Source of the DNA: Faunimonas pinastri
GTDB lineage: Bacteria; Pseudomonadota; Alphaproteobacteria; Rhizobiales; Afifellaceae
Direction: 5' to 3'
Assembly (NCBI RefSeq): GCF_900110915.1
Contig: NZ_FOFG01000002.1
Location: 124,001-188,000, forward strand
Length of the DNA: 64,000 bases
The position numbers and the translations under genes were made by a program. Below the pieces are notes generated by a model. It saw only the letters and a list, made by a program, of their open reading frames with translations, made no database searches and was not told the DNA's origin. Of this stretch, positions 1-64,000 are shown in pieces (position 1 is the stretch's first letter; each line of letters starts with the position of its first letter).

Positions 1-759
1 GTTCGGATCCTTCTGCATGCGCGGGATCAGATCCTTGACGATCAGCGACGGCGGCACATGCCAGTAGGGATTGAAGTTGATTTCGGTCAGGCGACTGGAG
101 AGAAGCGGCGTCTGCCGGTCGATGCGGCCGACCGTGGCGGTGTGGCGCTGGACGAGCTGGCCGTTTTCGACGACCTCGATCTGCGCCGCCGGAATGTCCA
201 CCAGAACATAGCGACCTTCGGGCGAACCCATGGCGCCGATGCGCTGGATGTTGACCTGCAGCTGGTTCAGACGGAAATCGGCAGGAATGTTCATCGCCGC
301 CAGCGTTTCCTTGCCGACGGAGCCATCGGCGAAGATACCGTAACGGACCTGGAAGCGGCGGACGGCGGCCTGGACGTAGGAATCGAAAGCCTGCGGGTCG
401 CCACTCGCGGCGTTGAGGTCGCCCTCGGCCATCAGGCGCTCACGCAGGGCGGCGATGGCCGGCTCGCGCATGCCGAGCTTCAGCGGGTGATCGGCAGGAA
501 CGTTCGGCCACCCACCGCGCGAGACGATGTCCTGGTAGCGGGCGATTGCCTGCTGCATGGCGGGCACGGTGCCGGGCGACAGGATGGGCTCGCGCGTCAT
601 GACGGCAGAAGAACCGCCGGCCTGACCAACGAAATTGTCGCCCCACTCCGACTGCTGCACATTCTGCAGCACGGCGGCCATGGTTTCCTGGGCGTGGGCC
701 ACTCCGGCGAGAAGGCCGAAGGTCAGCGCCGCCAATCCAATTTGCTTGATCGGGTTCAT
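1..759 (-). CDS. ldtP: L,D-transpeptidase, 3' end beyond window
   Basis: This reverse-strand gene starts at 759 and runs off the left edge, so about 253 codons are visible. The product starts with a signal peptide ending near AHA-QE (residue about 24), which predicts export to the periplasm. A peptidoglycan-binding-like helical module follows around residues 110-150 (AVRRFQVRYGIFADGSVG). After that comes the start of a YkuD/L,D-transpeptidase fold (RYVLVDIPAAQIEVVENG, then INFNPYWHVP). The catalytic SHGCxR region lies outside the window, so activity cannot be confirmed. Such enzymes make 3-3 peptidoglycan cross-links or attach outer-membrane proteins to the wall. The next gene upstream on the same strand is the MarR-type regulator ldtR. 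That pairing matches the ldtR/ldtP couple known from Liberibacter and other Rhizobiales, and ldtP is named on that basis. Confidence 0.85.
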   Translation of the reverse strand, partial: MNPIKQIGLAALTFGLLAGVAHAQETMAAVLQNVQQSEWGDNFVGQAGGSSAVMTREPILSPGTVPAMQQAIARYQDIVSRGGWPNVPADHPLKLGMREPAIAALRERLMAEGDLNAASGDPQAFDSYVQAAVRRFQVRYGIFADGSVGKETLAAMNIPADFRLNQLQVNIQRIGAMGSPEGRYVLVDIPAAQIEVVENGQLVQRHTATVGRIDRQTPLLSSRLTEINFNPYWHVPPSLIVKDLIPRMQKDPN

Positions 760-978
760 CCGTCCACGTGGTCCCAACCGGCTGCCGCCGGATCGTGTTG
801 CTGCACTCGCCCAAGGGCGCCCCCACCAGGGAGGCAAAGGCCTTCGGACTCGTCTCTGGATCGAGGGTGCGGCAGAAAACCTACGTCACGGTTAACAGAA
901 CCGAAAAGGCCGCTACCTTCGGGGATCGCAAGCTATAAACGCTTTGTGGCCAATCCATGTCGGGACGAAGCGGCGGCT

Positions 979-997
979 GGGGGTGAAGAACACCCCC
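979..997 (-). terminator. hairpin downstream of ldtR
   Basis: A 7-bp GC-rich stem (GGGGGTG / CACCCCC) with a 5-base loop lies six bases past the ldtR stop codon. No T-run follows on the reverse strand, so it is weak as an intrinsic terminator. It may only attenuate read-through from ldtR into ldtP, which starts about 220 bases further on. Confidence 0.35.
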
Positions 998-1002
998 GCG
1001 CC

Positions 1003-1518
1003 TCATAGGCGATACAGGATCTGGTCCGTCCAGAAGCGCTCCAGCCGCTGCAATCCCTTGTTCAGGATCACGAAATCGTCGCCGGAGAGCCCGCCGACCT
1101 TTTCGATCGACTGGATGTGCCGGTTGTAGAGGTCGTTCACGATTCTCGCGACCTCGAGTCCCGATTCCGTGAGCGACACCCGCACGGATCTCCGATCCGT
1201 GCGCGAGCGCTGGTGTCGGATATAGCCCGAATCCACCAGCTTCTTCAGATTGTAGGACACGTTCGAGCCGAGATAATAGCCGCGCGTACGCAGCTCCCCC
1301 GCGGTGAGTTCGGCATTACCGATATTGAACAGCAGCAACGCCTGCACGCTGTTCACATCGGACCGACCCATCCGATCGAACTCGTCTTTGATCACGTCCA
1401 GAAGACGACGATGCAGACGCTCCACCAACGTCAGCGCATCGAGGTAGAGCGCCTTCATATCGTCCTGTGCACTCTCCCCGGCTTCATACCGGGCGGCTGC
1501 CTGCTCGGACATCAGCAT
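1003..1518 (-). CDS. ldtR: MarR-family transcriptional regulator LdtR
   Basis: This is a winged-helix regulator of about 170 residues. The central DNA-binding part reads LTAGELRTRGYYLGSNVSYN, followed by LKKLVDSGYIRHQRSRTDRR, with the basic wing typical of MarR proteins. It is flanked by helices that form the dimer interface. In Rhizobiales, LdtR controls the neighbouring L,D-transpeptidase gene and stress tolerance, and here that gene lies directly downstream on the same strand. The start is uncertain. ATG at 1518 has a GGGG stretch six bases upstream; ATG at 1512 and TTG at 1536 are in frame. Upstream, 1537-1761 is a relatively AT-rich non-coding stretch likely to hold its promoter and autoregulatory sites. 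One perfect 10-bp palindrome (CGAACGTTCG, 1635-1644) lies there. Confidence 0.9.
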   Translation of the reverse strand: MLMSEQAAARYEAGESAQDDMKALYLDALTLVERLHRRLLDVIKDEFDRMGRSDVNSVQALLLFNIGNAELTAGELRTRGYYLGSNVSYNLKKLVDSGYIRHQRSRTDRRSVRVSLTESGLEVARIVNDLYNRHIQSIEKVGGLSGDDFVILNKGLQRLERFWTDQILYRL

Positions 1519-1761
1519 TCCAAACCCCGTCTGCAAATACGATCTAGGACCTTATGATGGACGGTATCGTCTCGTTTTGAAGATGAACTTAAACGAAAGG
1601 CTTAATCAATTGTTTCTCGAATTGCCAGCGGAAACGAACGTTCGCGATGGTGAAGGTAAACATAACGGGGTGATGAAAGGACGATTTCAAGCCGTGTCGC
1701 CTGTTTGTCTGAGCGAAGGTCCGGTATGATTATCAGCGTAATTACATAAAGCTTTACACAG

Positions 1762-2196
1762 TCAATTTTTATACAATTTATACATCTTCTCTGGCCTGCT
1801 CCGCCATTTCAGGTAGAAGATCGCGAGGAACCCGGCGAAGGCTGCAAGGTGAACCGCAATCTTCACGGGAGCGGTGCCGAAGAGATCCGCGAAAGCCGTG
1901 TACATAGCCAGTTCCACAAGGATGGCGACGCCCCAGAGGACCGGTCCCCAGGTGGCGCCGATCCAGAGGCCCACGGCGGCGAAGAGATCGATCAGCACCA
2001 GCGTGACGAGCCCGGCGCGCCATGCCGGCGACATGGTCATGAGGTTGTCCCCGGCAGGCGTGATGCCTAGGATCAGGCAGGCCCGCACGAGGCCCACCAC
2101 GAGAAAGCCGAGGCCGACCAGGCGCAGATAGATGCCGACCCAGTCGCGGCGCTCCTCCGCCTTCCTGATCGGCGCGCCCAGAACGTCCTCATCCAT
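1762..2196 (-). CDS. DUF6163 family membrane protein
   Basis: A 144-residue protein with about four hydrophobic helices (near residues 22-45, 60-80, 85-105 and 110-130) and a basic C-terminus (KWRSRPEKMYKLYKN). It matches in length and layout the DUF6163 family that sits beside hemB and ldtR in Rhizobiales; no biochemical role is known to me. The start is supported by an AGGAGAG ribosome-binding site five bases upstream of ATG. It is divergent from hemB, and the 144 bp between them (2197-2340) must hold both promoters. Its position before ldtR on the same strand suggests, without proof, a link to the envelope-stress function of the ldtR/ldtP pair. Confidence 0.8.
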   Translation of the reverse strand: MDEDVLGAPIRKAEERRDWVGIYLRLVGLGFLVVGLVRACLILGITPAGDNLMTMSPAWRAGLVTLVLIDLFAAVGLWIGATWGPVLWGVAILVELAMYTAFADLFGTAPVKIAVHLAAFAGFLAIFYLKWRSRPEKMYKLYKN

Positions 2197-2313
2197 TTCG
2201 TCTCTCCTGTGTCCCGCATGTGCTCGTGTCGGCGGGATCGCCGCGCATGCGACAGCGATGACCGCCCGTCCGGTTGGATCGCCCTGCCGCGGGTGCTATC
2301 TGAAAGGCAATGA

Positions 2314-3369
<1,056 letters not shown>

Positions 3370-3457
3370 CCGCGGCTGCCATTCGGCACCCCTGCCCGCG
3401 ATTGCTTGAAGATGGCCGGGGCGGTCCCCATTTTTCCCTGGAAAGAGGAGACCGCCG

Positions 3458-3940
3458 ATGAGCGACGCCACCATCACGCTGGATGCCGGGGGAATGGCCA
3501 TGGATCCGGCCTTCCATCCGGAGCTTTACGACGGCGTTCGCAGCCGTCGCATCATGGCGTTCCTGCTGGATGCTTTGGCGATCCTGATGCTGATGCTGCT
3601 GGCCTCCGCGGTCATCGCGGTGCTGGGCGTTTTCACCTTCGGTCTCGGCTGGCTTCTGTTTCCGCTGGTCTGGCCCTTCGTGGCGATCATCTATTCGATC
3701 TTCACGCTGGGAGGGCTGAGTTCCGCCACGCCGGGCATGCGCTTCTGTGGCATAGAAATGCGGACGATGAACGGCGGGCGCATGAATGTCGGGCTCGCGC
3801 TGATCAGCTCGATCGCCTTCTGGGCCTCTGTCTACTTCCTGACGCCGCTGATCCTGCTGGTCGCCTTGCTGACGCGGCGCAAGCGCCTCCTGCATGACAT
3901 GGCGACCGATACGGTCGTCGTTCGCTCGCGCTTCTGGTAG
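3458..3940 (+). CDS. RDD family membrane protein
   Basis: A 160-residue protein with the RDD-family signature: an N-terminal [11 protein letters not shown]-type helix (conserved Arg and Asp), a middle hydrophobic block (residues about 35-90), and a third helix followed by a basic tail ending [12 protein letters not shown]. The G-x-R-x-x-G-like segment after helix two ([12 protein letters not shown]) is typical. RDD proteins sit in the inner membrane and some are linked to ion transport, but this one has no assigned substrate. A good AGGAG ribosome-binding site precedes the ATG. It follows hemB and is followed by bpt in the same direction, possibly one transcription unit. Confidence 0.85.
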
Positions 3941-4067
3941 GCGCGAGCGGGTTCCGAACCCGGGTGCCCGATCGGGGGGTCTTGATACCGCCCCCGTCGG
4001 GAGCGACATTCCGGAAATCGCGGCCGAAGCGGGACTCGTTCCCGCCCCACGGCGCATCGAGGCGTTC

Positions 4068-4814
4068 ATGACTAAAGTCACGCAGGATCATCATCAGTTC
4101 TACCTGACGGCCCCGACGCCCTGCCCGTATCTGCCCGGCCTGAAAGAACGCAAGGTTTTCACCCATCTCGTCGGCTCGCATGCCGGCGCGCTCAACGAAG
4201 TTCTGTCGCAGGGCGGCTTCCGGCGTAGCCAGTCCATAGCCTATCGCCCCGCCTGCGACGGCTGTTCCGCCTGCATCTCCGTCCGCATCGTCGTGGACGA
4301 GTTCAAGCCCAGCCAGAACATGCGCCGCGTGCTCCGCCACAATACAGATCTCGTCGGCCGGCACCGCGCCGCCGAAGCCAGCAGCGAGCAATACAGCCTG
4401 TTCCGCCATTATCTGGAAAGCCGCCACGCGGAGGGCGGCATGGCGCAGATGTCCGTGCTGGACTACGCCCTGATGGTCGAGGACAGCCATGTCGAGACCA
4501 TGCTGGTGGAGTATCGTCGGCGCGGCCCCGACAGCGCCTTCAGCGAAAAGAGCGACGGCGATCTCGTCGGTTGCGCGCTGACCGATGTGCTCTCCGACGG
4601 TCTCTCGATGGTCTATTCGTTCTACGATCCGGGCGAGACAGCCCGTTCCATGGGCACCTTGATGATCCTGGAGCATGTCGAGCGGGCGCGCCGCATGGGC
4701 AAGCCGTATGTCTATCTCGGCTACTGGGTCGATGGGTCAGGCAAGATGGGCTACAAGGCCCGCTTCCTGCCGCAGGAGCGGCTGCTGCCGCAGGGCTGGA
4801 CCCGCTTCGACTGA
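4068..4814 (+). CDS. bpt: Aspartate/glutamate leucyltransferase
   Basis: This transfers leucine from Leu-tRNA to the N-terminal Asp or Glu of proteins, marking them for the ClpS/ClpAP N-degron pathway; clpS and clpA lie at 33-35.6 kb of this window. The 248-residue protein starts [15 protein letters not shown] after ten residues. It carries the conserved cysteine-rich segment [17 protein letters not shown] and the C-terminal GNAT-like half with [11 protein letters not shown] longer in-frame reading back to 3894 overlaps the RDD gene and is rejected, because the family's own start aligns with ATG 4068 and a GAGGCG site lies just upstream. The 127-bp gap before it (3941-4067) shows no gene. I see no missing core residue. 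Confidence 0.93.
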
Positions 4815-4952
4815 CGCCCCCCGGGAGGCCCTCCCGCCAAAGCCCCCGCCCAGAGCCCCGCCGGGCATCTGCCATGCGGCCCCGGCACTGGACGCGTTCT
4901 CCTCCGTCGGTTAATCAGCCAACCTGCCTTTTTTCTCCGAAGCGGTCCCCAC

Positions 4953-6143
4953 GTGAGCCATACACCCGACAACATGCCCGATCATGCGGGCCTGTCGCGC
5001 TCGCTCGTCACCGTCATGGCGGTCGCCTGCGGCGCCATCGTCGCGAACATCTACTACGCCCAGCCGCTTGTCGGGCTGATCGCCCCTTCCATCCGGCTCG
5101 ACCAGAACGTCGCGAGTTTCGTGGTGACCCTGACGCAGCTCGGGTATTGCGTGGGGCTGATCCTGCTGGTGCCGCTTGGCGATCTCCTGGAGAACCGGAA
5201 GGCGATCGTGGTCACCTTGCTGGCTGCCGTCGTTGCCCTTCTTGCGGCCATGTTCGCCCCTTCCGCCGGCATCTTCCTGGCTGCCGCGCTGGCGATCGGC
5301 ATCACCTCGGTCGCCGTGCAGATGCTGGTGCCGCTCGCCGCGCACATGGCGCCGGAGGAAACGCGCGGACGGGTCGTCGGCAATGTGATGGGCGGCCTGA
5401 TCGCCGGCATCCTGCTGGCGCGACCGGTGGCGAGCCTGATCGCCGACTCGTTCGGCTGGCGCGCCGTCTTCGGCTTCTCCGCCGTCGTCACGATTCTGTT
5501 CACGATCCTGCTCGCCGCCAAGCTGCCGCGGCGCCAGCCGGCGCACGAGCTCTCCTATGCGGGCGCGCTCCGCTCGCTCTGGGGGATCTTCCGGGATACG
5601 CCGATCCTGCGCCGCCGGGCCGCATATCAGGCGGCCGTGTTCGCCAGCTTCGCCTTGTTCTGGACCGCCGCGCCGCTCGAACTCGCCGGACCGAACTTCA
5701 ACATGACGCAGCGCGGCATCGCACTTTTCGCGCTGGCCGGCGCTGCCGGAGCGTTCGCCGCACCCATCGGCGGCCGCATCGCGGATCGCGGCTGGAGCAA
5801 GCCGGCGACCGCGCTGGCGCTGCTCCTCGTCGCGGCATCCTTCCTGCTCGCGCGGCTCGGCTCTTCCGGTTCGCTTGCGGCCATGGTGATCGCGGGCATC
5901 CTGCTCGACAGCGGCGTGCAGGCCAACCAGGTGATGGGCCAGCGCGAGATCTACTCGCTCCACCCCCATCTCCGCAGCCGCCTCAACGCGGTCTACATGG
6001 CCATCGTCTTCCTCGGTGGCTCGCTGGGCTCGGCGGTCGCCAGCGTCAGCTACACGCATGGCGGCTGGGGAACGGTGTGCTGGGTCGGTATCGCCTTTCC
6101 GCTGGCCGCACTCGCGTTCTATATGACGGAGCTCTTCGACTGA
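4953..6143 (+). CDS. MFS transporter, drug/efflux-like
   Basis: A 396-residue inner-membrane protein with about 12 hydrophobic segments and the usual MFS loop motifs (GDLLENRKAIV after helix two; RGRVVGNVMGG after helix four; DRGWSKP after helix eight). The N-terminus ANIYYAQPLVG is typical of the YgaY/YbcL-type DHA subfamily often annotated as efflux or uncharacterised. The GTG start at 4953 lacks a strong ribosome-binding site; an in-frame ATG at 4974 is an alternative. The sulfotransferase gene follows 16 bp downstream, so the two may be co-transcribed. No substrate can be inferred. Confidence 0.88.
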   Translation: MSHTPDNMPDHAGLSRSLVTVMAVACGAIVANIYYAQPLVGLIAPSIRLDQNVASFVVTLTQLGYCVGLILLVPLGDLLENRKAIVVTLLAAVVALLAAMFAPSAGIFLAAALAIGITSVAVQMLVPLAAHMAPEETRGRVVGNVMGGLIAGILLARPVASLIADSFGWRAVFGFSAVVTILFTILLAAKLPRRQPAHELSYAGALRSLWGIFRDTPILRRRAAYQAAVFASFALFWTAAPLELAGPNFNMTQRGIALFALAGAAGAFAAPIGGRIADRGWSKPATALALLLVAASFLLARLGSSGSLAAMVIAGILLDSGVQANQVMGQREIYSLHPHLRSRLNAVYMAIVFLGGSLGSAVASVSYTHGGWGTVCWVGIAFPLAALAFYMTELFD

Positions 6144-6159
6144 CCCGGGTTTCCGCTTC

Positions 6160-6786
6160 ATGCACAAGGTCTTCGGCATCGGCCTGAACAAGACGGGCAC
6201 CAGCACACTGGGCGAATGCCTGATGACGCTGGGCTATCGCCACGTCTCCTTCCGCAGCGACATGCTGGGACATTGGACACGCCGGCACTTCACGCCGATC
6301 CTGGACGAAACCGAGAAATTCGATTCCTTCGAGGACTGGCCCTGGCCGCTGCTCTTCAAGGAATTCTACTGGCGCTACGGAGATCGCGCCCGCTTCGTGC
6401 TGACGCGCCGGTCGTCGCCGGAGGTCTGGGTGGAGAGCCTCAAGAAGCACTCGCTGAACACCCATCCAGACCGCCCGATGCGGCCCGTCATCTACGGCTA
6501 CAAGTACCCGCACGGACGCGAGCGGGAGCACGTCGCCTTCTACGAGCGACACAATGCGGAGGCGCGCGCCTTCTTCGCCCGCGAGGCGCCGCACCTCCTG
6601 CTGGAGCTCTGCTGGGAAGATGGCGACCGCTGGGACAAGCTTTGCGCCTTTCTCGGCCATCCCGTGCCTGACGCGCCGTTCCCGCACATCAAGCCGCGCA
6701 GCACCGGCGTCGATCCCCGCATCCGCGACGCCAACGCCCGCAACATCGAGGCGCAGCTTGCGGCGATCGAGCGGGAAGGCTCATAG
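6160..6786 (+). CDS. Sulfotransferase family protein
   Basis: A 208-residue protein beginning KVFGIGLNKTGTSTLGEC. The GLNKTGTSTL loop is the 5'-phosphosulfate (PAPS) binding loop of P-loop sulfotransferases. A second conserved region, KFVLTRRSS-like (RFVLTRRSSPEVWVES), carries the 3'-phosphate-binding Arg and Ser. It would transfer sulfate from PAPS to an unknown hydroxyl or amine acceptor; bacterial relatives often modify glycans or lipids. The length is short but complete for this family. It lies 16 bp after the MFS gene and 6 bp before an unrelated lower-GC gene. The acceptor is unknown. Confidence 0.8.
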   Translation: MHKVFGIGLNKTGTSTLGECLMTLGYRHVSFRSDMLGHWTRRHFTPILDETEKFDSFEDWPWPLLFKEFYWRYGDRARFVLTRRSSPEVWVESLKKHSLNTHPDRPMRPVIYGYKYPHGREREHVAFYERHNAEARAFFAREAPHLLLELCWEDGDRWDKLCAFLGHPVPDAPFPHIKPRSTGVDPRIRDANARNIEAQLAAIEREGS

Positions 6787-6792
6787 GTTGTC

Positions 6793-7302
6793 ATGCACGA
6801 GGAATTGGTGGCGAACATGGCACTGACCACTCAGCAGCAAGACTTTGAGCTCGCGAAGGCGGCTCACGAACGTCATGGCAACACCGTGATCTCGCTTCTG
6901 CAGCACACGATCAGCTTGGGACTGGTGGCTCTAAGCGCCCCATTGGTGATAAATGGTGGAGCGCTCGCAGCGTTGCTGCACGTCCTTACTGAAGCACCCA
7001 ATGCTCTCCAGTATCATCAAGGCCGCCTCAGTCTTGTGTTCGGCTATCTTCTTAGCGGCTTGATTGCCCCCGGCCTTGCAGCTGGAGCGGCGTACTTCTC
7101 CCAAGCGCTCTTCACAGAAGATTGGGGCTGCGCCGAATTTTGCTTCGAGAGACCATTCGTAAGGCATCGGAGAGGCCGCAAGTACTTCTGTGCGTGCGTG
7201 TTAAAGTGGGTGTCCGTTGCCCTGGTCGCCTCGAGCTACATTTCACTCGCGTTAGGATGCAACCAGTTCTGGCGCCTCCTGCTCAAGCTCGCAGCCTCCT
7301 AG
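6793..7302 (+). CDS. Hypothetical membrane protein, orphan-like
   Basis: A 169-residue predicted membrane protein. A polar N-terminus (QQQDFELAKAAHERHGN) is followed by hydrophobic segments near residues 38-60 (VALSAPLVINGGALAALLHV), 80-105 and 140-160. It resembles small phage-associated or accessory proteins with an INGGA motif in the first helix, but I do not recognise a function. Base composition is visibly lower in GC and codon use looser (many TTG, CTT, ATA) than in its neighbours, which suggests relatively recent acquisition. ATG at 6817 is an equally possible start with a GGTGG site upstream. The stop codon ends only 4 bp from the stop of convergent parC. Confidence 0.7.
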   Translation: MHEELVANMALTTQQQDFELAKAAHERHGNTVISLLQHTISLGLVALSAPLVINGGALAALLHVLTEAPNALQYHQGRLSLVFGYLLSGLIAPGLAAGAAYFSQALFTEDWGCAEFCFERPFVRHRRGRKYFCACVLKWVSVALVASSYISLALGCNQFWRLLLKLAAS

Positions 7303-7306
7303 CAGT

Positions 7307-9577
7307 TTAAACTCCCTCGACGCCGAATTTGTTGGATTTCGGCACGCCCTGCGGCGCGAGGCGGCCGGACTGGGCCCGGTCACCGATCCAGTCGCGGAGG
7401 TCGGTGATGGAACGCTGGTGCAAGCGCGCCGCGCCATCCGTCCAGGTCAGGCCGATCCCGGCGTCAAACACCCGCACATCGGAAATCTCGCCGTCCTTGT
7501 AGCGTTGCAGGCGGACGCCCTTGCCCCGGTTCATTTCAGGCAGCTGGCTTGCGGGGAAGACCAGCATCTTGCGGTTCGTGCCGATGACGGCGACCTGATC
7601 GCCGGTCGCCACGACACAGATCTTCGCTTCCTCCCCGGCGGAAACATTCAACACCTGCTTGCCCTTGCGGGTGTTTGCTACCAGCTCGCTTTCAGCGATC
7701 GTGAAGCCATAGCCGGAGGTCGAGGCCAGGAGCAGCTTGCGCGCCGGATCGTGCGCGAACAGCGTGACGACGTCCTGGTCCTTGTCCATGTCGACCATGA
7801 TGCGCACCGGCTCGCCATGACCGCGCCCGCCCGGCAGCTTCGACGCATCCAGCGTGAAGAATTTGCCGCCGGTGGAGAAGAGCAGGATCTTGTCCGTCGT
7901 CTGGCAGTGGAAGGCGCGTTTCAGCCGGTCGCCCTCCTTGAAGGTGAGGCCGCCCAGATCCTGCAGGTGACCGCGCAGCGAGCGGATCCAGCCCTTCTCG
8001 GAGAGGACGATAGTGACCGGCTCCTTCTCGATCATGGCCTGGTGGATGTCGCCGAGGTCGATCACCGGCGCGTCCGCGAAGGTCGTGCGGCGGCGGCCGA
8101 CCGGAGTATCCGGGCCGAAGGTCTTGCGAACCTCGCCGATTTCGAAGGCGATGACCTTCCACTGCTTTGCCTCGGAGGCGAGCAAGGCTTCGATCCCGGC
8201 CTTCTCCTTGGTAAGCTGATCGTGCTCCGTGCGGATCTCGAGTTCCTCCAGCTTGTGGAGGGCACGCAGCCGCATGTTGAGGATCGCCTCGACCTGCACG
8301 TCGGTCAGGCCGAACTTCGCGATCATCACCGCCTTCGGATCGTCCTCGAAGCGGATGATGCGGATCACCTCGTCGAGGTTCAGGAAGGCGATGAGATAGC
8401 CGGCCAGAACTTCCAGCCGGTGCTCGATCTTGCCGAGCCGATGCCTGGAACGGCGGACGAGGACGACCTGACGGTGGTCCAGCCATTCGACCAGCACGTC
8501 CTTCAGCGACAGGACATTCGGCACCTGGCCGCGCGACAGCACGTTCATGTTCATGGAGAACCGCGCTTCGAGGTCGCTCAGCTTGAACAGCGATTCCATA
8601 AGGAGCTCGGGATCGACGGTCCGGCTCTTCGGCTCGATCACGACGCGCACGACGTCCGTGCTTTCATCGCGGATATCGTTAACCAGCGGCAGCTTGCGCG
8701 TTTCGATCAGCCCGGCGATCTGTTCGATCAGGCGGCTTTTCTGCACCTGGTACGGGATCTCGGTGATGACCACCGACCACATGCCGCGGCCCGCATCTTC
8801 CTTCTCCCAGCGGGCGCGCATCTTGAAGCCGCCACGGCCGGTCCGGTAGGTTTCAGCGATCTCGGCGCGCGGCGAGACGACGATGCCGCCGGTCGGGAAA
8901 TCCGGGCCCGGCACGAATTGCAGGAGATCGTCGACGCTGGCGTTCCGGTTGCCGATCAGATGCAGCGCGGCGTCGCAGAGTTCGGCGGCATTATGCGGCG
9001 GGATATTGGTCGCCATGCCGACCGCGATGCCGGAGGACCCGTTGGCGAGAAGGTTCGGGAAGGCACCGGGCAGCACCACCGGTTCCTCGTCCTCGCCGTC
9101 ATAGGTCGGGCGGAAATCGACAGCGTCCTCGTCGATGCCGCGCAGGAGAAGCTCGGCGACATCGGTCATCCGCGCTTCGGTGTAGCGCATGGCCGCCGCG
9201 CTATCGCCGTCGATGTTGCCGAAATTGCCCTGCCCGTCGACCAGCGGATAGCGGACCGCAAAATCCTGCGCCAGACGCACCAGCGCATCGTAGATCGCCT
9301 GATCGCCATGGGGGTGGAAGTTACCCATGACTTCGCCGACGACCTTGGCGGACTTCTTGTAGCCGCCGGCCGGCAGCAGCCGCATCTCGCGCATGCCGTA
9401 GAGGATGCGTCGGTGAACCGGCTTCAGCCCGTCGCGAACGTCGGGCAACGCCCGGTTCATGATGGTAGACAGCGCGTAGGCGAGATAGCGCTCTTCCAGC
9501 GCCTCCCGCAGGTTGACGGGAAGGACTTGCCCGCCCTTTTCGTCGTCGCCGCCCGGAGGTGTGATGCTCTTGCCCAT
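7307..9577 (-). CDS. parC: DNA topoisomerase IV subunit A
   Basis: The breaking-rejoining subunit of topoisomerase IV, which pairs with ParE to decatenate daughter chromosomes. The 756-residue protein contains the winged-helix/tower core with the catalytic tyrosine Y132 in [10 protein letters not shown], and the conserved [12 protein letters not shown] and [11 protein letters not shown] segments. The C-terminal half has beta-pinwheel repeats. Its length and the lack of the GyrA-box fit ParC better than GyrA. The quinolone-determining position equivalent to E. coli ParC Ser80 is Gln93 here. ATG at 9577 is 63 bp from the divergent ruvX start, so the two promoters must overlap. It ends 4 bp from a convergent gene with no visible hairpin between. 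Confidence 0.96.
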
Positions 9578-9640
9578 GCCGCACTCATACGACGCCGGGG
9601 CCGGGGCGACAATGTTCTATATATGTGCTAGTCGCGGGAA

Positions 9641-10144
9641 ATGGCCGCTCCCCCCGCAGATATCCAACTCGAAGACCTCATCCAGCACCTCGCGCCGGGC
9701 ACGCGCCTGCTCGGGCTGGACCTGGGCACCAAGACGATCGGGCTGGCGATCTCCGATCTCGGCTACCGCATCGCGACGCCATTCCACACCATCCGCCGGG
9801 TGAAGTTCACCAAGGACGCGGAAGAGCTGCTGGCGATCTGCGGCAAGGAGAAGGTCGCGGGCATGGTGCTGGGCCTGCCCATCAACATGAACGGCACGGA
9901 AGGCCCGCGCGTGCAGGCGACGCGCGCCTTCATCCGCTCCATGAAGCCGCTGACCGATATTCCCTTCGTCCTGTGGGACGAACGACTTTCGACCGCCGCC
10001 GCGGAACGCGCGATGATCGAGGCCGACATGTCGCGGCGAAAGCGGGCGGAAAAGATCGACGCGGCGGCCGCCGGGTTCATCCTCCAAGGCGCGCTGGACC
10101 GACTTTCGCAACTGCGCTCGCAACAGGCCCGCAACGCCCTCTAG
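9641..10144 (+). CDS. ruvX: Putative pre-16S rRNA nuclease / Holliday junction resolvase YqgF
   Basis: An RNase H-fold nuclease of the YqgF/RuvX family, 167 residues. The acidic residues are present: D27 in [11 protein letters not shown], the DE pair D113-E114 in LWDERLST, and D140 near the C-terminus ([11 protein letters not shown]). E. coli YqgF is implicated in 5'-end maturation of 16S rRNA, and the resolvase role is inferred from fold. It is divergent from parC with a short 63-bp spacer. A strong hairpin terminator sits 14 bp past the stop. The ribosome-binding site (CGGGAA) is weak, but no better start exists. Confidence 0.93.
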
Positions 10145-10158
10145 GCTGCAGACACGAA

Positions 10159-10184
10159 AAAGGCCCGGCTGATGCCGGGCCTTT
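10159..10184. terminator. Bidirectional intrinsic terminator between ruvX and the Pro-rich peptide gene
   Basis: A perfect 11-bp stem (AAAGGCCCGGC / GCCGGGCCTTT) with a TGAT loop lies between two convergent genes. A-rich and T-rich flanks on both sides allow it to end transcription in both directions. Confidence 0.9.
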
Positions 10185-10199
10185 CCGAACGGCCGCAGA

Positions 10200-10469
10200 T
10201 TAGTCCGGGCAGTTCGTCTTGGTCTTGGTCTCGGTACCGCTCATGTCCGATTTGGTCGTCTTCTCGGTCGAGCAACCCTCATCGCCGGGAGGCGGCGGGG
10301 GCGGAGGAGCATCGGCATCCGGGCCGGGCGGAGGCGGCGGAGGGGGCGGCGGCGGCTGATCGGTGGTGATCGTTGTCGTGCTGCTGCTCTGGGCGAACGC
10401 AACGGCCGGCAGCGAGGCGCTGAGGGCGCCGGCCGCGATCATCGCAAGCAGTCCTGCCTTGATCTTCAT
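10200..10469 (-). CDS. Small exported proline-rich protein
   Basis: An 89-residue protein. Residues 1-27 form a classic signal peptide (MKIKAGLLAMIAAGALSA, cleavage after AFA). The mature part has a threonine/serine stretch, a run of ten prolines, a second Pro-rich run, and a C-terminal region with two cysteines and repeated Thr-Lys pairs ending TKTNCPD. The ATG at 10469 has a strong AAGGAG ribosome-binding site. An upstream in-frame start at 10532 is rejected because it would bury the signal peptide. The function is unknown; the composition suggests an extended periplasmic or surface peptide, with the two Cys possibly forming a disulfide. Confidence 0.75.
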   Translation of the reverse strand: MKIKAGLLAMIAAGALSASLPAVAFAQSSSTTTITTDQPPPPPPPPPPGPDADAPPPPPPPGDEGCSTEKTTKSDMSGTETKTKTNCPD

Positions 10470-10573
10470 CGGACGCAGTCTCCTTCTCCTGATGGAGACC
10501 TTTAAACGGCTTTGTACCGCCCGCGTTCCCAAAAAGGTGAACCGACGGACGGTCTACCTGCTCCGGGGGACGG

Positions 10574-12223
10574 TCATGCCGGACAGAGATAATCCAGGAG
10601 CGCCCGGCAATCGTACCGCGCATCCATCATGCCGTAGGTCGAGCGCCACGGACGCCCCAGCCGCGTTTCGATGAAGGCATCCGCGATGGCGGCGGGATGG
10701 TCGCGGCGAAGCGCGGCCGCGGCGGCGGTCAGCGCCAGCTGCTCGGCCAGCATCCGGGCCGCTCCCTCATCCTCCAGCGCAACGGCGGCGGCGGCGGACA
10801 GCACGTCCACGGCGGCCCGCGCGCCCTGCCCCAGTTCCTCGCGGATCGTGCCGAGCACGAGTTGCAGCGTTTCGTCGTCGCGCCGCATGGCCCGCAGCAT
10901 CTCCTGCGCCAGGAGGTTGCCCGGCGTTTCCCAGAGCGCGAAGGCCGGCGCATCGCGATAGGCGCGTGCGACCGTGCTGCTCTCGGAGAAGGCATTACCG
11001 CCGACGCATTCCATGGCTTCCGCCAGCAGCGCGGGCGCGCTTTTCGTGGTCCAGTATTTCACGACCGGCGCCATGAGGCGGACATAGGCGGCCTCCGCCG
11101 GCTGGTTTCCGGCCATGTCGAAGGCTTCCGCCAGCCTCAGCGACAAAGCCGTCGCGCCGGCGACGTCGAGCGCCATGTCGGCCAGCACCCGCTGCATCAG
11201 CGTGCGGTCGATCAGCGGGACGCCGAAATTGGCGCGGTGGCGCGCATGATGCACCGCCTCGGCAAAGCCGCCGCGCATTAAGCCGGCAGCGACGGCCCCG
11301 CAGTCCAGCCGGAGATAGGTCATGGTGTCGGCCATCACCGCCGGTCCCAGTCCGGGCTCGCCGATCAGGTAGCCGAACGCGCCGTCGAACTCGATCTCGG
11401 CCGCCGCATCCGCGCGCGTGCCCAGCTTGTCCTTCAGCCGCTCCAGCCGAATCGCGTTGACCCAGCCGTCGGGCATGTGACGGGGCACCAGGAAACAGCC
11501 GACTTCGCCATCGGCCAGCCGTACCAGCATCAGGATCGCGTCGGACATCGGCGCGGAAACGAACCATTTCTGCCCGGTGATGGCATAGAGCCCGTCGCCG
11601 CGACGCTCGGCCCGCGCCAGCAACGCACGAGGGTCGGAGCCGTTCTGCCGCTCGGCAACGGCCAGCGACACGGTGGCGCCCCGCTTTTCTCCGAGCGACC
11701 GGAAAGCGCGGTCGTAGGTGCGCGACAGGATCTGCGGCGCCCATTCCGCGACCACGCTTGAGGAATGCCTGAGGCTCGCCAGCGATGCGTTGGTCGTCGT
11801 CATGGCGGAGAGGTGGCCGCATTCCGTCTGGGCGGCCATGATGAGCCGCATGGCACGCGCCCGGTTGCGCACCCCCTGCTCGGCGCTCTCGCCTTCCCAG
11901 GGCGACGCATGCAGACCGGCGCCGATCGAATGCCGCATCAAGGCATGGTAAGCGGGGTGGAAGCTCACCTGATCCGAGCGCTCGCCCCGCGCGTCGTAGC
12001 GCTCCAGCTCCGGCAGATGGCGGTTCGCCAGCCGTGCCAGTTCGCGAGCATCGAAGGAGCCCCAGAAGCGGCCGAACTGGTCCAGGTTCTCGCGCACCGC
12101 ATCTGGAAAGCCGGAAGCGCCACCCTCCAGAATCGGATTCGTCTGGAACAGGTTCACTCCGCCGTAAAGCGGCGGCTGGTTGAACAGGTTGGAAGTGGCC
12201 GGAGGCTCGTGCTGCGATGTCAT
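10574..12223 (-). CDS. aidB: AidB-like acyl-CoA dehydrogenase family flavoprotein
   Basis: A 549-residue protein of the acyl-CoA dehydrogenase superfamily, matching the longer AidB branch. The N-terminus has the AidB-type FNQPP..NLFQTNP segment, followed by the all-helical N-domain, a beta-domain (SLAVAERQNGSDP, then GLYAITGQKWFVSAPMSDA), and the FAD/helical C-domain (RGGFAEAVHHARHRANFG; ECVGGNAFSE). In E. coli, AidB is induced by alkylation damage and binds DNA; whether this one acts in DNA protection or as a dehydrogenase cannot be told here. ATG 12223 was chosen because it matches the family's N-terminus and has GCGGGG upstream; the frame is open to 12310. It is divergent from pyrB. Confidence 0.85.
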   Translation of the reverse strand: MTSQHEPPATSNLFNQPPLYGGVNLFQTNPILEGGASGFPDAVRENLDQFGRFWGSFDARELARLANRHLPELERYDARGERSDQVSFHPAYHALMRHSIGAGLHASPWEGESAEQGVRNRARAMRLIMAAQTECGHLSAMTTTNASLASLRHSSSVVAEWAPQILSRTYDRAFRSLGEKRGATVSLAVAERQNGSDPRALLARAERRGDGLYAITGQKWFVSAPMSDAILMLVRLADGEVGCFLVPRHMPDGWVNAIRLERLKDKLGTRADAAAEIEFDGAFGYLIGEPGLGPAVMADTMTYLRLDCGAVAAGLMRGGFAEAVHHARHRANFGVPLIDRTLMQRVLADMALDVAGATALSLRLAEAFDMAGNQPAEAAYVRLMAPVVKYWTTKSAPALLAEAMECVGGNAFSESSTVARAYRDAPAFALWETPGNLLAQEMLRAMRRDDETLQLVLGTIREELGQGARAAVDVLSAAAAVALEDEGAARMLAEQLALTAAAAALRRDHPAAIADAFIETRLGRPWRSTYGMMDARYDCRALLDYLCPA

Positions 12224-12372
12224 CCCGCCCCGCATAGCACAGATCCGCGGGCTTCGGAGACCAAGCGGCGCGCTCTGCCGGGCCCCTCCACAGCCCATCC
12301 TGCGGATCATGACCGTTGCCGCTGCGGCGACGCTTGCCGTGCTGCCCGCGAAAGCCTATACGCCGGGCTTTA

Positions 12373-13317
12373 ATGACCCAGTTCCAGCACCGTCACCTGC
12401 TCGGCATCGAGGGGCTTTCGCCGCTCGATATCCAATTCCTTCTCGATTCCGCGGCAGCTGCCGTCGATGTGAGCCGCCAGGCGGAGAAGAAGAAGGCCAC
12501 CCTCCGGGGTCGCACCCAGATCAATCTCTTCTTCGAGGCGTCGACGCGCACGCAGTCCTCGTTCGAGCTGGCCGGCAAGCGGCTTGGCGCCGACGTGATG
12601 AACATGGCGGTCGCGCAGTCCTCGGTGAAGAAGGGCGAGACGCTGATCGACACGGCGATGACGCTGAACGCCATGCGGCCGGATCTCCTGGTCGTCCGCC
12701 ATCATGCCGCCGGCGCGGTCGCGCTCCTGGCCCAGAAGGTGGAATGCTCTGTCATCAATGCCGGCGACGGCGCGCATGAGCATCCCACCCAGGCGCTGCT
12801 CGATGCGCTCACGATCCGGCGCCACAAGGGCAAGCTCGCGGGCCTCGTCGTGGCGATCTGCGGCGATGTCAGACACTCCCGCGTGGCGCGATCGAATATC
12901 CTGCTCCTGAACGCCATGGGCGCGCAGGTCCGCGTCGTCGCCCCGACAACGCTGCTTCCCTCCGCGATCGAGGAACTCGGCGTAACCGTCTTTACCGACA
13001 TGCGAAAAGGGTTGGCGGATGCGGACGTCGTCATGATGCTTCGCCTCCAGCGCGAGCGGATGGCGGCCGCCTATGTGCCGAGCGTGCGCGAATATTTCCG
13101 CTTCTTCGGGCTGGACCGGGAGAAGCTCTCCCACGCCAAGCCGGACGCCATCGTGATGCATCCGGGCCCGATGAACCGCGGCGTCGAGATCGATCCGCTG
13201 ATCGCCGACGGCGTGCAGAGCGTGATCCGCGAGCAGGTCGAGATGGGCGTCGCCGTCCGCATGGCCGTGCTGGAAGCGCTCGGCCAGCATCTTTCGTCAA
13301 CACCGGTCCAGAACTGA
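12373..13317 (+). CDS. pyrB: Aspartate carbamoyltransferase catalytic subunit
   Basis: This forms N-carbamoyl-aspartate from carbamoyl phosphate and aspartate, the committed step of pyrimidine synthesis. The 314-residue protein carries the carbamoyl phosphate loop STRT (57-60) and the HPTQ motif (137-140), plus a second-substrate loop near RLQRERM. The frame is open upstream to 12316, but the family start aligns with ATG 12373. pyrC' begins 9 bp downstream. That pairing is the known arrangement in which ATCase assembles with an inactive dihydroorotase-like chain instead of PyrI; no pyrI is seen. Confidence 0.96.
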
Positions 13318-13326
13318 GGCGCCGAC

Positions 13327-14634
13327 ATGCAGAACTCTTCGGCTCCTCGCCCGCTTCTCCTGCAGAACTGCCGCGTCGTCGATCCTTCTCGACGGCTCGA
13401 TGCGCGCGGCTCCGTCCTCGTCGCCGACGGCGTGATCCAGGCCGCTGGGCCGGATGCGCTGAACCAGGGTGCGCCCGAGGGCGCCGAGATCGTGGAATGC
13501 CGGGGCAAGACCGTGATTCCCGGCCTTGTCGACATGCGCGTCTTCGTGGGCGAGCCCGGCGCTGAGCATCGCGAGACGCTGGAAAGCGCGAGCCGGGCGG
13601 CGGCGGCCGGCGGCGTCACCACCATCACCACCATGCCGGACACCGATCCGGTGATCGACGATCCGGCGCTCGTGGATTTCATCCTCCGCCGCGCCCGCGA
13701 TACGGCGATTGTGCGGGTCCACCCCATGGCGGCCCTGACGCATGGGCTGAAGGGCGAGGAGATCGCCGAGTTCGGCCTGCTCAAGGAGGCGGGAGCCGTC
13801 GCCTTCACGCAAGGCCGGCATTCGCTGCGCAATTCGCAGGTGATGCGCAACGCCCTCACCTATGCGCGCGATTTCGACGCCCTCGTCGTCCACCACACCG
13901 AGGACCCGGACCTCGCCGGCTCCGGCGTGATGAATGCCGGCGAGAGGGCGACACGGCTCGGACTTTCCGGCATTCCGCGCGAAGCCGAATCGATCATGCT
14001 GGACCGCGATCTCCGCCTCGCCCGGCTGACGCGCGCCCGCTACCATGCCGCCCAGCTTTCCTGCGCGCAGTCGCTCTGGTCCATGCGGCAGGCCAAGGCC
14101 GATGGCGTTCCCGCGACCGCCGGCGCGGCCATCGCCCATCTCACGCTGAACGAGTTCGACGTCGGCGCCTACCGGACCTTCTTCAAGATGTCGCCGCCGC
14201 TCCGCTCCGAGGACGATCGCCGCGCCATGGTGGAAGCCTTGGCCGACGGCACGCTGGACGTGATCTGTTCGGCGCACGACCCGCAGGACGTGGAAGGCAA
14301 GCGCCAGCCTTTCGCCGATGCCGCCGACGGCGCCGTTGGGCTGGAAACGCTGCTCGCGGCGGGCCTCCGCCTCGTCCACAACGAGGACGTCTCGCTGCTT
14401 CGCCTGATCGATGCGATGAGCACGCGTCCGGCCGCCCTGCTCGGCCTTTCCTCCGGCACGCTGCAGCCCGGCGCGGCGGCTGACCTGGCCCTGGTCGATC
14501 TCGACCAGCCCTGGGTGGTGACGGAGGATCAGCTTCATTCCCGCGCTCTGAACACGGCCTTCGAGGGCGCGCGAATGGCAGGACGCGTGCAGCGGACGCT
14601 TGTTGCCGGGCACACGGTCTACCAATACGGTTGA
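13327..14634 (+). CDS. pyrC: Dihydroorotase-like protein, predicted inactive (PyrC'/PyrX)
   Basis: A 435-residue amidohydrolase-fold protein clearly homologous to class I dihydroorotase, but the catalytic residues are gone. The DxHxHxR metal motif is replaced by D69-M-R-V-F-V-G-E-P-G. The FSDDG segment is FTQGRHS, and the C-terminal DHAPH is SAHDPQD. One HHTE segment is kept. Such chains are known in Pseudomonas and other bacteria as non-catalytic partners needed for the ATCase dodecamer. The tight linkage to pyrB (9 bp) supports that role; a genuine dihydroorotase must lie elsewhere. plsY follows 20 bp downstream in the same operon. Confidence 0.9.
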   Translation: MQNSSAPRPLLLQNCRVVDPSRRLDARGSVLVADGVIQAAGPDALNQGAPEGAEIVECRGKTVIPGLVDMRVFVGEPGAEHRETLESASRAAAAGGVTTITTMPDTDPVIDDPALVDFILRRARDTAIVRVHPMAALTHGLKGEEIAEFGLLKEAGAVAFTQGRHSLRNSQVMRNALTYARDFDALVVHHTEDPDLAGSGVMNAGERATRLGLSGIPREAESIMLDRDLRLARLTRARYHAAQLSCAQSLWSMRQAKADGVPATAGAAIAHLTLNEFDVGAYRTFFKMSPPLRSEDDRRAMVEALADGTLDVICSAHDPQDVEGKRQPFADAADGAVGLETLLAAGLRLVHNEDVSLLRLIDAMSTRPAALLGLSSGTLQPGAAADLALVDLDQPWVVTEDQLHSRALNTAFEGARMAGRVQRTLVAGHTVYQYG

Positions 14635-14654
14635 GCCGCTAGGGGGGCGGGTTC

Positions 14655-15323
14655 ATGACGGAATTTTCAGGCTGGGCGGACGCCTGGCCCTATTACCTTG
14701 GCGCGCTTGTCATCGGCTATCTGCTTGGCTCGATACCGTTCGGCCTGATCTTCACGCGCATGGCGGGTCTCGGCGACATCCGCGCGATCGGCTCCGGCAA
14801 TATCGGCGCGACCAACGTCCTGCGCACCGGAAACAAGAAGCTCGCCGCCGCCACCCTTCTCTGCGACGCGCTGAAGGGCATGGCGGCCGTTCTCATCGTG
14901 TCGCTCTGGGTCGGACGTCACGCGCCCGCGCTCGTCGGACCCGCCGATGCCGCGACCGGCCTCGTCGCGATCGGCCCGGCCGCCCTGGCGGCTCTTGGAG
15001 CCTTTCTCGGTCATTGCTTCCCCATCTGGCTCGGCTTTCGCGGCGGCAAGGGCGTGGCGACATTCCTCGGCCTGCTGCTCGCTTTGCACTGGCCCACCTT
15101 CCTGGCCGTCGCGGTGGTCTGGATCGTCGTGGCCTTCCTCACGCGCTACTCCTCGCTTTCCGCGCTGATGGGCAGCGCAGCCGCGCCGATCATCCTGTTC
15201 CTGTTCGGACGGGTGGAGCTTTCGGAAGTCTTCCTCGTCCTGACACTGATCCTCTGGTGGCGCCACCGGACCAATATCCGTCGCCTGGTTTCCGGTGAGG
15301 AAAGCCGGATCGGCAGGAAATAA
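14655..15323 (+). CDS. plsY: Acyl-phosphate:glycerol-3-phosphate acyltransferase PlsY
   Basis: An inner-membrane enzyme that transfers an acyl group from acyl-phosphate to glycerol-3-phosphate, the first step of phospholipid synthesis with PlsX. The 222-residue protein has about five membrane helices. The three family loops are present: [11 protein letters not shown], then [31 protein letters not shown]; and the C-terminal basic tail [11 protein letters not shown]. It lies between pyrC' and dprA, and its TAA stop overlaps the dprA ATG by one base. Confidence 0.95.
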
Positions 15324-16459
15324 TGGCCATTTCGCCCCGGGATCCGGATCAGCAGACCTTTCCGCTCAGCGACGAGCAACGGCTGGCATGGCTGCGGCTA
15401 ATTCGCAGCGAGAATGTCGGCCCGGCGACCTTCAAAAATCTCATCGGCCATTTCGGCTCGGCGCAGAGGGCCATCGAAGCGGCCCCCAACCTGTCCCGCC
15501 GCGGCGGTCGGGCGATCCGCATCGCCAGCCGACCGGACGCGGAGCGCGAACTCGAAGCCGCCACGCGCGCCGGCATCCGGTTCGTGGGCATGGGCGAGCC
15601 GGATTACCCGCCATGGCTGCGCCATGCCGATGCGCCGCCGCCGCTCCTCTCCGTGCGCGGCTCGGTGGCGGGATTGACGCGTCCCGCGGTCGCCATCGTC
15701 GGGGCGCGGAACGCTTCGGTCGCCGGACGCAAGATGGCCTTCATGCTGGCGCGCGATCTCGGGGAAGCCGGGCTCCTGGTCGTGTCCGGCCTGGCACGCG
15801 GCATCGATTCGTCCGCGCATGAGGCTTCTATCCGCACAGGCACGGTCGCGGTATTCGCCGGCGGTGCAGACGTACTCTATCCGCCGGAGAACGCGGGGCT
15901 CCTCGCAGCCATCCTCGAGCATGACGGAGCCGCGATCAGCGAGATGCCGATCGGCTGGGAGCCTCGGGCGCGGGATTTCCCAAGGCGCAACCGCATCATT
16001 GCGGGCATGACGCTGGCCACGGTGGTCGTGGAGGCCGCCGAGCGTTCAGGCTCCCTCATCACGGCGCGGCTGGCGCTGGAGCAGAACCGGGAGGTCATGG
16101 CCGTGCCGGGTTCGCCGATCGACCCGCGCGCCGGCGGCTCCAACGGATTATTGAAGCAGGGTGCGCGGCTCGTGACCGAGGCACGCGACGTCACGGAGGC
16201 CCTGGCGCCCCTGCTCGGCCGATTTTCCGAGCCGGCATCCGCGACCGGAGAGTTCTCGGCCCCGGACATCCAGGATTTCGAGCCGGCGGATACGGACCGC
16301 GACCGCCTGTACGAGGCGCTCGGACCCACACCCGTCGGTCTCGACGATATCATCCGGTTTACCGGGCTGGCACCGCGCACTGTCCAGGTCCTGCTGCTGG
16401 AGCTCGACCTGGCCGGGCGCGTCGAACGCCACCCGGGATCGCTGATCTCCCTGCGCTAG
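15323..16459 (+). CDS. dprA: DNA-processing protein DprA
   Basis: A 378-residue cytosolic protein that loads RecA onto incoming single-stranded DNA during transformation and also has a wider role in recombination. An N-terminal SAM/HhH-like domain (residues 10-75) precedes the extended Rossmann fold, with GARNASVAGRKMA, the GLARGIDSSAHEASI motif, and FPRRNRIIAG. The C-terminal winged-helix (DLDDIIRFTG-type, here GLDDIIRFTGLAPRTVQVLL) is complete. The start overlaps the plsY stop (TAATG), so it is translationally coupled. Presence of dprA alone does not show natural competence. Confidence 0.95.
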   Translation: MAISPRDPDQQTFPLSDEQRLAWLRLIRSENVGPATFKNLIGHFGSAQRAIEAAPNLSRRGGRAIRIASRPDAERELEAATRAGIRFVGMGEPDYPPWLRHADAPPPLLSVRGSVAGLTRPAVAIVGARNASVAGRKMAFMLARDLGEAGLLVVSGLARGIDSSAHEASIRTGTVAVFAGGADVLYPPENAGLLAAILEHDGAAISEMPIGWEPRARDFPRRNRIIAGMTLATVVVEAAERSGSLITARLALEQNREVMAVPGSPIDPRAGGSNGLLKQGARLVTEARDVTEALAPLLGRFSEPASATGEFSAPDIQDFEPADTDRDRLYEALGPTPVGLDDIIRFTGLAPRTVQVLLLELDLAGRVERHPGSLISLR

Positions 16460-16477
16460 AAAGGGACAGGAAGCCTT

Positions 16478-16684
16478 TCAGCCCCGCGCGACTTCTTCCT
16501 CGCGGCTCGCTTCCCGCCATGCCTCGAGCACCACCATCTCGGCAAGGTAGGAAACCAGCGGAAGATGCTGCGCCCTGGCCATCCGCGAGAGCTGCGCCGC
16601 CGTCACGGCGATGTGTTCCGCAGCGCGCAAGCGTCCTTCGTGCCTCCCGATAATCCCATCCTCCCCGTTGTTGCCATTCTGCAT
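16478..16684 (-). CDS. Small hypothetical protein
   Basis: A 68-residue, largely helical, charged protein whose centre (AAQLSRMARAQHLPLVSYLA, then EMVVLEAWREA) looks like a ribbon-helix or small helical-bundle protein. A similarly placed short gene occurs between dprA and topA in other Rhizobiales as far as I recall, which is why it is kept. It is on the strand opposite both neighbours and ends 18 bp from the dprA stop, so the two converge. I do not know its function. 16685-16877 then holds an AT-richer stretch carrying promoters for it and for topA. Confidence 0.6.
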   Translation of the reverse strand: MQNGNNGEDGIIGRHEGRLRAAEHIAVTAAQLSRMARAQHLPLVSYLAEMVVLEAWREASREEEVARG

Positions 16685-16877
16685 TCTCTAGGTCTCGCCC
16701 AACACCCGATATTCCTATACTCTCCTTACAGTTGTGGGGTCTGCAACCATTTTCTCCAACCCGGCCGGGACATTTGCAGTTGCCCTTACGGTCCCTTCCC
16801 CTTGACCGGAGCTTCAAGGCAATCCAATTGACGCTCCGACAGACGAACACCGCGCCCTCTCGCGGACGGAGCATTTC

Positions 16878-19556
16878 ATGGACCTCGTGATTGTCGAGTC
16901 GCCGGCCAAGGCGAAGACGATCAACAAGTATCTCGGCTCGAACTATCAGGTTCTGGCGTCCTACGGGCATGTCCGCGATCTGCCTTCCAAGGACGGTTCC
17001 GTTCGCCCCGACGACGACTTCTCGATGGACTGGGAGCTGGATGCCAAGGGCAAGAAGCGGATGGCCGACATCACCGCCGCCGCCCGGGACGCCGATAGGC
17101 TGATCCTCGCCACCGATCCGGATCGCGAGGGCGAGGCGATCTCGTGGCACGTGCTGCAGATCCTGCGGGAGAAGAAGGCGCTGCGCGACAAGCCGGTCGA
17201 GCGCGTCGTGTTCAACGCCATCACCAAGAACGCGATCCTGGATGCGATGAAGCATCCGCGCATGATCGACGAGGCGCTGGTCGACGCCTATCTGGCCCGC
17301 CGCGCACTCGATTATCTCGTGGGCTTCAACCTTTCGCCCGTGCTGTGGCGCAAGCTGCCGGGCGCGCGCTCGGCGGGACGCGTGCAGTCCGTGGCGCTTC
17401 GCCTCGTCTGCGACCGCGAATCCGAGATCGAGCGCTTCCGCCCGCAGGAATACTGGTCGGTCCTGGCGCAGCTTGCGACGCCGAAGGATCTTCCCGTACA
17501 GGCACGGCTGGTCGGGCTGGACGGTCGGAAGATCGAGCGCCTGACCATCGGCGAAGGCGACGAAGCCAACGCGGTGAAGGCGCGGCTTGAATCGGCTACC
17601 TTTTCCGTCACCGGCGTCGAATCGCGGCCGCAGAAGCGCAATCCGCAGCCGCCCTTCACGACCTCCACCCTGCAGCAGGAAGCGCAGCGCAAGCTCGGCT
17701 TCAATGCCAGCCGCACCATGCAGGTGGCGCAGCGGCTCTACGAGGGCATCGAGCTCGGCGGCGAGACGGTGGGCCTCATCACCTACATGCGGACCGACGG
17801 CGTCGACATGGCGCCGGAAGCCCTTGCCGCGACGCGCGACGTGATCGGCTCGGAATATGGCGCACGCTATCTGCCGCAGAGCCCGCGCCAGTATCACGCC
17901 AAGGCAAAGAACGCGCAGGAAGCGCACGAAGCGATCCGCCCGACGGAGCTTTCGCGCCTGCCCAAGGACGTCTCCCGCTATCTTGACCGCGACCAGGAGC
18001 GGCTCTACGAGCTGATCTGGAAGCGCACCATCGCCAGCCAGATGGCGTCGGCGGAGATGGAGCGCACCACCGTCGATATCCTCGCGAAAGACCCGAAAGG
18101 TCAGGCCGAGCTTCGCGCCACCGGCACCGTCGTCCGCTTCGACGGCTTCCTGACGCTTTACCAGGAAGGCCGCGACGACGACGACGACGACGACGGCGGT
18201 CGCCTGCCCGCCATGTCGGCCGGCGATGCGCTGGGCCGCAAGACCATCGAGGCCACGCAGCACTTCACAGAGCCGCCGCCGCGCTACACCGAAGCGTCGC
18301 TGATCAAGAAGATGGAAGAGCTCGGCATCGGCCGGCCCTCCACCTATGCCGCGACCATGGGCGTGCTGCGCGAGCGCGGCTATGTCCGCGACGACAAGAA
18401 GCGCCTCGTCCCGGAGGACAAGGGCCGGCTCGTCACGTCGTTCCTGGAGAATTTCTTCCGCCGCTACGTGGAATACGACTTCACGGCGGACCTTGAGGAA
18501 AAGCTCGACGGCATCTCCGCCGGCATCCTCGCCTGGAAGGACGTGCTCCGAGACTTCTGGCGCGACTTCAACGCCAATATCGGAGAGACCAAGGAACTCC
18601 GCGTTTCCGATGTGCTCGATGCGCTGAACGACGCGCTGGGCGACTTCATCTTCCCCGCCCGGGAAGACGGGAGCGATCCGCGCACCTGCCCCGTCTGCGA
18701 CAGCGGCAGGTTGTCGCTGAAGCTCGGCAAGTTCGGTTCGTTCATCGGCTGCTCCAACTACCCGGAATGCCGATACACCCGCCAGTTCTCCGATCCGAAC
18801 GGCGAGGCCGGCGGCAACGCGACGATCAGCGCGGAAGGCACCGTGCTCGGTCAGGATCCGGACACCGCGGTGCCCGTGGTGCTGAAGTCCGGCCGGTTCG
18901 GCCCCTATGTTCAACTCGGTTCCGACGAGGCCGGCGATAAGCCGAAACGCGCCAGCCTTCCGCGCGGCTGGACGGTCGAGCAGCTCGATCTGGAAGCCGC
19001 GCTGAAGCTTCTCTCCCTGCCTCGTCCGGTCGGAGTGCATCCGGAGACGGGCAAGGAAATCGTTGCCGGCATCGGACGTTACGGGCCGTTCATCCAGCAC
19101 GATGGCAAGTACGCCAACCTGGAGAACGTGGACGAGGTCTTCACCGTCGGCGCCAACCGCGCCATCACGCTTCTCGCGGAAAAACAGAGCCGTGGCAGCT
19201 CGCGCACGGCGGCCGCGCCGCTCAAGGAGCTCGGCGAGCATCCGGCGCTCGGCGGGCCGGTGACGGTTCACGAGGGCCGCTACGGTCCCTATATCAAGCA
19301 TGGCAAGGTGAATGCCACGCTGCCGAAATCCGTGCCGCCGCAGGACGTGACAATGGATCAGGCGGTGGCGCTGATCGCGGAGAAGGCGGGCAAGACGCCG
19401 GTTAAGCCGACCCGCGCCAAGGCGAAGGCAAGCCCCAAGAAGGATGCCGACACGGAAAAGGCGCCTGCCAAGAAGAAGGCTCCGGCCAAAGCCAAGGCTC
19501 CCGCCAACGCGAAGGCTCCGGCCAAAACCAAGGCCGTCGAACCGGCGGCCGAATAG
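16878..19556 (+). CDS. topA: DNA topoisomerase I
   Basis: A type IA topoisomerase that relaxes negative supercoils. The 892-residue protein has the Toprim domain (VIVESPAKAKTINKYLG at the N-terminus; DPDREGEAISWH) and the catalytic tyrosine at about residue 303 in LITYMRTDG. It also has one C4 zinc-ribbon from about 603 (CPVCDSG..CSNYPEC) and several C-terminal zinc-lacking repeats (GRFGPYVQLG; GRYGPFIQHD; GRYGPYIKHG). A Lys/Ala-rich tail of about 50 residues ends the protein and probably binds DNA or RNA polymerase. A run of seven Asp sits in the central part. The rnr start lies 14 bp downstream. Confidence 0.97.
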   Translation: MDLVIVESPAKAKTINKYLGSNYQVLASYGHVRDLPSKDGSVRPDDDFSMDWELDAKGKKRMADITAAARDADRLILATDPDREGEAISWHVLQILREKKALRDKPVERVVFNAITKNAILDAMKHPRMIDEALVDAYLARRALDYLVGFNLSPVLWRKLPGARSAGRVQSVALRLVCDRESEIERFRPQEYWSVLAQLATPKDLPVQARLVGLDGRKIERLTIGEGDEANAVKARLESATFSVTGVESRPQKRNPQPPFTTSTLQQEAQRKLGFNASRTMQVAQRLYEGIELGGETVGLITYMRTDGVDMAPEALAATRDVIGSEYGARYLPQSPRQYHAKAKNAQEAHEAIRPTELSRLPKDVSRYLDRDQERLYELIWKRTIASQMASAEMERTTVDILAKDPKGQAELRATGTVVRFDGFLTLYQEGRDDDDDDDGGRLPAMSAGDALGRKTIEATQHFTEPPPRYTEASLIKKMEELGIGRPSTYAATMGVLRERGYVRDDKKRLVPEDKGRLVTSFLENFFRRYVEYDFTADLEEKLDGISAGILAWKDVLRDFWRDFNANIGETKELRVSDVLDALNDALGDFIFPAREDGSDPRTCPVCDSGRLSLKLGKFGSFIGCSNYPECRYTRQFSDPNGEAGGNATISAEGTVLGQDPDTAVPVVLKSGRFGPYVQLGSDEAGDKPKRASLPRGWTVEQLDLEAALKLLSLPRPVGVHPETGKEIVAGIGRYGPFIQHDGKYANLENVDEVFTVGANRAITLLAEKQSRGSSRTAAAPLKELGEHPALGGPVTVHEGRYGPYIKHGKVNATLPKSVPPQDVTMDQAVALIAEKAGKTPVKPTRAKAKASPKKDADTEKAPAKKKAPAKAKAPANAKAPAKTKAVEPAAE
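18174..18194 (+). repeat. (GAC)7 trinucleotide run inside topA
   Basis: Seven uninterrupted GAC codons encode seven consecutive aspartates in a surface loop of TopA (near residue 433-439). It could expand or contract by slippage without shifting the frame. Confidence 0.9.
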
Positions 19557-19570
19557 ACAGAAGCGAGACA

Positions 19571-21925
19571 TTGGCCAAGGCACGCAAGGGCGAAACCCCA
19601 CAGATCCTGCCCAGCCGGGAAGACATCCTGGCCTTCATCGCCCAAGCGCCGGGCAAAGTGGGCAAGCGGGAAATCGCGCGTGCCTTCGGCATCTCGGGCG
19701 GTGACAAGATCGGGCTGAAGCGCGTGCTCCGCGAGATGTCGGATGACGGCGCGATCAGCGGTCCGCGCACCAAGCTTCGCCGGCCGGGCGACCTGCCTTC
19801 CGTGACCGTCCTCATGATCGAGGCCATCGACGATCAGGGCGATCCCGTCGGCCGCCCCGTCGAGTGGGACGAGGAATGGGGCGAGGCGCCTCGCATCAGG
19901 GTCCCGGCCGATCGCGCGAAGGGCCGTGCCCGCGCCATGACCGCTCCCGGCATCGGCGACCGCGTGCTGGCCCGACTGGTGCCTGAAGATGGCGGCCAGG
20001 GCTATGTCGGCCGCGTGATCAAGATGCTTGAGCGGAAGCCGCCGGCCATGCTCGGCATTTTCCGCATGATCGACGGCCAGCGCCGCATCGTCCCCGTGGA
20101 CCGCAAGGGCACGGAATACGTCGTGCCGCCGGATGGCGACAAGGACGCCGAGGACGGCGAACTCGTCTCCGTCGAGGTGATGCGCGGCCGCAGCTTCGGC
20201 CTGCCCGCCGCGCGCGTGAAGGAGCGGATCGGCGACGTCTCCTCGGAAAAGGCGATCAGCCTGATCGCGCTGGAAGAACACGGCATTCCCTATGTCTTCC
20301 CGCAGTCGGTTCTGGACGAGGCGGAAGGCGCCGAGCCGGCGAGCATGTCGCACCGCGAGGATTGGCGCGGCCTGCCGCTGATCACCATAGACCCCGTCGA
20401 TGCGCGCGACCATGACGACGCCGTCTATGCCGAGCCCGATCCGGACAGCCCCGGCGGCTTCGTGGTGACCGTAGCCATCGCCGATGTCGCCTATTACGTC
20501 CGCCCCGACAATGCGCTCGACCGCGAAGCGGTGAAGCGCGGCAACTCCGTCTATTTCCCCGGCCGCGTCGTACCCATGCTGCCGGAGCGGATCTCCAACG
20601 ACCTCTGTTCGCTGCGCGAAGGCGAGGACCGGCCGGCCATGGCGGTCCGCATGCACTTCAACGCCGATGGCCGGAAGACCGCGCACCGCTTCCATCGCGT
20701 GATGATGCGGTCGTCTGCCAAGCTTTCCTACCAGCAGGCGCAGGCGGCGATCGAAGGCCGTACGGACGAGAAGACCGGCCCGCTGCTGGAACCCGTGCTG
20801 AAGCCCCTATGGCAAGCCTATGGTGTGCTGGCCAAGGGGCGCGACGCGCGCGAGCCGCTGGCGATCGACCTGCCGGAGCGCAAGGTGATCCTGGCCGAGA
20901 ACGGCTCGGTGGATCGCATCGTGGTGCCGCCGCGCCTGGAGGCGCACCGCCTGATCGAGGAATTCATGATCCAGGCGAACGTCGCGGCGGCGGAAACGCT
21001 GGAAGCGCGGCATGCGCCTGTGGTCTACCGCATCCACGACGAGCCCTCCTTCGAGAAGCTCGACGCGCTCCGGGACTTCCTCGGCACGCTGGACATGAGC
21101 CTGCCCAAGGCCGGCAACATCCGGCCAAGCCAGTTGAACAACATCCTCGGCCGCGTCGAGGAGACGCCGAACGCTATCCTCGTCAACGAGGTGATGCTGC
21201 GCTCGCAGAGCCAGGCCGTCTATTCCATCGAGAATATCGGCCATTTCGGCCTGAACCTGCGCCGCTACGCCCATTTCACCTCGCCGATCCGCCGCTATGC
21301 CGACCTGCTGGTCCACCGCTCGCTGATCTCCGCGCTGGGGCTCGGCGAAGGCGGCCTGCGGGCAGCGGATGAGAAGGCTCTCGACAATATCGCCGGCGAG
21401 ATCTCCACCGCCGAGCGCCGCGCCATGGCGGCCGAGCGCGACACGGTCGACCGGCTGATCGCGACCTGGCTTGCCGATCGCGTGGGCGCGACCTTCACCG
21501 GCCGCGTGCGGGGCGTCACCCGGTCGGGCCTTTTCGTCGAGCTCGCCGACAGCGGCGCCGACGGGTTCATCCCGATCTCCACCATCGGAGACGACTTCTA
21601 CGAATTCCACGAGGCGCATCATCGGCTGGTCGGGCGAAACTCCGGCGAAACGTTCCAGCTGGGCGATGCTGTCGAAGTCCGGCTGGCGGAGGCGCTGCCC
21701 TTTGCCGGCAGCCTTCGCTTCGAACTGGTCGGCGAAGGCCGGACCGGCCGCCCCTCGTCCCGCCGCAAGCCGGAGGGCAAGCGGTTCTCAGGCAAGCCGG
21801 CACGGACCCCTCCCGCGGCGGCACGCGAACCACGCAGCCGCAAGCCTAGCTCCCGCAAGCCGGGTGGCGACGACAATGGTTCCAGGAAGGGACCGCGCCC
21901 CTCCCGACGCGAGCGGGGCCGGTGA
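19571..21925 (+). CDS. rnr: Ribonuclease R
   Basis: A 3'-to-5' processive exoribonuclease that degrades structured RNA. The 784-residue protein has an N-terminal winged-helix region (residues 10-70), cold-shock domains, and the RNB catalytic domain with the acidic cluster ITIDPVDARDHDDAVY (about residues 272-287). An S1 domain (GRVRGVTRSGLFVELADSGA) and an Arg/Lys/Ser-rich tail follow. The start is TTG at 19571, supported by an AAGCGAG site and by alignment of the first residues (AKARKG). It is co-directional with topA, 14 bp away, and its stop overlaps the GTG of the DUF983 gene. Confidence 0.95.
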   Translation: MAKARKGETPQILPSREDILAFIAQAPGKVGKREIARAFGISGGDKIGLKRVLREMSDDGAISGPRTKLRRPGDLPSVTVLMIEAIDDQGDPVGRPVEWDEEWGEAPRIRVPADRAKGRARAMTAPGIGDRVLARLVPEDGGQGYVGRVIKMLERKPPAMLGIFRMIDGQRRIVPVDRKGTEYVVPPDGDKDAEDGELVSVEVMRGRSFGLPAARVKERIGDVSSEKAISLIALEEHGIPYVFPQSVLDEAEGAEPASMSHREDWRGLPLITIDPVDARDHDDAVYAEPDPDSPGGFVVTVAIADVAYYVRPDNALDREAVKRGNSVYFPGRVVPMLPERISNDLCSLREGEDRPAMAVRMHFNADGRKTAHRFHRVMMRSSAKLSYQQAQAAIEGRTDEKTGPLLEPVLKPLWQAYGVLAKGRDAREPLAIDLPERKVILAENGSVDRIVVPPRLEAHRLIEEFMIQANVAAAETLEARHAPVVYRIHDEPSFEKLDALRDFLGTLDMSLPKAGNIRPSQLNNILGRVEETPNAILVNEVMLRSQSQAVYSIENIGHFGLNLRRYAHFTSPIRRYADLLVHRSLISALGLGEGGLRAADEKALDNIAGEISTAERRAMAAERDTVDRLIATWLADRVGATFTGRVRGVTRSGLFVELADSGADGFIPISTIGDDFYEFHEAHHRLVGRNSGETFQLGDAVEVRLAEALPFAGSLRFELVGEGRTGRPSSRRKPEGKRFSGKPARTPPAAAREPRSRKPSSRKPGGDDNGSRKGPRPSRRERGR

Positions 21926-22413
21926 GTTTCATCGAGCGGGTCCCGCCGCGCGAACAGCGCAATGCCTGGGAAGCCACGCTCAAGGGCGCCAGGGGACGCT
22001 GCCCCCGCTGCGGCAAGGGCGCCCTCTTCAACGGTTATCTCAAGGTGGCCGACACCTGCCCGGTCTGCGGCGAGGAACTGTTTCACCACCGCGCCGACGA
22101 TGCGCCGCCCTACCTCACCATCACGATCGTGGGCCACATCCTTGTCGCCCTGGTGCTCTGGGTGGAGGTGGAATACTCCCCGCCGCTCTGGCTGCACCTT
22201 GCCTTGTGGTTTCCGCTCACCATCCTGCTCTCCCTCGTGATCCTTCCGATCGCCAAGGGCGCGATCGTCGGGCTGCAATGGGGATTCGGGATGCACGGCT
22301 TCGGGGATGAGACTCCGGAACCGACGGGAGATTCGGAGCTTGTCGCCCCGGCGGCCGTCGGGCCCGGTGTGAGCGCACCGCCGGATGGGTCGGGAAACAA
22401 GGATGCGTCATGA
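21922..22413 (+). CDS. DUF983 domain membrane protein
   Basis: A 163-residue protein. A zinc-ribbon-like pair CPRCGKGALF and CPVCGEELF (residues about 30-55) is followed by two membrane helices (ITIVGHILVALVLWVEV; FPLTILLSLVILPIAKGAIV) and a polar tail. This is the DUF983 layout, found next to rnr in many alphaproteobacteria; the function is unknown. The GTG start overlaps the rnr stop (GTGA), so translation is coupled. The C-terminal tail beyond residue 125 is Gly/Pro/Glu-rich and poorly conserved. After it, 22414-22600 (187 bp) shows no convincing gene. Confidence 0.88.
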   Translation: MSFIERVPPREQRNAWEATLKGARGRCPRCGKGALFNGYLKVADTCPVCGEELFHHRADDAPPYLTITIVGHILVALVLWVEVEYSPPLWLHLALWFPLTILLSLVILPIAKGAIVGLQWGFGMHGFGDETPEPTGDSELVAPAAVGPGVSAPPDGSGNKDAS

Positions 22414-22600
22414 TGCCCGTCACATCTCCGCCAATTCAGTGGAGCATTGTGAGTTGTTGAGGCGCGTGCCCGTGCCTGAGCCCTTTCCGCTTGGCAGTCA
22501 TGCCACGGGAGGGTTACCGGTCTTTCTGGAAAGGGCGGATGAAAGCCGTGGAACGATGAGTTTCAACCCGCCTCAAGTTCCGAAGCATTAGCGGTCAGGA

Positions 22601-23842
22601 ATGTCTGTGCAAGATCTCACGCGCCCGGAAGCATCGCGCGCGCTTCAAGAAACCGGATCGGAATCGGAGCAGGGCGAACGCCCCGGCGTGCATACGCGGC
22701 TAGGTCTGTCGGCCGGCGCGCTCGCGGCTATCGCTACCATCGCCGCCGTCGGCATGGCGGTCAGCCTGCTGCCGCCGCTCCTTTCGTTCACGCTGTCCGC
22801 CCGCGGCATCTCGGAGCGGACGATCGGCATCCTTGTCGGCACGATCGCCCTTTCCGCGTTGTGCGTGACGCCCTTCGTGTCGCGGATCGCGCACCGATTC
22901 GGCACGGCCTCCGTCATCGCGGCGCTGACCCCCCTGATGGCGGCCATGGTGCCGCTCGCCTATTATATCCAGAACCTGGTCCTGCTGTTTCCCATCGCCT
23001 TCATCTATGGCGGCGCGATCTGCCTCTGCTTCACGCTGTCTGAGTTCTGGATCAATGCGGCCACCCCGCCCGGACGCCGCGGGCTGGCCATGGGCATCTA
23101 TGCCTCGGTGCTGGCGATCGGCATGGCCATCGGGCCTGGCATCATCGCGATCACGGGCATCGATTCGATCACACCGTTTCTCGTCGGCAGCGGGCTGATG
23201 CTCCTGGCGACCATACCCGCCCTGCTCGCCCGCCGCGTCTCGCCCGAATTCGAGGAGGCGCCGCATCATGGCTTCACCTCCTTCATCTTCGCGGTGCCGA
23301 TCGCCACGCTGGCGGCCTTCGTGTTCGCCATGGCGGAATCCAGCAGCTTCACATTCCTGCCGCTCTGGGGCCGTCATATCGGACTTTCGGGCAGCGTCGC
23401 TCCCTTGCTCTCCTCCGCCATGACGCTGGGCAGCGTCGCGCTGCAAATCCCGCTGGGACTTTGCGCCGACCGTGTCGACCGCCGCCTCGTGCTGCTGGGG
23501 CTTGGGGTGGTCGGAATCGCCGGCATGTTCGGCGCCTGGTTCCTGTCGGATCATACGGCGCTGCTGATGGCCGTGTTGTTCATATGGGGCGGTTCCACGG
23601 CCGGTCTCTACACGGTCGGCCTCGCCTATCTGTCCTCGCATTTCGCCGGGCCGTCGCTGGCGAGCGCCAACGCCGCCTTCGTCTTCTGCTATGCGCTGGG
23701 CATGCTCACCGGCCCCTTCCTCGTGGGGGACAGCATGCAGCGCTTCCCCGGCATCGGCTTCCCGCTCGTACTCGGCATCGCCTTCGGTCTCTACTCGCTG
23801 CTGGTGCTCTGGCGGCTTGTGTTTCGGCGCAAGTTTGCTTGA
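22601..23842 (+). CDS. MFS transporter (YcaD-like)
   Basis: A 413-residue inner-membrane protein with about 12 hydrophobic segments after a polar N-terminus of 35 residues. The loop after helix two has FVSRIAHRFGT, and a second MFS signature LCADRVDRRLVLL follows helix eight. The segment FTLSEFWINAATPPGRRGLAMG resembles the YcaD/YfkF subfamily of uncharacterised carriers. The same gene stands between DUF983 and rpmG in related genomes. The ATG has a TCAGGA site close upstream. No substrate is implied by the context. Confidence 0.88.
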   Translation: MSVQDLTRPEASRALQETGSESEQGERPGVHTRLGLSAGALAAIATIAAVGMAVSLLPPLLSFTLSARGISERTIGILVGTIALSALCVTPFVSRIAHRFGTASVIAALTPLMAAMVPLAYYIQNLVLLFPIAFIYGGAICLCFTLSEFWINAATPPGRRGLAMGIYASVLAIGMAIGPGIIAITGIDSITPFLVGSGLMLLATIPALLARRVSPEFEEAPHHGFTSFIFAVPIATLAAFVFAMAESSSFTFLPLWGRHIGLSGSVAPLLSSAMTLGSVALQIPLGLCADRVDRRLVLLGLGVVGIAGMFGAWFLSDHTALLMAVLFIWGGSTAGLYTVGLAYLSSHFAGPSLASANAAFVFCYALGMLTGPFLVGDSMQRFPGIGFPLVLGIAFGLYSLLVLWRLVFRRKFA

Positions 23843-23902
23843 CTTCCGGGCCGCGAAGCGTCATTTGAGCCTCAATCCCGATTTCGACCAAGGACAAGTC
23901 CG

Positions 23903-24070
23903 ATGGCCAAGGCCGCCACTATCAAGATTCGCCTCGTCAGCGAGGAAGGCACCGGCTTCTTCTACGTGACCGAGAAGAACAGCCGCACCATGACCGACAA
24001 GATGCAGATGAAGAAGTACGATCCCGTGGCGAAGAAGCACGTGATGTTCAAGGAAGCCAAGATCAAGTAA
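23903..24070 (+). CDS. rpmG: 50S ribosomal protein L33
   Basis: A 55-residue ribosomal protein: [20 protein letters not shown], then [20 protein letters not shown], ending [12 protein letters not shown]. This is the zinc-free (C-minus) L33 form, lacking the two CxxC pairs. It is part of the 50S subunit near the E site. Its stop is followed by a strong hairpin terminator 22 bp later. It lies 60 bp after the MFS gene and probably has its own promoter in that gap. I am very sure of the identity. Confidence 0.97.
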
Positions 24071-24092
24071 GCGGCTTTCCATCTCGCAGCTC

Positions 24093-24122
24093 AGGGCGCC
24101 CTCGGGCGCCTTTTCTGTTTTT
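24093..24122 (+). terminator. Intrinsic terminator of rpmG
   Basis: An 8-bp stem (AGGGCGCC / GGCGCCTT with one wobble pair) and CTCG loop is followed by a T-rich tract (TTTTCTGTTTTT). It closes the long forward run that began at pyrB. Confidence 0.85.
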
Positions 24123-24219
24123 GGGCTCCGAAGAAGCGGGAAGCGCGACGGTTCGCCCGCAGCATCACGGGATGCACGGTCGGCGAATCGACACGACTGA
24201 GCAGGTTAAGGCCGGAGGA

Positions 24220-25575
24220 TCAGGCCGCCGCTTCGACGACGCGGTTTCGACCGCCCCGCTTGGCGGAATAGAGCGCCTGGTCGGCGCGGCGGACGAGCGT
24301 TTCTATCGTATCGCCCTGCCCTAGGTGCTCCGCAACGCCGATGCTGACCGTGACCGGGATCTGGTCGCCCGTTCGCGTGGCGAAAGGTGCCCGGTCGATA
24401 TCGCGGCGAAGCCGGTCGGCGATGAAGGCGGCGACATGGGCGTCCGTTTCCGGCATCGCCACCACGAATTCCTCGCCCCCGAATCGCGCGACGAGGTCGA
24501 TGCCGCGCACGCCCTTGCGCATGCGGGTCGCGAATTCGCGCAGCACGTCATCGCCGGCGTCGTGGCCGTAGCGATCGTTGATGCCCTTGAAGAAATCGAT
24601 ATCGAAGATCAGCAGCGAAAGCGGCTTGCCCGTTTCTTCCGCGATGGCGACCATGGAGCGAAGCTGCGTGTCGAGATGCCTGCGGTTGTAGAGCCCGGTC
24701 AGCGGATCGGTGATCGACAGCTCCATCGCGCTGGACACCATATCGGTCAGCCGGTCGGAGAATTTCTTGCGGCGAAGCTGGGTCCTGACGCGGGCCCGCA
24801 TCTCGTTCGCGTCCACCGGGCGGACGATGTAATCGTTCACGCCAAGGTCCAGCGCCCGCAGAAGCCGTGCGTTCTCGTCGGGATCGGTGATCAGCAGCAC
24901 GGGCGTGTAGCGCGCGCGGTCGATCGTGCGAAACTGCGAGCAGAGGCGGAGCCCGTCGGCGCCCTCCAGCGAGAGGCTGACGACCAGCAGGTCGTAATCG
25001 TGCTCGATCGCGCGGGAGAGCGCGTCGGCCGCATCGTTGGCGCGTTCCAGCGTAAAGGCGCTGGAGAGCGCCTGCTGGATCTTCCGTGAAGAGGTCTCGC
25101 GATCGTCGACCATCAGGATGCGGCCGCCGAGATCGGCAAGGCGCATGAAATCGCGATGGTTGCCGTGCACGGAGGTGGCGCGCAGCGACAGTTCGTCGGC
25201 GACGGTCTTGAGACGCAGGAGGCTGCGGACGCGCGTCAGCAGCGCCACGTCGCCCACCGGCTTGGTCAGGAAATCGTCGGCCCCGGATTCCAGGCCCTTC
25301 ACCCGGTCCTCGATGCCGTCCAGCGCAGTCACCATGATGACGGGGACGTCCGCCGTCGCGCTTTCCTGCTTGAGCCGGCGACAGACCTCGAAGCCCGTCA
25401 TGTCGGGCATCATCACATCGAGCAGCACCAGATCCAGCCGCTCGCGCCTCGCGATCTCCAGCGCGTCGGTACCGTTCAGCGCGGTACGGACCTCGTAATA
25501 TTCCGCGCGCAGACGCGCTTCCAGCAACCGTACATTGGCCGGAACGTCATCGACGACGAGGATACGCGCGGTCAC
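24220..25575 (-). CDS. pleD: Response regulator PleD, diguanylate cyclase
   Basis: A 451-residue cytosolic protein that makes cyclic di-GMP when phosphorylated, driving the motile-to-sessile switch. The first receiver domain (1-120) carries the phospho-acceptor D53 (LLLDVMMPD). The second (about 150-270) is degenerate, with Ser at the aspartate position (LLVVSLSLEG), as expected for the PleD adaptor domain. The GGDEF domain has the active RFGGEEF motif at about residue 368. An RxxD inhibitory site (RGID) lies five residues before it, implying product inhibition. The GTG start lies 18 bp after the divK stop, so divK-pleD form one operon as in Caulobacter relatives. Confidence 0.95.
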   Translation of the reverse strand: MTARILVVDDVPANVRLLEARLRAEYYEVRTALNGTDALEIARRERLDLVLLDVMMPDMTGFEVCRRLKQESATADVPVIMVTALDGIEDRVKGLESGADDFLTKPVGDVALLTRVRSLLRLKTVADELSLRATSVHGNHRDFMRLADLGGRILMVDDRETSSRKIQQALSSAFTLERANDAADALSRAIEHDYDLLVVSLSLEGADGLRLCSQFRTIDRARYTPVLLITDPDENARLLRALDLGVNDYIVRPVDANEMRARVRTQLRRKKFSDRLTDMVSSAMELSITDPLTGLYNRRHLDTQLRSMVAIAEETGKPLSLLIFDIDFFKGINDRYGHDAGDDVLREFATRMRKGVRGIDLVARFGGEEFVVAMPETDAHVAAFIADRLRRDIDRAPFATRTGDQIPVTVSIGVAEHLGQGDTIETLVRRADQALYSAKRGGRNRVVEAAA

Positions 25576-25593
25576 CGGCTGGCTCTCGCCATG

Positions 25594-25965
25594 TCAGGGC
25601 GCACCCACAAAGGTTTTCACCGTCTCGATGAAAGTGGCAACCGAGATCGGCTTGGAGAGATAACCCTCGCAGCCGCCCTGCCGGATCCGCTCCTCGTCGC
25701 CCTTCATCGCGAAGGCGGTGACGGCGATCACCGGAATGTGGCGGATGGTTTCGTTCGCCTTGATACGGCGCGTCACTTCCAGCCCGGAGATCTCCGGCAG
25801 CTGGATATCCATGATGATCAGATCCGGATGTCGCGTTTCAAGAGCTTCAAGGGCCTCATGGCCGTTGCGCATGGGCATGGTGTCATAGCCGTGCGCGCGC
25901 AGCAGATCGTTGAAGAGCTTCATGTTGAGCTCATTGTCTTCGACGATCATGACCGTCTTCGGCAT
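25594..25965 (-). CDS. divK: Single-domain response regulator DivK
   Basis: A 123-residue receiver-only protein. The acidic pocket (E9-D10), the phospho-acceptor D53 ([10 protein letters not shown]), a conserved Thr in [10 protein letters not shown] and Lys in YLSKPIS are all present. DivK relays signals from PleC/DivJ-type kinases to DivL-CckA-CtrA, controlling asymmetric division. It is the upstream gene of the divK-pleD pair. The upstream gap to dinB (25966-26199, 234 bp) contains AT-rich elements that probably include its promoter; I could not identify an exact CtrA box. Confidence 0.95.
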
Positions 25966-26199
25966 CCGATTGCTTCCTTCGCGGCCTGGCGATCAAGGTC
26001 GATGCAAACGTTTCCGCGCAATGGTAAATTGAACCATCTCACTTAAGGAATGGCAAATGGCCTGTGCCTGGAACGGCCGTATCCGGCGCGTATCCGGAAA
26101 ATTCGGGTTTCGCCTGGGTTCGATGCGCCGACTCGTCGCGCCCGGTGCCCGGAAAGCCGCCGGCAGATGCGGCGCGGCGACGGATTGGCATTGCTGCTG

Positions 26200-27498
26200 A
26201 TGGCCGGGACCGCCCTCCTCTGCCGCTCCTGCCTGCGCCGCTCCGAAGGCGCGACGTATCGCTGCCCGGCCTGCGGCAGCCCGCGAATCGTGCGGCACGA
26301 AGAACTGTTCTCGCTCACCATCGCGCATATCGACTGCGACGCCTTCTATGCCTCCGTGGAGAAGCGCGACGATCCCTCGCTGCACGACAAGCCGCTGATC
26401 ATCGGCGGCGGCAGGCGCGGCGTGGTATCGACGGCCTGCTACAACGCCCGCACCTTCGGCGTGCACTCGGCCATGCCGATGTTCAAGGCGCTTCAGGCGT
26501 GCCCGCAGGCCGTGGTGATCAGGCCGGACATGGCGAAATATGTTGCCGTCTCGCGCGAGGTTCGCCGCCTCATGCTGGAGCTGACGCCGGCGGTCGAGCC
26601 GCTTTCCATCGACGAGGCGTTTCTGGATCTCACCGGCACGGAGCGCCTGCACAAGGCGAGCGCGGCGGAAGTGCTCGCCCGCTTGCAGAAACGGATCGAG
26701 GCGGAGATCGGGATCACTGTTTCCGTCGGGCTCAGCCATAACAAGTTTCTCGCCAAGATTGCTTCAGACCTGGACAAGCCCCGCGGGTTCGCGGTGATCG
26801 GCCGGGCGGAGACGAAGACATTTCTCGCGGAGAAGCCGGTTTCGCTGATCTGGGGCGTCGGCGCGGCCAGCCAGAAGCGACTGGCGAGCGACGGAATCAC
26901 GCGCATCGGACAGCTTCAGGTGATGGACGAATCGCTGCTGGCGAAGCGCTATGGCGCGATGGGGCTGAGGCTTGCCCGGCTGTCGCGAGGCGAGGATGTC
27001 CGCAGCATCACGCCGGACCGGGAGGCGAAGAGCATCTCCGCCGAGACGACCTTCGAGGATGACCGTATCGAAGCCGGCGAGCTTCTGCCGGTGCTGCGTG
27101 GGCTGGCGGAGAAGGTGTCCGGCCGGCTGAAGCAGCAGGAACTGGCAGGCCGCACCGTGACACTGAAGCTGAAATCGTCGGATTTCCGCCTTCGCACCCG
27201 AAGCGCGCAACTTGGTGAACCCACCCAGCTCGCCGACCGGATCTTTCGGCTGGGCCGCGACCTGCTGATGCCGGAGATCGCCGATCCGCGCGAGCGCTTC
27301 CGGCTGATCGGGATCGGCGTCAGTCATCTCACCTCGGCCGATAACGCCGATCCCGTGGACCTCCTCGACCCGGGCGCCGAGCAGCGGGCCAGGATCGAAG
27401 CCGCGATGGATAGGGTGCGCGGCCGCTTCGGCACGGACGGGATCCGGCTCGGCCTCACCCTGCCCGCCCGCAAGACCGATCGCCCGCGAGGCGGATAA
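26200..27498 (+). CDS. dinB: DNA polymerase IV with N-terminal zinc ribbon
   Basis: A Y-family translesion polymerase of about 432 residues. Catalytic acids are in [15 protein letters not shown] (D45, D47) and [11 protein letters not shown]. The palm, fingers, little-finger and C-terminal regions are complete. Before the polymerase core, residues 8-25 hold two CxxC pairs (CRSC, CPAC) that form a zinc ribbon, followed by [11 protein letters not shown]. This extension is a Rhizobiales trait. The frame is open back to 26050, but ATG 26200 gives the family N-terminus. ATG 26167 is possible. No strong ribosome-binding site decides. It is divergent from divK. Confidence 0.93.
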
Positions 27499-27528
27499 CC
27501 TTTTCCGAACGCCCGCCCGAACCGGACG

Positions 27529-27840
27529 CTAGTATTCGTCGCCGAGGAGCCTCGCCCGCGCCGCCATGACGGGATCCGGATGCGCCGCCTGGGCCGCAGC
27601 CACCCGCGCTTCCACAGAGACGACATTCGCCTGTGGGTTGCCGTCCGCATTCACGGCATTTATGGCGCCGGCATAGCGGCGAAAGCGATCGCGAGCTTCG
27701 TCGGCAACGGACAGATCGGCCGCGAGACAGTCGCCGCGCTGCGCGCTTTCCACCCGGAGACGCAGCCTCGTTCCCTGTTTGTCTTCAACAAGTTCTGCAT
27801 GAAGAACACGGGCGGGAGCGCCCGGCATATCGACGTCCAT
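27529..27840 (-). CDS. Small hypothetical protein
   Basis: A 103-residue acidic soluble protein. The N-terminal 35 residues look like beta strands (AELVEDKQGTRLRLRVESA), followed by a helical half rich in Ala, Arg and Asp, ending ARLLGDEY. An excellent GAGGA ribosome-binding site six bases before the ATG at 27840 argues that it is translated. It converges with dinB (30 bp apart) and lies 81 bp after eipB on the same strand, so it could be the last gene of that unit. I do not recognise a family. Confidence 0.6.
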   Translation of the reverse strand: MDVDMPGAPARVLHAELVEDKQGTRLRLRVESAQRGDCLAADLSVADEARDRFRRYAGAINAVNADGNPQANVVSVEARVAAAQAAHPDPVMAARARLLGDEY

Positions 27841-27921
27841 CGCGTCCTCGCCATTCCCTGAATGAACGCAGGGTGATTGGAGAGGACGCCGTTGTCAATC
27901 GGAGGTTGTGAATATATTCCC

Positions 27922-28782
27922 CTAGTGGTTGCAGGCGGCGGGCGGGAGCGCCTCCAGCTTTTCCAGCTTGCCGGAGAGAGAATAGTCTCCGTAATCCAGG
28001 ATCAGATCCTTGCTCACGCCATTCTCATAGAGCTTGAAGCTCGTCTGGTAGCTGGGTGTCTGCTCGCCCGGCAGCTTGGTCTTGTCGTCGGTCGTCTTCG
28101 CCTTGTCGTGGTCGAAATAGGCGACGGACACGGGCCAGAAGCGGAGCCCCTTGGTCATGTCGTCGTCCTGCCCCACCCGCGAGGCGCCGATCACGGCCGA
28201 GGCGGTGTCGGGCGCGGTCCCCGTCCCCGACCCTTCATAGGTATGGGTGGAAAAGAACTTCTGCCCGGCTTTGGCGGCGTCGACGATCGACTGCAGATGC
28301 TGGCCGGGGAAGATAACCTTGTCGCTCACGTTGATCTGCTTTGCCTCCGGCTCCTCCAGCTCGATGGAGAGCCCGTCCGGCGTCTTCTCCGCAAAGCCCT
28401 TGAGACTGTCGGTCGGCTGGTCGTCGACCAGCGTGCGCGAGGAAAAGCGGTAGGTCGCGCCGTTGCCGGGTTCGAAGCTGGTCGCCTGGAAGTCGAGCTT
28501 GCGATCGTCCTGCTCGGAGCGGCCGATCTGGACCACGAGACGCTGCGTGGTGGTGAAACCGGCGCATGAGCTGCCCTTCACCTCGTACACCATCTCGCCC
28601 GACGCACCGGTGACGCCCGCATTGGGCGCCACATGGGCGAGGTCGATCTTGTAGGTCGCCCGGTGTGGGACCGGAATGGTCGTCGGCTTCACCCCCGGCC
28701 CGGGCACGGCCTGCGCGAAAGCGGTGCCGGTCAGGATGAAAGTTGCGACGAGGGGAAGCGAAAGGCGATAAGGAGGTGTCAT
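27922..28782 (-). CDS. eipB: Periplasmic cell-envelope integrity protein EipB (DUF1849)
   Basis: A 286-residue exported protein. Residues 1-24 form a signal peptide (LVATFILTGTAFA-Q). The mature part has the DUF1849 pattern: RATYKIDLA, a Gly-rich strand, CAGFTTTQRLVV, DDRKLDFQATSFEPGNGA, and a C-terminal LDYGDYSLSG...LEALPPAACNH. In Brucella, EipB is a periplasmic beta-spiral protein that keeps the envelope intact and contains a conserved disulfide between a central Cys and one near the C-terminus. Both Cys are present here (in SSCAGF and AACNH). ATG 28782 gives the signal peptide; the frame is open to 28854. Confidence 0.9.
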   Translation of the reverse strand: MTPPYRLSLPLVATFILTGTAFAQAVPGPGVKPTTIPVPHRATYKIDLAHVAPNAGVTGASGEMVYEVKGSSCAGFTTTQRLVVQIGRSEQDDRKLDFQATSFEPGNGATYRFSSRTLVDDQPTDSLKGFAEKTPDGLSIELEEPEAKQINVSDKVIFPGQHLQSIVDAAKAGQKFFSTHTYEGSGTGTAPDTASAVIGASRVGQDDDMTKGLRFWPVSVAYFDHDKAKTTDDKTKLPGEQTPSYQTSFKLYENGVSKDLILDYGDYSLSGKLEKLEALPPAACNH

Positions 28783-28919
28783 GGGCTGAGTTTGAGTCCC
28801 GGACTGCGGCGAAAGCACGGCGCGGAGCATAGCGCAAACTTGACCCAAGGCCATTGAAGCGCGCGGCTTTCTGCGCCATGTGTCCCCGCGCTAGCGGACA
28901 AGGGCACGGAGACAGAATC

Positions 28920-29378
28920 ATGATCGACCAGCGATTGCGCGAACTCGGCATCACGCTTCCCCAGGCTTCCGCCCCGGCCGCGAACTACCTGCCCTATGCG
29001 ATCCACGGCGATCTCCTCTATATCTCCGGGCAGCTGCCGACCAATGCCGCGGGCGAACTGACGCGCGGCAAGCTTGGCGCGACCCACGATGTCGCGGCCG
29101 GCCAGGAAGCGGCGCGCCTTTGCACGATCAACATCCTGGCTCAGGCGCGCAACGCGCTGGGCGGCGATCTCGAGCGCATCCGCCAGGTCGTGAAGATCAC
29201 CGGCTTCGTGGCGTCCACGCCCGATTTCGTCGAGCAGCATCTGGTGGTGAACGGCGCCTCAAACCTCCTGGTCGAAGTGCTGGGCGAACGCGGTCGCCAT
29301 GCGCGCGCGGCGGTCGGCATGGCGGCGTTGCCACTGGATGCGGCCGTCGAGGTCGAAGCCATCATCGCGATCGGTTGA
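28920..29378 (+). CDS. RidA family protein
   Basis: A 152-residue cytosolic protein of the RidA/YjgF/UK114 family. It has the ISGQLPTNAAGELTRGKLG core, the middle segment ICTINILAQ-like (CTINILAQARNALG), and the C-terminal strand ARAAVGMAALPLDAAVEVEA with the usual Arg that binds the imine substrate carboxylate. It belongs to the longer subgroup (about 150 residues) of unknown substrate. Family members hydrolyse reactive enamines and imines from PLP enzymes. ATG 28920 has a GGAG site nine bases upstream. It is the first gene of a run with GDPD (3 bp apart), a FemAB-like gene and HIT. Confidence 0.88.
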   Translation: MIDQRLRELGITLPQASAPAANYLPYAIHGDLLYISGQLPTNAAGELTRGKLGATHDVAAGQEAARLCTINILAQARNALGGDLERIRQVVKITGFVASTPDFVEQHLVVNGASNLLVEVLGERGRHARAAVGMAALPLDAAVEVEAIIAIG

Positions 29379-29381
29379 GCC

Positions 29382-30095
29382 TTGGCCACGAAGCTCCCCT
29401 GGCTGGTTGAACGGCCGCTCGCCCATCGCGGCCTCCACGCTCTGGAACAGGGCCGGCCGGAAAACAGCCTTGCCGCCTTCGAGGCGGCGGTCGAGGCTGG
29501 TTATGCCATCGAGTGCGACGTGCATCTCGCCGCCGATGGTGTTCCGGTCGTCTTTCACGACGACGAACTGGAGCGCCTCACGGAAGGCACCGGCCATGTT
29601 CGGGACCTGACCTCGACCGAGTTGGCGGAACTTGCGATCGCCGGCACGCGCGAGCGCATTCCGACGCTGGCTCAGCTGCTTTCGCTGGTCGCCGGCCGGG
29701 TGCCGCTGGTGATCGAGCTGAAATCGATCCCCGGCCGGGATACCGGGCTTGCCCCCGCGGTCGTGGATCTCCTGAAATCCTATCGCGGCGATGTCGCGGT
29801 GATGTCCTTCGATGCCGGCCTTCTGGCCGATGTGACCGTCCTGCTTCCCGATCTGGCGCGCGGGCTGACCGCCGAGGGCGGCGCCGGAACGGTGAAGGAG
29901 CAGCTGAAGACGATCCGCCGCCTGAAGCTCGATTTCGTCTCCTATTCCGTCGACGACCTGCCGCACTGGGCGCCCTTCCTGATGCGCACCTTCTTCGGCA
30001 TGCCGGTGATCTGCTGGACGGTGCGCAATGCGCAACAGCGGCGCAAGGCGAAGTTCTGGGCCGACCAGATCACCTTCGAGGGCTTCTACGCCTGA
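29382..30095 (+). CDS. Glycerophosphodiester phosphodiesterase family protein
   Basis: A 237-residue TIM-barrel enzyme expected to hydrolyse glycerophosphodiesters from lipid turnover to glycerol-3-phosphate and an alcohol. Catalytic and metal residues can be read: H15-R16 (AHRG), E27 (PENS), E44 and D46 (IECDVHL), H59 (VFHDD), and E in LVIELKS. No signal peptide is present, so it is likely cytosolic. The TTG start is 3 bp after the ridA-like stop with a poor ribosome-binding site, which suggests translational coupling. Confidence 0.9.
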   Translation: MATKLPWLVERPLAHRGLHALEQGRPENSLAAFEAAVEAGYAIECDVHLAADGVPVVFHDDELERLTEGTGHVRDLTSTELAELAIAGTRERIPTLAQLLSLVAGRVPLVIELKSIPGRDTGLAPAVVDLLKSYRGDVAVMSFDAGLLADVTVLLPDLARGLTAEGGAGTVKEQLKTIRRLKLDFVSYSVDDLPHWAPFLMRTFFGMPVICWTVRNAQQRRKAKFWADQITFEGFYA

Positions 30096-30190
30096 GCGCG
30101 GGGGCGAAAGACGGCGCGGGCCTGCCGCCTGAGGCGAGATGCCCGCGCCCGCCCCATTGCGCGTCCGGCCGGCCGGCCTAACTTGTGGGC

Positions 30191-31480
30191 ATGACCGATC
30201 AAAAGCCGGCCGGCGTGCCAGTCACCGTTAGCGTTCTTTCCGACCTTTCCGACCTCGACCGAGCCGTCTGGGACGCCTGCGCCAATCCGGGCTGGACAAG
30301 CGAGGGCCGCCCCGATGGCAGCGGTTCGGGCGACGGCGAGCGCGACGCGTACAATCCCTTTCTCTCCTGGGACTTCCTGCAAGCACTGGAAGAAGCCGGC
30401 TGCGTGAGCGCCCGGACCGGCTGGCAGCCGAGCCATCTGGTGATGGAGGACGGGGCGGAGAACGTCGTTGGCGTCATGCCCTGCTACGTGAAATCGCACA
30501 GCCAGGGCGAATATGTCTTCGACTGGGGATGGGCCGACGCCTTCGAGCGTGCGGGCGGCGAGTATTATCCGAAGCTGCAGGTCAGCGTTCCCTTCACCCC
30601 GGTGACGGGCCGGAAGTTCCTGATCGCGCCGGGCGGCAATCCCGGCCAGCGGCGCGCCGGGCTCGCTTCCGCCCTCGTCCAGCTTTGCGACCGGTACGGC
30701 GCGTCCTCCGCCCACCTCACCTTCATGCCGGAAGGCGAATGGAGCTTCGCCGGCGACCTCGGCTTCCTCCAGCGCACGGACCAGCAGTTCCACTGGACCG
30801 ACGACGGCTACGGCAATTTCGAAGGCTTTCTGGAAGCGCTCGCTTCACGCAAGCGCAAGGGGTTGAGGAAGGAACGCCGCGATGCGCTGGCCGACGGCAT
30901 CGAGGTGGAGTGGGTGACCGGCGCCGATCTGACCGAAGCCCATTGGGACGCGTTCTTCCGCTTCTACACCGACACCGGCTCGCGCAAATGGGGTCGCCCC
31001 TACCTCAACCGCCGCTTCTTCTCGCTCTTGGGCGAGCGCATGGCAGACCGGGTTCTGCTGATCCTCGCAAGGCGGGAGGGTCGCTATATCGCGGGTGCGC
31101 TGAATCTCATCGGCTCCGACACGCTCTACGGTCGCTACTGGGGCTGTACCGAGCACCACCCCTTCCTGCATTTCGAGGTCTGCTACTACCAGGCGATCGA
31201 CTATGCGCTGGCGAACGGGCTGAAGCGCGTGGAAGCCGGGGCGCAGGGCGAGCACAAGCTGGCGCGCGGCTACGTGCCTGTGGCCACTTATTCGGCGCAC
31301 TACATCGCCAATGCGGGCTTCCGGGAGGCCATCGACCAGTATCTCACGCGCGAGCGCGTCCATATGGAGGAGGAGCGACAGCTCCTTGCCGAACACGCGC
31401 CCTTCCGCAAGCCGAACGAAGGCGGGACGCCGGCCTACCCGGATGATGCCGGCCGACTTGACGACGACGAGCCCGCCTGA
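30191..31480 (+). CDS. GNAT/FemAB-like family protein (DUF482)
   Basis: A 429-residue protein of the DUF482 (peptidoglycan biosynthesis/recognition-like, FemAB-related) family. It has YNPFLSWDFLQALEEAG at the N-terminus, YVKSHSQGEYVFDWGWADA next, then the repeated acetyltransferase-like fold. The C-terminus carries YGRYWGCTEHHPFLHFE and EAGAQGEHKLARGY. A long central segment with KRKGLRKERR is basic. Members are thought to move an aminoacyl or acyl group to a cell-envelope acceptor, but no reaction is proven. ATG 30191 is preferred over GTG 30185. HIT follows 29 bp downstream. Confidence 0.85.
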   Translation: MTDQKPAGVPVTVSVLSDLSDLDRAVWDACANPGWTSEGRPDGSGSGDGERDAYNPFLSWDFLQALEEAGCVSARTGWQPSHLVMEDGAENVVGVMPCYVKSHSQGEYVFDWGWADAFERAGGEYYPKLQVSVPFTPVTGRKFLIAPGGNPGQRRAGLASALVQLCDRYGASSAHLTFMPEGEWSFAGDLGFLQRTDQQFHWTDDGYGNFEGFLEALASRKRKGLRKERRDALADGIEVEWVTGADLTEAHWDAFFRFYTDTGSRKWGRPYLNRRFFSLLGERMADRVLLILARREGRYIAGALNLIGSDTLYGRYWGCTEHHPFLHFEVCYYQAIDYALANGLKRVEAGAQGEHKLARGYVPVATYSAHYIANAGFREAIDQYLTRERVHMEEERQLLAEHAPFRKPNEGGTPAYPDDAGRLDDDEPA

Positions 31481-31509
31481 GACAGAGACGCGACGCTCTG
31501 GAGAACACG

Positions 31510-31941
31510 ATGACCGCGCCGGCTTACGATGACCAGAACATCTTCGCGAAGATTCTTCGCGGAGAAATCCCGTCCATCAAGGTCTATGACGACGAGCATA
31601 CGATCGCTTTCATGGATGTGATGCCGCAGGCCGAAGGCCACGTGCTGGTGCTTCCCAAGGCGGCGTCGCGCAACATCCTGGACATCTCGACGCACGATCT
31701 CCTGCATGTCTCGGAGACCGTGCAGAAGATCGCGCGCGCCGTGGTGAAGGCCTTCGACGCCGAGGGTGTCAACGTGATCCATTATGGCGAGCCGGCGGGC
31801 GGGCAAACCGTCTTCCACACCCATGTCCACGTCATCCCCCGCTTCGAGGGTATCCCGCTGAAGCCCCATACGGGCGGCATGGCGGACAGCGACGCACTTC
31901 AGGTGCAGGCCGACAAGATCATCGCCGCGCTGGGCAACTGA
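31510..31941 (+). CDS. HIT family nucleotide-binding protein
   Basis: A 143-residue HIT-domain hydrolase/transferase. The histidine triad is read as H103-T-H105-V-H107 followed by VIP (TVFHTHVHVIPR). The conserved FxKIxxGEIP start is present (IFAKILRGEIPS). These Hint-like proteins act on nucleoside phosphoramidates such as adenylylated amino acids. A good GGAGA ribosome-binding site precedes ATG 31510. It is the last gene of the run starting at the RidA-like gene; 800 bp without a secure gene follow. Confidence 0.93.
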   Translation: MTAPAYDDQNIFAKILRGEIPSIKVYDDEHTIAFMDVMPQAEGHVLVLPKAASRNILDISTHDLLHVSETVQKIARAVVKAFDAEGVNVIHYGEPAGGQTVFHTHVHVIPRFEGIPLKPHTGGMADSDALQVQADKIIAALGN

Positions 31942-32741
31942 GCCGCGGCGACCGCAGGCACCGAACGGCTGCTATCGGGCTGTCGAGGAAGCGCTCCGCC
32001 ACGGCTGGCGCTTCTCAACCAACCCCGGTGAGACGCCCGTGGCCGTCTGGATCAAGTCCGAGCGGCTGGTCCATGCATCCGGCCCTCATCCGACGGCTGC
32101 TCATATCGGATGCAAGGGCGACAGGACGCGCTCGGGAAGCAGTCCGTCCAGATCCGCCGCGGCGGATCATGAAGATCTCAAGATCCGGCGTGGCCATGAG
32201 AGCCGGGTTCCACGTCCAGGAGAAATCCTCCGAACAGGCGATGATGTCGGGTCCTGCTCCAGGTCTGGTCGGCTTCATTGGACCGTTCTCACAGACTGTA
32301 GATGGCCTCGGTTGACCCCGGATCTCTGCCCGGCATCACGATGCGCCGGTCGGCAAGACGAAGCTCACTCATCTTTTCCGTTTTGCCCAGCACACCTTCG
32401 CCCACATAGTTGCCGAGCGTGAGCAGACTCACCGCAACGATCGAAACCGCCAACCGCGACACGATCCAGCGAACCGGCGGCAGGAAGGACCAGAGTGCAA
32501 GGCCTGCTGACGGGGCATCCCCGCATGGCCAAGAGCCTCCTTCCATCTCTGCTGCCCCGAATTCGGCAGGAGCCATGCGGAACAGATGCCGACCAGCCAC
32601 GGCAGCAGCAGCACGAAGCCGAGGACGATCAGTCCGACCTGCAGGATCTTGAGTACTGGCAGGAGGTGCCACCCCGCCGCCGCATGCCGGGCCAGCGATA
32701 GGCGGCATCCGTTTCATGCCCCAAAGTGGTCCTCCAAAAAG
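31942..32741. other. Gene-poor 800-bp stretch
   Basis: No open frame here has both a convincing start and recognisable protein character. Short frames exist on both strands, but their amino-acid make-up (Arg, Pro, Ser, Trp-rich) is like that of shadow frames. The right half contains hydrophobic segments in two different reverse-strand frames, described separately as a possible decayed gene. I see no tRNA or known ncRNA. Confidence 0.6.
32289..32708 (-). pseudogene. Possible frameshifted small membrane protein gene
   Basis: On the reverse strand, two membrane-helix-like stretches appear in different frames. Near 32660-32560 one frame reads LKILQVGLIVLGFVLLLPWL. Further on (about 32475-32400) another frame reads VRWIVSRLAVSIVAVSLLTL, then a polar tail ending at a stop at 32289. 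A GGAGG site at about 32733 lies upstream. A single two-helix protein of about 140 residues broken by frameshift would explain this. Either part could be chance, since GC-rich shadow frames are often hydrophobic. I do not recognise a family. Confidence 0.27.
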
Positions 32742-32773
32742 AAAAGCCGGTGGCGATAGCGCCACCGGCTTTT
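32742..32773 (-). terminator. Intrinsic terminator of clpA
   Basis: A perfect 14-bp stem (AAAAGCCGGTGGCG / CGCCACCGGCTTTT) with an ATAG loop lies 50 bp past the clpA stop. On the reverse strand it is followed by TTTTCTTTTT, making a strong terminator. The forward side also has TTTTCTTGTTT, so it may work both ways. Confidence 0.92.
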
Positions 32774-32822
32774 CTTGTTTCAGAACCTCGGGATTGTCTG
32801 GACAACCCCGGTCAGTCGCCGA

Positions 32823-35228
<2,406 letters not shown>

Positions 35229-35245
35229 TGGGGGTACCTCTCTGA

Positions 35246-35581
35246 TTATTTCTTTTCCATCACGCATTGCAGCGGATGTTGATGCTTGCGGGCGGCATCC
35301 ATCACCTGGGTCACCTTGGTCTCGGCAACCTCGTACGTGTAGACGCCGCACTCACCCACACCGTTCGTATGCACGTGAAGCATGATCCGGGTCGCATCCT
35401 CCTGGCTCTTCTGGAAGAACCTCATCAGGACGTGCACGACGAATTCCATCGGCGTGTAATCGTCGTTGAGGATAAGGACGCGATACATGTTTGGCCGCTT
35501 TGTGGCGGTCCTTGTCTTGGTGACGACCGCGGTTCCGCTATCGCCACCATTGGGGTCGCTTTTCCGGGTGTCCTTTGCCAT
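35246..35581 (-). CDS. clpS: ATP-dependent Clp protease adaptor ClpS
   Basis: A 111-residue adaptor that delivers proteins with bulky N-terminal residues to ClpA. The core reads [20 protein letters not shown], with the N-degron pocket residues (N-D-D, M, V-H) and the later [20 protein letters not shown] segment. A disordered N-terminal tail of about 30 residues is rich in Thr and Lys, as required for engaging ClpA. The ATG has GGAAG upstream. It is directly upstream of clpA. Confidence 0.97.
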
Positions 35582-35792
35582 GCCGCTTCCGTCAGATGCC
35601 CGGTGGGAGGATCCGGGCTGTTCGTTATGTAGGTACGCCGCGCGGGATTGTCAGGGCTGATGCCGGACGATTTGCCGCTCGTCTCTGATGCTCAGGATAA
35701 TCGAATTTCGCGGGAAGGCGATCCCATCCTTGAACCCGCTCGCGCAGCGGCCGTCCGGTATCCTTTCGTTTACCTTGCCGCCGCCGTCTTCA

Positions 35793-35810
35793 AAAGGTAG
35801 GCGTACCTTT
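35793..35810. promoter_or_regulatory. Inverted repeat upstream of the D,D-carboxypeptidase gene
   Basis: The intergenic region 35582-35906 separates divergent clpS and the carboxypeptidase gene. It holds a 7-bp inverted repeat (AAAGGTA / TACCTTT, 4-base spacer), with more TACCTT and GGTAA copies at 35770-35775 and 35818-35822. This clustering suggests an operator for an unknown regulator. No T-run follows, so it is unlikely to be a terminator. Confidence 0.35.
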
Positions 35811-35906
35811 ACCGAATGGTAACGACGATCTTGTTAGCTGACGCCAAGTGGCCGTCGCGCATCAGCGGCCCGACTGGTTTTGCCGGCTCGACCTTGGGAG
35901 TTTGTC

Positions 35907-37424
35907 GTGAAAAGAGGTAACGCGTTGCGTACACCCGGTTCCTCAACGAAGGGTTTCGGCAAGGTCCTTTTCGCGGCGGCTCTCGTGGCCCTCGGAGGCC
36001 TTCCCGTTCAGCAGGCCTTCGCCGCGACCAAGGAAGCGGCCTATGTGGTCGACGCCAAGACCGGCGAGACCCTTTACGAAAGCCATGGCGACGAAGCGCG
36101 CTATCCCGCGTCGCTGACCAAGATGATGACCCTCTACATCCTCTTCGAGGAACTGCAGGCCGGTCATCTCAGCCTGGACAGCCAGCTCAAGGTTTCCGCC
36201 TACGCGGCCTCTCAGTCGCCGACCAAGCTGGGCCTGCGCCCCGGCCAGACCGTCCGCGTGGAAGATGCGATCAAGGGGATCTGCGTCCATTCCGCCAACG
36301 ACGCCGCCGTGGTCATCGCTGAAAACATCGAGGGCTCCGCTTCCGCCTTTGCGGCCCGCATGACGCGCACCGCCCGCGCGCTCGGCATGACCAACACGGT
36401 CTTCTACAATCCGAACGGCCTGCCCGACATGCGCCAGCACACGACGGCGCATGACCTGAGCCGCCTCGGCCGCGCGCTGAACGATCGCTTCCCGCGCTAT
36501 TTCGCGTTCTTCAACACCCCGACCTTCACCTGGGGCAGCCGAACCTACCGCAACACCGACCACCTGCTCGGCAGCCTCAAGGGTCCGGGCAGCGTCGCGG
36601 GCGTGGACGGCATCAAGACCGGCTATACCAACGCATCCGGCTACAATCTCGTGACCTCGGCCCGCTCCGGCAACCGGCATATCATCGCCGTGGTCATGGG
36701 CGGCGCCACGTGGGGCTCGCGCGATGCCAAGATGCGAGAGCTCGTCCGCCGCTACCTGCCGCAGGCGACGCCCGCCGGCACCACGTCCGATCCGGTCGTG
36801 ATGGCCCGCATCGACACCGGTGCGAGCGCGCCGCAGCCGAAGCTCCGCCCCATCCTCGCTTCGGCCCAGGCCGAGGACGATGTCGCGGCCCAGCCGAAGG
36901 TCGCCTCCCTCACCGTCGAGGATGCCGCTCCGGTCGCCGTCGCTTCCGCGCCGAAGCCGCGCCTGAAGGCCAGCGCCGACCCGATCGCCGCCCGCATCAG
37001 CGAGGCGACTGCCGTCGCCGAGCTCGCCTATGCCAACTCGGATGCGCATGAAGAAGACCCGATCCGCCGCCTCGCCGAGCTCGCTCGCGACAAGGCCAGC
37101 GCCGGCTCTGAGAAGAAGACGCGCTCCTATGCCGAGCTGAAGGCCAAGGCGAGCCGCGAGGGCGCCGCCAGCGTGCCGCGCGGCTGGTACGTGCAGATCG
37201 GCACCTCGCATTCCGAGGAAGGCGCGCATGGTCTGATCGACAGCGCCAAGTCCGTCGGCGGCCGCGCCCTTGCCAGCGCCGATTCCTTCACCCAGCCGAT
37301 CAATGTGCGCGGCGTGAAGGTCTATCGGGCCCGGTTCGCAGGCTTCAAGGACAAGGATGCGGCTCGCGACGCCTGCGATTCGCTCAAGTCCAAGAAGATC
37401 AGCTGCCTTGCCGTGGCCGACTGA
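35907..37424 (+). CDS. D-alanyl-D-alanine carboxypeptidase (S11) with SPOR domain
   Basis: A periplasmic penicillin-binding protein, 505 residues, that trims the terminal D-Ala from peptidoglycan stem peptides. An N-terminal hydrophobic export segment (about 18-40) ends at AFA-A. Catalytic motifs are S69-L-T-K72, S129-A-N131 and K237-T-G239. The central region (about 285-410) is a flexible Ala/Pro/Lys-rich linker. The last 80 residues from GWYVQIGTSHSEEGA form a SPOR domain, which targets denuded glycan at division sites. GTG 35907 has a GGGAG site seven bases upstream; TTG 35880 is an alternative. A small unknown gene follows 11 bp later. Confidence 0.92.
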   Translation: MKRGNALRTPGSSTKGFGKVLFAAALVALGGLPVQQAFAATKEAAYVVDAKTGETLYESHGDEARYPASLTKMMTLYILFEELQAGHLSLDSQLKVSAYAASQSPTKLGLRPGQTVRVEDAIKGICVHSANDAAVVIAENIEGSASAFAARMTRTARALGMTNTVFYNPNGLPDMRQHTTAHDLSRLGRALNDRFPRYFAFFNTPTFTWGSRTYRNTDHLLGSLKGPGSVAGVDGIKTGYTNASGYNLVTSARSGNRHIIAVVMGGATWGSRDAKMRELVRRYLPQATPAGTTSDPVVMARIDTGASAPQPKLRPILASAQAEDDVAAQPKVASLTVEDAAPVAVASAPKPRLKASADPIAARISEATAVAELAYANSDAHEEDPIRRLAELARDKASAGSEKKTRSYAELKAKASREGAASVPRGWYVQIGTSHSEEGAHGLIDSAKSVGGRALASADSFTQPINVRGVKVYRARFAGFKDKDAARDACDSLKSKKISCLAVAD

Positions 37425-37435
37425 GGGGGCGAACG

Positions 37436-37702
37436 ATGCTGACGGACTCTCAGACTTTCGGCTTCTCCCCGGCGATCGAATACGCGTCCGATGACGCTGC
37501 CGGGGCACGAGCTCCCAAGGGTCGCACCCTTTCCGCGGATTTCCGCCTCGCCGGCCTCCGCCTGACCGCGCGCGAACTGATCGGCTATGTCCGTGTCCAT
37601 GCGACGCGCGCCCGCCGCCGGGCCCTGCCGGCCGCGCAGATCTCGCTTGAGGTGCGCACTCCCGAAGGCGCCCCGGCGCTGCAGATCCTTTTCGATCTCT
37701 AG
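37436..37702 (+). CDS. Small hypothetical protein downstream of the carboxypeptidase
   Basis: An 88-residue soluble protein with no signal peptide or membrane helix. The middle (TARELIGYVRVHATRARRRA) is basic; the C-terminus (ISLEVRTPEGAPALQILFDL) looks like beta strands. It follows the carboxypeptidase stop by 11 bp with a GGGGGCGA site in front of the ATG and is closed by a hairpin terminator, all consistent with a real second gene of this unit. I do not recognise its family. Confidence 0.6.
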   Translation: MLTDSQTFGFSPAIEYASDDAAGARAPKGRTLSADFRLAGLRLTARELIGYVRVHATRARRRALPAAQISLEVRTPEGAPALQILFDL

Positions 37703-37712
37703 AACAATCGTG

Positions 37713-37736
37713 ACCGGCGGCGAGCCGCCGGTCTTT
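37713..37736 (+). terminator. Intrinsic terminator after the carboxypeptidase unit
   Basis: An 8-bp GC-rich stem (ACCGGCGG / CCGCCGGT) with a CGAG loop is followed by CTTTCT. The T-run is short, so efficiency may be moderate. It also lies before the convergent end of the DUF1489 gene. Confidence 0.75.
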
Positions 37737-37773
37737 CTCCCGCACTGGCGCGTTGCCAGTCAGTTCTCCTGCC

Positions 37774-38208
37774 TCAGAGTAGGCCCAGATCCGCGAGTTG
37801 CCGGCGAAGCTCCGCCGGCAGGGCCGAGCCGCCCTCGCCCATAGCGCCGACATCGAGTGGCGCCTCCTCCGGCTTCAGATAACGCCAGCCCTGGAACGCA
37901 CGGCGCGGCTGCCATTCCGTCGCCACCAGTTCCGGCTTCAGCACGAGGCGACAGCGGGATACTCCATCCGTGTCGCGGAACGGCCTGACGTCGAGGATCT
38001 GTTGGCGTACCTGCACGTTGCCGCGGATCACCCAATAGAGCGAGCCGCCGTCCAGCAGGTCGGAAACCTGCTTCGGCACCATCCGCGTCGTATGGAACTG
38101 CTCGGGCACTTCGCCCGCCCGTTTCTGGGCGGCAAGCCGCTCCGCGATCCAGAACTGGAGATCCTCCACAGCATCGACGCCGACGCAGAGTTTCAGAAGA
38201 TGAAGCAT
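37774..38208 (-). CDS. DUF1489 family protein
   Basis: A 144-residue soluble protein. The N-terminus LHLLKLCVGVDAVEDLQFWI and the following THTTRMVP-like segment (FHTTRMVPKQ) match the DUF1489 family. The centre (GGSLYWVIRGNVQVRQQILD), the Cys-Arg strand (SRCRLVLKPELVATE), and WRYLKPEEAP are also typical of it. The family is widespread in alphaproteobacteria and has no known function. It converges with the preceding unit. The 38209-38386 stretch upstream is non-coding and AT-richer and likely holds divergent promoters. Confidence 0.88.
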   Translation of the reverse strand: MLHLLKLCVGVDAVEDLQFWIAERLAAQKRAGEVPEQFHTTRMVPKQVSDLLDGGSLYWVIRGNVQVRQQILDVRPFRDTDGVSRCRLVLKPELVATEWQPRRAFQGWRYLKPEEAPLDVGAMGEGGSALPAELRRQLADLGLL

Positions 38209-38386
38209 GACGCGGCTCTTAAGACCTGCGTCGCGGCATCACAACGCTCCCGTGCGGGCATCTGCGTTCCGGAGGCGCGAACGACAGGGTTAAAGGCTAA
38301 AATTGACTGTTAATAGGGAAAGCTCCGCTTAGGCAGCCTGACCGGATACGATTGCATCCGAAGGCGGGGAAGCGGACACAAGCCCC

Positions 38387-38548
38387 ATGAACGCAGCAGA
38401 GATCACCCCGGCCCTCATGACAAGGCAGCCTCCGTCTACGAACCCGGAAATCCGGCGTACCGGTCGCGCGGTCTTCGCGCTCGCGATTGCCACCTGCAGC
38501 ATGAGCATGGCCATCGTCACGGCGCTCGCCATCCTTCTTCAGCATTAA
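38387..38548 (+). CDS. Possible small single-pass membrane protein
   Basis: A 53-residue frame: a polar N-terminus (NAAEITPALMTRQPP, basic IRRTGR) followed by one hydrophobic helix (AVFALAIATCSMSMAIVTAL) and a short tail LLQH. This polar-then-helix layout is typical of genuine small membrane proteins. No strong ribosome-binding site precedes the ATG. Overlapping reverse frames are possible alternatives. A perfect 16-bp palindrome follows six bases after the stop. The function is unknown. Confidence 0.4.
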   Translation: MNAAEITPALMTRQPPSTNPEIRRTGRAVFALAIATCSMSMAIVTALAILLQH

Positions 38549-38554
38549 ACATTT

Positions 38555-38570
38555 CATTCTGATCAGAATG
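38555..38570. promoter_or_regulatory. Perfect 16-bp palindrome
   Basis: CATTCTGATCAGAATG is identical to its own reverse complement and lies in a short AT-rich pocket. It has no loop and no T-run, so it looks more like a dimeric protein-binding site than a terminator. It is 242 bp upstream of the HWE kinase start, in a 264-bp gap that holds no other gene. Confidence 0.45.
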
Positions 38571-38812
38571 GTCACCCAACCTTACGACAACACGGAAACT
38601 TGATCGTTTCCAACCGCGTCGGGCGATTGTGGAAAGAGGGATTTTTCCGCATCTTGAGAGTGCGAAGCCGGAAACGGATTTGCATCCCTCCTCCTCCAGT
38701 GGGGCGATTCTCAGGGATCGCCCCGCCCCTTTCCACCTCGCGGTGATGTGGGACCGGTTGCTCCGGAAGGCCCGCGCCCTTATCCTTGGATGAGGTTGAT
38801 CCAGGCGGGTTC

Positions 38813-39829
38813 ATGGCACTCCAGAACAGTCGAGAGTTTGAGGCGGAGACAGGTGTCGCGGACCGGTCGCAACGGCTCGTCGAAGAGGCCGGCATGGCGT
38901 CCTGGAACTTCGATACCGCGACCGGCACCATCCCGCTTTCTCCCGAGCTGTCCGCGCTTGTCGACATCCCGGTCGAGCAGGCGACCGATCTCCTTTCGGC
39001 GCTCGACAGCAAGGACGGGGCGCGCCTGCGTGCCGAACTGACCGAAGCGGCTGCGGCCGGGCGTTCGGTCCGGCTGCGCTTTTCGCTCTCGCGCGAGCCC
39101 GGCACCATCGCATCCGAAGAGGAGGATGCCCCGCTCGATCTTCGCTGGTGGGAACTGCGCGGCGGCGGCACCGGCGATGGACGGCTGCGGGGCCTCTGTC
39201 TCGAAATCACCGACGGCGTGAAAGAGGAAACCGACCGGATAGCGGCCGTTCGCCATGAAGAGTCGCACCGGATGGGCAATCTCTTCTCGATGGTGCTCGC
39301 GATCTTCAGGCAAACGGCTCACGGCGCCACGAGCATCGAGGAGCTTTCCCGTAAATTCGGCGACCGCATCAACGCCGTTTCCAAGGCCCATAGCGCGCAT
39401 GGCACGAAGTCGGTCCACGAACTCGTCGCCGCTGCCCTTTCCGGTCACAGCGATCGTGTCGCGATCACCGGCCCGGACGCGCGGCTCGATCCGGAGCCGT
39501 CGTTTCATTTCAGCATGGCGCTGCACGAACTCTCCACCAACGCCGCCGACCATGGCTGCTTCACCTCCGGCCGCGGCACGCTCGCCGTGACCACGGACGT
39601 GGTTCTGGCCGAGAATGCAGACCGCGACGCTACGTCATCCGCTGACAGCGAGCCGAAACCGCTTCTTCGGCTTGTCTGGAAGGAGAGCGGTACGCTACCC
39701 TCCGAAAGAGGACCGGAGGGATTCGGAAACCGCATGATCGCGCAGGTGGTCGAGCGCCAGTTGCATGGCCGGCTTGAGCGAGAGATGGAGCGGGACGGCC
39801 TGAAGGTCACGATCGAATTGCCCCTGTGA
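38813..39829 (+). CDS. HWE-family sensor histidine kinase
   Basis: A 338-residue soluble kinase. Residues 15-135 form a PAS-like region without membrane helices (WNFDTATGTIPLSPELSALV). The HWE/HisKA_2 dimerisation helix starts with the predicted phospho-acceptor H152 in ESHRMGNLFSMVLAIFRQTA. The ATP-binding domain has the N-box ALHELSTNAADHG (238-248), a WKES motif corresponding to the W-E of the family, and GFGNRMI near the end. HWE kinases are typical of Rhizobiales and often feed general stress or light responses. The photolyase gene 49 bp downstream makes a light or UV link tempting but unproven. ATG 38813 has GGCGGG upstream. No cognate regulator is adjacent. Confidence 0.85.
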   Translation: MALQNSREFEAETGVADRSQRLVEEAGMASWNFDTATGTIPLSPELSALVDIPVEQATDLLSALDSKDGARLRAELTEAAAAGRSVRLRFSLSREPGTIASEEEDAPLDLRWWELRGGGTGDGRLRGLCLEITDGVKEETDRIAAVRHEESHRMGNLFSMVLAIFRQTAHGATSIEELSRKFGDRINAVSKAHSAHGTKSVHELVAAALSGHSDRVAITGPDARLDPEPSFHFSMALHELSTNAADHGCFTSGRGTLAVTTDVVLAENADRDATSSADSEPKPLLRLVWKESGTLPSERGPEGFGNRMIAQVVERQLHGRLEREMERDGLKVTIELPL

Positions 39830-39878
39830 TGCCGGCCCGGAGGCCGGACGCGCCAGTTAACTCCGTCCGGACCCGTCG

Positions 39879-41366
39879 ATGCCCGATCTGAATGCCCCGG
39901 TGATCGTCCTCTTTCGGGATGATCTGCGCCTGGGTGACAACCCTGCCCTTCATGTCGCCACCAGCACCAACGCGCCGGTCATTCCGGTCTTCGTGCTGGA
40001 CGAGGAAAGCGGCGGCCTGCGCCCGAGAGGTGCCGCATGGCGCTGGTGGCTGCACCAGTCGCTGTTGGCCCTTTCGGCCGATCTCGCGAATTTCGGCAGC
40101 ACGCTGATCCTGCGGCGCGGCGCCATGGCGGACGTGGTGCCGGAGATCGTCCGGCAGACCGGCGCGGCCGCCGTCTTCTGGAACAGGCGCTACGAGGCGG
40201 CCAGCCAAGCGGCCGACGAGGAGGCGCTGAAATCGGCCGGCGTTCCCGTTCGCACCTATAATGCGAACCTGCTGAATGAGCCCTGGGAGATCAAGACCCG
40301 GGAGGGGCGTCCCTTCCGCGTCTATACGGCCTATTGGCGGGCATGCCTCGCCCGGGGCCTGCAGAACGCCCCCCTGCCGCGTCCCTCCGCGATCACCTAC
40401 TACAGCGGCCCGGCGATCGAGAGCGACTCTCTCGACCGTTGGGGCCTGCTCCCCACCCGGCCGGACTGGGCGGGCGGGATGCGCGAGACCTGGACACCCG
40501 GGGAAGGCGGCGCGTACGAGCGACTTTACGAGTTCGTCGATCACAAGCTTTCCGGCTATGCCGCGCATCGCGACGAGCCGCAGACGGACATCACCGCGCG
40601 GCTTTCGCCCCACCTCAGCCACGGCGAGATCAGCCCGCGGCAGATCTGGGCGATGCTCGACCATCCGGAACTGGCGGCCCATCAGGCGAGCATCTCGAAG
40701 TTCCTGGGCGAACTCGGCTGGCGCGAATTCGCCTATCACTTCCTCAACCAGCATCCGGATCTCGCCACCCGCAACGTCCAGACCCGTTTCGACGAGTTCG
40801 GCTGGATGTCTTCGGAAGGCATGCTCAGGGCCTGGCAGACGGGGCAGACCGGCTATCCCATCGTCGACGCTGCCATGCGCGAGCTCTGGCAGACCGGCTG
40901 GATGCACAATCGCCTGCGGCTGATCGTGGGCTCGTTCCTGGTCAAGCACCTGCTGATCGACTGGCGCCTCGGCGAGCAGTGGTTCTGGGACACGCTGGTG
41001 GATTCCGATCCCGCCAACAATGCCCTCAACTGGCAGTGGGTGGCCGGGACGGGTGCCGATTCCGCACCCTATTTCCGCATCTTCAATCCCGTCCTCCAAG
41101 GGCAGCGCTTCGATCCGGAGGGCGAATATATCCGCCGCTTCGTGCCGGAACTGGCCGAGCTTCCCGGTCGCTACGTCCACGAGCCGTGGCGCGCGCCGGA
41201 GCGCATCCTCAAGGCGGCGGGCGTGGTGTTGAAGGAAACCTATCCACGCCCGATCGTGGATCACCAGCTTGCCCGCAATCGCGCCCTCTCCGCCTTCCAT
41301 GCCCTGCGCAATGTCGACCCGGAGGCCGAAGGCGCTGCCGCGACGGACGATTCGCTGCCGCTCTGA
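39879..41366 (+). CDS. phrB: Deoxyribodipyrimidine photolyase
   Basis: A 495-residue class I CPD photolyase that splits UV-induced pyrimidine dimers with blue light. The N-terminal antenna domain reads VIVLFRDDLRLGDNPALHVA. The C-terminal FAD domain has LGWREFAYHFLNQHP, the DAAMRELWQTGWMHNRLR motif, and DPANNALNWQWVAGTGAD. The residues expected for FAD and DNA dimer binding are in place. It begins 49 bp after the HWE kinase gene in the same direction and could share its transcript. 153 bp without a gene follow (41367-41519). Confidence 0.95.
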   Translation: MPDLNAPVIVLFRDDLRLGDNPALHVATSTNAPVIPVFVLDEESGGLRPRGAAWRWWLHQSLLALSADLANFGSTLILRRGAMADVVPEIVRQTGAAAVFWNRRYEAASQAADEEALKSAGVPVRTYNANLLNEPWEIKTREGRPFRVYTAYWRACLARGLQNAPLPRPSAITYYSGPAIESDSLDRWGLLPTRPDWAGGMRETWTPGEGGAYERLYEFVDHKLSGYAAHRDEPQTDITARLSPHLSHGEISPRQIWAMLDHPELAAHQASISKFLGELGWREFAYHFLNQHPDLATRNVQTRFDEFGWMSSEGMLRAWQTGQTGYPIVDAAMRELWQTGWMHNRLRLIVGSFLVKHLLIDWRLGEQWFWDTLVDSDPANNALNWQWVAGTGADSAPYFRIFNPVLQGQRFDPEGEYIRRFVPELAELPGRYVHEPWRAPERILKAAGVVLKETYPRPIVDHQLARNRALSAFHALRNVDPEAEGAAATDDSLPL

Positions 41367-41519
41367 GGGGAATGGAACAGGCCCGGAGCTCCGTCGGGCT
41401 TGAGGCGAAAGTTGTTCCGGAGATAACGCCTTGTTGGAGCCTGCATGCCTTGCCGCGGGCAGGCCACCGTCTTAGCCTTGCGACAAGCTCGTCATAACCC
41501 GGAAAGCAGACCCGGACTC

Positions 41520-42560
41520 ATGCAGGTCGCACCTTCAGTTCTCGACACTATCGGTAACACACCCCTTATCCGCCTCAACCGCGCCTCCGAACTTACGGGC
41601 TGCGAGATTCTCGGCAAGGCCGAGTTCCTGAATCCCGGTCAGTCGGTCAAGGATCGTGCGGCGCTCTGGATCGTGCGGCAGGCGGAACGGGACGGCTCGC
41701 TCCGGCCCGGCGGCACCATCGTGGAAGGCACCGCCGGCAACACTGGCATCGGCATCACGCTGGTCGCGATGGCGCGCGGCTATCGTTCCGTCATCGTCAT
41801 GCCGGACACGCAGTCCGAAGAGAAGAAGCAGGCGCTTCGGCTGGGCGGCGCCGACCTCATCGAGGTCCCGGCCGTGCCCTACAAGAATCCCAACAACTAC
41901 GTGCGCGTGTCCGAGCGCCTCGCCCGCCATCTGGCGGCGAAGGATCCGAATGGCGCGATCTGGGCCAACCAGTTCGACAACACCGCCAACCGCGAAGCGC
42001 ATATCGAGACCACCGGACCGGAGATCTGGGAACAGACCGACGGCAGGATCGACGGTTTCATCTGCTCGGTGGGCACCGGCGGGACGCTGGCCGGCAACGC
42101 GATCTATCTGAAGGGGCAGAATCCCGCGATCAAGATTGGCGTGGCCGATCCGCCGGGCTCCGCGATCTACAACTGGTACGCCCATGGAAACCTGAAGGCG
42201 GAGGGCTCCTCCGTGACGGAAGGCATCGGCCAGGGCCGCATCACCGCGAACCTCGAAGGCGCACCGGTCGACCTCGCCTATGAGATCCCGGACAGCGAGT
42301 CGATCCCGCTGATCTTCGATCTGCTGCGCGAGGAAGGCCTGTCGGTCGGCGGCTCGACCGGGGTTAATGTCGCCGGCGCGATCCGCATGGCGCGCGATCT
42401 CGGCCCCGGCCACACGATCGTGACCATCCTCTGCGACTATGGCACGCGCTACGCCTCCAAGCTCTTCAATCCCGAGTTCCTCCGATCCAAGGACCTGCTC
42501 GTGCCGGACTGGCTCGATCGCCGGCCGGACATCGAGATCCCCTTCGAGCCGGCGGAGTGA
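41520..42560 (+). CDS. cysK: Cysteine synthase family PLP enzyme, variant loop
   Basis: A 346-residue fold-type II PLP enzyme. K44 in NPGQSVKDRAA binds PLP, and SVGTGGTLAG binds its phosphate. The substrate loop reads EGTAGNTGIG, where classical O-acetylserine sulfhydrylases have TSGNTG. The protein is also about 25-35 residues longer than CysK, with an extended C-terminus (LLVPDWLDRRPDIEIPFEP). The change is shared, as far as I recall, with the Cds1/cysteine synthase 2 group, some of which are cysteine desulfhydrases. It may therefore make or break cysteine. It heads an operon with alaX, sseA and a GNAT gene. ATG 41520 is preferred; the frame is open to 41445. Confidence 0.82.
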   Translation: MQVAPSVLDTIGNTPLIRLNRASELTGCEILGKAEFLNPGQSVKDRAALWIVRQAERDGSLRPGGTIVEGTAGNTGIGITLVAMARGYRSVIVMPDTQSEEKKQALRLGGADLIEVPAVPYKNPNNYVRVSERLARHLAAKDPNGAIWANQFDNTANREAHIETTGPEIWEQTDGRIDGFICSVGTGGTLAGNAIYLKGQNPAIKIGVADPPGSAIYNWYAHGNLKAEGSSVTEGIGQGRITANLEGAPVDLAYEIPDSESIPLIFDLLREEGLSVGGSTGVNVAGAIRMARDLGPGHTIVTILCDYGTRYASKLFNPEFLRSKDLLVPDWLDRRPDIEIPFEPAE

Positions 42561-42565
42561 CGCGG

Positions 42566-43318
42566 ATGACGACCGAACTTCTTTTCCGGGACGATGCCTA
42601 TGCGGAGGATTGCGAGGCGGTCGTCGTCTCCGCCGAGGGCAACCGGGTCGTGCTCGACCGCACCGTCTTCTATGCCAATGCCGGCGGACAGGCGGGTGAC
42701 AGCGGTCGTCTGATCGTGCTCGGCAAGGGGATTCTTCCCGTCGAGAACGCGGTCTACAGCGAAGACAAAAGCGACGTCGTCCACCTGCTGCCGGTGGGCG
42801 CGGAATTGCCGGAAGTCGGCTCGGTCGTGCGCGCCGAAGTGGACTGGGACCGGCGGCACCGCCACATGCGCATGCACACGGCGCTCCATCTCCTCTGCTC
42901 GCTGATCCCGTTCCCCGTCACCGGCGGCTCGATCGGCAGCGAGGAAAGCCGGCTGGACTTCGATATCTCCGATGCGGATGCGGTGGAGCGCGAAGCTCTC
43001 ACGGTCGCACTGAACCGTCTCGTCTCGGAGGACCATCCCGTGACCACGCGCTGGATCAGCGACGAGGAGCTGGAAGCCAATCCCTCCCTGGTGCGAACCA
43101 TGAGCGTCAAGCCGCCGATGGGCAGCGGCCGGATCAGGCTGGTCGCGATCGGCGCGGACGAAGGCGTCGACCTCCAGCCCTGCGGCGGCACGCACGTCCG
43201 CTCCACCGGCGAGATCGGGCCAGTCGTGATCTCCAAGATAGACAAGAAGGGCCGCCAGAACCGTCGCATTCGCGTTCGTTTCGCAGAAGAAGGCGCCCCG
43301 GAAGGAACCACAGCATGA
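42566..43318 (+). CDS. alaX: Alanyl-tRNA editing protein AlaX
   Basis: A 250-residue stand-alone editing domain that removes mis-attached Ser or Gly from tRNA-Ala. The N-terminal half has VVLDRTVFYANAGGQAGDSG as in AlaRS. The zinc motifs MHTALHLL (HxxxH) and CGGTH (CxxxH) are intact, and the end has IDKKGRQNRRIRVRF. The length fits the AlaX-M class. ATG 42566 has GGAG eight bases upstream and lies 5 bp after the cysK stop. Its TGA overlaps the sseA ATG (ATGA). Confidence 0.93.
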   Translation: MTTELLFRDDAYAEDCEAVVVSAEGNRVVLDRTVFYANAGGQAGDSGRLIVLGKGILPVENAVYSEDKSDVVHLLPVGAELPEVGSVVRAEVDWDRRHRHMRMHTALHLLCSLIPFPVTGGSIGSEESRLDFDISDADAVEREALTVALNRLVSEDHPVTTRWISDEELEANPSLVRTMSVKPPMGSGRIRLVAIGADEGVDLQPCGGTHVRSTGEIGPVVISKIDKKGRQNRRIRVRFAEEGAPEGTTA

Positions 43319-44160
43319 ACAACGTGACCGTCTCCGCCGCCTGGCTTTCCGATCATCTGGGCGATGCCGGTCTGCGCATCGTGGATGCTTCCTGGTACAT
43401 GCCGGCGCAGAATCGGAACGCCCGGGCCGAGTTCGAGCAGGCGCATATTCCGGGCGCGGTCTTCTTCGACATCGACGCTACATCCGACGGGACTTCCTCC
43501 CTGCCCCACATGCTGCCGGACGAGGCGACCTTCGCGGCGACCGCCGGTGCGCTCGGCATCGCGGAGAACGACCGCGTCGTCGTCTATGACGGGGCAGGCT
43601 TGTTCTCCGCCGCCCGCGCCTGGTGGACCTTCCGCGTCTTCGGTGCCCGCGATGTGGTGGTGCTGGATGGCGGCCTGCCAGCCTGGCGCGAGGCCGGCCT
43701 GCCGCTGGAGCAAGGCCCGGCCTCCCCCGTGCCCGCGCGATTCGATGCGCGACTCGACCGGGAGGCAGTCGCGAACTACGAAAACGTGCTCGATATCCTG
43801 CAAAGCGGGGCCGCGCAGGTCGTCGATGCGCGCGCCGCCGATCGCTTCACGGGAGCCACTCCGGAGCCCCGCGCGGGGCTGAAATCCGGCCACATGCCGG
43901 GCGCGCGCAACCTTCCCTTCAACCGGCTCGTGACGCCGGAGGGCACGCTCGCCGCGCCCGAGGCGATCCGCGCCAGCTTCCAGGGGGCGGGTGTCGATCT
44001 TTCCCGGCCCGTCGTCACCAGCTGCGGCTCGGGCGTCACGGCGGCCGTCCTGTCTCTGGCGCTGGCGCAGATCGGCAAGGAAGACGTGCGTCTCTATGAC
44101 GGCTCGTGGACGGAATGGGGCGGCAAGGCCGGTGCACCCGTGGTGACGGGCGAACCATGA
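43315..44160 (+). CDS. sseA: 3-mercaptopyruvate sulfurtransferase
   Basis: A 281-residue two-domain rhodanese that moves sulfur from 3-mercaptopyruvate to a thiol or cyanide acceptor. The C-terminal active loop reads TSCGSGVTA with catalytic C237; CG[ST]GVT is the mercaptopyruvate form, unlike the CRxGxR of thiosulfate enzymes. The N-terminal domain retains HIPGAVFFDID and WWTFRVFG. Overlap with alaX upstream and with the GNAT gene downstream (both ATGA) shows tight coupling. Together with the cysK-like enzyme it points to cysteine/sulfur handling. Confidence 0.95.
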   Translation: MNNVTVSAAWLSDHLGDAGLRIVDASWYMPAQNRNARAEFEQAHIPGAVFFDIDATSDGTSSLPHMLPDEATFAATAGALGIAENDRVVVYDGAGLFSAARAWWTFRVFGARDVVVLDGGLPAWREAGLPLEQGPASPVPARFDARLDREAVANYENVLDILQSGAAQVVDARAADRFTGATPEPRAGLKSGHMPGARNLPFNRLVTPEGTLAAPEAIRASFQGAGVDLSRPVVTSCGSGVTAAVLSLALAQIGKEDVRLYDGSWTEWGGKAGAPVVTGEP

Positions 44161-44696
44161 ACGACGACTCTTCGCTGGTCAGCACCGTCATCACCTATCT
44201 GGAGATGACGGCGCCACCTGCCCGGCTGCCGACGATGCCTTCGGGTATCCGGTTGGCTCTGATGAAGGCGGAGCAGATCCCGGTTCATTTCTACCGTTAC
44301 CTCTACGACCGGGTCGGTCGCGAATGGCTGTGGGCCGAGCGGCTGCGTCTCAGCGACGAGATGCTGGGCGCGCAACTGCGCCGCGAGGGGACGGAAGTCT
44401 ATGTGCTCTACGCCAATGGCTGCCCGGCCGGTTACTTCGAGCTCGCCTTTCGAAACGGCAGCTGCAACATTGTGTATTTCGGCCTGATGCCGGAATGGAT
44501 CGGCAGGCGGATCGGACCCTGGTTCCTTGGAACGGCCGTTTCCACGGCATTCTCACGCAAGATCGCGCGGCTCACCGTCAACACGTGCACGCTCGATCAT
44601 CCCTCGGCGCTCGGCACCTACCAGCGGATGGGCTTTGTGCCGACCGGGCGCGAGGAGCGGAGCTTCCATCTGCCGCCCGGCTTCCAGCGGGGCTGA
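44157..44696 (+). CDS. GNAT family N-acetyltransferase
   Basis: A 179-residue GCN5-type acetyltransferase. The core has VYVLYANGCPAGYFELAF, the acetyl-CoA region GLMPEWIGRRIGPWFLG, and LTVNTCTLDHPSALGTYQRM ending in GFVPTG. Arg/Gly in the IGRRIG loop would bind pyrophosphate. The substrate is unknown. It overlaps the sseA stop by four bases (ATGA), so is the last gene of the cysK-alaX-sseA operon. It could act on cysteine, a thiol or an amino-acyl derivative, but that is speculation. Confidence 0.88.
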   Translation: MNDDSSLVSTVITYLEMTAPPARLPTMPSGIRLALMKAEQIPVHFYRYLYDRVGREWLWAERLRLSDEMLGAQLRREGTEVYVLYANGCPAGYFELAFRNGSCNIVYFGLMPEWIGRRIGPWFLGTAVSTAFSRKIARLTVNTCTLDHPSALGTYQRMGFVPTGREERSFHLPPGFQRG

Positions 44697-44812
44697 TCTC
44701 TCCCCGCCCACCCGAAGTCGGCTGCGGAACATAGGTCCGGCTTTGCAGTTTGCCTGATGGGTGGGCAGTCGCATCTTGCTTGAGCAAGGGCGCATCAGGA
44801 GAGAAATCGCAT

Positions 44813-47128
44813 ATGAGTCTACGTTCTTTGCTGCTGGCCGGCACCGTGCTGCCGCTGGCTCTTGGAGGCGTCGCTTACGCCGGCCAGGCAACCGCCACCA
44901 CGGCCGGAAAGATCATTGTAGCCCAGGCAGATACGGGCGGCGATCAGGATCAAGATCAGCAGCGCAAGCGCCATCGTCATGGCGAGGATCAGCAGCGCGG
45001 ACAGGATCCGGCTGGCCAGGGTGAAGCCGGTCAAGGTGCTGGCGGCCAAGGTGCTGGCGGCAAGGGTGCAAACGGAGGCGAAGAGCAGAACAACCGTCAT
45101 CAGCGGCGTGATCAGCCCGAGGGCGGCACCTCGGGCCAGCAGGGCGCGCGATCCGGCGACCAGGGCGGAACGGCAGGTGGCGGCGAAGCCCAGCCCGAGC
45201 GACGTAAGCACGACCAGCAGGCGCAGCCCTCCAACGAGGCCCAGCCGCAGCAGGGTGGCGAACAGGCATCCCCGACTCAGGGTCAGGGCCAGAACAAGAA
45301 CGAGCGACAGCAGCGTAACCGCAAGGACAATGCGGCGCCCGCGCCCAGCGAGCAGAACGCACCCCAATCGGCGCCCAAGTCGGCTCCCGATACAGCTTCC
45401 CAGACGCGCGAGCATCAGCAGGCCGCGCCCGCTGACGAGCAGAACCAGTCCTCCACGCCTGCCCAGAAGGACCAGCCGCGCGGCAAGCACCAACCGAAGG
45501 GACAGGATCGCGAGCAGCCGGGTCAGAACGGCGCCGAGCCGAACGCACAGTCCGCGCCTTCCGCTCAGCCGGCCGAACGTCAGCAGCGCAATGGCGTGCC
45601 GGAAATCAAGGCACCGGCCGAGCAGAACGCTCCCGCCACGACACCGACAGAGCGCAACACGCAGCAGCGCTCCGCACCGGACGCCGGCGCGCCCAATTCC
45701 AATAAGGCGCAGCCGCAGTCCGGCAACCAGCCGAATGCCGTCCCCCGCCAGCAGCGTAACGCCACGGGCACCCCGAACGCTGAAGCCCCCGCGAATGGGG
45801 CCGCCCCCGGCCAGCCGGGCGCGCAGCCCAATGACGGCCAGCGCCATCCGCAAAACGGTGCAGCCCCGAACGGGCAGGCTCCGGCGAATGGGGCCGCCCC
45901 GGGTCAGCCGGACGGGCAGCAGAACGGGCAGCAGAACGGCCGGCCCGCTCCGGGTCAGCCCGGCAGCGGCGCGCCGAACGGACAGCCCGGCGCGCAGAAC
46001 GGCAATCAGCCGAATGGCGCCCGGCCCGGCGGCAACGAGGCACCTCCGCCGCCCACGGCCCAGCAAAGCCAGTCTCCGGCCGAGCTGCAGCTGCAGTCGC
46101 AGGGCAAGGGCCAGCAGGCCGACCAGATGCGCGATCTCCGCCAGAAGCTGCAGACGCAGATGGGTCAGGGTCCCAACGGAGACCGTGGCGGCAATCGCGG
46201 CCCCGGCCCGAATGGCGGCCCGAACGGTGGTCCCGGCGGCCCGGGCTGGGCGGACGATCGGCCCGGCGCGGATCGCGACGGCGGTCGTGTCGTGCAGCAA
46301 TATGGCGATCGCGTAATCATCCAGCGAGGCGACACCTACTACATCCGTCCCGACGAGGCGCATGAGAACGACCGCTTCCTCTACGGTGCGCGGGACGCTC
46401 GCGTGGAGCATATGAAGGGCGGTATGGTCAGCACGACCATCATCCGCGAGGATGGCACGCGCATCGTGACCGTGCGCGACCGCGACGGCGACATCGTCCG
46501 CCGCAGCCGCATCGATCGCGGCGGCCGGGAAGACGTGTTCTTCGACGAAACGCGCCATGCGGATCGTCCCTATGAGGACTTCGACCGCACGCTGCCGCCG
46601 ATCCGTGTCCAGATCCCCGAGGAGCAATATATCGTCGAATCGGACGAAGCCTCCGAAGACCAGATCGAGGAAGCGCTGACGGCCCCGCCGGTGGAGCGCC
46701 TGAGCCGCGCCTATACGCTGGACGAAATCCGCAACAGCCAGCGGCTGCGCGCCACCGTGCGTCGGGTCGACGTGGACACGATCACCTTCGAGACCGGCAG
46801 TTCCAACATCGCGACGGACCAGGTGTCGCGGCTGAACACGCTCGGCAACGCGCTGAAGGCGGCCATCGACAAGAACCCGCGCTCGGTGTTCCTCGTCGAG
46901 GGTCATACGGATGCCGTCGGCAGCGACATCGCCAATCTCGCGCTCTCCGACCGTCGCGCCGAAGCCGTGGCCGTCGTGCTCCAGGACAATTTCGGTGTCC
47001 CGCCGGAGAACCTGGTCACGCAGGGCTACGGCGAGCAGGATCTGAAGGTGAATACGCAGTCCGCCGAACGGGCCAACCGTCGCGTCACGCTGCGCAACAT
47101 CACCCCGCTGGTGAACGCACAGCGTTAA
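44813..47128 (+). CDS. OmpA family protein with large disordered arm
   Basis: A 771-residue exported protein. A signal peptide (SLRSLLLAGTVLPLALGGVAYA) ends at residue about 23. Residues 40-440 are low complexity, rich in Gln, Gly, Asn, Pro and Ala with repeated GQ, NG, QPG and APGQPG motifs, and probably unfolded. A charged linker with short beta motifs (DRVIIQRGDTYYIRPDEA, GTRIVTVRDRDGDIVRRS) follows. The C-terminal OmpA/MotB domain (about 650-760) has VEGHTDAVGSDIANLALSDR and GYGEQDL, and would bind peptidoglycan. AGGAG lies before ATG 44813; the frame is open to 44750. No partner genes are adjacent. The function is most likely to tether the outer surface or envelope; unproven. Confidence 0.9.
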   Translation: MSLRSLLLAGTVLPLALGGVAYAGQATATTAGKIIVAQADTGGDQDQDQQRKRHRHGEDQQRGQDPAGQGEAGQGAGGQGAGGKGANGGEEQNNRHQRRDQPEGGTSGQQGARSGDQGGTAGGGEAQPERRKHDQQAQPSNEAQPQQGGEQASPTQGQGQNKNERQQRNRKDNAAPAPSEQNAPQSAPKSAPDTASQTREHQQAAPADEQNQSSTPAQKDQPRGKHQPKGQDREQPGQNGAEPNAQSAPSAQPAERQQRNGVPEIKAPAEQNAPATTPTERNTQQRSAPDAGAPNSNKAQPQSGNQPNAVPRQQRNATGTPNAEAPANGAAPGQPGAQPNDGQRHPQNGAAPNGQAPANGAAPGQPDGQQNGQQNGRPAPGQPGSGAPNGQPGAQNGNQPNGARPGGNEAPPPPTAQQSQSPAELQLQSQGKGQQADQMRDLRQKLQTQMGQGPNGDRGGNRGPGPNGGPNGGPGGPGWADDRPGADRDGGRVVQQYGDRVIIQRGDTYYIRPDEAHENDRFLYGARDARVEHMKGGMVSTTIIREDGTRIVTVRDRDGDIVRRSRIDRGGREDVFFDETRHADRPYEDFDRTLPPIRVQIPEEQYIVESDEASEDQIEEALTAPPVERLSRAYTLDEIRNSQRLRATVRRVDVDTITFETGSSNIATDQVSRLNTLGNALKAAIDKNPRSVFLVEGHTDAVGSDIANLALSDRRAEAVAVVLQDNFGVPPENLVTQGYGEQDLKVNTQSAERANRRVTLRNITPLVNAQR

Positions 47129-47152
47129 ACGTCCGCGACAGCGGACAAAAAG

Positions 47153-47180
47153 AAAGCCCGAGCTCGCGCCCGGGCTTTTT
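47153..47180. terminator. Terminator between the OmpA gene and aapP
   Basis: An 8-bp stem (AAAGCCCG / CGGGCTTT) with a 10-base loop and T-run on the forward side lies between two convergent genes. A matching A/T-rich edge allows action in both directions. Confidence 0.85.
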
Positions 47181-47201
47181 CGTTCGAAGCGGTGGCAGGC
47201 C

Positions 47202-47999
<798 letters not shown>

Positions 48000-48008
48000 G
48001 GATCGGTC

Positions 48009-49148
48009 CTAACGCTTGCGACCGGTATTCAGCCGGCGTTCGACATATTGCGAGTAACGGGACATGGCGAAGCAGAACACCCAATAGACGGCTGCCGCGA
48101 AGACGAGGCCGGTTGCGGGGGTTTCGGGGCTTGCCCAGTTGGGATCGGCGAAGTTCGTCCGCACGATGCCCAGGAGATCGAAGAGCCCGATGATGTAGAC
48201 CAGGCTCGTATCCTTGAAGAGCGCGATGAAGATGCCCACGATGCCGGGGATCACCAGCTTCAGAGCCTGCGGCAGGATGATCAGCCGCATCATCGGCCAG
48301 TAGCTGAGGCCGACGGCCTTGGCGCCCTCGTACTGCCCCTTCGGCACCGCCTGCATGCCGCCGCGCACCGTTTCGGCCATATACACAGAGGCGAACAGCG
48401 CGACACCGATCAGCGCGCGCAGCAGCTTGTCGAAATTGACGCCCTGCGGAAGAAAGAGCGGCAGCATCACGCTCGACATGAAGAGCACCGTGATCAGCGG
48501 AATGCCGCGAACGATCTCGATGAACGCCGTGCACACGAAGCGTACCGCCGGCATGGCCGACCGGCGCCCGAGCGCCAGCAGGATACCTGCCGGCAGCGAG
48601 AAGACGATGCCGACATAGGAGACGACCACCGTCAGCATCAGCCCGCCCCAGAGCGGCGTCTCGACCACGGAAAGGCCGAAGCCGCCGGTCAGCAGGTAGT
48701 AGCTGACCACCGGGAAGACGATGAAGAGGTAGAGCACGTTCAGCCGCTTGAACGGCGCCGACGGAATACTCATCGGCACGAGGCCGAGCAGGAGAAGCGC
48801 GAACATCACGTTCACCCGCCAGCGCTCCGCATCCGGATAGCGGCCGTAGATGAACTGCGCGAACTCCGCCTTCACGAAGGCCCAGCAGGCGCCGCTGCCT
48901 TCGGCGATACAGGCAGTACGGTCGGTGCCCGTCCAGACCGCATTGATGAAGGCCCAGTTGATGATCGGCGGCACGATCAGGACGATCAGGGCGATGCCGA
49001 TGATCGTCAGGATCGAATTGCCGGGCGTGGAGAACAGGTTTCGCTTCACCCAGGCCGCGGGACCCACCGTCATGGCGGGCGGCGCTTCCTGGGTCGCGAG
49101 TTCGCGACGGACGAAGAAGAGGTCGGTCTGTGCTTGCAGGTCGGACAT
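48009..49148 (-). CDS. aapM: General L-amino acid ABC transporter, permease AapM
   Basis: A 379-residue integral-membrane subunit with about eight helices, a conserved EAA-like loop ([20 protein letters not shown]), and an N-terminal insert with two Cys ([12 protein letters not shown]) typical of AapM. The C-terminal third ([20 protein letters not shown]) is the HisM-type permease core. It pairs with AapQ to form the membrane channel. It begins 7 bp after aapQ. Confidence 0.95.
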
Positions 49149-49155
49149 GATGCCC

Positions 49156-50358
49156 CTAGCGCTCCACCAGAGCCATCTTGCGGTTGTACCAGTTCATCAG
49201 CACGGCCATGATCAGGCTGAGGCCGAGATAGACCAGCATCCAGATCAGCACGACTTCGACGGACTGGCCCGTCTGGTTCAGGATCGAGCCGCCGACGGCG
49301 ACCAGATCCGCAAAGCCGATGGCGACCGCCAGCGACGTGTTCTTCATCAGGTTCAGGTATTCGCTGGTGAGCGGCGGAATCACCACGCGCAGCGCCTGCG
49401 GCAGGATGATCTTCCGCATGGTCGGGCCGACCTTCAGCCCCAGCGAATAGGCCGCTTCCGTCTGGCCGTGGCTCACCGAAAGGATGCCGGCGCGCACGAT
49501 CTCGGCGATGAAGGACGCGGTATAGATCGCCAGCGCCAGCAGGAGCGAAACCAGTTCGGGCCCGAGTTGCGAGCCGCCATTCAGGTTGAAGCGGGTCTTC
49601 ACCGGTATGTCGAAATGCAGGGGAGCGCCGGTGGCCGCGAAGCTCGCGGCGCCGAGAACGACGATGACCGCCAACCCTGCCCAGAAACTCGGGAACTGCT
49701 GGCCGGTGCGCATCTGCCGGGCGGTGGCCCAGCGCGACAGGGCCCAGGCCGCGACGATGCCGACGAGTATCGCGATCCCCACATAGAGCGCGCCGTGCTC
49801 GAAGATCGGCTTCGGCGTGAACAGTCCGCGATTGCTGAGGCTGAAGCCCAGGCCGAGATTGATGGCGTCGCGCGGATTGGGCAGCACCGCCAGCACGCCG
49901 AAATACCAGAAGAAGATGACGAGCAGCGGCGGGATGTTGCGGAAGAGTTCCACGTAGACCGTCGCCAGTTGCCGGATCAGCCAGTTGGACGACAGCCTTC
50001 CCACACCGACCAGCACGCCGACGATCGTGGCGATGACGATGCCGAGGATCGCGACCTCGATCGTATTGATGATGCCGACGAGCAGCGCATAGCCATAGCT
50101 GCGATCACCCGAATAGGGGATCAGCGACTGGCCGATGTTGAAGCCCGCGCGCTCGTTCAGGAAACCAAAACCGGAGGCGATGTGCAGCCGCTGGAGATTC
50201 TGGGCGGTATTATGGCCGAGCCACCAGATGAAGGCGACGACCAGGACCAGCAGGACGGCCTGGATGATATAGCCGCGCTTGTCGGGATCGTTGAGAAAGG
50301 AGCTTCTGGCCGGACGCTCGACGCGGGGCGCACTGGGCGACGTTGCTTGGATGGTCAT
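49156..50358 (-). CDS. aapQ: General L-amino acid ABC transporter, permease AapQ
   Basis: A 400-residue permease with about eight membrane helices. The typical AapQ segments are [39 protein letters not shown] and the EAA loop [20 protein letters not shown]. It is separated from aapJ by 51 bp containing a stable hairpin, and overlaps nothing. Forms a heterodimer with AapM. Confidence 0.95.
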
Positions 50359-50376
50359 TGGCTCTCTCAGAGATGC

Positions 50377-50402
50377 GCCGGGCCCGGCGAACCGGACCCG
50401 GC
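50377..50402 (-). promoter_or_regulatory. Intercistronic hairpin between aapJ and aapQ
   Basis: An 11-bp GC-rich stem with one G-T pair on the transcript (GCCGGGTCCGG / CCGGGCCCGGC) and a TTCG loop lies 7 bp past the aapJ stop. No T-run follows. In binding-protein transporter operons such hairpins protect the upstream message and raise the amount of binding protein relative to permease. Confidence 0.65.
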
Positions 50403-50409
50403 AGGGACC

Positions 50410-51426
50410 TTAGAGGATCGGCATGCCGTATTGGAGGCCGCCCTTGTTCCAGAGCGCGTTCTCGCCGCGCTGGATCTTCAGCGGCGACGACTGGCCGAGA
50501 TCCTTCTCGAAGAGCTCGCCGTAATTGCCGACACCCTTCACGATCTTGTAGGCCCAGTCGTTGCTCAGACCGATGCCCTGGCCGAAATTGCCCTGGACGC
50601 CCAGCAGGCGCTTGATGTCCGGATTGTCGGAAGACTTCATCTGGTCCGCGTTCTGCTGCGTCACGCCGAGTTCTTCGGCATCCAAGAGCGCGTAGTGCGT
50701 CCACTTGACGACGTTGAACCATACGTCGTCACCCTGGCGGACCACCGGGCCGAGCGGCTCCTTGGAGATGATCTCCGGCAGAACGATCGTGTCGTCCGGC
50801 TTCTGCAGCTGCAGGCGCGTGGCGTAGAGGCCAGACTGGTCGGTGGTGTAGGCGTCGCAGCGGCCGCTGTCATAAGCGGAGTTCGCTTCCGAGACCTTCT
50901 CGAACACGACCGGGTTGTACTGCATGTTGTGCGACTTGAAGTAGTCGGCGAGGTTCAGCTCGGTATCCGTACCGCTCTGCACGCAGATGGAGGCGCCGGA
51001 GAGCTCGTTGACGGACTTCACGCCGAGGCTCTTCTTCACCATGAAGCCCTGGCCGTCATAATAGTTGACGCCGGCGAACTTCAGGCCGAGCGAGGTGTCG
51101 CGCGACATGGTCCAGGTCGTGTTGCGGATGAGCACATCGACTTCACCGGACTGCAGCGCCGTGAAGCGTTCCTTGGCGTCCAGCGGGGTGAACTTCACCT
51201 TCGTGGGATCGCCGAAGACGGCGGAGGCGATCGCGCGGCAATAATCCACGTCGAAGCCGGTCCACTCGCCCTTTTCGTTTGGGTTGCCGAAGCCCGGCAG
51301 GCCGGTGTTCACGCCGCACTGGAGGAAGCCCTTTTGCTTCACGGTGTCCAACGTCGCGGCGCCCGCGAAGGACGCGGAAAGAGCGAGGGCAGCGCCGGCG
51401 AGAGCCGGCAGAAAAGTGCGTTTCAT
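50410..51426 (-). CDS. aapJ: General L-amino acid ABC transporter, substrate-binding protein
   Basis: A 338-residue periplasmic binding protein. A signal peptide of about 23 residues (LPALAGAALALSASFAGA) is followed by a type II binding fold: TLDTVKQKGFLQCGVNTGLP, GFDVDYCRAIASAVFGD, the ligand pocket DVLIRNTTWTMSRDT, and SICVQSGTDTELNLADY. Two Cys near residues 38 and 70 are usual in AapJ. It is the first gene of the reverse operon. The upstream gap of 211 bp (51427-51637) is divergent to metC and must hold both promoters. Confidence 0.95.
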   Translation of the reverse strand: MKRTFLPALAGAALALSASFAGAATLDTVKQKGFLQCGVNTGLPGFGNPNEKGEWTGFDVDYCRAIASAVFGDPTKVKFTPLDAKERFTALQSGEVDVLIRNTTWTMSRDTSLGLKFAGVNYYDGQGFMVKKSLGVKSVNELSGASICVQSGTDTELNLADYFKSHNMQYNPVVFEKVSEANSAYDSGRCDAYTTDQSGLYATRLQLQKPDDTIVLPEIISKEPLGPVVRQGDDVWFNVVKWTHYALLDAEELGVTQQNADQMKSSDNPDIKRLLGVQGNFGQGIGLSNDWAYKIVKGVGNYGELFEKDLGQSSPLKIQRGENALWNKGGLQYGMPIL

Positions 51427-51637
51427 GGCTGTGCGATATCCCTGTTCCACTCACCGTGGTTCGGGAAGCCGTCATGGCGCCGGGAGGAACAACCCACCCG
51501 ACACCGCCTGAGCCCCCAACCCACGCTTGCACCCATCACAAGCTAAATAATCGCCATGGTCAAGGGCGCGTCACTTGGCTGGGGATGGAAGCTGGCGTAT
51601 CGCAGGGGTAGCGACGCGGACAGAAGGAGATGCCGGA

Positions 51638-52813
51638 ATGGACGAGCGCAAGGACCGCGGCAGGACGCCCGGCATAGACACTACGCTGACCCATGCCGGC
51701 CTCGATCCCTTTGCCTACCACGGCTTCGTCAATCCGCCGCTCGTGCGTGCATCCACCGTCCTCTTTCCCGACGTCGACACGATGCTGGGTCGCACGTCGC
51801 AACGCTATTCTTACGGGCTGACAAATACACCCACGGTAGAGGCGCTGACCAAGGCCCTTGATGCCCTGGAGGGCTCGGCCGGAACGGTGCTCGTTCCCTC
51901 GGGACTTGCGGCGGTCACGACCGCTATCCTGGCGGCTGCCCGGCCGGGCAGCCGCATCCTCGTCCCCGACAACGTGTATGGCCCGACCCGCCGCTTCTGC
52001 GACGAAAGCCTGCCGAGCCTCGGCATGACGGCAAGCTACTACGACCCAACGATCGGCGCCGGCATCGCCGAGCTGATGCAGGACGTTTCGATCGTCTTCC
52101 TCGAGGCCCCGGGCTCGACCACCTTCGAGATGCCCGACCTCGACGCCATCGTCGCCGTGGCGAAGGCTGCCGGCGCGGTCACGATGATCGACAACACCTG
52201 GGCCACTCCGCTGATCTACCGGCCGCTGGAGCATGGGATCGATTTCGCGATCTATGCCGGCACCAAGTACTTCGCCGGCCATTCCGACCTGCTGATCGGC
52301 TCGATTTCAGCCAATGAGCGGATGTGGCCCGCGCTGCAGCGCTTCCACAAGAATTTCGGCATTCAGGCCGGCACCGAGGAAATCTGGCTGACCCTGCGCG
52401 GCCTGCGCACCATGAGCATTCGGCTGGAGCGGCACGACCGCAGCGGCATGGAAGTAGCGCGGTGGCTGCAAGGCCGCCCTGAAGTGTCGCGCGTGCTGCA
52501 TCCCGCACTGCCGGAAGATCCGGGCCACGAGCTCTGGAAGCGCGATTTCGGCCGCTCGTGCGGTCTCTTCGCCTTCGTGCTGAACGGCTCGGAGGAGCAG
52601 GCGAAGAGCTTCCTGAACGCGCTGAGGCTTTTCGGCCTCGGCTACTCCTGGGGCGGGTTCGAAAGCCTCGCCGTGCTGGGCGAAACCGAGCATTCCCGAA
52701 CGGCGCGGCCGTGGACTGACGGACCGGTGATCCGCCTCCATATCGGACTGGAGGACGTAGCCGACATCATCGCCGATCTGGAAGCGGGATTCGCGGTGAC
52801 CGGGGCGAAATAG
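51638..52813 (+). CDS. metC: Cystathionine beta-lyase
   Basis: A 391-residue fold-type I PLP enzyme of the Cys/Met metabolism family. The PLP lysine is K210 in YAGTKYFAGHSD. The SGLAAVTTAIL and MIDNTWATPLIYRPLEHG segments and the C-terminal RLHIGLEDV are conserved. MetC cleaves cystathionine to homocysteine, pyruvate and ammonia in methionine synthesis. An AAGGAG site nine bases before ATG 51638 supports the start; the frame runs back to 51575. It converges with the LAB_N gene, whose stop is 6 bp away. Confidence 0.92.
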   Translation: MDERKDRGRTPGIDTTLTHAGLDPFAYHGFVNPPLVRASTVLFPDVDTMLGRTSQRYSYGLTNTPTVEALTKALDALEGSAGTVLVPSGLAAVTTAILAAARPGSRILVPDNVYGPTRRFCDESLPSLGMTASYYDPTIGAGIAELMQDVSIVFLEAPGSTTFEMPDLDAIVAVAKAAGAVTMIDNTWATPLIYRPLEHGIDFAIYAGTKYFAGHSDLLIGSISANERMWPALQRFHKNFGIQAGTEEIWLTLRGLRTMSIRLERHDRSGMEVARWLQGRPEVSRVLHPALPEDPGHELWKRDFGRSCGLFAFVLNGSEEQAKSFLNALRLFGLGYSWGGFESLAVLGETEHSRTARPWTDGPVIRLHIGLEDVADIIADLEAGFAVTGAK

Positions 52814-52819
52814 CCTCGG

Positions 52820-53140
52820 TCACCCGGCGTTCTGCATCGGGGAACGCTTCTCGCGGAAGATAAGCCAGAGATTTCGGGCATAGATCACGAGGCCGAGCCC
52901 CTGCCCCGCGATGAACACCGGATCGTGCCGCGACAGCGAGTAGATAAAGAGAAGAAAGCCGCCGATCACCGAGAAGAACCAGAAGGAGACCGGCACGACC
53001 GAACGGCCGGCCCGCTCGCTGGCCAGCCATTGCAGCAGGAACCGCATCATGAAAAGGAGCTGGGCGACGAAACCCAGCGCCACCCAGAAGCTGAACTGCT
53101 GGATGAAGACGTGGTGAAACCAGCCCCCGACGCTACTCAT
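52820..53140 (-). CDS. Lipid A biosynthesis N-terminal domain protein (LAB_N)
   Basis: A 106-residue membrane protein with about three helices: FWVALGFVAQLLFMMRFLLQ, VVPVSFWFFSVIGGFLLFIY and GQGLGLVIYARNLWLIF. The QWLASERAGRSVVPVSFW segment is diagnostic of LAB_N. The family is linked to lipid A or polyprenyl-sugar modification and nearly always accompanies a GT2 glycosyltransferase. Here it overlaps that gene by 8 bp. No GT39-type sugar transferase is adjacent, which often completes the set elsewhere. Confidence 0.9.
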   Translation of the reverse strand: MSSVGGWFHHVFIQQFSFWVALGFVAQLLFMMRFLLQWLASERAGRSVVPVSFWFFSVIGGFLLFIYSLSRHDPVFIAGQGLGLVIYARNLWLIFREKRSPMQNAG

Positions 53141-53879
53141 TCAGTCTCTCCTCCCGCGCGCGCGGAATGACCCGTCGCCGTTTGGTCAGCCACCATACGC
53201 CGAAGAGATCGGCGATACCGACCCACAGGCGATCGAAAATTCCGTATTTGGAAGACCCGAAGCGTCGTGGGCGGTCGACCACATCCACCGCCGTCACCGC
53301 ATACCCCTCGCGCTTCACGAGCGCAGGCATGAAGCGATGCCATCCGTCGAAATAGGGAAGCAGCAGGAAGACCTCGCGACGGATCGCCTTGAGGCCGCAG
53401 CCGGTGTCGCGGGAATCGTCGTTCAGCAGCGCCCGGCGCACCTTGTTGGCCAGCCGCGATCCATGGCGCTTGGCAAAGCTCGCCTTGCGACCCACGCGCT
53501 GACCGCCTGCCAGCGCCGTGCCCGCCCCCGCCGTTGCCAGCGCCGAAAGCAGCGCGGGAATGTACTGCGGATCGTTCTGGCCGTCGCCATCGATGGTGAC
53601 CACCACATCGCCGCGCGCCGCGAGCATGCCGGTGCGCACCGCCGCGCTCTGGCCGGATGAGCGGTCGTGCCGGATCAGGCGCACCTGTCCTTCCTGGCTC
53701 GACGCTGCGGCCGCCACGGCCCCGTCCGTTCCGTCGTCGGATCCATCGTCCACGACGATGATCTCATGCGCAACGGCACGCAGGGCCGCCGCGATCTCGT
53801 GGATCAGCGGACCGATATTTTCCCGCTCGTTCTTGCAGGGAAGCACGACTGAGACCGGCAATGAAACGTCCGCATTCAT
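53133..53879 (-). CDS. Family 2 glycosyltransferase (polyprenyl-phosphate type)
   Basis: A 248-residue cytosolic-face glycosyltransferase. It has [30 protein letters not shown], the DxD-like [11 protein letters not shown], and [15 protein letters not shown], all typical of ArnC/DPM1-like enzymes that load a sugar onto polyprenyl phosphate. It lacks the two C-terminal helices of larger ArnC forms. The downstream LAB_N gene overlaps by 8 bp, indicating coupled synthesis and joint work on a lipid-linked sugar. Confidence 0.92.
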
Positions 53880-54048
53880 GCAGGGACCGAAGCTCCGAAG
53901 CGATCACGTCCGACGCCCCGTCGGGGGACGGAGACGCCGGTGGCGAAAGGCATTACTTGCGCCCGCCGAGAAAACAACCGCCATTCGCGACCGATGCGCC
54001 TTCCGGTCACGGATTTTCTGCCGCATGATCGCCCGAGGGGGGCCTCCG

Positions 54049-54678
54049 ATGAACCTTGCCCGACAACTCCATCGTTTTGTGGACAGCCTGGATCGGCGAT
54101 ATCGCCCCACGATCCGACGTTCCCGACGAGCCGAAGCCTGGTGGATCGGGCTGCTCGACGGCGTGGTCTCCCTGCAGTCCGACCGGCTCTATCTCCGCCG
54201 CGCGATCGTGCCGGCGATCATCGGTTCCGGCGCGCGGCAGATCCTCTTCATCGGCGTGCGCGGTTATACTCGCGCCGTCGTCGATGCGATGGGGCGGCAC
54301 GGACTGGAAGTCTGGACCTCGGACATCGACCCGGAAGCCGCGCCGCATGGCGCTCCCGCACGGCACCGAACCGGCGACGTCTGCGAAATCGACGCACTCT
54401 TCCCGGAGGTCCGTTTCGACCTGGTGATTCTGAACGGCGTGCTCGGCTGGGGCGTCGACAGCCCGGAGGATATCGAGCGGGCGCTGGAAGGCGTCATGCG
54501 CATCCTGCGTCCCGGAGGCGTCCTGCTTCTTGGCTGGAACCGGGGCAGGATCCCCGATCCGCCCACGATTCCCGCCTTGATGACGCGCTTCGAGCCCTGT
54601 TCATTCGAATCGCTGCCGCAAAGAAAAGACTTCCCCGGCGCCACTCATCTATATGCTTGGTACGGTCGGCGCGGCTGA
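54049..54678 (+). CDS. Class I SAM-dependent methyltransferase
   Basis: A 209-residue protein. SAM-binding motif I is seen as [18 protein letters not shown], with Val-Arg in place of the usual second Gly. The acidic strand two end is TSDIDPEA, motif II is [13 protein letters not shown], and [16 protein letters not shown] forms post-motif three. This fits a small-molecule or lipid methyltransferase; the substrate is unknown. ATG 54049 has an AGGGGGG site. A much longer in-frame reading back to 53518 crosses the opposite GT2 gene and is rejected. It is divergent from the GT2 gene; the 239 bp after it (54679-54917) hold the rpsU promoter and no gene. Confidence 0.8.
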
Positions 54679-54917
54679 TCTGCCCGGAGATTGCGGGCCG
54701 GAAAAAAGATTTTTCAACTTTCGCTTGCCAAAAGCGGCTTTCAGGCCACTTATGCCAGAAGATCTTCGATCGGCCGCCCGCGATGCGTCCTGCGCGTCGC
54801 CCTTTTCGCCGTTCGGAATTCAGCTCACGCGAGTTCGCAAGCGTCTGGCCTCGGTCGCCGGACGCCAACTCGTTCCGATGCGGCATTCGCCGACATCGCA
54901 ACCGAAAGGAATTTCAT

Positions 54918-55169
54918 TTGCAGGTGATCGTCCGCGACAACAATGTCGAACAGGCCATCAAGGTTCTCAAGAAGAAGATGCAGCGTGAAGGCGTTTTCCG
55001 CGAGATGAAGCGCCGTTCGGCTTTCGAGAAGCCTTCCGAGCGTCGGGTCCGCGAAAAGGCCGAAGGCATGCGTCGCGCCCGCAAGCAGGCGAAGAAGAAG
55101 GCCCAGCGCGAGGGTCTCCTGCCCGCGCCGAAGCCGCGGGTCGCTGCCCGAGGCGGCGCCCGTCGCTAA
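54918..55169 (+). CDS. rpsU: 30S ribosomal protein S21
   Basis: An 83-residue basic ribosomal protein: [20 protein letters not shown], then [20 protein letters not shown], then Arg/Lys-rich helix ending in [15 protein letters not shown]21 sits near the 3' end of 16S rRNA and helps initiation. The start is TTG at 54918 with an AAAGGA site seven bases upstream; no ATG exists close by. A strong terminator follows. TTG start is noteworthy for a ribosomal protein. Confidence 0.95.
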
Positions 55170-55220
55170 GCGTCGGACACGTTATATCGCAGCTCCGCGC
55201 TTGTCGCGGGAGCGCCGAAG

Positions 55221-55250
55221 CACCGCCCCTCACCGGGCGGTGTTTTCGTT
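55221..55250 (+). terminator. Intrinsic terminator of rpsU
   Basis: A perfect 8-bp stem (CACCGCCC / GGGCGGTG) with a CTCACC loop is followed by TTTTCGTTT. Confidence 0.9.
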
Positions 55251-55331
55251 TCCGGCCTTGCGCGCCTTGAGGCACACCAAGCAACCATGACGGAGTTCAC
55301 GCCGTTTCCCCTGTCTCGCGAGGGGTGATGC

Positions 55332-56393
55332 ATGGCCGAACGACCGTCGAAGCAGAGCTCCAGCTTTCCCAAGCATGGAAGCATGTGCCTGCCGCTGGCT
55401 GAGGTCCTCAGCTACAATCTGGAAATCGAGGAAGGCGACGGCTTCATCGGCGACCAGGCCAGCAAGTCTGCGCTGCTCGACATCATCCAGGGCCTGCGCG
55501 ACCTCCTTCCGGAAAACGCCGATCCACTGGGCGACGATCCGATGGAGGAGTTCGGCAAGGACCGCCTCGACACTTTGCTGACCGAAGGCGACTTCGCCGC
55601 CGCCGGGCTCCTCCATGCCGCGATTGAGGAATTCTCCGGGCGGCTGGAAAAGATCATCCGCCGCTTCCTGCGCCTGAAGGCGTGGCGGGAAACGGAGCGC
55701 ATCGTGATCGGCGGCGGCGTGCGGCAGAGCCGGATGGGCCAGATCGCCATCGGGCGCACCGCCACCCTCCTTCGCAAGGGCGGCATCGATATCCGACCCG
55801 TGCGCCACCATCCTGACGAGGCGGGCCTCATCGGCGCCGTCCACCTCGCGCCTTCCTGGATTTTCGCGGGCCACGACAGCATCCTCGCGCTCGATATCGG
55901 CGGCTCCAACATTCGCGCCGGTGTCGTGCGGCTCGATATCGGGAAGCATCCTGACCTGACGGGCGTCGAGGTCTGGCAGTCGGAGCTCTGGAGCCATTCC
56001 GACGAGGATCCGAAGCGCGACGAAGCGGTCGACCGCACGGCCGAGATGCTGCAGCGCCTGCTCCGCAAGGCCGACAAGGAAGGCCTCCACCTCGCGCCCT
56101 TCATCGGCGTCGGCTGCCCCGGCGTGATCGGCGAGGATGGTTCCATCGATCGCGGCGCGCAGAACCTGCCCGGCAATTGGGAAAGCAAGGGCTTCAACCT
56201 GCCGGACGAGCTACGCGACCGCGTGCCCAGGATCGGCGATCACGAGACGCTGGTCCTGGTGCACAACGATGCCGTGGTTCAGGGGCTGAGCGAGGCGCCG
56301 TTCTGCCGCGATGTCGGTCACTGGGCGGCGCTGACCATCGGCACGGGGCTCGGCAACGCGAGCTACGCCACGCGAGATGCCGAAGACGAGTGA
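55332..56393 (+). CDS. ROK-family protein with circularly permuted motif order
   Basis: A 353-residue protein. The N-terminal half carries what is usually the C-terminal half of a ROK sugar kinase: a helix (AAAGLLHAAIEEFSGRLEKI), RIVIGGGV at 123-130 and PDEAGLIGAVHLA at 161-173. The ATP-binding N-terminal half then follows: LDIGGSNIRAG (187-197), GCPGVIGEDGSI (261-272), the expected catalytic Asp in HNDAVVQ (D313) and LTIGTGLGN (334-342). The ROK zinc motif is absent. The protein stops right after the glycine loop. I recall similar proteins in other rhizobia, so this is a family trait, not a broken gene. Its phosphate acceptor is unknown; it may be a kinase or a regulator. GAGGGG precedes the ATG. 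An orphan ABC ATPase and xylB follow. Confidence 0.8.
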   Translation: MAERPSKQSSSFPKHGSMCLPLAEVLSYNLEIEEGDGFIGDQASKSALLDIIQGLRDLLPENADPLGDDPMEEFGKDRLDTLLTEGDFAAAGLLHAAIEEFSGRLEKIIRRFLRLKAWRETERIVIGGGVRQSRMGQIAIGRTATLLRKGGIDIRPVRHHPDEAGLIGAVHLAPSWIFAGHDSILALDIGGSNIRAGVVRLDIGKHPDLTGVEVWQSELWSHSDEDPKRDEAVDRTAEMLQRLLRKADKEGLHLAPFIGVGCPGVIGEDGSIDRGAQNLPGNWESKGFNLPDELRDRVPRIGDHETLVLVHNDAVVQGLSEAPFCRDVGHWAALTIGTGLGNASYATRDAEDE

Positions 56394-56560
56394 CGCCGCT
56401 CCGGCCGTTCGCGGCTTGGGTGCCTGGGGTTTGCGCATAGGCTGGCGGTTTTTTATGCTGGCACAGGCAAAGCGTTCGGGCATAGACAGGTGTTTTCGCC
56501 CGCTTGCCCCTTGCGGCAGGTCAAGCTCTTGAACGCCGGGTGGCCGGCCCGGAGACCTCA

Positions 56561-57343
56561 TTGAACGCCATCGCGCCTGCCCTTTCCGTCAAGAACGTCC
56601 AGAAATCGTTTGGTCCGCTGCAGGTGCTCAAGGGCATTTCGGTGGATGCGCATGAGGGCGATGTGATCTCGATCCTGGGTTCGAGCGGCTCGGGCAAGAG
56701 CACGTTCCTGCGCTGCATCAATCTCTTGGAGACGCCCGACGAGGGCGAGATCAGCGTCGCGGGCGAGAAGATCGACATGCGCAAGCGGCCGAGCGGACGG
56801 CTGGAGCCGTCCGACCGCCGCCAGGTCGACCGCATCCGTTCCGAGCTCGGCATGGTGTTTCAGGGCTTCAATCTCTGGTCCCACATGACGGTGCTGGAAA
56901 ACCTCATCGAGGCTCCCGTCCATGTCCAGAAGCGCAAGCGCGCGGAGTGCATAGGGGAAGCCGAATCGCTTCTGGAGCGGGTGGGCCTGGCCGACAAGCG
57001 CAACCATTACCCGGCCCATCTGTCCGGCGGCCAGCAGCAGCGCGCGGCGATCGCCCGCGCCCTCGCCATGCGGCCCAAGGTCATGCTCTTCGACGAGCCC
57101 ACCTCGGCGCTCGATCCTGAACTCGTCGGCGAGGTCCTGCGCGTGATGCGGACGCTCGCGGAAGAGGGCCGCACGATGCTTGTCGTGACCCACGAGATGG
57201 GCTTCGCGCGCAACGTCTCCAACCGGGTGCTCTACCTGCACCAGGGGCGCGTCGAGGCGGACGGCACGCCGGACGAGCTGTTCAACCAGGGCAAGTCCGA
57301 GCGCTTCAGCCAGTTCATCACGGGCTTCGGCCAGGCGGCCTGA
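56561..57343 (+). CDS. Amino acid ABC transporter ATP-binding protein, orphan
   Basis: A 260-residue ATPase of the polar amino acid/opine (HisP/OccP/ArtP) group. Walker A is GSSGSGKST (40-48), the signature [15 protein letters not shown], and Walker [13 protein letters not shown]. The longer loop GEKIDMRKRPSGRLEPSDRR is typical of HisP-like proteins. No permease or binding protein is near; the adjacent genes encode a ROK protein and xylulokinase. It must therefore work with membrane proteins encoded elsewhere. TTG 56561 with a GGAG site is the best start; the frame is open to 56504. Confidence 0.88.
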   Translation: MNAIAPALSVKNVQKSFGPLQVLKGISVDAHEGDVISILGSSGSGKSTFLRCINLLETPDEGEISVAGEKIDMRKRPSGRLEPSDRRQVDRIRSELGMVFQGFNLWSHMTVLENLIEAPVHVQKRKRAECIGEAESLLERVGLADKRNHYPAHLSGGQQQRAAIARALAMRPKVMLFDEPTSALDPELVGEVLRVMRTLAEEGRTMLVVTHEMGFARNVSNRVLYLHQGRVEADGTPDELFNQGKSERFSQFITGFGQAA

Positions 57344-57446
57344 AAACAAGCCGCATGAGAACGAGCGGCCCGAGGCTGCTTGAGGCTTCGCGGCGCAGGC
57401 TTTAGGGAAGGCGCGGCCATTCCGGCCGGCAGCGGCGAGCTTCCCG

Positions 57447-58919
57447 ATGGGCAATTTTCTCGGCATCGATATCGGCACCTCCGGGGTGAAGACCGTTCTC
57501 GTCGATGGCGACGAGAACGTCCTCGCCGAGGCCGAGATCGCGCTGACCGTCGAGCGCCCTCACCCGCTCTGGTCGGAGCAGGATCCGGAAAGCTGGTGGG
57601 AGGCGGTCTGCGCCACCCTGCAATCGATCCGTGCCGCCACGCCCGTGGGTTTGCTCGCGGTGGAGGCCATCGGCCTTTCCGGCCAGATGCATGCGGCCGT
57701 GCTGCTTGGTGCCGGCCATGAGGTGCTCCGCCCGGCGATCCTCTGGAACGACGGGCGCAGCCAGGCCGAATGCGCGGAACTCGAATCCGCCGTACCGGAT
57801 CTGGGCACCATTGCCGGCGTGAAGGCGATGCCGGGCTTCACGGCTCCCAAGCTCATCTGGTTGAAACGCCACGAACCCGAGGTTTTCGCGCGTGTCGCGC
57901 ATGTCGTTCTGCCCAAGGACTTCATCCGGCTCAGGCTCACGGGCGAACTCGCGACCGACATGTGCGACGCGGCCGGCACCTTGCTGCTGGACGAGGCGCG
58001 GCGCGACTGGTCGGACAAGCTCGTCGCCGCAAGCGGCCTGTCGCGCGAAACGCTGCCCCGCCTCTGCGAGGGACCGGAGGTCACCGGTACGCTTTCGCCT
58101 GAAGTCGCCCGGCATTGGGGCTTTTCAAACTCCGTTCCCGTGGTCGCCGGTGCGGGCGACGCCGCGGCCGGAGCGATCGGCATCGGGGCCGTCTCGGAGG
58201 GCGACGCCTTCATCTCGCTCGGCACCTCCGCGCAATATTTCTTGGTGACAGAAAGCTACCGTCCCCGCCCGGAAAACCTGCTCCACACCTTTGCGCATGG
58301 CCTGCCCGGCCGCTGGTTCCAGATGGCCGCCCTCCTGAACGGCGCGAGCTGCCTCGCCTTCGCGGCGCGGCTGGTCGGCGAGAGCGACATCGGTCGCCTG
58401 ATGGGGAGACTGGAAGCGATCGTCCCGCCCGCGACCGACCTCCTCTTCCTGCCCTATCTCAGCGGCGAGCGGACGCCGCATAACGATCCCCATGCCCGCG
58501 GCGTGTTCTTCGGTCTGACCGGAGCGACGACGCCGGAAGAACTGATCGTTTCGGTGCTGCAGGGCGTCGCCTATTCCCTGCGGGATGCCCAGGAATGTCT
58601 GGCGGAGGCCGGATCCTCCCCCGGGCAGATCGCCGTGATCGGCGGCGGCGCACGCAGCGATCTCTGGATGCAGATCCTGGCCGATGTGCTGGACCGGCCA
58701 GTTCTGCGTTATCGCGGCGGCGCCAAGGGTCCGGCCTTCGGTGCCGCGCGCCTCGCCCGCCTCGCCCGCACCGGTGAACGGATCGAGGAGGTTTGTCGCC
58801 GCCCCGCCGTGGAAAGCATGCTCCAGCCCCGCGCAGACCGGCTAAACTTTCACCACGTTCAATTCAGCCGCTTCAAATCTCTCTATCGCGCCCTGAAGCC
58901 CGAGTTTCAGCGTTTCTGA
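57447..58919 (+). CDS. xylB: Xylulokinase
   Basis: A 490-residue FGGY carbohydrate kinase that phosphorylates D-xylulose at C5, linking xylose or xylitol use to the pentose phosphate pathway. It has the N-terminal phosphate loop LGIDIGTSGVK (D8), the sugar-binding LSGQMHA, catalytic D238 in GAGDAAAG, and the second phosphate motif GGGARSDLWMQ. Length and motifs match E. coli XylB closely. No xylA is nearby, so the source of xylulose (xylose isomerase or a pentitol dehydrogenase) is elsewhere. GGCGAG precedes ATG 57447. Confidence 0.94.
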   Translation: MGNFLGIDIGTSGVKTVLVDGDENVLAEAEIALTVERPHPLWSEQDPESWWEAVCATLQSIRAATPVGLLAVEAIGLSGQMHAAVLLGAGHEVLRPAILWNDGRSQAECAELESAVPDLGTIAGVKAMPGFTAPKLIWLKRHEPEVFARVAHVVLPKDFIRLRLTGELATDMCDAAGTLLLDEARRDWSDKLVAASGLSRETLPRLCEGPEVTGTLSPEVARHWGFSNSVPVVAGAGDAAAGAIGIGAVSEGDAFISLGTSAQYFLVTESYRPRPENLLHTFAHGLPGRWFQMAALLNGASCLAFAARLVGESDIGRLMGRLEAIVPPATDLLFLPYLSGERTPHNDPHARGVFFGLTGATTPEELIVSVLQGVAYSLRDAQECLAEAGSSPGQIAVIGGGARSDLWMQILADVLDRPVLRYRGGAKGPAFGAARLARLARTGERIEEVCRRPAVESMLQPRADRLNFHHVQFSRFKSLYRALKPEFQRF

Positions 58920-58943
58920 CTGCCGTTATTGTGCAGGCGCAGC

Positions 58944-58972
58944 ATGAATCCCGCTGCTCTGCAGCGATTCAT
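58944..58972. promoter_or_regulatory. Long imperfect inverted repeat, candidate operator
   Basis: Two 12-bp arms (ATGAAT-CGCTGC and GCAGCG-ATTCAT) with a TCT centre and a 2-base CC bulge in the left arm lie in the 132-bp gap between xylB and the ROK repressor gene. No T-run follows. A TTGACA element starts four bases after the right arm, at 58977. The position fits an operator for the downstream repressor; a weak terminator of xylB is the alternative. Confidence 0.55.
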
Positions 58973-58976
58973 TCCG

Positions 58977-59005
58977 TTGACACCTAACCGCCGCCGACGA
59001 TTACT
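58977..59005 (+). promoter_or_regulatory. Possible sigma70-type promoter of the ROK-ABC operon
   Basis: TTGACA (58977-58982) is a consensus -35 box. The best -10 match at 17-bp spacing is ATTACT (59000-59005), which is poor. It precedes the ROK repressor start by about 46 bp. Confidence 0.35.
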
Positions 59006-59051
59006 CCCATCAAATTGAAGAAATAAGGGCAAAAGCCCGACGGGAGGAAGC

Positions 59052-60302
59052 TTGGTTCGGTCGACGGCCGGGCGCGGCACCAATTCGGTGCAGCTGCGCC
59101 GCTACAATGAGCGCCTGATCCTGCAGATCCTTCGCCGCGCCGGCGAAGCGTCGAAGGCCGAGCTCGCGCGCGCCTGCGACCTCACGCATTCCGCCGTGGC
59201 GGTCATCATCGACCGCCTGGAGGAAGCCGGCCTGGTGACGGAGACAGGTCGCCGCCAGGACGGCAGCCGCGGCCAGCCCGCAGCCCTTTACCGGCTTGAT
59301 CCCAAGGGCGCTTTCGGCATCGGCGTCCGTCTGGACCGGCGCGCCATGGAAACCGTGCTGGTGGATCTCGCGGGCACGCTGATCGCCCGCCGCTCGCACG
59401 ACCACCTGCTTCCCGGGCCGCAGGAGGCGCTGGCAATCGTGGCTTCCGACGTGCGGGAACTCCTCGCGCTCCTGAACGACGACAACCGCGAGCGGCTGGC
59501 GGGAATCGGCGTGGCGCAGCCCTACAATCTGGGATCGTGGCTGGCGGAACTGGAACTGGCGGACCAGAGCCTCGGCGTCTGGGACGCGGTCGACTTTCCC
59601 ACGCTGCTGGAAGCGGAAATCGGGCTGCCCGTCTCCGGCGAGAACGACGGGACCGCGGCGGCGATCGCCGAACTCTTCTGGGGGCTGGGGCGCTCGATCG
59701 ACGATTTTCTCTATCTCTTTATCGGCGCGGCGATCGGCGGCGGCATCGTGCTCGACGGCGATTGCCGGCGCGGCGCGACGGGCAATGCCGGCGATATCGC
59801 GGTGTTCGCCGTCACGCACAGCCATCTGCCGTCGGCACCACCGCGCGGAGCACAGCGCGATATCCTGCTGACGCGCGCCTCCCTCAATTCGCTGATCCGC
59901 CACCTCCGCTTCAACGACCAGGAAGCGTCGAGCCGTTGGGCCCTGGAGCAGCGAATTCGGGAAGGGCAGCCGGCCGTCTCGGAATGGCTCGACGACTGCG
60001 TCGAGGCCCTCGCCTCGGTGATCTGGCCCGCCACCCTGCTTCTCGACTTTGCGACTGTCGTCATCGACTCGGACGTGGATGGAGGAATGATCAACGAACT
60101 GAACCATCGGCTCGCATCATCATTGATGGAGCAAGCGCCGGAAGGCTGCCGTCCTCCCCGCCTGATGCATGGAACCTTCGGGTTCAATGCCGGGGCAATG
60201 GGGGCGGCGAGCCTGCCGATGTTCTTCAACTTCTCGCCCCGCGCATCGATTCTGACGCGTGGGGCCAACGCCGGAGCCCGCAATCATGCAGCAGCAGACT
60301 GA
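59052..60302 (+). CDS. ROK family transcriptional regulator (XylR/NagC-like)
   Basis: A 416-residue repressor. Residues 15-75 form a winged helix ([20 protein letters not shown], then [19 protein letters not shown]). A ROK sugar-binding domain follows with [11 protein letters not shown] at 197-207 and [15 protein letters not shown]. The usual ROK zinc motif (CxCGxxGCxE) is missing, replaced by [11 protein letters not shown]. It probably senses a sugar or its phosphate and controls the ABC genes below. TTG 59052 has a strong GGGAGGA site. Its 3' end overlaps the start of the ABC ATPase by 17 bp, so they are co-translated. Confidence 0.9.
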
Positions 60303-61863
60303 GCCTCGGCCGGTGCAGACGCCGCTTCTGGAGATGCGCCACATCTCCAAGACATTCCCCGGCGTCCGCGCCCTCAGCAACGTCGATCTTGCCATCTATC
60401 CCGGCGAGATCCACTCGCTGATGGGCGAGAACGGCGCCGGCAAGTCGACTCTGATGAAGGTGCTGTCCGGCGCCTACCAGGCCGATCCCGGCGGCGAGAT
60501 CCTGCTGGAAGGCAAGCCGATCGCCCTGAACGGGCCCCTTTCGGCCAAGCAGCACGGTATCGCCGTCATCTACCAGGAGCTCAGCCTTTCGCCGAACCTG
60601 ACGGTGGCGGAGAACATCTATCTCGGCCGCGAAAAGAAGACCGGCTTTTTCGTTGATCGCTCCGGCATGATCGAGGGCTGTCGTGAGCTCCTGAAGCGGC
60701 TCGGCGCCACCTTCGGCCCGACGACCCATGTGGAGACGCTCTCCATCGCGGAGCGGCAGCTGGTGGAGATCGCCCGCGCGATCCACGCCGATGCCCGCAT
60801 CCTGATCATGGACGAGCCGACCACCGCGCTTTCCGCCCGCGAGACGGATGGACTTTTCGAGCTGATCCGCAAGCTCAAGGCGGACGGTCTGGCCATCGTC
60901 TATATCAGTCACCGCATGGCCGAGATCTACGATCTGTCCGACCGTGTCTCTGTCCTGCGCGACGGCAGCTATGTGGGCTCGCTGATGCGCGACGAGCTTT
61001 CGGCCGACGTACTGGTCAAGATGATGGTCGGGCGCGATCTGGCCGGCTTCTACACCAAGAGCCACGACGCGCATGGCAGCCGTGGGCATGTCATCCTGTC
61101 CGTCCGCGATTTCAGCGATCGCACCCGCGTGCGCGGCTGCGGCTTCGACCTGCACCAGGGCGAGGTGCTGGGCATCGCCGGGCTGGTCGGCTCCGGCCGC
61201 ACCGAATTCGCCCGCCTGATCTTCGGCGCCGATCCCAAGGTGAGCGGCACGGTGGAGCTGGAAGGCAAGCGGATCGACATCTCCTCCCCGCGCGAAGCGC
61301 TGGACCACGGCATCGTCTACCTGACCGAAGACCGCAAGGCGCAGGGCCTGTTCCTAGACATGAGCGTGGAATCCAACGTCAATCTTGTGGTCTACGGCCG
61401 CGATGCCAAGGCTGGCGGCATCCTCGATCTCGGCAAGGCGCGGGCGCGGGCACTGGAAGCGATCCGGTCGCTTTCCATCCGCGTCGCCAACCAGAACATC
61501 GAGGTCGGCTCGCTCTCGGGCGGCAACCAGCAGAAGGTGCTGCTGTCGCGCCTGATGGAGATCAAGCCGCGCGTTCTGATCCTCGACGAGCCCACGCGCG
61601 GCGTGGATATCGGAGCGAAATCCGAGATCTACCGCGTCATCGACGGGCTGGCGAAGGCTGGCACCGGCGTCGTCGTCATCTCATCCGAACTGCCGGAGGT
61701 GATCGGCATCTGCGACCGCGTGCTCGTGATGCGCGAGGGCGTCATCGAAGGCGAAGTCGGCGGACCGGACGGAGCGCCGGTCACGCAGGAAAATATCATG
61801 ACATTTGCAACGGGTTTGAAGCCCACGGGTGCCGAAGAGCGTCGGGAGACTGTCCATGGTTGA
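60286..61863 (+). CDS. Sugar ABC transporter ATP-binding protein (RbsA/XylG-like)
   Basis: A 525-residue ATPase with two ABC modules in one chain, as in sugar transporters. Module one has Walker [10 protein letters not shown] (47-55), [15 protein letters not shown] as a divergent signature and [10 protein letters not shown]. Module two has [13 protein letters not shown], the signature [16 protein letters not shown], and [15 protein letters not shown]. It powers monosaccharide uptake. ATG 60286 lies within the repressor gene and has GGAG nine bases upstream; the frame extends to 60259. The TGA overlaps the permease start. Confidence 0.94.
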
Positions 61864-62872
61864 GGAAATCAACGCCACGGCGCCGGCAACGGCGTCCACC
61901 GAGCAGAAGCGCCGGGCCGAGCGGCACCTGAGAATGCAGGGCATGGTTCGCACCCTCGGAATGCTGCCGGTGCTGATCCTGCTTTGCATCGCCTTCTACC
62001 TGATGACCTCGCGCTTCGGCTCGCTGCAGAACGTATCCATCATCGCGCAGCAGGCGGCGATCAACACCGTTCTGGCCGCCGGCATGACCTTCGTCATCCT
62101 GACCGGCGGCATCGACCTTTCCGTGGGCTCGATCCTCGCGGCCTCCGCCATGGCTGCCGTCATAGCCTCGCTGATCCCGGATATCGGCCTCATCGGCATC
62201 CCGGCGGCGCTCGTCTGCGGCCTGATCTTCGGCCTCATCAACGGCAGCCTGATCGCGTTCATGCGATTGCCGCCCTTTATCGTGACGCTGGGCTCGCTGA
62301 CGGCGGTACGTGGCGTGGCGCGATTGATGGGCCACGACACGACCGTCTTCAACGCCAACCTGCCTTTCGCCTTCCTCGGCAATGCCTCGCTCTTCGGCAT
62401 TCCGTGGCTGGTGATCATCGCCTTCCTGGTGATCGTGGCCTCCTGGTTCGTGCTGAAACGCACGGTGCTCGGCGTCCACATCTATTCCGTCGGCGGCAAC
62501 CCCGATGCAGCCCGGCTTTCCGGCATCAAGGTCTGGCGCGTCCTGCTCTTCGTCTACGGCACCTCCGGCCTGCTCGCCGGTCTCGGCGGCGCCATGTCGG
62601 CGGCCCGGCTCTACGCGGCCAACGGCGTGCAGCTCGGCCAGTCCTACGAACTGGACGCGATCGCGGCGGTCATCCTTGGTGGAACGTCGTTCGTCGGCGG
62701 CATCGGCTCTGTCTGGGGAACGCTGGTCGGCGCGCTGATCATCGCCGTCCTCTCCAACGGCCTGATCCTGACCGGCGTGCCGGACGTCTGGCAGTACATC
62801 ATCAAGGGCCTGATCATCATCGTCGCCGTCGCGCTCGACCGGCTGCGCACCAAGGGCTCCGCGCGGACCTGA
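61856..62872 (+). CDS. Sugar ABC transporter permease (RbsC-like)
   Basis: A 338-residue inner-membrane protein with about ten helices. It has [40 protein letters not shown] and [12 protein letters not shown], all hallmarks of the BPD_transp_2 family. The N-terminal 35 residues are cytoplasmic and charged. It overlaps the ATPase gene by 8 bp and is the only permease, so it works as a homodimer. Confidence 0.94.
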
Positions 62873-62946
62873 TCCGCAAACTCTCTCGGGGGCGGACGCG
62901 CTGGTCACCCGTCCCCGCCGATAGTTGTGACCAGGGAGGACAAACT

Positions 62947-63873
62947 ATGTTGAAGAAACTTCTGCTCGCCGGCGTGGCGATCACCATGGTCGCCGGTGTC
63001 GCGCAGGCCAAGGATTTGAACAAGATCGGCGTGTCGCTGGGGTCGATGGGCAATCCCTTCTTCGTCGCGCTGGCGAACGGCGCCACGGCTCAGGCCAAGG
63101 AAAGCAACCCGAAGGCCGAAGTCACCGCGCTCGGCTACGACTACGATCTCGGCAAGCAGTTCACCCAGATCGACAACTTCATCGCCGCCGGCGACGACCT
63201 GATCCTGCTCAATCCGGGCGACCCCGTCGCCATCGCCCCCGCGATCAAGCGCGCCCAGGCGGCCGGCGTTCCGGTCGTGGCGGTCGATACCGCCGCCCAG
63301 GGCGCCGATGCGACGGTCACCACCGACAACGTCAAGGCCGGTGAGCTCGCCTGCCAGTATCTCGTCGACAAGCTCGGCGGCAAAGGCAACGTCGTCATCG
63401 TCAACGGCCCGCACGTGTCCGCCGTCATCGACCGCGTGAAAGGCTGCCACAACGTTCTGGACAAGCAGTCCGGCATCAAGATCCTGTCCGACGACCAGGA
63501 CGCCCATGGCTCGCGCGACGGTGGCCTCGCCGTCATGCAGGGCCTGCTGACCCGCTTCGACAAGATCGACGGCGTCTTCGGCATCAACGACCCGACCTCC
63601 ATCGGCGCCGACCTTGCCGCCAAGCAGCTGAACCGCAAGGAGATGATCATCACCTCCGTGGACGGCGCTCCGGATATCGTCGCCGCTCTGGAGGGGGACA
63701 CGCTGATCCAGGCTTCCGCCGCGCAGGATCCCTTCGGCATGGCGAAGAAGGCGACAGAAGTCGGCATAGGTATCATCAACGGCAAGAAGCCGGAGCAGGA
63801 CCCGATCCTGATTCCGCCGACGCTGGTGACCCGCGACAACGTCAAGGACTACAAGGGTTGGACCGGCCACTGA
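62947..63873 (+). CDS. Sugar ABC transporter substrate-binding protein (RbsB-like)
   Basis: A 308-residue periplasmic type I binding protein. The signal peptide (LKKLLLAGVAITMVAGVAQA) is cleaved near AQA-KD. The mature part begins NKIGVSLGSMGNPFFVALAN, then has NFIAAGDDLILLNPGDPVAI, VVAVDTAAQGADATVTTDN and FGINDPTSIGADLAAKQLN. Asp/Asn/Arg residues expected to bind sugar hydroxyls are present but do not identify the sugar. The nearby xylulokinase favours a pentose or pentitol. GGGAGG precedes ATG 62947; it is 74 bp after the permease and closed by a terminator. Confidence 0.94.
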   Translation: MLKKLLLAGVAITMVAGVAQAKDLNKIGVSLGSMGNPFFVALANGATAQAKESNPKAEVTALGYDYDLGKQFTQIDNFIAAGDDLILLNPGDPVAIAPAIKRAQAAGVPVVAVDTAAQGADATVTTDNVKAGELACQYLVDKLGGKGNVVIVNGPHVSAVIDRVKGCHNVLDKQSGIKILSDDQDAHGSRDGGLAVMQGLLTRFDKIDGVFGINDPTSIGADLAAKQLNRKEMIITSVDGAPDIVAALEGDTLIQASAAQDPFGMAKKATEVGIGIINGKKPEQDPILIPPTLVTRDNVKDYKGWTGH

Positions 63874-63908
63874 GCCGATCAACCCGGCCTCGTCCCAATC
63901 TGATACAG

Positions 63909-63938
63909 GAACCCCGGAGCGATCCGGGGTTCTTTCGT
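63909..63938 (+). terminator. Terminator of the sugar ABC operon
   Basis: A perfect 10-bp stem (GAACCCCGGA / TCCGGGGTTC) with a GCGA loop is followed by TTTCGTTT. It ends the operon that starts at the ROK repressor. The last 60 bases of the window hold no visible feature. Confidence 0.92.
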
Positions 63939-64000
63939 TTCAACCGAAAGGGACCGACAGGTAAAATTTAACCGTTCTCAGGCGGAATGCTTGCAACGAA

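Follow-up and report, generated by a model that had tools for sequence, protein, structure and literature searches.

Does a gene of the window, the whole stretch of 64,000 nucleotides analysed here, encode a sugar kinase of the ROK family whose two halves have exchanged places, and what would such an enzyme do? The initial annotation had described a swapped motif order within an intact, well-coded frame, and both statements were upheld: the 353-residue product carries RIVIGGGV (residues 123–130), HPDEAGLIGA (160–169), DIGGSN (188–193), GCPG (261–264), HND (311–313) and IGTGLGN (336–342) in this order. The open reading frame at 55332–56393 runs from start to stop without an internal stop, and its GC content at codon positions 1, 2 and 3 (0.71/0.44/0.85) is of the coding type and resembles that of the adjacent genes. 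The features referred to below are as follows:

55332..56393, + strand: whole gene of the permuted ROK protein, intact ORF of 353 aa
55374..55871, + strand: N-terminal half, residues 15–180, corresponding to the ROK C-terminal (large) domain (hhalign, own structure model)
55374..55376, + strand: H15, invariant, aligned with the His of ROK ExGH, which binds sugar and zinc (profile alignment)
55422..55463, + strand: degenerate zinc region, residues 31–44, aligned with CxCGxxGCxExxxS (profile alignment)
55710..55718, + strand: GGG, residues 127–129, ROK/ASKHA adenosine-site motif, invariant (alignments)
55809..55838, + strand: HPDEAGLIGA, residues 160–169, ROK C-terminal helix motif (alignments)
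55845..55877, + strand: new linker, residues 172–182, from the old C-terminus to the old N-terminus (lying between the two profile matches)
55878..56378, + strand: C-terminal half, residues 183–349, corresponding to the ROK N-terminal (small) domain and the first large-domain strands (hhalign, NCBIfam, structure)
55893..55910, + strand: DIGGSN, residues 188–193, phosphate-1 motif, aligned with ROK DxGGT (alignments)
56112..56123, + strand: GCPG, residues 261–264, ROK GxPG motif, CPG invariant (alignment)
56160..56180, + strand: QNLPGNW, residues 277–283, counterpart of the ROK sugar-site segment (alignment)
56262..56270, + strand: HND, residues 311–313, invariant, N312-D313 aligned with ROK ND (alignments)
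56340..56357, + strand: GTGLGN, residues 337–342, phosphate-2 motif, invariant, near the new C-terminus (alignments)

A bS21 (rpsU)-like ribosomal protein gene is located directly 5′ of the permuted gene (window 54918–55169); a GC-rich hairpin and a T-rich stretch follow 3′ of it near 55221–55251, where a terminator scan made no call. The window also holds a ROK-type regulator with its halves in the normal order (59052–60302), which adjoins a sugar ABC transporter and xylB; the genome has nine PF00480 matches, this regulator included. The genes beside the permuted one, xylB and an amino-acid ABC ATPase, were rejected as functional partners since the neighbourhood is not conserved, and they probably say nothing about function.

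Order of the two halves

The window protein is not recognised by the Pfam ROK model, and when its sequence is un-permuted and compared with Pfam and NCBIfam the N-terminal half still goes undetected. Single-sequence HMMs being too weak, a profile comparison was needed, and a profile of 26 aligned homologues was therefore compared by hhalign with a profile of 26 ordinary ROK kinases from other loci; the window protein is 49–58% identical to the family members aligned. In the native order residues 183–347 match ROK columns 4–144 (E 1e-10) and residues 35–175 match ROK columns 180–301 (E 2e-7, or 4e-8 for this half alone). Cutting the profile at 180/181 and rejoining it yields a single match that spans ROK columns 4–301 (E 3.8e-17). 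When the cut is moved in steps of 15 through 24 rotations, the score peaks at 124.1 before residue 181, compared to 80.7 in the native order, and falls off beyond, such that this rotation restores a collinear ROK alignment better than the others. Column-shuffled profiles score 14–25 in the same test and give no match, shuffling of the N-terminal half alone returns the score to about 81–84, and reversed profiles do not match the ROK profile. Pfam ROK itself matches 24 of the 26 homologues (best 1.2e-12); in the one homologue inspected, model positions 2–151 fall on the C-terminal half. The two swapped profile matches and their fusion upon rotation at 181 thus bear out the earlier proposal that the C-terminal ROK half precedes the N-terminal one.

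Structure prediction points the same way. The full protein, modelled by AlphaFold2 with the family alignment (pLDDT 85, pTM 0.81), matches ROK kinases, hexokinase, MreB and actin, consistent with a predicted two-lobe RNase H-like ASKHA fold. For residues 180–319, human N-acetylmannosamine kinase 2yhy gives a match over its N-terminal domain (Z 12.0, 2.3 Å over 118 residues, VIA-align), and other ROK kinases do likewise. The N-terminal half modelled alone reaches a pLDDT of 72 and folds poorly by itself, probably since the other half completes its sheet. ROK or other ASKHA-fold sugar and pantothenate kinases nonetheless make up 37 of the top 38 rows of its structural neighbours, and the alignments fall mostly on the second halves of these proteins (e.g. 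3r8e 144–293, 4db3 141–295). The fold match is weak (Z 5–7.7, Foldseek E 0.2) but consistent, and the expected placement of residues 1–180 on the C-terminal half of solved ROK kinases is in this sense supported rather than proven. The small N-terminal domain of NagK also takes in the C-terminal helix (PMC10031466), which puts the old termini into one domain and makes their joining by a short linker plausible; the linker of the window protein carries a conserved L-x-P-x-W. The swapped profile matches, the predicted structures and the conservation of the order in homologues hence all support circular permutation of the ROK (ASKHA) fold.

Motifs kept and lost around the sugar site

The catalytic and ATP-binding motifs of ROK proteins (DxGG, GxPG, ND, GTGxG and GGG) are all present with invariant core residues. 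D188 holds the metal-ligand position, and the D, GG and N of DIGGSN are invariant; D313 holds the position of the ROK catalytic base, for which D105 (base) and D6 (metal ligand) of NagK provide the reference (PMC10031466). QNLPGNW is invariant save for the nearly invariant N282, N278 falls on the conserved Asn of ROK kinases, and T338 aligns with the Thr of GTGxG. The aligned motif positions place the new termini beyond the GTGxG hairpin and ahead of the ExGH loop, and thus inside the sugar site.

The zinc region, on the other hand, was thought to have been removed, and here the earlier reading needs correction: the region sits at the new N-terminus in degenerate form, ahead of the helical segment, GGG and HPDEAGLIGA. 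H15, whose putative role is given by its counterpart H157 of NagK (PMC10031466), is retained, and FxGD and S within residues 31–44 are conserved in the family. All three cysteines are lost, their positions being taken by E31, E33 and F38, and so are two sugar-binding glutamates: G40 stands in place of the Glu of GCxE, and the variable F12 in place of the Glu of ExGH. The zinc motif (His plus CxCGxxGC) is not universal among ROK proteins. With the ExGH Glu and the zinc cysteines gone, the ability to phosphorylate hexoses could have been lost as well.

Homologues, neighbours and promoters

A search across the order found matches in 60 of 397 genomes, the window's own genome counted; 56 of them are long, and the long ones are 44–60% identical. 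The class sample yielded matches in 17 of 385 genomes (16 strong), and five genomes outside the class have one. On plasmids 206 records match, mostly from Rhizobium and Sinorhizobium, and many are annotated ‘ROK family protein’. No homologue was found in ten further genomes of the family to which the window belongs, which makes the distribution patchy, and a search for phage homologues returned none. About 80 distinct homologues were collected from Hyphomicrobiales, other Alphaproteobacteria and a few organisms outside the class, and the gene is conserved in numerous bacteria associated with soil or plants. The normal ROK order, which might have been expected to surface in close relatives, is found in none: all full-length homologues aligned have the swapped order. 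With dN/dS at 0.05–0.20 in eight close homologue pairs, the permuted gene is under purifying selection.

Some homologues, found among L059, L060 and further matches from the class sample and from outside the class, have in-frame stops (two TAG in G517, one TGA in G751, one TAG in G744 and one TGA in G1079), so that in certain lineages the gene is either undergoing decay or wrongly sequenced. For G176 and G198, two full-length permuted copies were seen within one genome.

The trehalose-6-phosphate phosphatase gene otsB lies 0.1–3.8 kb upstream in 13 of 61 loci, and three families are represented among these. It is divergent at 97–302 bp in the loci of Rhizobiaceae and of family f20, and on the same strand at 147 bp to 3.8 kb in Hyphomicrobium-type loci; four otsB loci include otsA and four a GH15-type gene. 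Most loci have no otsB near the permuted gene, and several of those that do come from closely related Rhizobium. Next to the window copy there is no otsB, the single one of its genome being located elsewhere. In Sinorhizobium the divergent neighbour encodes a peptidase of the system for NAGGN, an osmoprotectant; a copy on a Bradyrhizobium plasmid has ferritin-like, PRC-barrel and Hsp20 genes in its vicinity. Stress genes may cluster through shared regulation alone. Trehalose production in Bradyrhizobium diazoefficiens is under general-stress control (PMC6599016).

The S. meliloti homologue is located at about 477.1–478.1 kb of pSymB. SM_b20472 has been named as an ornithine carbamoyltransferase, arcB2 (PMC7268258); the Pfam model OTCace_N finds no match anywhere on L121 (NC_003078.1, S. 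meliloti 1021 pSymB), and the arcB2 label of SM_b20472 may refer to another enzyme.

The promoter of the general stress factor EcfG/RpoE2 has been given for one species as GGAAC-N17-20-GTT, with N counting the base before GTT (PMC6599016). Clustering at 80% identity gave 43 clusters from the 80 distinct homologues, and the region from -160 to +25 was searched: GGAAC-N16/17-[CG]GTT occurs 5′ of 18 of the 43 clusters, whereas among the remaining ORFs of these loci it precedes 12 of 596 (2%; Fisher p 8e-16). If the -10 box is restricted to CGTT, matches arise solely at spacers 16 (11 clusters) and 17 (5 clusters), and none of the clusters has one at spacers 10–15 or 18–23; the motif is found in reverse orientation in four clusters. 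It is missing from all four clusters outside the class (L075, L076, L154 and L155), as one would expect of a system confined to Alphaproteobacteria. Upstream of 55332 the window copy shows neither a strict EcfG site nor one at spacer 16 with one mismatch. For the family as a whole, the motif makes a strong case for membership in the EcfG regulon.

Candidate functions and relation to known systems

We consider it moderately probable that the gene encodes a permuted ROK kinase that lacks zinc, is induced by stress and has a link to osmolyte metabolism, possibly that of trehalose; its kinase activity, its induction under stress and its osmolyte role are what we infer from sequence. The old termini would be joined by the linker of about 11 residues while the new ones lie in the sugar-site loop, and the two lobes would close around ATP-Mg and the acceptor, with the conserved D313 putatively acting as general base and D188 binding the metal. 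The acceptor, a sugar or a glycoside, would probably not be a classical free hexose, because the hexose-holding Glu residues are lost and the loop opened. Family members would act in the alphaproteobacterial general stress response, as their EcfG/RpoE2 motif suggests, and probably in osmolyte metabolism, for which the neighbouring genes make trehalose the best candidate. The stress and trehalose parts are extrapolated for the window copy, because it has neither the promoter motif nor trehalose neighbours. A bolder version, whereby the opened pocket phosphorylates a non-reducing sugar, for instance trehalose to trehalose-6-phosphate in opposition to the neighbouring OtsB during general stress, seems to us improbable.

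The main rival is a permuted ROK glucokinase of ordinary chemistry that would convert free glucose arising in stress, for example from trehalose turnover, into glucose-6-phosphate for OtsA. The closest NCBIfam families are indeed polyphosphate-glucose phosphotransferase and ROK glucokinase, GxPG, the sugar-site Asn, ND and H15 are retained, and the GH15-type gene accompanies otsA and otsB in some loci; yet the Glu positions of ExGH and GCxE are not conserved and the scores fall far under the curated cut-off (25.8 versus 250 bits), and we regard this rival as possible though unlikely. Rather more doubtful still is a non-catalytic ASKHA protein that senses stress by binding a sugar or nucleotide and phosphorylates nothing. 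Regulators do exist among ROK proteins, the zinc ligands are gone and the loop at the sugar site lies open, and the gene adjoins otsB or the NAGGN-system peptidase instead of sitting within a catabolic operon. Against this, the residues at the catalytic-base and metal-ligand positions do not vary among the aligned homologues, nor do any of the ATP motifs, and a DNA-binding domain is absent, the stretch before H15 being short and modelled with low confidence. That the swapped order is an artefact, of chance motifs or of a rearranged or misassembled gene, might be suspected from the failure of Pfam to recognise the window protein even when un-permuted; this reading is refuted by profile statistics with clean controls, by the identical order in the homologues from many assemblies and by purifying selection, and keeps a practically negligible probability.

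The permuted kinase that we favour has several known relatives. In the open-access literature searched, no paper on a permuted ROK or ASKHA kinase turned up, subscription papers falling mostly outside that coverage, and priority is uncertain; PGAP labels the homologues only ‘ROK family protein’. The top single-sequence family match is to polyphosphate/ATP glucokinase (PPGK, NF045942, PDB 1woq; residues 186–343, 7.7e-6). PPGK has the normal half order, however, and membership was rejected, the window protein reaching 25.8 bits against the NF045942 cut-off of 250 bits. The beta-glucoside kinase BglK (NF042998), a ROK kinase that acts on substituted glucosides, is matched weakly by 19 of 26 homologues; its order is normal and the similarity weak only. 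With the EcfG/RpoE2 regulon many homologues share the upstream motif and neighbours such as otsB, the NAGGN-system peptidase, ferritin-like and Hsp20 genes; the window copy differs in having no motif. The likely link to EcfG and trehalose would give a concrete role to a protein annotated merely as ‘ROK family protein’.

With the ROK kinases proper (PF00480: glucokinase, NagK and ManNAc kinase) the protein shares DxGG, GxPG, the sugar-site Asn, ND, GTGxG, GGG and AGLxGA as well as the two-lobe fold; it differs in that its halves are swapped instead of running from N-domain to C-domain, that the zinc cysteines and two sugar-binding Glu are missing, and that its new termini lie in the sugar-site loop. 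If this is true, it would represent a natural circular permutation affecting an entire two-lobe sugar kinase of the ASKHA fold that many bacterial families have conserved and, since the cut is placed within the substrate loop, a clean case of how such enzymes tolerate rewiring.
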